Below are positions 1-32,172 of a stretch of DNA of 32,172 nt, one piece after another. The stretch is from a virus. The stretch's first letter is position 1; each line of letters begins with the position of its first letter. A program made the position numbers and the translations under genes. Location of the stretch: the IMG/VR virus record IMGVR_UViG_3300012920_000141, positions 1 through 32,172 of that record; one strand, given 5' to 3'. Under the pieces are notes generated by a model. The model was not told where the DNA came from. It made no database searches and was given only the letters and a program-made list of their open reading frames with translations.

Positions 1-482
1 CGGATAGGGGTTTAAAATTAATGTTGGATAATTGGGCAGCATGGAAAGCATTGGTTCCAGACTTAACACTAGAAATATTATGTCCACCTTATGCTGTTGA
101 TTGGTTCAATGAGGATGTAAGTGGGTTAGATGGTGTAACTTGGCAGGGTAATAGATGCCCAAATGATTTGAAGCATGAGATAGCAAAATCGGAATATTGG
201 GTTTATGCCTCGGATTATACAGAGACATACTGCATTAGTGCCTTGGAAATGATGATGGGAAAAGTTAAGATAATAACTAATGGAACTGGAAATATAATTA
301 ATTTAATTGGTAATGGAGAAAGAGGGATAGTGTGTGATATGAATCCAGATACGATAATTAAAACGATAATGAACACGGATGATAAAACGTGGGAGACAAA
401 AATTAATAACGCGTATGAGTGGGCTAGGAAACAGAATTGGAGCGTTAGAGTAAAAGAATGGTTAAAAACAATAAATAAATAA
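1..482 (+). CDS. Glycosyltransferase family 1-like, C-terminal part (5' truncated)
   Basis: The reading frame is open from the first base: the codons before the ATG at 21 read DRGLKL, so the gene begins upstream of the window. The visible part matches the C-terminal half of a GT-B glycosyltransferase. An RGL..ML..W segment is followed by PDLTLEI, as in group 1 enzymes, and the acidic E-(7 residues)-E type region is represented by TETYCISALEMMMGK (residues about 67-81 counted from the ATG at 21), where the nucleotide-sugar phosphates usually bind. A role in modifying host surface glycans, virion proteins or phage DNA is possible; substrate and acceptor cannot be read. The C-terminus NWSVRVKEWL is typical of the closing helix of the fold. 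A tiny gene follows after 3 bases. The family call is good; the specific function is unknown. Confidence 0.7.
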   Translation, partial: DRGLKLMLDNWAAWKALVPDLTLEILCPPYAVDWFNEDVSGLDGVTWQGNRCPNDLKHEIAKSEYWVYASDYTETYCISALEMMMGKVKIITNGTGNIINLIGNGERGIVCDMNPDTIIKTIMNTDDKTWETKINNAYEWARKQNWSVRVKEWLKTINK

Positions 483-485
483 GTT

Positions 486-623
486 ATGAGTAAAAACAGT
501 CACAAGCAATTGTATACGCAATTGATGGAGTGGATGCCTAATGCATTCAAATCACGTAATAAACGTGGTAAATCAAACAATAGACAACATAAGTTTAATA
601 GAACAAGTGCAAATAGACGTTAA
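486..623 (+). CDS. Small highly basic hypothetical protein (45 aa)
   Basis: The ORF starts with ATG three bases after the glycosyltransferase stop, with AAGTT just before it. The 45-residue product is rich in Lys, Arg, Asn and His, especially in its second half (SRNKRGKSNNRQHKFNRT), and has no hydrophobic segment. Such a composition suggests nucleic-acid binding, but no family is recognised. Tight packing with the gene before and 12 bases to the next ORF suggests one transcript. It is short, so the coding call rests on spacing, the ATG start and a residue composition unlike random AT-rich translation. Confidence 0.5.
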   Translation: MSKNSHKQLYTQLMEWMPNAFKSRNKRGKSNNRQHKFNRTSANRR

Positions 624-635
624 TTTAGTACACTA

Positions 636-755
636 ATGAAACGGAAATTTAACTTAAATTGGACATTCATTATAGTCTGGGCGATAATATTTTTAATTAC
701 TTACTTTATTTGGTTTAAGATGGTACCTGGTGCTATTGAGTATTTACTTTCTTAG
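636..755 (+). CDS. Small single-pass membrane protein (39 aa)
   Basis: The 39-residue product has a basic N-terminus (MKRKFNLNW) followed by one long hydrophobic segment at about residues 9-27 (WTFIIVWAIIFLITYFIWF). This is the layout of a single-pass inner-membrane peptide with its N-terminus inside. It lies 12 bases after the 45-aa gene and ends the + strand cluster at the left edge. No family is recognised. Small phage membrane peptides of this kind are often accessory lysis or exclusion proteins, but nothing here proves that. Confidence 0.5.
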   Translation: MKRKFNLNWTFIIVWAIIFLITYFIWFKMVPGAIEYLLS

Positions 756-1054
756 TAAATGTATGACCAACCCTATACAAAATGTGGAATACAAATATTG
801 TTATATTTAGATGTTTGTATATTTCATAATAGTAGGTGACAAACTATCTAGGTGGTATATGAGATAAAACGGAGTGGGTATTAACTTATTTGCAGTGCAA
901 GCCAACCCTTTTCGACTCGACAAATATATACTTGTGAACAATTGAAGATAATGCAATACACACACGTGAACATTAAGTGAACATTGAGGATACGTCAATA
1001 AAACATTAATTATATTGAATATTTAACAATTCAGTTAAAATAATGGTAAAAAAA
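756..1054 (+). other. Intergenic region with short direct repeats, no convincing gene
   Basis: No ORF here looks coding: the longest, on the minus strand over 807-998, has low-complexity content and no sensible neighbours, and a 26-codon ATG ORF at 759-839 has no supporting features. The region holds three copies of a GTGAACA(A)TT element at 934-943, 966-974 and 977-985, followed by a very AT-rich stretch (about 990-1050). Repeats next to AT-rich DNA can mark binding sites or an origin, but three short copies with unequal spacing are weak evidence. Confidence 0.3.
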
Positions 1055-1087
1055 TTTGGATATGTGGGTGGGGGTTCGTATATTTAC
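1055..1087 (+). promoter_or_regulatory. Early-type promoter, TTTG-N20-TATATTTAC
   Basis: TTTG at 1055-1058 is separated by exactly 20 bases from TATATTTAC at 1079-1087, with TTCG directly before the downstream box. The same arrangement with the same spacer occurs at 3217 and 30090. It resembles the Bacteroidota sigma pattern (TTTG near -33, TAnnTTTG near -7). Transcription would start near 1093 and run right towards the terminator at 1521-1544. Confidence 0.6.
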
Positions 1088-1377
1088 GTGTTGAAATAGA
1101 GGTTATATGATTGAGCGCCAGTAACTACAGTGGCGACGGATAAAAAATTAGATATATATTTTTGTTTATTTACAGGGGTACTCCATATGGGGGTGCCCTA
1201 TACTTATGTATTAATCGCCTGGCACGCATATATCTACCCCGCTATACTCCCATACGTACATACTATTATATACCTAATACCACGCGCGTTAGTGTCCATA
1301 TAGCGTGTATATGTGAGAAAAAAGGTGTAGCACCATTCATGGCTCGTACACGATTTTACACCATCGATTGTATATAC

Positions 1378-1506
1378 TTATATTTTAGATGCAATGAAGA
1401 ATACTAAAAGAATAATAACCGCGATAAATGAAGTAACAGCTATACTAATCCCTATAGCTAATTGAATCCCAGTTGTAACATATTCATGAAATTTTTTCCT
1501 TTTCAT
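1378..1506 (-). CDS. Small membrane protein (42 aa)
   Basis: This minus-strand ATG ORF encodes a charged N-terminus (MKRKKFHEYV) and one long hydrophobic stretch from about residue 14 to 39 (IQLAIGISIAV...VIILLVFFIA), then KI and stop. The composition is clearly that of a membrane segment, which is unlikely in random AT-rich sequence. The start context AAATTATG is A-rich, as for other genes here. Its stop context (ATATAAGTATATA, reading the minus strand) is nearly the same as that of the sulfotransferase gene at 1627. It lies beyond the hairpin at 1521-1538, which has a T-run only on the + strand, so read-through from the minus-strand unit is possible. The function is unknown, and it overlaps the candidate RNA on the opposite strand. 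Confidence 0.5.
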   Translation of the reverse strand: MKRKKFHEYVTTGIQLAIGISIAVTSFIAVIILLVFFIASKI

Positions 1507-1519
1507 AATTTAATATTAT

Positions 1520-1544
1520 AGACCCCCCGAAGGGGGTCTTTTTT
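1520..1544 (+). terminator. Rho-independent terminator
   Basis: An 8-bp stem (A1520-T1539, then GACCCCC 1521-1527 with GGGGGTC 1532-1538) closes a CGAA loop and is followed by T-run 1539-1544. It is the strongest terminator in the window and acts rightward. On the minus strand the same hairpin is followed by TATAATAT, without a T-run. Confidence 0.85.
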
Positions 1545-1626
1545 CCATTTAACGCCAAATTTTAAAAAACATAAAAATGGCAACCTTTTTTTTCAAAAAC
1601 TCTTTGGCGTCGAGGAAAATATATAC

Positions 1627-2151
1627 TTATATTAACATTTCATATTGAAAATGTATAAAATCGTTTTTAAATTGTTTATTTACCCTTTTTACATATTCAG
1701 GGTTAGAGTACGCCTTTTCAAATGTTATTCCATCATCAACATGGTTATCAAAATACTCGTTATTATATGTAGGTAAATCTATATTAAAAATATTTTTAAC
1801 TTCCTTATTTATATTTTCTAATTTAACAAATTTATGTACTTTACTAAGCTTATCCTCATAACTATCATATATAGGAGAATATGTATTATTCAGTACAAAA
1901 TCATCCCAAGAATAATCTAATGGTATTGTACCTATATCCTTTTCCCATCTAAATATACTCCTTAATCTTTTATAGGGATTTCTTACAATAAAAATTACTT
2001 TCCTATCTTCCATTATATCTAAATCAAATGAATGAGTAGGAGATTTTTTACTCCAATCTACCCCTAAGTAATCCCATAATAATCCTACAATCCACCTAGT
2101 ACCACATCTAATAGGAGACACTATCGCAAATTCATCATTTAAAATATTCAT
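1627..2151 (-). CDS. Sulfotransferase family protein
   Basis: The 174-residue product carries the two sites that bind the 3'-phosphoadenylyl sulfate (PAPS) cofactor in sulfotransferases. PIRCGTRW at residues 13-20 corresponds to the P-R-S/C-G-T-T-W type 5'-phosphosulfate loop near the N-terminus, and VRNPYKRLRS at residues 56-65 corresponds to the 3'-phosphate site (RNP..R..S). The protein is shorter than typical cellular sulfotransferases (about 250-300 aa), so it is a compact form. It would transfer sulfate to a hydroxyl or amine; the acceptor may be a host surface glycan or a small molecule, but this is not visible. It is the last gene of the minus-strand unit that begins with the interrupted tRNA, directly after the 135-aa membrane/coiled-coil gene (TAA then ATG with no gap). 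Confidence 0.7.
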   Translation of the reverse strand: MNILNDEFAIVSPIRCGTRWIVGLLWDYLGVDWSKKSPTHSFDLDIMEDRKVIFIVRNPYKRLRSIFRWEKDIGTIPLDYSWDDFVLNNTYSPIYDSYEDKLSKVHKFVKLENINKEVKNIFNIDLPTYNNEYFDNHVDDGITFEKAYSNPEYVKRVNKQFKNDFIHFQYEMLI

Positions 2152-2559
2152 TTAATATCTACTTAACATATTTGGATCTTGACCCAAAGCCTTTATACTA
2201 ACTTTTATCTGTTGTATCTCATTAAAAGCCTCCTTAATGTTTTTTTCAAATACTGTATTTGACTGATTCATCTTCTCCACACTACCATATACCGCTTTAC
2301 TCAGCTCCTCAATACTTTTATTTATCCCACTTAAATTTTTATACTGATCCTCTTCCATATTACTCTGAATATCCATTATCAATAATTTCAGATCCTCCAA
2401 TTCCTTTCCAATGTCCATATTCCTAATAGAAGAGATATTTGAGTGTGATTGATGACGAGCCAGTAAATCCGCATGTGAAGACTTTACTTTACGTAGTAGA
2501 TTAATACCATATATAACCCCTACAAATAAAACCCCACTAATAAAATATAATAATTCCAT
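2152..2559 (-). CDS. N-terminal membrane anchor plus coiled-coil protein (135 aa)
   Basis: I place the start at ATG 2559 (context ATAAAATGG). An upstream in-frame ATG at 2640 would read through the tRNA 3' half, so the first 27 codons of that longer ORF are not credible. The 135-residue protein starts with one membrane segment (LLYFISGVLFVGVIYGINLL, about residues 3-22), then a basic patch (RKVK), then a long helical, probably coiled-coil stretch (about residues 48-125). Topology suggests a membrane-anchored protein with a cytoplasmic or periplasmic helical rod. No family is recognised. It resembles the 92-aa protein at 7180 in layout only. It sits between the tRNA and the sulfotransferase on one likely transcript. 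Confidence 0.7.
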   Translation of the reverse strand: MELLYFISGVLFVGVIYGINLLRKVKSSHADLLARHQSHSNISSIRNMDIGKELEDLKLLIMDIQSNMEEDQYKNLSGINKSIEELSKAVYGSVEKMNQSNTVFEKNIKEAFNEIQQIKVSIKALGQDPNMLSRY

Positions 2560-2583
2560 TTTTATGTTTTGTTTTAAGATTAG

Positions 2584-2720
2584 CATAAGGGGTGGGACTC
2601 GAACCCACGACCTCTTCGACCTTATAAGTGGTATATGCATCTACCTCATAAAAGTTAATTACTCTTTTACTTACCCCTATAAGTTAAGCCAAAGCGAGCT
2701 ACCTACTGCTCTACCCTTTT
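2584..2720 (-). tRNA. Interrupted tRNA gene with about 64-base insert in the anticodon loop
   Basis: Read on the minus strand, the ends form a canonical tRNA. Acceptor 2720-2714 (AAAAGGG) pairs with 2591-2585 (CCCTTAT), 6 of 7 bp. TA follows, then a D-arm with GAGC/GCTC stem and the classic loop AGTAGGTA. CTTTG (2694-2690) pairs with CGAAG (2618-2614) as the anticodon stem. AGGTC is a standard 5-base variable loop, and GTGGG-TTCGAGT-CCCAC is a perfect T-arm. With a normal 7-base anticodon loop the molecule would be exactly 73 bases, but 71 bases lie between the anticodon stem strands. The insert has its own helix, CTTATA (2683-2678) with TATAAG (2626-2621), and two inner hairpins. The anticodon cannot be assigned and no CCA end is encoded. 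A promoter lies just upstream. Confidence 0.6.
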
Positions 2721-2726
2721 ATTAAT

Positions 2727-2759
2727 AATAATATACGAACCCTAACTAAGTAATCCACA
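2727..2759 (-). promoter_or_regulatory. Minus-strand early-type promoter before the tRNA
   Basis: On the minus strand, TATATTATT (2735-2727) is preceded by GGTTCG and, 20 bases further up, by TGTG (2759-2756), a one-base variant of TTTG. Spacing and the TTCG lead-in equal the + strand promoters at 1055, 3217 and 30090. The expected start is close to 2720, the first base of the tRNA acceptor, so the tRNA transcript would have almost no 5' leader. Confidence 0.5.
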
Positions 2760-2832
2760 TAATTTTATAAAATAATAATATATACGGATTTATAGATGCG
2801 ATATTGTAAGAGAGGAAGAGACGTTTTTTTCT

Positions 2833-2849
2833 AATATTTATAATAAAAT
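2833..2849 (+). promoter_or_regulatory. Late promoter box
   Basis: AATATTTATAATAAAAT matches the box repeated before other late genes (8193, 12112, 27862, 30543). It ends five bases before the start codon at 2855, so the mRNA leader would be only a few bases long. Confidence 0.65.
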
Positions 2850-2854
2850 TTAAA

Positions 2855-3199
2855 ATGGCATCATATACCCCCGAACAATTAAGATTAGGAACCCCCACTG
2901 AAGCACTTGTAGGGAATAAAACTTTTACACTAAGAAACCCAAGTAAAGGAACCGCTTATTTTGATATTCAAACTGTAGCTAATGTAACTGGGTCCTATTC
3001 TGGTCAACCTACTAATGCCTTAGGTGTATATTCTAATTTTACTAACATTGATGCCGATTCTTTAATTACTTCTTCATATATTGCCTCTGTAGTAGTACCT
3101 GAGGGTACGGGTTCTTTCCAATTTAATTCTACCGTTAATGTTGCTGCTAGTAGTTCCATTTTAAAAGCTACTGGGGGAGTTTCTCTTACTATTTCTTAA
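2855..3199 (+). CDS. Small late protein, probably a virion component (114 aa)
   Basis: The 114-residue protein is rich in Ser, Thr, Ala, Val and Asn and looks all-beta, with alternating polar and hydrophobic runs (GTGSFQFNSTVNVAASSSIL near the C-terminus). It has no signal peptide and no charged cluster. It has its own late box directly upstream and is followed by an early promoter, so it is a one-gene late unit. Isolated late units coding for small beta proteins are often abundant virion parts such as head decoration or tail proteins; this is inference from position and composition. No family is recognised. The codon preference for T-rich third positions and CCC differs slightly from neighbours, which might reflect strong expression. 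Confidence 0.6.
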   Translation: MASYTPEQLRLGTPTEALVGNKTFTLRNPSKGTAYFDIQTVANVTGSYSGQPTNALGVYSNFTNIDADSLITSSYIASVVVPEGTGSFQFNSTVNVAASSSILKATGGVSLTIS

Positions 3200-3213
3200 A
3201 ATCTCCCGCGCAT

Positions 3214-3249
3214 CCATTTGGCTACCCAGGAAATGGTTCGTATATTCAC
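3214..3249 (+). promoter_or_regulatory. Early-type promoter with inverted repeat
   Basis: TTTG (3217-3220), a 20-base spacer ending in TTCG, then TATATTCAC (3241-3249). An inverted repeat, CCATTT (3214-3219) and AAATGG (3231-3236), covers the upstream box and most of the spacer and could be an operator. It drives the DUF932 operon starting at 3282. Confidence 0.55.
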
Positions 3250-3281
3250 GGCATATTAATAATTAAAAATAAATAAAAGTT

Positions 3282-4091
3282 ATGTTAGATTTACAAAATG
3301 TTGATTTTAAAAGTTTAGATGAGTTAAAAGAAGTTGCTCCAAGTATTTTTTCAAAAGTACCATCAAGTAATGTTACTGAAAAATATACACATATTCCTAC
3401 TGATCAAGTAATTAGAGATATGGAATTACTAGGTTGGGGAGTTGTTGATGCCAAGGAGGTAAATGCAAGAACTAAGGATACTAAAGGTTTCCAAAAACAC
3501 TTAGTAGTATTTAGAAATCCAGATGTGGTTATTAATGGTGAAGATGGTGATACTGTTTACCCACAAGTATTACTTACCAATTCCCATGATGGAAAAAATG
3601 CATTCACTTTTACTGCAGGTCTTTATAGAATGGTTTGTGAAAATGGTTTAGTTGTTGCTGATACTGAGTTTGAAGATTTTAAAGTTCGTCATATGGGATA
3701 TGATTTTGAAACACTACAGGATACAATTAAGGATATTATTGGTAATTTAGATTTAACTATTGATTCAATGAATAAAATGAAAGAAACCGAATTATCAGAA
3801 AAGCAAATGTTTGATTTAGCTAAATCATTTCTTGATATAAGAATTGAAGGTTCACTTGCTAGTTATACGGAAGAAGCAATTAATGATGTTTTAGAACCTC
3901 AACGTAAAGAAGATAAAGGAAGTGGTTTATGGGAAGTATTTAATAGAGTTCAAGAGAACATTATTGAAGGAAATTTCCAATACCATGTAGGTAAAGGTAC
4001 TCCTAGACAAGCTCGTATAATTAAGAATTTCAAACAGGATCAGGTTCTTAATAAAAAAATGTTTAGTAAAGCTTTAGAATTTGTAGCGTAA
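3282..4091 (+). CDS. DUF932 family protein
   Basis: The 269-residue protein matches the DUF932 (phage/plasmid-like, TIGR03299-type) family by several features: a central segment with LLTNSHDGKNAFTFTAGLYR (residues about 98-117) followed by MVCENGLVV; an N-terminal region with an HIPT..VI.DME.LGW motif; and a helical C-terminal third with WEVFNRVQENIIEG. Members are common in phages and plasmids; the biochemical role is not established, though many lie among replication or early genes. It is the first gene after the early-type promoter at 3214-3249 and its stop codon overlaps the start of the lipoprotein gene by one base (TAATG). No catalytic residues can be named. Confidence 0.8.
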   Translation: MLDLQNVDFKSLDELKEVAPSIFSKVPSSNVTEKYTHIPTDQVIRDMELLGWGVVDAKEVNARTKDTKGFQKHLVVFRNPDVVINGEDGDTVYPQVLLTNSHDGKNAFTFTAGLYRMVCENGLVVADTEFEDFKVRHMGYDFETLQDTIKDIIGNLDLTIDSMNKMKETELSEKQMFDLAKSFLDIRIEGSLASYTEEAINDVLEPQRKEDKGSGLWEVFNRVQENIIEGNFQYHVGKGTPRQARIIKNFKQDQVLNKKMFSKALEFVA

Positions 4092-4747
4092 TGAAAAAGT
4101 TAATTATTTTTAGTTTAGTAAGTTTCTTCTGGGCGTGTAGCCCAGAGGAGATTGCTTCACCATATCCATGTTTAGATGGGGATTGTGATGCTTTATTTGA
4201 AATTGATCAACTAGTATCTCCGGGTGCTTATCAAGATGAAAATGGATATTGGCATATAGAACACCAGGGTTTTAATTATTTTACTATTAAAGGTGAACTG
4301 GATGAACTACACCCTGATTATGTTGTTAATGGAGTTCCTTTAGTTGAAACCGTATTTGACTCTAATTATTGGGTTTGGATTAATGGTATAACATTTACTG
4401 TTCCATTATATAGTGTATTAGGTTTTTTCACTAATGGAGATTACACACACCCTATTCCTGTAGGTAATCAAACATATACTATAGAGGATATGGCGGAAAA
4501 TCATCCACCACTAAATATAGTAGGATATCAAATACAAAAGAATCAATGTTTAGATTGCCCCTATTCTGAAACCTTAATAGGAACCTATAGTAAATACACT
4601 TATAACCCCCAACAACAAATATTTTTTGATAATCAAATGGTTGGAGATACTGCTACTGTTTTTATAAGATCAACTTTTAATAGTGATGTAGGTGAAAGAG
4701 TAGAAATTAATAATGAATTTAAAATTATATTTGATGAGTTTAACTAG
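4091..4747 (+). CDS. Phage-encoded lipoprotein
   Basis: The 218-residue product starts with a typical lipoprotein signal peptide: basic MKK, a hydrophobic core, and a lipobox ending FWAC, with Cys16 as the lipid-carrying residue. The next residues are SPEE, similar to the acidic lipoprotein export signals reported for surface lipoproteins of Bacteroidota. The mature part is rich in aromatic residues, Asn and Gly and contains further cysteines (CLDGDC near residues 27-32 and CLDC near 153-156), so disulfides are possible in the oxidising envelope. No domain is recognised. Early-expressed phage lipoproteins often block superinfection or alter receptors, but this is inference. It overlaps the DUF932 gene by one base and the next gene by about 14. 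Confidence 0.75.
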   Translation: MKKLIIFSLVSFFWACSPEEIASPYPCLDGDCDALFEIDQLVSPGAYQDENGYWHIEHQGFNYFTIKGELDELHPDYVVNGVPLVETVFDSNYWVWINGITFTVPLYSVLGFFTNGDYTHPIPVGNQTYTIEDMAENHPPLNIVGYQIQKNQCLDCPYSETLIGTYSKYTYNPQQQIFFDNQMVGDTATVFIRSTFNSDVGERVEINNEFKIIFDEFN

Positions 4748-5210
4748 AATTACCCCTAAAAAAGCTAAAAATTACATTCCATTAAAGGAAAATTATGGGA
4801 ATACTGATTTAGAATATGCAAAATATTTCACATTAACACCTAGTAAAAAAGGTAATGGATGGGAAGATGTAACTTATTATACTAATAAAAAATTTGGTTT
4901 ATATTCTAATAAGGGAGAAGGTGATCAATGGGTTTATATATTATCTAACCCTACAACACCTGGGTTACTTAAAATAGGTTATACTAAAAAACAACCTGAG
5001 GAGAGAGCTAAACAAATATCAGCTGCTACAGGAGTTGCATTGCCTTATAGAGTAGAATGGGCTTATAAATGTTTTAATGGTGAAACTGTTGAACGTGAAG
5101 TACATCATAAATTAAAAAACTATAGAGTAAATAATAGTAAAGAATTTTTTCAAATAAATTTGGAAGAAGCTAAGGAAATAATTAACTTAATAGGGAATAA
5201 ATTTAAATAA
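4734..5210 (+). CDS. T5orf172 / Mug113-type GIY-YIG-like protein
   Basis: The product carries a T5orf172 domain (PF10544-type), a GIY-YIG relative. WVYILSNPTTPGLLKIGYTK gives the paired Y-I and KIGYT motifs, then RAKQISAATGV...YRVEW, then EREVHHKLKNYRV, where E and H/R sit at the usual positions, and EFFQI near the end. An in-frame ATG at 4713 is also possible (165 aa, 35-base overlap with the lipoprotein gene). I prefer ATG 4734, which gives 158 aa, a shorter overlap and MSLTRITPKK as N-terminus. Family members are thought to be nuclease-like; a role in host DNA breakdown or phage exclusion is possible but unproven. Confidence 0.75.
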   Translation: MSLTRITPKKAKNYIPLKENYGNTDLEYAKYFTLTPSKKGNGWEDVTYYTNKKFGLYSNKGEGDQWVYILSNPTTPGLLKIGYTKKQPEERAKQISAATGVALPYRVEWAYKCFNGETVEREVHHKLKNYRVNNSKEFFQINLEEAKEIINLIGNKFK

Positions 5211-5211
5211 T

Positions 5212-5382
5212 ATGTTTATATACATATCCTCTGCTATTTTATGGACTGTAATGGTAGAATTTATAGTAAGATTTAAAGGTGAGGAATTTACTTGGCAGGA
5301 TAGAGTTATACATTTTATTATAGCCCCATTAGGGTTTTTATATTTTATACATAATTTAATAAATGAATATTTAAATAAATAA
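5212..5382 (+). CDS. Small two-pass membrane protein (56 aa)
   Basis: The gene begins one base after the previous stop and ends two bases before the ATG of the next gene, so it fits exactly into the operon. Its 56-residue product has a hydrophobic N-terminal segment (FIYISSAILWTVMVEFIV, residues 2-19), a charged loop (RFKGEEFTWQDR) and a second hydrophobic segment (VIHFIIAPLGFLYFIHNLI, residues 32-50). It is likely a small inner-membrane protein with both ends on the same side. No family is recognised. Confidence 0.65.
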   Translation: MFIYISSAILWTVMVEFIVRFKGEEFTWQDRVIHFIIAPLGFLYFIHNLINEYLNK

Positions 5383-5384
5383 CT

Positions 5385-5591
5385 ATGGAAAATTTAGAAT
5401 TAAATGAAGAACAAAAATTAGATCAAAAAAAATCTAACTTAATTGCCGATTTATTGGCCACTAATACTGTGTTAGAAGAAGTATGGAATTACCACCCAGA
5501 TAACCCTAATAAAAAGGATATTATCTCAGAATATAAAGCTCTTCTACAAATAAAAAAGGAAATTGAAGATGAATTAAAAGAGATAGAATAA
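5385..5591 (+). CDS. Small helical hypothetical protein (68 aa)
   Basis: The 68-residue product is strongly charged and helical (MENLELNEEQKLDQKKSN..., then YKALLQIKKEIEDELKEIE at the C-terminus), with a short WNYHPDNPN turn in the middle, which suggests a helical hairpin. No known family is recognised. It lies in the DUF932 operon, two bases after the membrane protein gene, with an A-rich start context (AATAACTATGG) and 13 bases before the next gene. It may be a small protein-binding factor, but no function can be claimed. Confidence 0.6.
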   Translation: MENLELNEEQKLDQKKSNLIADLLATNTVLEEVWNYHPDNPNKKDIISEYKALLQIKKEIEDELKEIE

Positions 5592-5604
5592 TCTAAAAAC
5601 TCAT

Positions 5605-6072
5605 ATGTATAATCAACAATACCTAAATTCTATAAAAATGAATAAGGATAAAATTTTTGATTTATTTGATAATTCATCTGATTCAAAAAGTAAAACAAAA
5701 GAGAAAAAAAAGGCTTTAGCCGTTTTTAATAATAGTCCTTATCATAAACTAGGAATGTTTACTAAATTAATAGTAAATCATTTTGTATTTCATTCTAAAT
5801 TGGAAAAATTTCTAAAAAAAGAAGAACCTACATATAATGTACAATCTACTAAAGAAGCCTCTGAATTTGTTGTATTTAATAGGGCTTTTAATTATTTAAG
5901 TCAAATAAATCCATTAGATAAAGAAGTTACATTTGCTATTTTGGATTTTGACTATAAAATGTTAAATAAAACACTAGAAAGTGCACTTCAATATTTTCAA
6001 GAGTTAGAAGAATATGAAAAATGTGCACATATATTTAAATTCCAAAAAATTTTAAAAGAAAGAAAAAAATAA
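5605..6072 (+). CDS. Hypothetical helical protein (155 aa)
   Basis: The product is Lys-rich and mainly helical. Residues about 12-37 are polar and low in complexity (DNSSDSKSKTKEKKKA); residues 60-150 look like a compact helical domain ending LQYFQELEEYEKCAHIFKF. Met12 at 5638 is an alternative start with an A-rich context (ATAAAAATG); the upstream Met at 5605 is used because it leaves only a 13-base gap. It is the last gene of the DUF932 operon, directly before the promoter of the gp55 operon. No family is recognised. Its place next to the transcription genes is the only hint of role. Confidence 0.6.
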   Translation: MYNQQYLNSIKMNKDKIFDLFDNSSDSKSKTKEKKKALAVFNNSPYHKLGMFTKLIVNHFVFHSKLEKFLKKEEPTYNVQSTKEASEFVVFNRAFNYLSQINPLDKEVTFAILDFDYKMLNKTLESALQYFQELEEYEKCAHIFKFQKILKERKK

Positions 6073-6109
6073 CGTGCCCGTTCCACTTTCTTCTCGTATA
6101 TTTATAATA
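6073..6109 (+). promoter_or_regulatory. Composite promoter before the gp55 operon
   Basis: TATATTTATAATA (6097-6109) follows TTCTCG and has CGTG (6073-6076) 20 bases upstream. The lead-in and spacing fit the early-type promoters, while the core is also a full match to the late box (TATTTATAATA). The site may therefore be used by both the host-type and the gp55-type sigma. Confidence 0.5.
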
Positions 6110-6198
6110 CGGGTGTTTAGGAAAACGGGATAGAGAAATAAAGGAAATAGGGGGGTAAGGGATACCCCGGTAAAATAAGTTACAATTAAATAAAAGTC
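6110..6198 (+). promoter_or_regulatory. Leader with GGGGTA/TACCCC hairpin
   Basis: The leader of the gp55 operon is about 85 bases, the longest in the window. It contains a 6-bp stem, GGGGTA (6152-6157) with TACCCC (6163-6168), closing an AGGGA loop. No T-run follows, so it is not a standard terminator. It could stabilise the mRNA or control expression of the first gene. Confidence 0.35.
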
Positions 6199-6396
6199 AT
6201 GAGAAATAGAAATTTACTAAATCGAAAGTTAGATCAACTAGAAACTACTTTAATCACACTTCAGCAAATAGTTAATAGACAATCACCTATTGAAACATAT
6301 AAGGTTAATATTAATAAGGCTCAAGCTATGGTTGAGGAGATTAAAGATATGATTGAAAGAGAACCAATGTCTCCAGGGGAATTAAATAAAATTTAA
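6199..6396 (+). CDS. Small coiled-coil hypothetical protein (65 aa)
   Basis: The 65-residue protein is helical throughout, with heptad-like Leu/Ile/Val spacing (LLNRKLDQLETTLITLQQIVN and AQAMVEEIKDMIERE separated by a Pro-containing turn), so a helical hairpin or a small oligomer is likely. It is the first gene after the composite promoter at 6073-6109 and lies 13 bases before the HD-domain gene. No family is recognised. Confidence 0.6.
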   Translation: MRNRNLLNRKLDQLETTLITLQQIVNRQSPIETYKVNINKAQAMVEEIKDMIEREPMSPGELNKI

Positions 6397-6409
6397 TATA
6401 ATAAAGGTT

Positions 6410-7183
6410 ATGAAGTTATCGGCAGAACAAATCCAAGCAAATTGGGAAGAATTCCTAGCTAACATTGAAGAACATATTTCAGGTAATAGGGGAGAACAAT
6501 TACTTAATTTTTATAAACGTTACGAAGAACGTATTATATTAATGCCAGCTGCTCATAAAAAGGAATATCACGGAGCATTTCCAGGAGGATATGTAGCACA
6601 TGTTAATAGAGTAGTTAATGGTGCCCTCCATTTATATGATACTTGGGACCATTTTGGAGCAGATATGACTACATTTACTAAAGAAGAATTAGTATTTTCT
6701 GCTATTAATCATGACTTAGGTAAGTTAGGAGATAAAGATCATGATGCTTATATCCCTCAGACCGATCAATGGAGAAAAGATAAGCTAGGTGAGGATTACA
6801 TGTTTAATAAGCAATTAGCATTTTGTTCAGTACCTGATAGGGGTTTATTTTTATTACAACAACATGATATTTCTTATACATTTAATGAAATGGTAGCTAT
6901 TCAAACGCATGATGGTTTATATGATGATGCTAATGTAAAGTATCTTAAAACGTTCCTACCAGAACAAAAACCTCGTACATCTCTACCCTATATTTTACAT
7001 CAGGCAGATTTAATGGCTGCTCGTATAGAATTTGAACAAGAATGGTTACCTAAACTAAAAGGAGAAAATAGCGTGGAACCCCAAAAGAAAAATTATACAT
7101 TAAAGTCAAATAAAAATGCTAAATCAAAGGCACTTAATACTTTATCAAGTCCCGGATTGAAAAGCATGTTAGATAACTTATGA
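6410..7183 (+). CDS. HD-domain phosphohydrolase
   Basis: The 257-residue protein has the metal-binding residues of the HD superfamily: H64 in GGYVAHVNRV, the H101-D102 pair in SAINHDLGKLGD, further histidines (H152, H167) and D200 in ILHQADLMAARIE. These enzymes remove phosphate or pyrophosphate from nucleotides or cyclic dinucleotides using divalent metals. Homologues are common in marine T4-like phages. The substrate is not visible; trimming nucleotide pools or degrading a signal nucleotide of host defence are both possible. The last 35 residues are polar and Lys/Asn-rich. The stop overlaps the next start in an ATGA, so the two proteins are translationally coupled; gp55 follows. Confidence 0.85.
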   Translation: MKLSAEQIQANWEEFLANIEEHISGNRGEQLLNFYKRYEERIILMPAAHKKEYHGAFPGGYVAHVNRVVNGALHLYDTWDHFGADMTTFTKEELVFSAINHDLGKLGDKDHDAYIPQTDQWRKDKLGEDYMFNKQLAFCSVPDRGLFLLQQHDISYTFNEMVAIQTHDGLYDDANVKYLKTFLPEQKPRTSLPYILHQADLMAARIEFEQEWLPKLKGENSVEPQKKNYTLKSNKNAKSKALNTLSSPGLKSMLDNL

Positions 7184-7458
7184 TATTAGAAATAATAATA
7201 GGAATTTTAAGTTTATTAGTCGTTATCTTAGGATATACGACTTTTAACCTTTTAACAAAAATTGAAAAAGCAGAGGATATTATTATATCAAATTCTAATT
7301 TTATAAATAGCTTTTCATCAGAGCTAGAAAGAACGCAAAAACGTTTAGATAAAATAGATGAAAAAGGTTCATTCAAAAGTGATGACGAAATAGGTTGGTT
7401 TTTTAATGAAATTAAAATATTACAAAATAATCTTTCCAAATATAAGATTGACCAATAA
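7180..7458 (+). CDS. Membrane-anchored coiled-coil protein (92 aa)
   Basis: The 92-residue product has an N-terminal membrane segment (ILEIIIGILSLLVVILGYTT, residues 2-21), then a coiled-coil region (about 24-62), then a conserved-looking acidic/aromatic segment with KSDDEIGWFFNEIKILQ (residues about 66-82). From memory, small proteins with an N-terminal anchor and a DEIGFFF-like motif lie next to gp55 in other marine T4-like phages; I cannot verify this here. It overlaps the HD gene by four bases and precedes gp55 by three. The function is unknown. Confidence 0.7.
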   Translation: MILEIIIGILSLLVVILGYTTFNLLTKIEKAEDIIISNSNFINSFSSELERTQKRLDKIDEKGSFKSDDEIGWFFNEIKILQNNLSKYKIDQ

Positions 7459-7461
7459 GTA

Positions 7462-8178
7462 ATGGCCCCAAGAAAAAGAAGAAAAAAGAGTAAAAATTAC
7501 TTTACTCAGGAGACAGAGGACTATATTGTAAAGTACAATAAACTAGACTCAGTAAAAAAAGCAGAGTTGAGAAGTAAAATATATGAAGAACATATACATT
7601 ACCCATTTTTTAAGCTTACTCAAAATATAATTCATACTTTTAAATTTTATCATACTGAGGTTACGGATTTAGAGCATTTACAACATGAAATAATAACTTT
7701 TCTTCTATCTAAAATCCATTTATTTGATCCGGGAAGGGGGGCTAAAGCCTACTCATATTTTGGTACTATAGTAAAACGTTGGTTAATATTATATAATACT
7801 AAAAATTATAAAAAGAAAATAAATAAAGTAGGTGTAGAGGAGTTATCTAAAGAAGGTTCATCCCATGTATATAGTATAGGGGATAATAAGATAAAAAGTG
7901 ATTTAGATAAGTATGTAGATATTTTTGTGGAACATGTATCAGAAAACATATTTGAACTATTTCCAAAGAAAAATGACGCTCAAATAGCTGATGCTATTTT
8001 GGAATTATTTCGTAAAAGAGAGGATTTAGAAGTTTTTAATAAAAAAGCATTATACATTTATATTAGAGAAATGGTAGATGTAAAAACCCCCAAAATAACT
8101 AAAATAGCTGATAAACTTCACGATATTTTTAAATCTCAATACATATTTTATTTAGAAAACGGGTACACAAAATTCTAA
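7462..8178 (+). CDS. 55: Late-transcription sigma factor, gp55-like
   Basis: The 238-residue protein resembles T4 gp55, the small sigma-70-family factor that directs host RNA polymerase to late promoters together with the sliding clamp. The basic N-terminus (PRKRRKKSK) is followed by a region-2 core: LTQNIIHTFKFYH (residues 52-64), LQHEIITFLLSKIHLFDPGRG (about 73-93) and AKAYSYFGTIVKRWLILYN (about 94-112), the segment that matches region 2.3/2.4 and would melt and read the -10 box. It lacks a region 4, as expected for gp55. The C-terminal half is helical. It is the last gene of its operon, directly before the first large late unit, whose promoters (TATTTATAATAAA) it most likely recognises. 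Confidence 0.85.
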   Translation: MAPRKRRKKSKNYFTQETEDYIVKYNKLDSVKKAELRSKIYEEHIHYPFFKLTQNIIHTFKFYHTEVTDLEHLQHEIITFLLSKIHLFDPGRGAKAYSYFGTIVKRWLILYNTKNYKKKINKVGVEELSKEGSSHVYSIGDNKIKSDLDKYVDIFVEHVSENIFELFPKKNDAQIADAILELFRKREDLEVFNKKALYIYIREMVDVKTPKITKIADKLHDIFKSQYIFYLENGYTKF

Positions 8179-8192
8179 ACCCCCTTTATATC

Positions 8193-8209
8193 AATATTTA
8201 TAATAAAAA
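8193..8209 (+). promoter_or_regulatory. Late promoter box
   Basis: AATATTTATAATAAAAA lies directly after gp55 and ends five bases before the start at 8215, matching the boxes at 2833 and 12112. It would drive the spike and baseplate unit. Confidence 0.65.
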
Positions 8210-8214
8210 ATATT

Positions 8215-8568
8215 ATGGGATCATTAGACAATGTAGTATTCGGAAAGAAAAAATTCTCGGATATACTTAATGAAATTTACGATAACCAGAAAAAAAAAGA
8301 AAAACAAATTTCTGGTTTAATTTCTGAGCTAAAGCCACTTATAAGTGACATAGGTGATGCAACTTTAATTGTACCTTTAATAAAAGAATACATGGAAATT
8401 GGCGTAAGAAACGATGAACAATTAATTAAAATGGCCACTATAATACAACGTGCGCTTAATAATAGTTCTGGTGAGGATTCATTAGGAATTACAGACGAAG
8501 AAAAAGCTGAATTAATAGCTGAATTAGATAAGCTTAACGAAAACTTCGAAGAAAAAAAAGATGAATAG
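8215..8568 (+). CDS. Hypothetical late protein (117 aa)
   Basis: The product is acidic and helical: an N-terminal Lys-rich coil (DNQKKKEKQISGLISELK), a compact middle (DATLIVPLIKEYMEIGVRNDEQLIKMATIIQRAL) and an acidic tail (TDEEKAELIAELDKL...EEKKDE). No family is recognised. As first gene of a late unit it is likely a structural or assembly protein; helical proteins of this size can be baseplate or tail chaperones. Its end overlaps the spike gene by eight bases, so the two are probably made in coordination. Confidence 0.6.
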   Translation: MGSLDNVVFGKKKFSDILNEIYDNQKKKEKQISGLISELKPLISDIGDATLIVPLIKEYMEIGVRNDEQLIKMATIIQRALNNSSGEDSLGITDEEKAELIAELDKLNENFEEKKDE

Positions 8569-9814
8569 AGGATTTGCGGCTCTAAATAATAAATTTAATC
8601 AGGAGTTTTCTGGTATTGAAGACTTTGGGGGGTTAGTATCTAGTGTTCGTGTAGTAGACATAGTATTAGATAATCAACACCCTAAATTTTCAGATTACGG
8701 TGGTTGGAATGGAATAGGTACAATTAATTTTGAGGAGGTATCTATAAATTCATTTGAAAAAAAAGATTTAGGTGTTGCTACCCCCTTATTACCATTTTTA
8801 AAAAATTATCCATTAATTAATGAGATAGTATTAATATTTACCTTACCTAGTAGAGATATTGGGGGAGGAAATGATGCACCTAATTTTTACTATTTAAATC
8901 CAATTAGTATTTGGAATCACCCCCATCATAATGCTTATCCAAGCAGTACTAAAGTAGATGACTTACCTGATTCTTCACAAAAAGATTACCAATTAATAGA
9001 AGCAGGAAGTGTTAGAAGAGTTTCGGATGAATCAACAGATATAAATTTAAACTCCCCTACTGCTCCTATAGGTAGCAATGGTGGAATTTTTATAGAGGAA
9101 TTAGATGTATACCCATTACTTCCCTTTTCTGGTGATAATATATTTGAGGGAAGGTTTGGAAATTCAATTCGTTTAGGAAGTACATCTAAAACTTCTAATA
9201 TTTTATATTCTAATAATTGGTCAAATTTTGGTAAAAATGGTAATCCTATTACAATTATAAGAAATGGTCAGGATCCAAATAATGATAATGAGGGATGGAT
9301 TCCCACAATTGAAGATATAAATAAAGATTTATCATCAATATACTTAACTTCCAATCAAAAAATCCCAATATCATCTGAATTTAGATCATACCCCGCAATA
9401 ACTGGAATTCAACCCGATACTCTCGGAAGTTACAATAAACCCCAAATAGTATTAAAATCAGGAAGGTTAGTATTTAATACTGATGTAGATAGTATTTTAT
9501 TAAACTCAAAAGATCATATAGGTTTATCAGCTGTAAATGATATAGGATTATTTTCTAGAAAAGGAAATGTAAATATTAGGGGTAATAATATAAAATTAGG
9601 AGGTGTTAATGCTATTGAATCCTTAATATTAGGAAATACTTTTTTAACTCAATTTGAAGCTTTACTAGAAGCTCTAGAAAAATTATCCTCCGCACTAATA
9701 GATGAACCTAATTTAAAAGTTACTTCAGATGTTGCTGATAACTTAGTTTTAATTTCAGAAGGTTTTAGAGGGCAAATGAGTCTTATGTTATCTAAAAACG
9801 TTAAAACCACTTAA
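8561..9814 (+). CDS. 5: Baseplate hub spike protein, gp5-like (OB-fold plus beta-helix)
   Basis: The 417-residue protein has the layout of a central tail spike. The N-terminal part contains a VSSVRVVDIVLD...GTINFEEV segment that fits an OB-fold. A GRFGNSIRLGST motif at about residues 196-207 is typical of gp5-like phage spikes and is followed by a PITIIRNGQ strand. The C-terminal third (about residues 310-350) has short repeating strands (SKDHIGLSAVNDIGLFSRKG, then VNIRGNNIKLGG) expected of a triple beta-helix needle. No lysozyme domain is visible, unlike T4 gp5. It would sit at the baseplate centre and pierce the outer membrane. It starts within the 117-aa gene and is two bases from the next gene. 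Confidence 0.7.
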   Translation: MNRGFAALNNKFNQEFSGIEDFGGLVSSVRVVDIVLDNQHPKFSDYGGWNGIGTINFEEVSINSFEKKDLGVATPLLPFLKNYPLINEIVLIFTLPSRDIGGGNDAPNFYYLNPISIWNHPHHNAYPSSTKVDDLPDSSQKDYQLIEAGSVRRVSDESTDINLNSPTAPIGSNGGIFIEELDVYPLLPFSGDNIFEGRFGNSIRLGSTSKTSNILYSNNWSNFGKNGNPITIIRNGQDPNNDNEGWIPTIEDINKDLSSIYLTSNQKIPISSEFRSYPAITGIQPDTLGSYNKPQIVLKSGRLVFNTDVDSILLNSKDHIGLSAVNDIGLFSRKGNVNIRGNNIKLGGVNAIESLILGNTFLTQFEALLEALEKLSSALIDEPNLKVTSDVADNLVLISEGFRGQMSLMLSKNVKTT

Positions 9815-9816
9815 AA

Positions 9817-12108
9817 ATGGCAGCAGAACAGGTAATATTACAATTAGCGGAAGAATTCTTAAAAACATCTAAAGGAAAAAAAATATTAGGTAAAGAAATA
9901 CCTACACAGGAAATTAATAGACAAATTGAAGAAATAGCCCAAAGGGCGGAGTTAACGGAATCTGAATTAATGAATTTAGGTTATGTAACAGCTGCTAAAA
10001 ATGGTATAGCTCAGGCCAAACAACTTCAAGAACAATTTGATTTACCTGAAGAAGAATTAAAAATAGTAGGAACTCAATATGCGAATAATGCCGGGTTACC
10101 AGTTTCTGAATTAACAGAAGAGGAATTAGTTGAATTTGGTAGAGAACAATTTCTTGCATTTGCTTCCGATCAAACTGATTCAATTGATTTTGCCAATATT
10201 AATGTACCAGAGCTTAAAAATATTGCCTTAGAATTTCCTAATTTAGATTTTGATTTTGACCTTAGTTTTGGTGGTGGGGGTTTATCTAAAGAAGAAAGAA
10301 GAGCCAGAAGACAAAGAAGAAAAGATCGTAGAGCTGCTCGTAGAGATGCTCGTAGACAAGCTAGAGAAGAAGCTAAAGCAGAAATACGTGCCTTAATTAG
10401 AAAAAGACGTCAGGAATATACCCCTACTTTAAAAACCTTTGTAATTAGTGGTAAAGTTTTTGCCGAACCCCTAGAAATTTTTGATAAATGGGAGGCAATA
10501 GATAAGGATCAAACTCTATCTGAATCAGAAAAAAGGAAAAGAAAATTAGAAGTTACAACTAGTGAAACTGATGGATCCTTTGGTGGAGTTAGAATAGGTG
10601 CAGCTTATCTAAAAGCACCTGATGCATCTAACCCTACTATAAATGAACAACTAGATGGTATTTTAGAAGTACCATCCCCAGATCCGGATTATACATTTGA
10701 AAATCCAACTTTAAAAGATGTAGCACCTAAAGTACCAGACGTAAGAGAAATTAACCCACTAGACACAGTTGAGGGAGCCGAATATGTACCATACCCTAAT
10801 AGTTTAATTTTACCTCCATATCGTAGTGATGGTTCTAAATTTATGGATATAAGTTTATTTACCCTAAAACTAGAAAACTTATCATCAGAAGAAATTCAAA
10901 ACCTTACTCCAGAAGAAAGAAGAGCACTTAGAAGAGAAGAAAGAAGAGGAATAAGAGATGCAAGAAGAGAAGAAAGAAATGAATTAAAAAGAATAGATTT
11001 TGAAGCAACCACTGATCCTGTAGACGGAAGTTTTTCTATCAGTGTTAGAATACCGGTACTACCTATAAATAATTTAGCTCTGTTAGATTTATATTTAGTT
11101 TATACTAAAGCTGAATATGTTCCTAAATTCCAACCTATATTAAATAGGGATAGAACAGTAAAAAGTGATTTATCTACAGTACAAATAAAATCAATTGATG
11201 CTGAAGTAGAAAGAATAAAACTTCAATTTCAAAATGCATCTACTGATGTGTTACAAAAGGCAAAATCCGTAGGGTTAGATTGGGTTGAAATTGCTTTAAT
11301 CCAAAGAAAAAAAGGTATTTTAAGAATAACTAAAATTATTAAAAAAACATTATTCCCCTTATTATTAGGTTTATTAATTGAGTTTGGTATAACTTCTTTA
11401 TTACAAAAAAACCAAAAAACATGTCCTACACCTGATAAATTAAAATCCGTAACTAGAAGGAGAAATAGAGTAGTTAGACAATTGAATACTATATATAAAG
11501 GTATAGGAGCTAATACCGCAATAGCCGGAGCAGCATTAATATTAGCGGCTGCATTAAAAAAAGGATACATTACAATTCAAGGATTACCTATACCTCAAGC
11601 ATTTGGTACCCCACCATCTAAAGATTTTGGTGGTTTGATATTTGCACAAAAAACTTCTCTTCAAAGTAGATTAGAAAATACCGTTAATTTATTAAAAGAC
11701 TTAGAAAAACAAAATAAAGAACTAAATAAGCAATTATTAGTAGCCCTATTATTTGCTGTAGCAGCTACACTTTCAGTATTAGCTTTATTAAAAGCTATAG
11801 ATGGGTTAACTGAGGAATGCTCACCTAACACTGTAGAAGGAGCAGAAGAATTATCTAGAGAATTATTAGATTTATCAGAGGAACAAACGGAAGAACAAGA
11901 ACCCCCTATAGAAAGTTTGAATGGTTTTTTCTTTTCAGTAGAAACGGAAAAAAATAGTGTAGGAGAATTAAAAAGAAGATTTGCAGTAGCTAAAAATAAA
12001 CAAGGAGTAACCCTATTAAAAGGAGAACCATCTTTTAGTTCTATAGATCAAGTACTAATAGATGAGCTTATATTTTATATTGAACAAAATAATTTAAAAG
12101 CTAATTAA
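9817..12108 (+). CDS. Large baseplate- or tail-associated protein (763 aa)
   Basis: The protein has an acidic helical N-terminus (1-150), then a Gly run and a very Arg/Glu-rich helix at about 157-200 (RRARRQRRKDRRAARR), then a beta domain starting TFVISGKVFAEPL with a TDGSF turn. A second Arg/Glu helix (about 365-395) leads to a second DGSFSISVRI beta domain. The two ISGKV/DGSF pieces resemble carboxypeptidase-regulatory-like (Ig-type) repeats. The last third has hydrophobic stretches near residues 508-525, 563-580 and 641-660, unusual in a virion protein and suggestive of membrane contact. It follows the spike gene by two bases, in the position of a hub or tail-tip protein. No family is recognised with certainty. 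Confidence 0.55.
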   Translation: MAAEQVILQLAEEFLKTSKGKKILGKEIPTQEINRQIEEIAQRAELTESELMNLGYVTAAKNGIAQAKQLQEQFDLPEEELKIVGTQYANNAGLPVSELTEEELVEFGREQFLAFASDQTDSIDFANINVPELKNIALEFPNLDFDFDLSFGGGGLSKEERRARRQRRKDRRAARRDARRQAREEAKAEIRALIRKRRQEYTPTLKTFVISGKVFAEPLEIFDKWEAIDKDQTLSESEKRKRKLEVTTSETDGSFGGVRIGAAYLKAPDASNPTINEQLDGILEVPSPDPDYTFENPTLKDVAPKVPDVREINPLDTVEGAEYVPYPNSLILPPYRSDGSKFMDISLFTLKLENLSSEEIQNLTPEERRALRREERRGIRDARREERNELKRIDFEATTDPVDGSFSISVRIPVLPINNLALLDLYLVYTKAEYVPKFQPILNRDRTVKSDLSTVQIKSIDAEVERIKLQFQNASTDVLQKAKSVGLDWVEIALIQRKKGILRITKIIKKTLFPLLLGLLIEFGITSLLQKNQKTCPTPDKLKSVTRRRNRVVRQLNTIYKGIGANTAIAGAALILAAALKKGYITIQGLPIPQAFGTPPSKDFGGLIFAQKTSLQSRLENTVNLLKDLEKQNKELNKQLLVALLFAVAATLSVLALLKAIDGLTEECSPNTVEGAEELSRELLDLSEEQTEEQEPPIESLNGFFFSVETEKNSVGELKRRFAVAKNKQGVTLLKGEPSFSSIDQVLIDELIFYIEQNNLKAN

Positions 12109-12111
12109 TTT

Positions 12112-12127
12112 AATATTTATAATAAAT
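12112..12127 (+). promoter_or_regulatory. Late promoter box
   Basis: AATATTTATAATAAAT matches the other late boxes. It starts four bases after the stop of the 763-aa gene and ends nine bases before the start at 12137, opening the gp25-gp6-giant protein unit. Confidence 0.65.
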
Positions 12128-12136
12128 CATATACGT

Positions 12137-12499
12137 ATGAAACTAAATCAACTAAAAACAATAGTAAAGGAAGCAGTAAGAGAAGCAATCCAAGAAGAAA
12201 TAAAAGATATTCTTCTGGAGGCAATTAAATCCCCTAAGCAACAGGTAAATGAAACAGTTACATCTAATATAGCAAAACCTACAGAAGGTTTAAATAAACA
12301 ATCTAGGGAAAAAATTAGAGAAAACTATATGAATGTTTTAGGAAATATGATGCCAGGATCCAATGGTACCATTTCCGCTAATACTAATGATATTCCACTT
12401 CAAATGAGTGGGCCTGTAGATACCACAAGCCCAAATGGTAAACTACCAGAGGGGAATGTATCAATGGATCAAATTATGGGGTTAATGAATAAAAGATAA
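12137..12499 (+). CDS. Hypothetical virion-associated protein (120 aa)
   Basis: The 120-residue product begins with a long amphipathic helix (MKLNQLKTIVKEAVREAIQE, continuing to about residue 30), a pattern common at the N-termini of T4-like head-packaged or virion-assembly proteins. The rest is polar and low in structure, rich in Asn, Ser, Pro and Met, ending MDQIMGLMNKR. It leads the late unit with gp25 and gp6 and is three bases from gp25. No family is recognised. It may be a structural accessory protein or a scaffold-like helper. Confidence 0.55.
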   Translation: MKLNQLKTIVKEAVREAIQEEIKDILLEAIKSPKQQVNETVTSNIAKPTEGLNKQSREKIRENYMNVLGNMMPGSNGTISANTNDIPLQMSGPVDTTSPNGKLPEGNVSMDQIMGLMNKR

Positions 12500-12501
12500 A
12501 A

Positions 12502-12909
12502 ATGGCATTTGGAGCAAGAAGAGTATTTCCAGTAGATTTAAATCCCAGAAGAGCAGTAGGTATAAACTTACCTCTTAATGGAGATGCTGTTTTTGAACCT
12601 AATTTTACAAGTAAGGACGCTATTAAAAGTAATCTAGTTAATTTTTTATTAACTAATCCTGGTGAAAGACCAGCTAATCCTTTATTTGGGGCGGGTTTAA
12701 GAGAATTTGTATTTACTTCTATTGTAGATGATAATTTAGATTTTATAAGAGAAGATATACAAAATAAAATTAATAATGAGTTTACTAATATAAGATTATT
12801 AGACATAAATATAAACCAAGATATTGATAATAATACTATTATAGTTGAAATATTTTATTCAGTACCTAACACTAATATTAATGATAATCTAGTATTAAAT
12901 TTTTCATAA
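12502..12909 (+). CDS. 25: Baseplate wedge protein, gp25-like
   Basis: The 135-residue protein matches the GPW/gp25 family: N-terminal beta region ending GINLPLNGDAVF, then KSNLVNFLLTNPGERPANPLFGAGLREFVF (residues about 35-64), the hallmark with the conserved NPGER and G-x-G-L motifs, then DNLDFIREDIQNKI helix and a final strand pair. gp25 joins the baseplate wedges to the sheath and nucleates sheath polymerisation in contractile tails. Length equals the T4 protein (132 aa). It precedes gp6 by three bases, the order found in many contractile-tail phages. Confidence 0.9.
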   Translation: MAFGARRVFPVDLNPRRAVGINLPLNGDAVFEPNFTSKDAIKSNLVNFLLTNPGERPANPLFGAGLREFVFTSIVDDNLDFIREDIQNKINNEFTNIRLLDININQDIDNNTIIVEIFYSVPNTNINDNLVLNFS

Positions 12910-12912
12910 AAA

Positions 12913-14751
12913 ATGGCAGTTCAAAGAAATATATCATACATTAATAAAGATTTTGCTGATTATAGATCGCAACTTATAAATTTTTCCCAAACATATTTCC
13001 CAAATACTTATTCTGATTTTGCAAACTCATCAGTTGGTATGATGTTTATAGAACAAGCTTCTTATGTAGGAGATGTTTTATCTTTTTATTTGGACAATCA
13101 GGTTCAGGAAACATTTTTACAATACGCAAGACAAAATAATAATATATATGAATTAGCATATATGTTTGGATATAGACCTAAAGTAACAGGTTTATCCACA
13201 GTAGACATTGACTTTTACCAGTTAGTACCTGCAAAAGTAGTAGGAAGTACATCAGTACCAGACTATGATTATTCCTTATTTGTAGGTGAAAATACAACCA
13301 TTTCTACAAGATTAGGGGGTAATTTTGTTATAGAAGATTCAATAGACTTTTCAGTTTCTAATTCATTAGACCCCACAGATGTATCTATAGCACAAATATC
13401 TTCTGGTGAACCTACTTATTTTTTATTAAAGAAAACTCGTAAAGCTCAATCTGGAACTATAACTTCTATACAATTTTCATTTGGTGATTTTGAAGAATTT
13501 CCAACTGTTGAAATTAGTGATACTAATATATCTCATATAATAGATGTATTTGACACTAATGGTAATGAATATTTTGAAGTGGATTATTTAGGACAAGAAT
13601 TAGTATATGATAGTATTAAAAATACTAACGTTAATGATCCGAATAATTATTTAAATAGTAATGATGCCCCTTATATATTAAAAACTAAACAGGTACAGAA
13701 TAGATTTGCGACACGATTTAAAAACAGATCAACTTTACAAATACAATTTGGCTCAGGAAACCCAGCTGATACAACTGAAGAAATTATACCTAACCCAGAT
13801 AATGTAGGTTTAGGTTTACCATTTGAACAAAAGAAATTAACCACGGCATTTAGCCCCACTAATTTTATATTTACAAATACTTACGGAGTAGCCCCAGTGA
13901 ATACTACTTTAACAGTAAGATATTTAAAAGGTGGAGGAGTAACATCTAATGTACCTGCTAATTCATTAACTGTTCCTAATACTAATGGAGTTAAGTTTTT
14001 AAAGAATTCATTAAACGCAACAACGGCGCAATATATATTTGACTCATTTGCTACTAATAATTTATTTGCAGCAACGGGAGGACAAGACGGAGATACTTTA
14101 TTAGAAATAAGACAAAATACTTTATCTAATTATAGCACTCAGTTACGTAATGTAACAGCAGATGATTATTTAATTAGAGCACTAAGTTTACCTAGTAGAT
14201 TTGGGGGAATAAGTAAGGCATATGTAGAAAAACCAAATATAAAAGATTCAGATTCGGATTTATGTCTATATATTTTAACTAAAAATGCTAATAATAATTT
14301 AATTGCGACTTCTGATACTTTAAAAGAAAACTTAAAAACATACCTAACTCAATATAGGATGTTAGGTGATACTATTGATATTAAAGATGCTTATGTAGTA
14401 AATATTGGAGTTGAATTTGAAATTGTAACTTCTCCTAACTTTAATAACAATGAAGTTTTAAATAATTGTATAAATGCATTAATTAATTATTTCTTAGTAG
14501 ATAAAATGAAAATTAATGCACCAATAATACTAAGAGAATTAACATTATTATTAGACTCAGTACCAGGTACTCAAACAATTAGGGATATAAAAATAGTAAA
14601 TAAAGTAGGAATAAGTGATGGATATTCATTGTATGCTTATGATGTAGAAGGAGCAAATCAAAATGGAGTTATATATCCTTCGTTAGATCCTATGATTTTT
14701 GAAGTAAAATATCCTTTAGAAGATATAAAAGGTAGAGTAGTAGCATTATAA
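12913..14751 (+). CDS. 6: Baseplate wedge protein, gp6-like (baseplate J)
   Basis: The 612-residue product fits T4 gp6 / baseplate J. The N-terminus (ISYINKDFADYRSQLINFSQ, residues 6-25) and the next block (FANSSVGMMFIEQASYVGDVLSFYLDNQ) match the wedge helical bundle motif of gp6. The C-terminal region (about 390-600: LSNYSTQLRNVTADDYLIRAL, then INAPIILRELTLLLDSVPG) matches the ring-forming domain. Six gp6 dimers form the inner ring of the baseplate. T4 gp6 is 660 aa, so the size is normal. Spacing to gp25 is three bases and to the next gene four, confirming the wedge operon. Confidence 0.9.
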   Translation: MAVQRNISYINKDFADYRSQLINFSQTYFPNTYSDFANSSVGMMFIEQASYVGDVLSFYLDNQVQETFLQYARQNNNIYELAYMFGYRPKVTGLSTVDIDFYQLVPAKVVGSTSVPDYDYSLFVGENTTISTRLGGNFVIEDSIDFSVSNSLDPTDVSIAQISSGEPTYFLLKKTRKAQSGTITSIQFSFGDFEEFPTVEISDTNISHIIDVFDTNGNEYFEVDYLGQELVYDSIKNTNVNDPNNYLNSNDAPYILKTKQVQNRFATRFKNRSTLQIQFGSGNPADTTEEIIPNPDNVGLGLPFEQKKLTTAFSPTNFIFTNTYGVAPVNTTLTVRYLKGGGVTSNVPANSLTVPNTNGVKFLKNSLNATTAQYIFDSFATNNLFAATGGQDGDTLLEIRQNTLSNYSTQLRNVTADDYLIRALSLPSRFGGISKAYVEKPNIKDSDSDLCLYILTKNANNNLIATSDTLKENLKTYLTQYRMLGDTIDIKDAYVVNIGVEFEIVTSPNFNNNEVLNNCINALINYFLVDKMKINAPIILRELTLLLDSVPGTQTIRDIKIVNKVGISDGYSLYAYDVEGANQNGVIYPSLDPMIFEVKYPLEDIKGRVVAL

Positions 14752-14755
14752 GATT

Positions 14756-15910
14756 ATGGCAGTATATAAATTTTTTCCAACAAAAGACGCTTCAATATAT
14801 TCATTTTATCCCTTTATGAATACGGGGATAGATTCTATAATTGAAGTAGGAAATCTTAATATTAATTTTGACCCCGTACCACAGGTATTTAGATTTTTAG
14901 TTAAATTTGACCAATCTGAAATTAATAATATTATAGACACTAAAGTTGGTACTTCTTCATTTGCTAGTGCCTTAAGAACATATGTGGCAACAGCACAAGG
15001 TATAGTTAAAGAAACTAATCTAGAAGTATACCCTGTATCTGGTTCTTGGAATAATGGAACAGGTACCTATTTAGATGTTCCCTTAACTACTAATGGAGTC
15101 AGTTGGAGGGCAAGAACATTCTCTGGTTCACTTGGAACTAATTGGCTAACCCAGGATTTTGGTACATATGTAACAGCCTCTTGGTCTGGAAGTCATATAG
15201 GGGGAGGAAATTGGTTTACAGGCTCAAATGATCCTAACAACCCTAAAATTGAAGTAACACAATCTTTTGATTTAAGGTCTAAAAAAGATTTAAATATTGA
15301 TGTAACAGATATTGTAAATGTTTGGTATTCTAGTTCCAAAAGTTTGGGTAGTTTTACAAATATTGCTAATGAGGGTTTTATAGGAAAATGGGAGGATTCA
15401 ATAGAATTTAATAAATCTGATGCAATTCAACCTATTATGCAATTTTATTCAGTGGATACTAATACTATATATCCACCTACTTTAGAACTAAAATGGGATG
15501 ATCAATCTTTTCAAACTGGAAGTTTAAATGAGATATCTACTACTGATTTATTTGTAGCACTAGATAATAATCCAGGAATATTTTATAGTGAAAGTATTAA
15601 TAGATTTAGATTAAATGTAAGACCTGAATTTCCAGTTAGAACATTTCTAACCTCATCTGATTATACAAGAAATCATTATTTAAATAGTGATTCACTATAT
15701 GCTATAAAAGATTTAGATACTAATGAATTTGTTATAGATTTTGATTCCAATTATACTAAAATTAGTTGTGATGCTACAAGTAATTATTTTGACATTTATA
15801 TGAATGGTTTAGAACCGGAAAGATATTATAAAATTTTAATAAAAACTACTATTAGTGGTAGTACAATAGTTAAGGATGATAAATTTTACTTTAAAGTAGT
15901 TAATGGATAA
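14756..15910 (+). CDS. Tail/baseplate protein with DNRLRE-like domain (384 aa)
   Basis: The N-terminus (YKFFPTKDASIYSFYPFMNTG) and the following beta-rich 240 residues resemble a DNRLRE domain, a beta-sandwich found in surface and phage fibre proteins. Supporting segments are NLEVYPVSGSWNNGTGTY and DLNIDVTDIVNVWYSSS...NEGFIGKW, where the family has V..W and N.G motifs. The C-terminal 120 residues form a second beta domain ending YYKILIKTTISGSTIVKDDK. It lies between gp6 and the coiled-coil adaptor, so it is likely an outer wedge or fibre attachment protein, perhaps in the place of T4 gp8/gp10. Its stop overlaps the next start by one base. Confidence 0.65.
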   Translation: MAVYKFFPTKDASIYSFYPFMNTGIDSIIEVGNLNINFDPVPQVFRFLVKFDQSEINNIIDTKVGTSSFASALRTYVATAQGIVKETNLEVYPVSGSWNNGTGTYLDVPLTTNGVSWRARTFSGSLGTNWLTQDFGTYVTASWSGSHIGGGNWFTGSNDPNNPKIEVTQSFDLRSKKDLNIDVTDIVNVWYSSSKSLGSFTNIANEGFIGKWEDSIEFNKSDAIQPIMQFYSVDTNTIYPPTLELKWDDQSFQTGSLNEISTTDLFVALDNNPGIFYSESINRFRLNVRPEFPVRTFLTSSDYTRNHYLNSDSLYAIKDLDTNEFVIDFDSNYTKISCDATSNYFDIYMNGLEPERYYKILIKTTISGSTIVKDDKFYFKVVNG

Positions 15911-16485
15911 TGGCTGAAGAAAGAAAAATAGATCTTAAAAAAGGAGTATACGGAAAAACGGAATACTTAAAAACAATAGATACTTCCTTTAGGGAATTAG
16001 GTGTTACTACTATAGCTGAAACTATAGAGGAAGAACCTAATATAGAAGAATTCTTTGACCAATACAATTCCCTTTTTTATGATATACCAGCTCAAGGAGA
16101 AATTAATTCTCATCAATTTTTAGTAGAGCAAAGTGGAGAATATATTAACTATAATGACCAAACAGAAGAAATTCAGGCATTAAGAGCAGAAATAGCAAAT
16201 TTAAGAAGAGAAAATTTAAATTTACAAATTAATAGTATTAAAGAAGGAGCAGGTGCTGAAATTACTAATGAATTAGATGAATTAAATAGACAAATGCAAG
16301 AAATAGAGGCACAACAGGAACAAGCTACAGCACAAATAGCACAAACACAAGAACAAGTAGCTGCAGCTAACCAACCAGAAGAATTTTCAGGTCCACAAAC
16401 CAACACAGTATATAGTAGTACTGGAGGAGGTGGTAGTGCCGGTGGTGGTGGAGGTAGTTCATCTGGAGGAGGTGGAGGATATTAA
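15910..16485 (+). CDS. Coiled-coil protein with glycine-rich C-terminus (191 aa)
   Basis: Three regions are visible: a globular N-terminal third (KGVYGKTEYLKTIDTSFREL, residues 11-30, onward to about 80); a long coiled coil (about 85-157: IQALRAEIANLRRENLNLQ..., then Gln/Ala-rich repeats); and a C-terminal tail of Gly and Ser (about 170-191) ending in Tyr. The layout suits a trimeric or dimeric connector in the baseplate or fibre network, with the Gly-rich tail as a flexible or adhesive end. Such Gly-rich tails also occur in fibre-tip adhesins. It overlaps the previous gene by one base (TAATG) and precedes the giant gene by 20 bases. No family is recognised. Confidence 0.65.
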   Translation: MAEERKIDLKKGVYGKTEYLKTIDTSFRELGVTTIAETIEEEPNIEEFFDQYNSLFYDIPAQGEINSHQFLVEQSGEYINYNDQTEEIQALRAEIANLRRENLNLQINSIKEGAGAEITNELDELNRQMQEIEAQQEQATAQIAQTQEQVAAANQPEEFSGPQTNTVYSSTGGGGSAGGGGGSSSGGGGGY

Positions 16486-16505
16486 AATTATAACATTTTA
16501 GTTGT

Positions 16506-19500
16506 ATGGAAGAAGAAAACATTGAAATATTCCAGCTAAACGCTGATACTTTTGAAAGAGAAGAATATAAGTCTTCCGATACCAGTTTAATGGTAAAATC
16601 GGACTTAGATACTGATTTTGATAGGGATAGAGATTATATTGAATTTTATGTTTATGATGAAAATAATAATTTAATATACCCTGATAATGTTGTTCCATTA
16701 AATAGTTTTAATGTTAAGGATGGAGATCTTATTTTAAATCCTATAAATGATCTTAAATCTTATGGCTTTGATACTGGAAAATATAATATATTATATAATT
16801 TTTATAGAAAAAGATTAAGTTCAGATCCAGTTATTAAATATTATATTAAAGAAATTTCTTCAGATAGAACAGAAATTAGGTTAGCTAGTAATTCAATAAA
16901 TCCCGCAAATATAACAGCAGGAGTAGAAGCCTTTAATACTTACAGAAATTTATCACCTTATTTTATAGATTTTTATTTAAATTTTGGGCAAAATAATGTT
17001 TTTATAGCTAATAACTTAGTTTTAGATACTTCAAACGCAGGAGATGCTACTGTATTAATTAAATTATATGAACCACTCCCTTCAGAATATGATATTAAAA
17101 GCCAGTGTTGGGTTGTAGAACAATTAGCTAATCCACAATTATACCAAGTAAATTTTCCATTTGTACCCCAAATAATAGATGATAGAAATTTTATATCAGG
17201 TCCTAATTTTAATTTAGATGTTAAAAATGAAAGTGGAAAGGCGGGGCAATTATTTTCTTCAAATGAATTACTAAACTCAGATCTTACTAGTTCCGCTAGT
17301 CAACTTAAAAGTTTACTTAGTCAAAAAGAAATTAACATTAACATTAATTATGAAAATTTTGATGAATTTATTAATTTTAGTTCAGCTAAAACTCGTTTAG
17401 AAAATTTTTATTATAAGGTAGGTTTAATTGAATCTGCTAGTAAGCAAATAACTACAAATCTAAATCAAATTACTAGTGCTACTACTTCGTCTTTTGCATT
17501 TAGTTCAAGTAAAGCAACTCATGAAGATACTATTAATAATATTATAAATAATTTTGATGATTATGAATATTTCCTCTACTATGATAGTGGATCTTTAAAA
17601 TCTTATCCTAAATCAAATTCAACACCACCTTATAAATTACTTCCTACAGGTAGTGCAACAGTATTAAATTGGCTAGGTAGTGCTGATCCTAATTCTCCAT
17701 ATTTTGGAGGTTTAGCTTTATCAGCTTCAAATTATGATCAATCTAATCAGGATTGGTTGCATTGGGCTATACCAGAATATTTAAGAAGTGACCCAGAAAA
17801 TGCCAGATATGAATTATTCATTGATATGGTGGGACAGCATTATGATAATATATGGACTTATACTAAAGATATTACACAAAAATATAATGCAGATAATAGA
17901 ATAGACTTTGGGCTTTCTAAAGATATAGTAGCTCAAGCTATTAGAGACTTTGGTATTAGATTATATTCAAATAATTTTAATACTGATGAACTTTATACGG
18001 CATTTTTAGGGTTAACCCCCTCTGGTAGTTTATTCCCTTTCCCAAATATAACAGGTAGTCTACCAGTAAATACTGGGTCTGAATACGTGGATACTAAAAT
18101 ATCAGCTTCAAATGATGTAATATCATTAGATGATACTAATAAACGTTTATATAAACGAATTTACCATAATATACCTTATTTAATAAAAACTAAAGGTACC
18201 GCAGCTGGGTTAAGAGCATTAATTACCTCTTACGGTATTCCTGATACTATATTAAGAATAAATGAATTTGGGGGTAAAGATAAAAATGAAAATAAAAACT
18301 GGGATTATAAACAAAGAGTATTTAATTATGCTTTTGATTCATTATCAACTGCAACTAATTATGTAACATCCTCCTTTAACCCAACCAGTTCATGGGGTGC
18401 TGAATTTGGTGCATTATATCCTTCTCCTCAAACTGTTCAATTTAGATTTAAAACTCCAGGAATACCAACTGGTTCAGGTAATACACCTAGTGGAGATATA
18501 AGATATTCACAATCATTATGGTTAGCAGATAAAAGTAATAATAGCTTTGCAGACATAGGAGCCGCAGTAGTTTTAGAATATACAGGATCGGGATTTGTAA
18601 CAGGTTCTTATTCAGGTTCAGTTGCTAGTCCTTATGATAATTGGGGTACTTTAAAATTCTATCCTAATGTTTCTCTTAATCCCACAGTAACTTGTAGTGT
18701 ATTTGCCCCTTTCTTCAATAAAGATTGGTGGTCAGTACAAATAACATTTACTGGAAGTTCTGCAACTGACGCTACAGCTTCCTTATTTACTGCTAATGAA
18801 ATAGATGGTAAAGTAGGATTTAGTGGATCCGATGTTAAACTAGGATTGGATGATAGAGACTGGACTAGATCAGATTTAGCATCTCTAAATAACCCATCTA
18901 ACAAAACTATTAATTCTAAAGTTTATAAACCATTCTCTGGGTCTTACCAAGAATATAGAATGTTTGCACCTATAATAAGCGAAAGTAAATTTTATGATTA
19001 TACATTAAACCCATATTCTATTGAAGGAAATTCAGTAGGTTCAGCCCCCAATGAATTAATATTTAGAGCGGCTTTAGGTACTCAATTAAACACCGGAAGT
19101 GGTGAAACACAAGTATCAATTCACCCTAAAATAACAGGTTCAGCAGTACAAATTACACAATCTTTTCTTGGAAATACTAGTAATTATTATATAAGAAGAA
19201 GTGGCACAGCATTTAGACCTAATGTAGAAAATATATACCAAGATCAGGTAATAGCAGGTATAAAGAATAGAATAACTGATAAAATTCAAACAAGAACTGC
19301 AATTTTACCCGAAAACCCATCAGGTTCAAACGCAACAACAACTACTTTATCTCCATTAGGAACTATTCAACAGTCATCTTTAGTTAGCTCTAGTTATAGT
19401 CCTAGTGTAGATTATGTGGAAGTGGCATTTTCACCTCAAGACCAAATAAATGATGATATTAATGCACAATTTGGATACTTTAATATAGGAGAGTATATAG

Positions 19501-22500
19501 GAGATCCTAGGTTGAATTTCTCCTCTTCTAGAAGCTATCCTGATTTAAATCAATTAAGGGATGACTATTTTGAAAAATATAAAAGTAATTATAATTTAGT
19601 TGACTTTATTAGATTAATAAAATTCTTTGATAATTCATTATTTAAAATGATTAAGGATTTTACCCCAGCTAGGACAAGTTTAGCTTCAGGGGCAGTTATT
19701 AAACAACACCTTTTAGAAAGAAATAGACAAAGAATAGCTCAGGTTACATCTTCCAATGTTACTTATACTGGGTCTATAAAACCACAATCAAGAAATTATA
19801 GTACAGGTTCAAGTGATTTTAGTCAACCTAATTTTACTAGTGGTTCTTCAATATATAGATTTAGTGGTGGAACGGGAGGTTCATTTGAACAATATAATGG
19901 TTTACAAACATATAATCTTGATATTTTACGTGTTAAAGGTAATACAAACCTTGCTAGTGCATTTACTGTTAATACCTTAAATATACCAGATGGAGGTGAT
20001 GATTTTGATAATTTTGAAGCAACATATAATGGATTTTATGGTACACGACCTATTCTAGTAGGTAGTATGATAGGTACTAATGACGGGGGAGCGTTTTCTG
20101 ATTTTAATTTTTTCATTAATTCAGTTAATGCTGATTTTCCTGTAAAAATTGGGGATACAATTACAGTATTAGGTAGTACTTTAGATACATCTGGTGGAAG
20201 TGGTCAATTAGTACTTACCCTAAGAAGAAGTGATGTAGTAGAACATACTATAGAATCACCTAATAATAGATTTGGTGTTACTCAAAGTTTTAGTGAATCC
20301 ATTGATAATTCCATAGTAAATTATGTTACTAATTCTGGATCTTTTGTAGGAAGTAAAAATGTAATTATCCAAAATCAAGAAGAATTTTATGATGGAGAAT
20401 TTTCAGGTTCATTTATATTATTACCTTATACATACAAAAATCCAGCATGTGCTGATTATCTAAATGTACCTTCAACTCCTATTAGATATAACCCTATTGT
20501 ATTTAGTTTTGAAAATTCCACAGCTGCCCAAGGTACAGTTACTGAAGAAGAATTTGTAGCTAATGATAATAACCCAGTAAGTGGGGATGCATGGATAGCA
20601 AATGAATTAGTATCTAATAATCCACCTCTTTATAAAGTAAAATATATTAAATTATCTAACTTAGATGTTAATGGGGAACCAGTAGGAGATTATTTGGATG
20701 ATTCCGATACTATATCATGGATACCATCTGACGCATCAGTAGCAGATGGAAGTGGAGTTGTGGAATATAAAATAGATGGTGTTCTAACCTTTGCTAATAG
20801 TACATTATTAAGAATTTCACAAACATCAGGTGATAATATAGAACAAACAGTAGGAGGTGTTACTTATTATCCTATTACATCATCAATTGATGCAGGTTCA
20901 GAAAATTGGAGTTTAGATGCAAGAACATCCTATAAAACAACTGTTGCTACTTCCCAATCTAATGATAATACACAACAAGGAAGATTTATAAACCCATCAG
21001 CATTAACACAAACACAATATTTTTGGTTTTATAATGGTACTAATACTGATGCACAAGGATTTTTCAACCCGGGGAACTTTTTTCAAAATTTTTCAAGTAT
21101 ATTAGGTTCCTCTAAATTTTTTACAAATGGGTCTTACAACCCTACTAGAACATCAAACATACCTTGGTTTTTCTCATGTTCCTTTGCCTATAGTGCATCA
21201 GATTTAGGGTCAGGTAATGCTATTACAGCTAGTAACCAATTATACCATTCAGCTTCAAAATATACGGGTGCCGAACTTACAACACAGAATTTTACGATTG
21301 ATTCAACTGATCTTACAACACCTCAATCTGTAATATTTAGACCTTCACCTTTAATAACGGATTTAAATCCAGATCTATTTACAACAACTTATAATCAATT
21401 TGTACCGGGAGATTCTAGTTCAGCGGACAATACTATAGGAGGTCACCCTAAAATAAAAGTAGGTAGTACATCATCTATAGATTTCCACTTCCCTAGTTTA
21501 ACTATAGGAGGAACAAAAAGAACATTACTTCCTCCAATACCAAAAGAAATACCTTTTAGTGGTAGTAGTATAAATTCTTCAAATACATCCTTTACTATTA
21601 CAAGTGATACAATAACTAGTAATTACAATGGTCAGGCTAATGATCCTGATGGTACTAATCATGGTATGTCTTTTGATGGTACCCAGCAAGTAAAAAATAG
21701 TAAAATAGTTTCATTATTTTCATCAGTGTACGGTGATGATATAGCGGGACAATCATTAACTAAGTTGGATTTATACTATGATTTAGAAATATCAGCATCA
21801 GTTCAAAATTATACGGCATCTATTGCAGTTTTCCATTATGCGGATTCGGACCCAACTCAAAATTCGGCTATTTATAAAACTGGAAGTCCAAAGCATAAGG
21901 CAAATAGTAATGGAAGAATAAATGTATCTAATCAACAAAGGAGTATATTATTAACCCCAGCTGGAGCTTCAACTAATGATGTTAATAATGTATTTAGAAT
22001 TGAAGTTGAATCCCCCATTGAAACCTTTGATGTTTTTGTTAATACTTTTTCAGGATATTATAAAGCTCGGGCGAATTACAGCCCAGAAGCAGGAGGTGGT
22101 TCAACTCCTTTCAGGAGATTCCCCAATTCAGGTGAATCATTTCAGGCTAGTTTATCAACTGTTTTTGGAGCATCTAATAATACCCAAGAATTTACAAGTT
22201 CATTTACCCCATCAGGTGATGTGTATCCTACAATAGATGTAGTAGCTCAATTAAGAAGAACTGGTTCAAATACACCAACTGGAGGTTTTATAATAACTCA
22301 AAGTGCTGCTTTAATATCACAATCAATATTTGGTACTAAAACATTTACATTCTCGGATTCCCCTATTACAAGTATATTTAATGCAACCCCAACAGGATCA
22401 GGAAATACTAATACAGGTTCTACTATTAATGAAGCAAATGATATGTATTTTATTGCTTACTCAATGAGTAATTACAATGCCGAGGGAGCTGTAGGTGGTG

Positions 22501-25091
22501 TAAATAATACATTTGAAACAATTTTTACAGAAACTGGAGATACAGGTTCTAAACTTATTTTAGAACAAAGAGCTGAAGGGGTAGCAACTGGAAATGAGTA
22601 TAACCTTACAGCATCATTATTAATAGCTCATGGTAACGAAGATAACGTTAATAGTTTAGGTACAGTATTTAATTTTGGTTCATTTATAGTACCAGAAAGT
22701 GAATCTGTAGCTAGAGCAATTATAACAGGTTCATTTATTTACCCCTATAGAGTTGATGATGTTTTTAGAATGGGATTATCAGTATCTAAATCATTTGGAT
22801 CAGGGTTAAGTATTAATGAAGCTACTATGAGTATATATCCTAGTAGTTCTATTTATGCACCTAGATCTACCCCAGCAGCATATAATAATTTTAACCCTCC
22901 TACAGCTAGTGGATTTATAGTTCCTACTTATTTTGGGGCAAATATTCAACCATTTAATTTAGCTTTAGATTGTCAACCTTTATTGAATAATTATAACGCT
23001 CAAAGAGAAAATACATACTTGATGCAAGTAGATTATAATAATATAACTGGTTCATTATACCCTGTAAACCAGGCACAAATTTTAAATAATACTGCAACTA
23101 AAGCATCAATACCTGATTCTAATTATACTATGCTACGTTCTATTAATCCTAGATATGATGGTAGTAAATCTACAAGTGCTCTTTATAACGTATTTACTGC
23201 TGGAGATAAGGGTACATTAGGTAAAAATCCTACTATAGATTTAAAAAAGGCATTTTTTGGTTACTTTAATGGTATAGATGACCCATATCCTATGGTAAAT
23301 GATAAAATTCAATTAAATGTAAGATATTTAGTAGATGAACAAGGTAATGCTTTACCACCTGCTTTAGAAGGTACTAGTAGGGTTATATTTGAAAGAGTAT
23401 TCCCAATAAAAGGAGATAGTAGAATTGCCATAGAAACAGGAGATAAAGTATTAAAGGAATTAAATGCTCCATATGAAATTGCAGAAATAGGAAATTATTA
23501 TACTCCTATAATGTATACTCAAACATCCTCAAATGGGAATGCTATGGCTATACCATTAACTGGATCTGGAAGGATATCTAGGTTTGATAATGATGATCCT
23601 AATTCCGCGGATGCCTTTTCTTTTACAGCTTTAGGAACGGCTTCTAATGCTCCCTCTGCTGGTGTTACTTCATTTAATTATATAATATCACCTACAGAAC
23701 AAATATCCATAGGAACGGCATTTACTCCAAATTTACTTCCTAAAATATATGGTAATCCCACAACAGGATTCTCACCTGCTGCCGCAGGTACTGGAACTAT
23801 AGTTTTTTCAGGAAGTGCATATGCTGTTAATCAAAAGGATTTAAAAAATGCTCAAACTATAAACCTAACTACTCAATTTGTAACTAGTTACTTATATGAT
23901 GCTGATAGAAGTAGTAATGGTAATGAAGCTACAGTTTTTCTAAAAATGGTTAGTGGTAGTGCTTTTACAAATGAGGGTGGTACACCTGTACCATTTGTAG
24001 TAAAAGATATTAAATTATCAGTTTTAAAATCTAATCAAAAAGTATATAGTTTAGGTTCCGTAATGGGAGAAAAATTTGTAAGATTTATAGGTGTTAAACC
24101 TAGACCAAAAACAAGGAAAAGGCCACAAGGTGGATATGTTTACTCTAATTCACCAGATTTTACTCTAAGAAGAGATAATACAGCTCAAATTCAGTTAAGT
24201 TTTGAAGTAAAGAACTTTATGAGGAATAAGGGGGTATATCAAAGAGATGGAGATATAAGATTTAGAAATCCGGATTTACTTTCACTTATTTGGACTGTAG
24301 AAGCATCATCTGGTAGATATATATTTAAAAACCAAGATCAGATAAGGTTTGAAATGTCAGGTGCCGCTAGGCCTGCTAGACACGGTAATCAACCAGATAC
24401 TGTATTTTTCCCAGATGATCATGTAGGAGTTTATGACCCAACTAAAATAAGTGTTCAAGGTGCTTTAGATCATATATTTGAGGGTGATAATACAGGTAGT
24501 GCTCCATTCTGGGTATATACCGGATCTGCTGGAGGTGGATTAGTCCAAGGAGCTACCAATATATTAGTAATGAGTTCATCTAATGTAAATGAAGCTTATG
24601 GTATGGACTTTTATCAGGGTCAATTGCCTTACACCCCAGGACCATCTGAAATTTTCCCAGGTGGTAAGGAACCTAGTAATACAGCATTTGATCCTATAGT
24701 ATATCCATTACTTATTGAACCTGGAGATGAAATTAGATTTGCTAATAATGAAAATTATACTTATAAAATAACAGAAGTATTTAGCCCAGACCAAAATATA
24801 GAAGGGATAGGTTCTACTGGAAAAGGTAGAATTAAAATAGTTTTAGATAATTTTGTGCCAGAGGATGTTAATAAAAATTTCTTTTTAATAAGAAGAAGAA
24901 TACCTAATGCTAATAGTGTATTTTTACAGGGTACTTTCCCTTATCAAAATACTAATGCATCAGGTTCAACAACTTTAAAAGATGCTCAATCAACCCCTGG
25001 TATACTTTACCCTGATTATCCAACAGTACTTTTAGAAAATAGTGCTTCTGTAATAGTAAATGAATTAGTTAGTAAAGGACTTATAACTTAA
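16506..25091 (+). CDS. Giant baseplate wedge/tail-fibre protein (2861 aa)
   Basis: This is by far the largest gene (8.6 kb). The N-terminal 130 residues (DYIEFYVYDENNNLIYPDN..., then YNILYNFYRKRL, ISSDRTEIRLAS) form a module seen in large virion proteins of marine phages. Residues about 410-620 include NQDWLHWAIPEYLRSDPENARYE and IPYLIKTKGTAAGLRALITSYG; the KGT..G.R.AL pattern resembles P2 tail protein I, the counterpart of T4 gp7. Residues about 630-770 look like a LamG-type sandwich (DWWSVQITFTGSS). The middle is a long run of beta modules with frequent TGS turns, and the C-terminus (about 2150-2861) is another beta-rich block. I infer a gp7-type wedge fused to fibre modules. The frame is intact throughout. 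Confidence 0.7.
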   Translation: MEEENIEIFQLNADTFEREEYKSSDTSLMVKSDLDTDFDRDRDYIEFYVYDENNNLIYPDNVVPLNSFNVKDGDLILNPINDLKSYGFDTGKYNILYNFYRKRLSSDPVIKYYIKEISSDRTEIRLASNSINPANITAGVEAFNTYRNLSPYFIDFYLNFGQNNVFIANNLVLDTSNAGDATVLIKLYEPLPSEYDIKSQCWVVEQLANPQLYQVNFPFVPQIIDDRNFISGPNFNLDVKNESGKAGQLFSSNELLNSDLTSSASQLKSLLSQKEINININYENFDEFINFSSAKTRLENFYYKVGLIESASKQITTNLNQITSATTSSFAFSSSKATHEDTINNIINNFDDYEYFLYYDSGSLKSYPKSNSTPPYKLLPTGSATVLNWLGSADPNSPYFGGLALSASNYDQSNQDWLHWAIPEYLRSDPENARYELFIDMVGQHYDNIWTYTKDITQKYNADNRIDFGLSKDIVAQAIRDFGIRLYSNNFNTDELYTAFLGLTPSGSLFPFPNITGSLPVNTGSEYVDTKISASNDVISLDDTNKRLYKRIYHNIPYLIKTKGTAAGLRALITSYGIPDTILRINEFGGKDKNENKNWDYKQRVFNYAFDSLSTATNYVTSSFNPTSSWGAEFGALYPSPQTVQFRFKTPGIPTGSGNTPSGDIRYSQSLWLADKSNNSFADIGAAVVLEYTGSGFVTGSYSGSVASPYDNWGTLKFYPNVSLNPTVTCSVFAPFFNKDWWSVQITFTGSSATDATASLFTANEIDGKVGFSGSDVKLGLDDRDWTRSDLASLNNPSNKTINSKVYKPFSGSYQEYRMFAPIISESKFYDYTLNPYSIEGNSVGSAPNELIFRAALGTQLNTGSGETQVSIHPKITGSAVQITQSFLGNTSNYYIRRSGTAFRPNVENIYQDQVIAGIKNRITDKIQTRTAILPENPSGSNATTTTLSPLGTIQQSSLVSSSYSPSVDYVEVAFSPQDQINDDINAQFGYFNIGEYIGDPRLNFSSSRSYPDLNQLRDDYFEKYKSNYNLVDFIRLIKFFDNSLFKMIKDFTPARTSLASGAVIKQHLLERNRQRIAQVTSSNVTYTGSIKPQSRNYSTGSSDFSQPNFTSGSSIYRFSGGTGGSFEQYNGLQTYNLDILRVKGNTNLASAFTVNTLNIPDGGDDFDNFEATYNGFYGTRPILVGSMIGTNDGGAFSDFNFFINSVNADFPVKIGDTITVLGSTLDTSGGSGQLVLTLRRSDVVEHTIESPNNRFGVTQSFSESIDNSIVNYVTNSGSFVGSKNVIIQNQEEFYDGEFSGSFILLPYTYKNPACADYLNVPSTPIRYNPIVFSFENSTAAQGTVTEEEFVANDNNPVSGDAWIANELVSNNPPLYKVKYIKLSNLDVNGEPVGDYLDDSDTISWIPSDASVADGSGVVEYKIDGVLTFANSTLLRISQTSGDNIEQTVGGVTYYPITSSIDAGSENWSLDARTSYKTTVATSQSNDNTQQGRFINPSALTQTQYFWFYNGTNTDAQGFFNPGNFFQNFSSILGSSKFFTNGSYNPTRTSNIPWFFSCSFAYSASDLGSGNAITASNQLYHSASKYTGAELTTQNFTIDSTDLTTPQSVIFRPSPLITDLNPDLFTTTYNQFVPGDSSSADNTIGGHPKIKVGSTSSIDFHFPSLTIGGTKRTLLPPIPKEIPFSGSSINSSNTSFTITSDTITSNYNGQANDPDGTNHGMSFDGTQQVKNSKIVSLFSSVYGDDIAGQSLTKLDLYYDLEISASVQNYTASIAVFHYADSDPTQNSAIYKTGSPKHKANSNGRINVSNQQRSILLTPAGASTNDVNNVFRIEVESPIETFDVFVNTFSGYYKARANYSPEAGGGSTPFRRFPNSGESFQASLSTVFGASNNTQEFTSSFTPSGDVYPTIDVVAQLRRTGSNTPTGGFIITQSAALISQSIFGTKTFTFSDSPITSIFNATPTGSGNTNTGSTINEANDMYFIAYSMSNYNAEGAVGGVNNTFETIFTETGDTGSKLILEQRAEGVATGNEYNLTASLLIAHGNEDNVNSLGTVFNFGSFIVPESESVARAIITGSFIYPYRVDDVFRMGLSVSKSFGSGLSINEATMSIYPSSSIYAPRSTPAAYNNFNPPTASGFIVPTYFGANIQPFNLALDCQPLLNNYNAQRENTYLMQVDYNNITGSLYPVNQAQILNNTATKASIPDSNYTMLRSINPRYDGSKSTSALYNVFTAGDKGTLGKNPTIDLKKAFFGYFNGIDDPYPMVNDKIQLNVRYLVDEQGNALPPALEGTSRVIFERVFPIKGDSRIAIETGDKVLKELNAPYEIAEIGNYYTPIMYTQTSSNGNAMAIPLTGSGRISRFDNDDPNSADAFSFTALGTASNAPSAGVTSFNYIISPTEQISIGTAFTPNLLPKIYGNPTTGFSPAAAGTGTIVFSGSAYAVNQKDLKNAQTINLTTQFVTSYLYDADRSSNGNEATVFLKMVSGSAFTNEGGTPVPFVVKDIKLSVLKSNQKVYSLGSVMGEKFVRFIGVKPRPKTRKRPQGGYVYSNSPDFTLRRDNTAQIQLSFEVKNFMRNKGVYQRDGDIRFRNPDLLSLIWTVEASSGRYIFKNQDQIRFEMSGAARPARHGNQPDTVFFPDDHVGVYDPTKISVQGALDHIFEGDNTGSAPFWVYTGSAGGGLVQGATNILVMSSSNVNEAYGMDFYQGQLPYTPGPSEIFPGGKEPSNTAFDPIVYPLLIEPGDEIRFANNENYTYKITEVFSPDQNIEGIGSTGKGRIKIVLDNFVPEDVNKNFFLIRRRIPNANSVFLQGTFPYQNTNASGSTTLKDAQSTPGILYPDYPTVLLENSASVIVNELVSKGLIT

Positions 25092-25126
25092 TATATTTAT
25101 AACATATAACAATATTTATATAAAAA
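25091..25126 (+). promoter_or_regulatory. Tandem late promoter boxes
   Basis: Two boxes, ATATATTTATAACA (25091-25104, touching the stop of the giant gene) and AATATTTATATAAAAA (25111-25126), lie 20 bases apart before the start at 25133. The doubling suggests strong late expression of the next three genes. Confidence 0.55.
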
Positions 25127-25132
25127 AACAAA

Positions 25133-25795
25133 ATGGGATATTTAAACAATTCAGTAATAACAGTTGATGCTATTCTAACTAAAAAAGGTAGAGAGCTATT
25201 AGCAAGAAATGACGGTTCTTTTAGAATTACTCAATTTGCATTGTCTGATGATGAAATTGATTATACACTTTATAATCCAACACACCCATCAGGTTCTGCA
25301 TTTTATGGTGAAGCTATTGAAAACATGCCACTATTAGAAGCGTTTCCAGACGAACAACAAATAATGAAATTTAAATTAGCTACACTACCTCGTGGTACAG
25401 CTAAATTACCTGTACTTGACTTAGGGTATGCTTCAATTAACCTAAAACAAGGAGCTCAATTAGCAATTACACCTCAAACCTTAAATTATCTAGGAAATAA
25501 TCAAACATTTGAAACTAGTGGATACTCAGCCACTATTGGAGATATAAGATTATTCAGTAATTTTACGGGAGTTGGTATAAACACAGCAGCAGCTGAACAG
25601 AATAATACTACAACAACTATAGGTACTAATGTATCTAGAACAGTAATTGGGACACAAATTAATTTAACTTCTACAACAGTAAATACTTTATTTGGTACAC
25701 AAACTCAATTAAGAACTACTTTAACTGTAGTAGGGTTAGATAGTGGTGCAAGATTAACTATTCCAGTAACAATAACCAAAAATCAATTAACATAA
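25133..25795 (+). CDS. Conserved T4-like phage structural protein (220 aa)
   Basis: The N-terminus (MGYLNNSVITVDAILTKKGR, continuing ELLARNDGSFRITQFALSDDEIDY) belongs to a protein type widespread in marine T4-like phages, where it is annotated as a virion protein. A conserved middle reads GEAIENMPLLEAFPDEQQ. The C-terminal half is Thr/Asn-rich and beta (about residues 150-220). It starts the late unit after tandem late boxes. The exact place in the virion is unknown; position near the fibre genes suggests a tail or baseplate part. Family recognition is from memory of the N-terminal motif. Confidence 0.7.
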   Translation: MGYLNNSVITVDAILTKKGRELLARNDGSFRITQFALSDDEIDYTLYNPTHPSGSAFYGEAIENMPLLEAFPDEQQIMKFKLATLPRGTAKLPVLDLGYASINLKQGAQLAITPQTLNYLGNNQTFETSGYSATIGDIRLFSNFTGVGINTAAAEQNNTTTTIGTNVSRTVIGTQINLTSTTVNTLFGTQTQLRTTLTVVGLDSGARLTIPVTITKNQLT

Positions 25796-25796
25796 T

Positions 25797-26858
25797 ATGG
25801 CCTTTAAAAGATTTGATCCCCAAGATTTTGTAGTAAGTGCAGATACAGTAACTTCTACAGTGTGGTCTAATAATGCAGTTGCTTTAAATACAGCATTTAC
25901 TTCTTCAACACAAAGAGAAGGAGTTTCAGGCCCTTATTATTTAAATGTATTCCAAACAGCATCTACATCTAATCAGGCTGCTGTCCAATATCAAATTGCT
26001 TATGCTAATGCTAGTGGTGGAGGTGGAGTAAGGTTTGATAATTCAGTTGTAGGTAAATCATCAACTACTACTATATATGGACAATATAGAACTTTAGTAT
26101 TGGAAGATGAAAATTCTAAATTTACTTTTGGACCAACATTTACAGGTAGTGCTGCTAATGACTTTTACGTAATTAGTATAGAAAGAGCTAGATATAAAGA
26201 AAAATTATTCCCTGGTTCCTTTAATTTAGTACTATCTAGTAGTAATTCTAATTTGGCATTATTACATTTAACTGATGATTCTAATGCAGTAAATATTCCT
26301 ACTTATTTTGGAACTCAAAGAGCATATCAAGTAGTTAGTGGTTCTGATGGAAGTCCTTATAAAGGAAATGGATATTCATTTAGTGGTTCTTATGGAATAT
26401 TCTTACCGGATATTTCAACTATATTATTAAATGCTAGAGCCTTAGATGATGCTTCAACATCAGGAGGAACGGGAACTGATGATGGAGCTGGAATTGGATT
26501 AGGTACAGTTACTACTGAAAATAATAATGGTCAAAATCCATCTAAATTATATAAACTTATTTCAGGTTCCTCTGCAGCATCAATTTTCCAATTAAATTCT
26601 CAGGAAACAATAACATCTGATTATGTATTTGTGAGAGCAAGAAATTCAGAATTTAATTATTCTGAAAACCCTAGTTTCATATCAGGTTCTACTGGAGAAG
26701 TTATATATGATTATTTTATTAACAATCCTCAAACTTATGCTACAACTGTAGGAATGTATAATGATAGTAATGAATTATTAGCTGTAGCTAAATTATCAAG
26801 ACCTTTAGTAAAAGACTTTACAAAAGAAGCTCTTATTAGAGTTAAATTAGATTTTTAG
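25797..26858 (+). CDS. Structural protein, paralogue A (353 aa)
   Basis: The 353-residue beta-rich protein shares its ends with the next gene product. Both start with a K-(R/Q)-F-(D/N)-x-Q-D-(F/V) motif (MAFKRFDPQDFVVS here), both contain EFNYS(E/L)NPS(F/I)I, and both end with TTVG(M/L)YN(D/N)xxELLAV(A/G)KL. Similar pairs occur in other T4-like phages as virion proteins. The middle has Gly/Ser/Thr-rich turns. The gene begins one base after the previous stop. A tail or fibre role is likely from position, not proven. Confidence 0.65.
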   Translation: MAFKRFDPQDFVVSADTVTSTVWSNNAVALNTAFTSSTQREGVSGPYYLNVFQTASTSNQAAVQYQIAYANASGGGGVRFDNSVVGKSSTTTIYGQYRTLVLEDENSKFTFGPTFTGSAANDFYVISIERARYKEKLFPGSFNLVLSSSNSNLALLHLTDDSNAVNIPTYFGTQRAYQVVSGSDGSPYKGNGYSFSGSYGIFLPDISTILLNARALDDASTSGGTGTDDGAGIGLGTVTTENNNGQNPSKLYKLISGSSAASIFQLNSQETITSDYVFVRARNSEFNYSENPSFISGSTGEVIYDYFINNPQTYATTVGMYNDSNELLAVAKLSRPLVKDFTKEALIRVKLDF

Positions 26859-26863
26859 GATGG

Positions 26864-27832
26864 ATGGCTGTCTTCAAACAATTCAATTCGCAAGATGTAA
26901 TAGTATCTCCACTGGAGGTAAATAAAAGTTTTACTTTTTTAGGTTTTACCGCAGGAAACCTTAATTTTTTATCATCAACAACTAACTTTGTTACTAATAA
27001 TACGGCATTTACATCCTCTGCAGGACAAGTACTAACAGGAAATGTGGGTGAAAAGGAATTCAAAATGTTAGTAGCTCATTCCGTAAAACAACTTTATTAT
27101 AGTAATTATTTATCAGGAAGTGGGGGTCAAATATCAAATGCTAGCACAGCTAGTTTTAATCCTGATTTAACTATAACGGGTCCTGTATATCAAACTAGTT
27201 TTTATAACTATGAACAAAATTCAATAAATCCCCAAAAGAAACTTTTTCAAACAGGAGGAGGAGGTACAATTGGGGTAATAAGTATACCTTCTAAATTTTA
27301 TGGAGATTATATTCAACCTAACTCATTTAAAATAATGACAACGGGTTCATCAACAGGTGCATATATTGATGATGGAAATGGAAGAATAAATAAAGAAGGG
27401 AGTGGTAATACAGTATTTGGTCAAATTATATACCAACACGGTTTAGTTATTTTATTAAAAAATGACTCGGGAGAATTTAATCAAATAGCAGCTGGAAATG
27501 CAACTTCATCTTTTTCAAGTTCCTACGAACTATTTGAAACACAATATAAATGTACAATTAGAGAAGAGGAATTTAATTATTCATTAAACCCTAGTATTAT
27601 AACGGGAAGTAATATACCTACTAAATTTTCAGGAAGTAACATAAACTATGAAAATACAGCTTCTTTAGGCAAACCTCTAGATTTTGCTACCGGTTCTTAT
27701 TTTAGTCCTTATGTTACTACTGTAGGATTATACAATAATGATTATGAACTATTGGCTGTTGGAAAATTAGCTCAACCCCTTCCTACATCTAGAACTACAG
27801 ATACTTCTATTCTTATAAACATGGATAGATAA
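26864..27832 (+). CDS. Structural protein, paralogue B (322 aa)
   Basis: The 322-residue product is a diverged tandem duplicate of the previous gene product: MAVFKQFNSQDVIVSP at the N-terminus, EEEFNYSLNPSIITGS in the last third and YVTTVGLYNNDYELLAVGKL near the end. The central parts differ strongly, so the shared ends may be the virion-binding parts and the centre the variable part. The start is ATG 26864, five bases after the previous stop; an earlier ATG at 26860 is out of frame. It closes the structural block, followed by a late box for the next unit. Confidence 0.65.
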   Translation: MAVFKQFNSQDVIVSPLEVNKSFTFLGFTAGNLNFLSSTTNFVTNNTAFTSSAGQVLTGNVGEKEFKMLVAHSVKQLYYSNYLSGSGGQISNASTASFNPDLTITGPVYQTSFYNYEQNSINPQKKLFQTGGGGTIGVISIPSKFYGDYIQPNSFKIMTTGSSTGAYIDDGNGRINKEGSGNTVFGQIIYQHGLVILLKNDSGEFNQIAAGNATSSFSSSYELFETQYKCTIREEEFNYSLNPSIITGSNIPTKFSGSNINYENTASLGKPLDFATGSYFSPYVTTVGLYNNDYELLAVGKLAQPLPTSRTTDTSILINMDR

Positions 27833-27861
27833 AAATCCTTGGCTATTTGCAATTTTTTATT

Positions 27862-27876
27862 TATATTTATAATTAA
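27862..27876 (+). promoter_or_regulatory. Late promoter box
   Basis: TATATTTATAATTAA, a slightly diverged late box, lies 15 bases before the start at 27892. It would drive the nuclease gene and perhaps the primase and exonuclease after it. Confidence 0.5.
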
Positions 27877-27891
27877 CTTTAAAACAATTTT

Positions 27892-28374
27892 ATGAGTTGG
27901 ACCTATAAAACACACAAAATAGGGGACATTACTCAATTTCCAGAAAACACATTTGGTTTTGTTTATATAGTTACACATAAACCTTCCGGAAAATCTTACA
28001 TAGGGAAAAAAGTTTTATTTCATAATAAAAAGAAAAAAATTGGAAAACGAGAACTAGAAAAACTGCAAGGTGTAGTTGGTCGTCGTCCCGCATATAAATT
28101 AGAAATAAAAGAATCAGATTGGAAAAACTATTATGGTTCTCAAAAGGATATAAAACAATTATTACTTGAAGGTAAAAAAGATGAATTTGAACGTATAATC
28201 TTAAAAATGTGTCCTGATAAAAAAACAATGACATATTTTGAAGTAAAATATCAAATGATTTACCAGGTGTTGGAAAAACAAGATGAATTTTTTAATGATA
28301 ATATTTTAGGCAAATTTTATACTAAAGATTTAAAGGGTATAGAATTTGAAGATTTCGTGTCAGATACAATATAA
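27892..28374 (+). CDS. GIY-YIG endonuclease
   Basis: The 160-residue protein has the GIY-YIG nuclease core: FGFVYIV (residues 21-27) as the GIY half and KSYIGKK (34-40) as the YIG half, a Lys-rich stretch, DWKNYYGS (76-83), a glutamate in YFEVKYQ (E117) at the metal-binding position, and NDNI (135-138) near the end. The family includes T4 endonuclease II (host DNA breakdown) and the Seg/I-Tev homing enzymes. This one has no visible separate DNA-binding domain, so host DNA degradation or free-standing homing are both possible. It lies between the structural block and the replication genes and has its own late-type box. Confidence 0.8.
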   Translation: MSWTYKTHKIGDITQFPENTFGFVYIVTHKPSGKSYIGKKVLFHNKKKKIGKRELEKLQGVVGRRPAYKLEIKESDWKNYYGSQKDIKQLLLEGKKDEFERIILKMCPDKKTMTYFEVKYQMIYQVLEKQDEFFNDNILGKFYTKDLKGIEFEDFVSDTI

Positions 28375-28392
28375 TTTTGTATATTACCATTT

Positions 28393-29322
28393 ATGGTTAA
28401 CCAGTTATTAGTTACATTAGTAAACTCTGTATTGGGTTCGGGCAAAGCTACTGCTCGAAACAATTATGCATATCATTGCCCATTTTGCAACCATCATAAA
28501 CCTAAATTAGAAGTTAATTTAACAGAAAATCGTGAAGGTAAAAATCCTTGGCATTGCTGGGCTTGTGATGTAAGAGGAACAACTATTTATTCTTTATTCA
28601 AACAATTAAAAACGGATATAAGTAAATTTACTGAACTTAAATCTTTAGTAAAAACTTCTAAATCTATTAAAGATACAAAAATTATAAATAGTATATCATT
28701 ACCTAATGAATTTATAAGCCTATATAACGTTGATACAAGCGATATTATAACAAGACACGCGTTAGCGTACTTAAAAAAGAGACATATAAGTAAATACGAT
28801 ATACTTAAATATAATATAGGGTACTGTAAGGAAGGGTTATATAAAAATATGATTATTATACCAACATATGATGCTGATGGTAGATTAAATTATTTTACTG
28901 CCCGTTCATTTGAAAAAGAACCATATATAAAATATAGAAACCCATCAGTAAGTAGAGATATAATACCTAATGAACATTTAATAAATTGGAATATTCCTAT
29001 TATTTTATGTGAAGGACCATTTGATGCTATTGCTATAAAAAGAAATGCAATACCGCTGTTAGGAAAAAATATTCAAAGTAGCTTAATGAAAAAAATAGTT
29101 ACTTCCGTAGTAGATAAAATTTATATTGCATTAGATAGGGATGCAATTAAACAAGCTTTAAAATTCTGTGAAAGATTAATGGCAGAAGGTAAAGAAGTCT
29201 ATCTTGTTGATATGCAGGATAAGGATCCAAGTGAGATGGGTTTTAAAAATTTCACAAGATTAATACAAAAAACAGTTCCATTAACCTATTCTAATCTATT
29301 GGAACAAAAACTATCTATATGA
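28393..29322 (+). CDS. 61: DNA primase, gp61-like
   Basis: The 309-residue protein has an N-terminal zinc ribbon, HCPFCNHHKPKLEVNL (C29, C32) with WHCWACDVRG (C55, C58), as in CHC2-type primases. A toprim domain follows at about residues 195-290: ILCEGPFDAIAI with the conserved Glu, IYIALDRDA with the D-x-D, and the third acidic site near DMQDKDPSEM. It would make RNA primers for lagging-strand synthesis with the phage helicase. T4 gp61 is 342 aa, so the size fits. The gene is 18 bases after the nuclease gene and overlaps the next one by four bases (ATGA). Confidence 0.88.
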   Translation: MVNQLLVTLVNSVLGSGKATARNNYAYHCPFCNHHKPKLEVNLTENREGKNPWHCWACDVRGTTIYSLFKQLKTDISKFTELKSLVKTSKSIKDTKIINSISLPNEFISLYNVDTSDIITRHALAYLKKRHISKYDILKYNIGYCKEGLYKNMIIIPTYDADGRLNYFTARSFEKEPYIKYRNPSVSRDIIPNEHLINWNIPIILCEGPFDAIAIKRNAIPLLGKNIQSSLMKKIVTSVVDKIYIALDRDAIKQALKFCERLMAEGKEVYLVDMQDKDPSEMGFKNFTRLIQKTVPLTYSNLLEQKLSI

Positions 29323-30086
29323 TTAAAAAAACATATAATAGGATAATTGAATTATCTGATGACCACAAACAAATTACACTACCTGATTCTAGATATTATA
29401 GAAGACATGGTGAATATTATCCATCTGTAACTTATGTTTTAGGAAGTTACCCTAAAGGCAAACATTTTGAGGATTGGCTTAAAAAAGTTGGTTATAGTGC
29501 TGACTGGATTGTTAAAAAAGCATCCGAGGAAGGTACAGCTACTCATTTACTTATTGAAAAATATTTTAAAGGGAAAAAATTAAAATATCTTAATGAACAT
29601 GGTTACCCTAAAATGGATCCCCTAGTTTGGCAAATGTTTTTACGCTTTGTAGATTTTTGGGAAACTTATAAACCTACTTTAATTGAAACTGAAGTTCATT
29701 TATTTTCAGATGAATTAAAAGTAGCGGGTACTTGTGATTTAGTTTGTGAAATAGACGGTAAACTTTGGGTTATTGATTTTAAAACATCCAATCATTTACA
29801 AACTACATATGATTTACAAGGTGCCGTTTATGCTCAAATGTATAAAGAATGTTTTGGTAAAGAGGCAGATAATATAGGGGTATTATGGCTTAAATCTAAA
29901 TCTAGAGGAGTAGATAAATCTGGTAAGAAAATAAAAGGTAAAAAATGGGAAATGTATGAATCCCCTAGAACTCAGGAAGAAAATTTAGAAATTTTTAAAT
30001 CTGTTAAAAGATTATTTGATTTAGAAAATCCTAAACATAAACCCGCTACTACTTCTTTTCCAACTATCATAAAGAGAACCGTGTAA
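29319..30086 (+). CDS. PD-(D/E)XK exonuclease, RecB/Cas4-like
   Basis: The 255-residue protein carries the PD-(D/E)XK nuclease signature in order: H76 in GTATHLLIEKYF, a Glu pair at 123/125 in LIETEVHL, D140 in VAGTCDLVCEIDG, D153-x-K155 in LWVIDFKTS, and Q167 followed by Y171 in DLQGAVYAQMY (motif QxxxY). This is the RecB-like arrangement also found in Cas4. In T4-like phages similar enzymes lie near replication and recombination genes and probably act on DNA ends. Coupling to the primase by an ATGA overlap supports a replication or repair role. No Fe-S cysteine cluster is visible, unlike typical Cas4. Confidence 0.82.
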   Translation: MIKKTYNRIIELSDDHKQITLPDSRYYRRHGEYYPSVTYVLGSYPKGKHFEDWLKKVGYSADWIVKKASEEGTATHLLIEKYFKGKKLKYLNEHGYPKMDPLVWQMFLRFVDFWETYKPTLIETEVHLFSDELKVAGTCDLVCEIDGKLWVIDFKTSNHLQTTYDLQGAVYAQMYKECFGKEADNIGVLWLKSKSRGVDKSGKKIKGKKWEMYESPRTQEENLEIFKSVKRLFDLENPKHKPATTSFPTIIKRTV

Positions 30087-30089
30087 AAA

Positions 30090-30122
30090 TTTGGTTACCT
30101 AAATAACCTTTCGTATATTTAC
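30090..30122 (+). promoter_or_regulatory. Early-type promoter
   Basis: TTTG (30090-30093), 20-base spacer ending TTTCG, then TATATTTAC (30114-30122). The spacer contains an inverted repeat, GGTTA (30093-30097) and TAACC (30104-30108), a possible operator. It drives the two small genes from 30150. Confidence 0.6.
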
Positions 30123-30149
30123 AAAGTAAATAAGTAAAAAATAAAGGTT

Positions 30150-30416
30150 ATGTCAATTTTAAGTAAAAAAATCAAAAATTTAAAAGAAGGAGATAAATTC
30201 ATCTTTGCCTATGGTGATAAAGATTATGAATTTTATTGTTATTCATATTCAGAAAATTATGGTCCTAGTTTCTCAATCCATGAATCTGGTAGTTTTTTAG
30301 GTAGATCAATGAATGTTGATAAAATTACTAATAAATATATTACAGTATATGATTACAATTTATTTAAAGTTAGATCAACTTATAAAATTCCAATTAATAA
30401 AATTGAAATGATATGA
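30150..30416 (+). CDS. Small hypothetical protein (88 aa)
   Basis: The 88-residue product is a small beta-rich protein: KIKNLKEGDKFIFAYGDKDY near the start suggests a short SH3-like or beta-barrel fold, followed by aromatic strands (YEFYCYSYSENYG) and KYITVYDYNLFKV. No family is recognised. It is the first gene after an early-type promoter with a possible operator, and its stop overlaps the start of the next gene. Early, small and of unknown fold is typical of host-takeover proteins, but this is only a guess from context. Confidence 0.6.
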   Translation: MSILSKKIKNLKEGDKFIFAYGDKDYEFYCYSYSENYGPSFSIHESGSFLGRSMNVDKITNKYITVYDYNLFKVRSTYKIPINKIEMI

Positions 30417-30538
30417 AAATAATAGACGGTATGGTATGGTGTAATGAAATAGAAAAATGGGTCACACCAGAAGAATATAAGCAAAATTGTATTGAACCTG
30501 ATTATGATTGGGGAAATGAAGTAGCAAATGCTAGATAG
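30413..30538 (+). CDS. Small acidic hypothetical protein (41 aa)
   Basis: The ATG overlaps the stop of the 88-aa gene (ATATGA), a coupling pattern seen elsewhere in the window. The 41-residue product has three Trp and a run IEKWVTPEEYKQNCIEPDYD and is acidic. It ends just before the late box at 30543. No family is recognised. The coding call rests on the overlap, the ATG and a non-random composition. Confidence 0.5.
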   Translation: MKIIDGMVWCNEIEKWVTPEEYKQNCIEPDYDWGNEVANAR

Positions 30539-30542
30539 TATT

Positions 30543-30559
30543 ATATATTTATAATAAAC
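30543..30559 (+). promoter_or_regulatory. Late promoter box
   Basis: ATATATTTATAATAAAC ends seven bases before the start at 30567 and matches the other late boxes. It places the kinase and nucleotidyltransferase genes in the late class. Confidence 0.6.
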
Positions 30560-30566
30560 TATTTTT

Positions 30567-31361
30567 ATGATTAAACTCTATGACTTACTAATGGAGCAAA
30601 CTAATAACCCTAAAGCAATTATCTTGGCGGGAGCTCCTGGAGCAGGTAAGGGATATATTTTAAGTGGTTTAGATTTAGGGGGTTTAAAAATACTAAATAT
30701 AGATAATATATTCATCGAAAAATTGAAACAGGCAAACGTATCATTAGACTTAAAAAACGCCAGCCCTGAAAATAGAAGTAAAGCTGCTATAGCTATGGCG
30801 GCAGCAAATAAAGAATTTAAAGGTAAAATATCCACTACAATTGAGGGTAAAGAACCATTTATATTAGATGGTACAGCAGCATCAATAAAACAAACTGCTC
30901 AATTAAAAAATGAATTAGAAGAAGTAGGCTACGATGTATTTATGCTTTATGTTTATTCTGATTTAGAAAGAACATTAAGACAAAATCAAGATAGATTTGA
31001 AAAATCTGATGGTAAAGATAGAAGTTTAGCTCCAGCTATAGTATTACGTACTTGGGCCTCAGTTACTAGTAATTTTAAACCTTATGAAGCAATGTTTAAG
31101 GATAATTTTATTTCAGTAGCAAATACATTAGGAGATGAGAAATTAAGTGATGTAGAAGAGATTATTAAAAAATATTTAGACCCATTTAAACCAACTGGTA
31201 CTAAACCTAAAACAGATAAACAAAAAGCTAAAAGTGAAAAAAGTAAAGCTGATTTAAATGTTAAAGTAAAGGAATTGTTAGCTAATGATGTAAATACAAT
31301 TATTAACAACTCAGTATCTAGGGAAGAAGCACAAGCAAAAATAAAACAATTTTTAAGTTAA
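30567..31361 (+). CDS. P-loop kinase, zeta-toxin-like
   Basis: The 264-residue protein has a Walker A loop (AGAPGAGKG, residues 21-29), an acidic residue in LNIDNIF (about 43-49), and a lid-like region with several Arg (LERTLRQNQDRF, then RSLAPAIVLRTW), as in zeta-toxin-like and polynucleotide-kinase-type enzymes. The substrate could be a nucleoside, a sugar nucleotide or RNA/DNA ends. The last 60 residues are Lys-rich and helical, outside the kinase fold. The N-terminus MIKLYDLLMEQ resembles a T4 capsid-targeting peptide with a possible L-x-E cleavage site. It is under a late box and its stop overlaps the nucleotidyltransferase start by one base. Confidence 0.75.
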   Translation: MIKLYDLLMEQTNNPKAIILAGAPGAGKGYILSGLDLGGLKILNIDNIFIEKLKQANVSLDLKNASPENRSKAAIAMAAANKEFKGKISTTIEGKEPFILDGTAASIKQTAQLKNELEEVGYDVFMLYVYSDLERTLRQNQDRFEKSDGKDRSLAPAIVLRTWASVTSNFKPYEAMFKDNFISVANTLGDEKLSDVEEIIKKYLDPFKPTGTKPKTDKQKAKSEKSKADLNVKVKELLANDVNTIINNSVSREEAQAKIKQFLS

Positions 31362-32172
31362 TGAATTTAGTTCAAGAATTAATAAAAAATTTATTACCTG
31401 AACAGGAAAAAAACCAAACTACAGCGGTATATGCTGGTGGGTTTAAACCCCCTACTTCTGGGCATTTTGAAGTTGTTGAAGAAGCATTAAAACAAAACCC
31501 AGAGATAGATGAATTCATTATTTTTATAGGTAATAAGGAAAGAAATGGTATTTCTCAAGTAGAATCCTTATTAATTTGGGAAATATATAATAATTATCTT
31601 CCATTTAAAGTTAAAATACAACCTACTTCAACACCTCCTATTAAAGCAGTATATGATTTTGCTAAAAATCACCCCACAAGAGAAGTATTATGGATTATAG
31701 GAGCCAGAGAGGGTAATGAAGCTGACTTTGCAGATATTACTAAAAGAACTAAATCAATTACTAATTATCCTAATTTAGAACTTCGTACCATTGTAACTGC
31801 AGGAGGAGTATCTGGTACTGCAGCCAGAAATGCGGCTTTAACTTCATTAGATAATTTTAAAAAATTTGTACCAGACCAGCTATCAGATAAAGAAACAGAA
31901 GAAGTATTTAATATAGTAGCAGATAAAATAAATGAAGGTAGAAAAAAGAAAAAAGATCCTAAAAAAGGTACAGGTAAAAAACCTAAAGGTTCAGGACGTA
32001 GATTATACACTGATGAAGACCCTACAGATACTGTAAAAGTTAAATTTAGTACTAGACAAGATATAGTAAATACATTAGCTAAAAAATCATTTAAAGCTAA
32101 ATCACATGCTAGACAGTCTCAAATTATAAATTTAATCCATCAGAGGGTTAGAGCCGCTTTAGCTAGAACAAA
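31361..32172 (+). CDS. HxGH nucleotidyltransferase (NMN/cytidylyltransferase-like), 3' truncated
   Basis: The frame is open from ATG 31361 to the window end, at least 270 codons. The nucleotidyltransferase core is clear: AVYAGGFKPPTSGHFEVVEEAL (broken here as AVYAGGFKPP and TSGHFEVVEEAL, residues 22-43) has the GGFxPxTxGH loop. WIIGAREGNEADF follows at about residues 108-120, and GVSGTAARNA at about 149-158 matches the ISGTxxR motif. Such enzymes join a nucleoside monophosphate to a small phosphate compound; NMN adenylyltransferases and cytidylyltransferases share this fold. A Lys/Gly-rich linker (about 192-212) leads to a second helical basic region, which is extra to the enzyme. The N-terminus MNLVQELIKNLLPEQ may be a capsid-targeting peptide. 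Confidence 0.8.
   Translation, partial: MNLVQELIKNLLPEQEKNQTTAVYAGGFKPPTSGHFEVVEEALKQNPEIDEFIIFIGNKERNGISQVESLLIWEIYNNYLPFKVKIQPTSTPPIKAVYDFAKNHPTREVLWIIGAREGNEADFADITKRTKSITNYPNLELRTIVTAGGVSGTAARNAALTSLDNFKKFVPDQLSDKETEEVFNIVADKINEGRKKKKDPKKGTGKKPKGSGRRLYTDEDPTDTVKVKFSTRQDIVNTLAKKSFKAKSHARQSQIINLIHQRVRAALART

Follow-up and report, generated by a model that had tools for sequence, protein, structure and literature searches.

A conserved phage tRNA-like RNA with an exchangeable insert in its anticodon arm

Positions 2584 to 2720 on the minus strand of a 32,172-nucleotide stretch of viral DNA (the window) read as a tRNA gene in which 71 bases lie between the strands of the 5-bp anticodon stem, where a tRNA has seven. 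If 64 of those 71 bases are taken out, 73 nucleotides with a 7-nt loop are left, a count made in an earlier note on this DNA and reproduced here. The locus raises the question of whether the insert is removed or whether the interrupted RNA is itself the working form. ARAGORN run without introns made no call at this element and an Rfam search at the gathering score gave no match to it; with introns allowed, ARAGORN called exactly this place as a Leu(UAA) tRNA with a 62-nt insert. The cloverleaf pieces described in the earlier note were each re-located on the minus strand, and their coordinates proved right:

2584-2720, minus strand: whole tRNA-like RNA element, 137 nt, with a 64-nt insert in the anticodon arm
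2714-2720, minus strand: acceptor stem, 5' strand AAAAGGG, partner 2585-2591; position 2-71 is A.A
2696-2711, minus strand: D-arm GAGC-AGTAGGTA-GCTC, with AGTAGGTA as the D-loop; D stem 100% paired in the alignment, double-sided changes at three pairs
2688-2694, minus strand: extended anticodon stem, 5' strand CTTTGGC (positions 27-33), pairing with 2614-2620
2684-2687, minus strand: UUAA bulge at anticodon positions 34-37, conserved in the alignment
2621-2683, minus strand: class-a insert module, helix 2 plus two hairpins
2683-2678 with 2626-2621, continued by 2677-2676 with 2628-2627, minus strand: helix 2
2669-2664 with 2654-2649, minus strand: first inner hairpin of the class-a module
2645-2642 with 2633-2630, minus strand: second inner hairpin (GGTA/TACC) of the class-a module
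2614-2620, minus strand: extended anticodon stem, 3' strand GTCGAAG
2613-2609, minus strand: variable loop, 5 nt
2592-2608, minus strand: T-arm GTGGG-TTCGAGT-CCCAC; T loop invariant across the family
2584-2591, minus strand: acceptor 3' strand CCCTTAT and discriminator G (2584); CCA not encoded
2730-2739, minus strand: promoter-like motif TTCGTATATT, 9 nt upstream of the element

In the window six of the seven acceptor pairs form (2720-2714/2591-2585) and T8 is present. The core anticodon stem (CTTTG 2694-2690, CGAAG 2618-2614) lies where the earlier note had put it, but its real length is 7 bp rather than 5, as pairs 32-38 and 33-G also form. The start codon that the ORF finder assigns to a minus-strand frame at 2152-2640 falls within the RNA element; translation of this small membrane-like protein probably begins at the ATG at 2559 instead.

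Relatives were collected by scanning viral contigs with a 19-base D-arm pattern, which returned 49 records, about half of them plain tRNA-Met(CAU) genes and the remainder the same interrupted element. Their inserts fall into two classes, a (four sequences: the window, L060, L003 and L009) and b (29 sequences). We built a covariance model, R1, from 22 class-b sequences with no class-a sequence in training, and extended the family by further patterns and an R1 search of viral records. The family now comprises 43 virus records including the window, each scoring at least 83 bits with R1, and 33 distinct full-length sequences. Although trained on class b only, R1 scores the window element at 90.0 bits (E=6e-20) and finds all four class-a members at 87-91 bits. 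Every record that was searched whole (25 of 25) holds exactly one full element. The features expected of an RF00005-type tRNA are kept, namely the D-arm, T-arm, acceptor stem, T8, G18G19 and TTC loop, and L064, with a 46-nt insert, even exceeds the Rfam tRNA cut-off (RF00005, 33.7 bits vs 29).

The structure was tested on a MAFFT alignment (A5) of the 33 sequences that was fitted to no structure. In the extended cloverleaf 96.0% of cells are paired, compared to 78.3% in shuffles and 35.9-56.9% with slid partners, and 158 cells are changed on both sides against 46.1 in shuffles, where each shuffle control preserves either column make-up or relatedness, never both together. In helices 2-5 (D-arm, T-arm, 7-bp anticodon stem and helix 2) pairing reaches 100% of cells over the 33 sequences. 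Because the effect is large and the slid-partner controls are low, it is very unlikely that the covariation signal is an artefact. The earlier note had named stems that do not covary and halves that are unrelated in relatives among the observations that would count against it; these two comparisons were run and came out strongly the other way. The R1 score of the window together with the covariation rules out chance folding, and the tRNA-like RNA with its insert forms a conserved RNA family. Fold energy on its own is uninformative (z -1.62 for the window element, about +1 for class-b inserts), so the case rests on covariation.

A blastn search of an annotated phage collection found no isolate with the element, a model search of five related phage records gave none, and a protein-based scan using the gene at 1627-2151 found no relatives. 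No Rfam 15 family accounts for the element, no annotated phage was found with it, and literature searches turned up no description. Three matches to the class-b pattern in bacterial genomes were rejected as chance occurrences within unrelated sequence, as were L075 and L076.

The alignment shows how the insert is joined to the tRNA body. Five standard anticodon pairs are followed by pair 32-38, which covaries (G-U in 25 sequences, A-U in seven, C-G in one), pair 33-G (C-G in 32, U-G in one), a 5' bulge UUAA and helix 2, which opens with an invariant C-G pair. The 7-pair stem has double-sided changes at five pairs, and the 3' strand of the arm is unbroken, so that on this side the anticodon stem continues into helix 2. 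The bulge reads UAAA in L051 and L053 and UUAUAA in L022. That G-U pairs are frequent points to RNA as the form under selection.

Across the family 46-77 nt lie between the anticodon stem strands, and the insert modules are of two kinds, unrelated in sequence and placed at the same site. In class a, helix 2 is followed by a hairpin whose 9-nt loop, NNUAAUUAA, is conserved, and by a GUA/UAC hairpin. Class b consists of GGCGC, an optional hairpin that is absent from short forms, UAAUA and the near-invariant strand CGAUCGURAAAAGC; its inner folding is resolved as far as GC/GC and a variable hairpin. The fold proposed for the insert in the earlier note, which is the exact minimum-energy fold of L060, holds for helix 2 and the first hairpin, where compensatory changes occur among the four class-a sequences, while its second hairpin is kept without covariation.

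The two kinds of module have been exchanged for one another. The window and L060 are identical at 69 of 70 positions over 71 nt of the insert region, yet their flanks are unrelated and the match spans 124 nt only, wholly within the element. Conversely, L022, L038 and L053 share flanking DNA with the window (68-80% identical in aligned stretches) and tRNA halves at 90-97%, but carry class b. The DNA upstream of L060 is in turn 79-81% identical to that of L052 and L056; this match ends at nucleotide 39 (CTTAAC) and resumes only in the 3' half of the element. Judged from these alignments, the unit of exchange is the insert, with borders CUUAA-C and G-GU, and ordinary recombination via the conserved halves would suffice to exchange it. 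The insert core CGATCGTGAAAAGCAA shows 94.5% identity and the UUAA bulge 96.7% (class b; identical within class a), compared to 57.9% for the acceptor, 73.7% for the anticodon stem and 51% for the discriminator. The opposite pattern would be expected if the insert were a disposable intron within a conserved tRNA.

Other features of the tRNA body argue against a decoding tRNA. Of the 33 sequences, 32 have a mismatch at one of the two uppermost acceptor pairs (pair 1-72 is unpaired in 23, and the mismatch falls at 2-71 instead in nine others), and the discriminator is A in 21, G in 11 and T in one. All but one of the 33 sequences have C at position 33, and a helix stands where a tRNA has a 7-nt anticodon loop with U33. 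Among plain tRNA-Met genes that share this D-arm, 12 of 14 also lack pair 1-72, an initiator mark, which makes descent of the element from an initiator tRNA plausible; the element does not have the other initiator features (a CAU anticodon, G-C pairs in the anticodon stem). The anticodon presumed after removal of the insert would be UUA, reading UAA, or UAA in some close relatives. However, TAA is the commonest stop in the element loci, closing 116 of 166 long genes, and since it remains the main stop, the element is no working UAA suppressor.

The window encodes T4-type baseplate proteins and several other element records encode Gp23. Baseplate and capsid proteins place Flavobacterium phage vB_FspM_immuto_2-6A (immuto) and Microcystis phage Mel-JY01 closest among isolates, and the capsid protein adds Rhodothermus phage RM378. 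These relationships support marine T4-like phages of Flavobacteria-type hosts as the carriers, and with them the assumption of the earlier note that this is a phage of bacteria. Downstream of the T4-like baseplate genes the window has a single 2861-aa ORF (16506-25091), whose product we describe as a giant structural or tail-fibre protein of unassigned family. In arrays the element often adjoins tRNA-Gln, -Ala or -Met genes. The gene order in immuto, queC - tRNA array - queD - queE - folE - dpdA, matches that of element loci, and proteins near the element are 33-69% identical to those of immuto; a model search of immuto found no element. In the lineage of the window the element lies elsewhere, upstream of the small predicted membrane protein. 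By this comparison, in one lineage the element is accessory to the array site. The tRNA arrays of L014, L017, L048, L058, L064 and L066 have queC, queD, queE, folE and a DpdA homologue on their flanks, an arrangement shared with Immutovirus that suggests 7-deazaguanine-modified phage DNA in these records.

The earlier note had argued for expression from a promoter directly upstream. A sigma-70 scan upstream of the element finds no promoter; what does stand there, 9 nt upstream, is a motif TTYGTATATT. It occurs six times in the window against 1.04 expected (at 814, 1075, 2730 on the minus strand, 3237, 28376 and 30110), and three of the copies away from the element sit 17-45 bp before genes. 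The same motif precedes the stand-alone element by a few bases in the window, L022, L025, L038, L044, L051 and L053. It is probably a promoter element of the phage and resembles a Bacteroidetes -7 box, and its context supports transcription of the element.

Could the insert be an intron? A tRNA with a short intron outside group I, cut in the anticodon arm and joined by a ligase, would give a 73-nt tRNA with the loop N-C-UUA-A-N. Such a tRNA is suggested by the complete cloverleaf, the classical intron place of the insert, the identical borders of unrelated inserts, the 7-nt loop left after removal and the ARAGORN call with introns. Nevertheless we regard it as unlikely, in view of several observations. 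No insert-less allele appears in viral contigs among the tRNA bodies searched: a 5'-half pattern search returned only interrupted copies, and a variant of the pattern with other bases after CTTAA gave no matches. After splicing, the loop would contain C33 (32 of 33) and its 32-38 pair would be Watson-Crick or wobble; its 'anticodon' varies between UUA and UAA in close relatives and reads UAA, a codon that ends most of the genes here; and the discriminator varies. The single 5' bulge makes no bulge-helix-bulge. No RNA ligase or RtcB was found in the element-bearing phage records, which are fragments and whose hosts may have RtcB, where PF09511, PF09414 and PF01139 gave no match; recovery of T4's own RNA ligase is the positive control for PF09414, whereas PF09511 is without one and uninformative. 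The inserts, at 46-77 nt and with no Rfam group I match at gathering or weak thresholds, are too short for a group I intron, as the earlier note had concluded. The modules could instead be small self-cutting ribozymes, perhaps with host RtcB resealing the halves. The near-invariant unpaired class-b bases (UAAUA, CGAUCGURAAAAGC) do resemble a catalytic or ligand-binding core and theta ribozymes are known beside phage tRNAs (PMC10879173), but no Rfam ribozyme matches even at weak thresholds, and the two classes have no core in common, which would call for two new ribozymes at a single site; we think this quite improbable. Taken as one proposal, that the inserts are new very short tRNA introns or new small ribozymes, of neither group I nor archaeal-type mechanism, swapped at one site, is doubtful in our estimate.

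A role in decoding without splicing, for instance as a UAA suppressor with the UUAA bulge as anticodon, has in its favour that UUA occupies positions 34-36 and that the capsid gene in L048's record carries an in-frame TAA at a codon that is Tyr in relatives. However, three other gp23 genes examined are intact within the matched region, TAA is the commonest stop codon, and a stem of at least 10 bp past position 31 should not fit the decoding site, which together make this role hardly credible. UAA recoding, raised by in-frame TAA codons in Gp23 matches, was rejected: the two in-frame TAA in gp23 of the L064 record are the normal gene end, the capsid genes of L014 and L054 are intact, the single TAA in L048's record is isolated, and TAA is the main stop. 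At that site in L048's record (L079:2958-2960) the frame runs on past the TAA with conserved sequence to the normal end; a sequencing error, a rare allele or readthrough are the alternatives. It is also very improbable that the element regulates the 7-deazaguanine (queuosine-type) pathway, in spite of QueC directly upstream in 16 of 33 loci and QueD, QueE, FolE and a DpdA homologue nearby, as immuto has the same gene order without the element, the element lies elsewhere in the window and other lineages, and 65 kb separate it from queC in the record of L030. The queC neighbourhood is explained by the tRNA array site, which is present in immuto without the element.

We therefore favour, at slightly better than even chances, a phage-encoded non-decoding tRNA-like RNA that works unspliced with the module as its effector, and its role is probably something other than ordinary translation. 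The earlier note had left an intron and a tRNA-like RNA with another function side by side; the second is now the better of the two. The unspliced form is favoured because the insert helix carries on from the anticodon stem by way of pairs 32-38 and 33-G, because an insert-less allele was not found in viral contigs, because a spliced loop would have C33 and not U33 in 32 of 33 sequences, because the acceptor end is mismatched and the discriminator variable, and because RNA ligase or RtcB was not found in element-bearing records. As counterpoints, both modules keep the borders C-UUAA-C and G-G, as introns would, and removal of the insert gives the tRNA-like size and loop described above. In the unspliced RNA the tRNA body would be a scaffold whose fold gives stability, and host RNase P and RNase Z would cut it from a transcript that is often a tRNA array. 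Comparison of the sequences indicates that the anticodon loop has been replaced by the 7-bp stem, the conserved UUAA bulge and a second helix bearing the module; at least two exchangeable modules exist and the module would be the effector, while the mismatched acceptor end would exclude the RNA from normal elongation. Tentatively, we suggest that the module may hold, decoy or block a tRNA-acting host protein such as a tRNA-cutting defence enzyme, and that module swapping could reflect an arms race. A tRNA-acting protein is favoured as target because the body is a faithful tRNA mimic and because tRNA-targeting defence enzymes cut at the anticodon (PMC10264068, PMC12851939), and the arms race is suggested by the interchangeable modules. 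No binding partner conserved near all element copies was seen.

The element stands beside YrlA, tmRNA and T4 rnaC as a tRNA-like RNA with a functional arm. T4 species 1 RNA (rnaC, AF158101 70908-71046) has a similar length (139 nt), is found where a tRNA array of a T4-like phage ends, has no assigned function and has likewise retained a T-arm and acceptor-like ends while its other parts are replaced; it differs in being without a tRNA-type D-arm and without sequence or model similarity to the element, and R1 run over the T4 tRNA region finds ordinary tRNAs only. YrlA (RF02553) shares a tRNA-like core and a functional arm, which in YrlA serves protein binding, but its termini are permuted relative to tRNA, the element scores only 15.4 and 12.7 bits against a cut-off of 69, and no TROVE protein was found in 30 phage records, which are fragments and where the host could supply one. 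tmRNA (RF00023) has similar tRNA-like ends and a long insert and gives a weak match (17.8 bits vs a cut-off of 47), whereas the element has a full D-arm with a stem and is far shorter; ARAGORN called no tmRNA at the element, and by inspection no reading frame is kept across the aligned sequences. Archaeal and eukaryal tRNA introns are also short structured inserts near 37/38, but their bulge-helix-bulge has two 3-nt bulges around a 4-bp helix, unlike the one 4-nt 5' bulge and fully paired 3' strand seen here in a phage with a bacterial-type host. Group I introns of bacterial tRNAs are likewise inserted in the anticodon loop, but have a conserved P3-P9 core and are usually over 200 nt, in contrast to the 46-77 nt, without an Rfam group I match, between the stems here. 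According to a 2014 review, every phage intron known by then lay in a protein gene, although phage tRNA genes are numerous (PMC3984707). Phage tRNAs whose anticodon loops are altered evade host tRNases (PMC10264068); they too are altered in the anticodon arm, although by point changes in decoding tRNAs, whereas in the element the whole loop is replaced.

Huge phages hold other unusual tRNA-like sequences. L108:53-153 (LR756508) is a YrlA-like RNA (43.8 bits, Rfam cut-off 69) beside tRNA genes that reads as a permuted tRNA, with the 3' half ahead of the 5' half. L109:103-229 on the minus strand (LR756511) is a tRNA of 50.6 bits with an insert of ~55 nt, placed in the D-loop by Rfam and in the anticodon loop by ARAGORN. 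L111:101-351 (LR756508) is a tRNA-like cloverleaf with an insert of ~170 nt after CTTTGGTTTAACGG, which has no Rfam group I match at E<0.1.

With a tRNA body and a swappable module in place of the anticodon loop, the element resembles a natural counterpart of the laboratory 'tRNA scaffold'. It would amount to an RNA-based counter-defence if a host factor is blocked or decoyed by the module. Should the insert be an intron, the rule that bacterial tRNA introns are group I would be broken, and an insert that is spliced or self-cutting would be categorically new. Because tRNA-like RNAs that are not tRNAs are kept by selection in phage tRNA arrays, the finding also bears on the long-open role of the T4 stable RNAs rnaC and rnaD.
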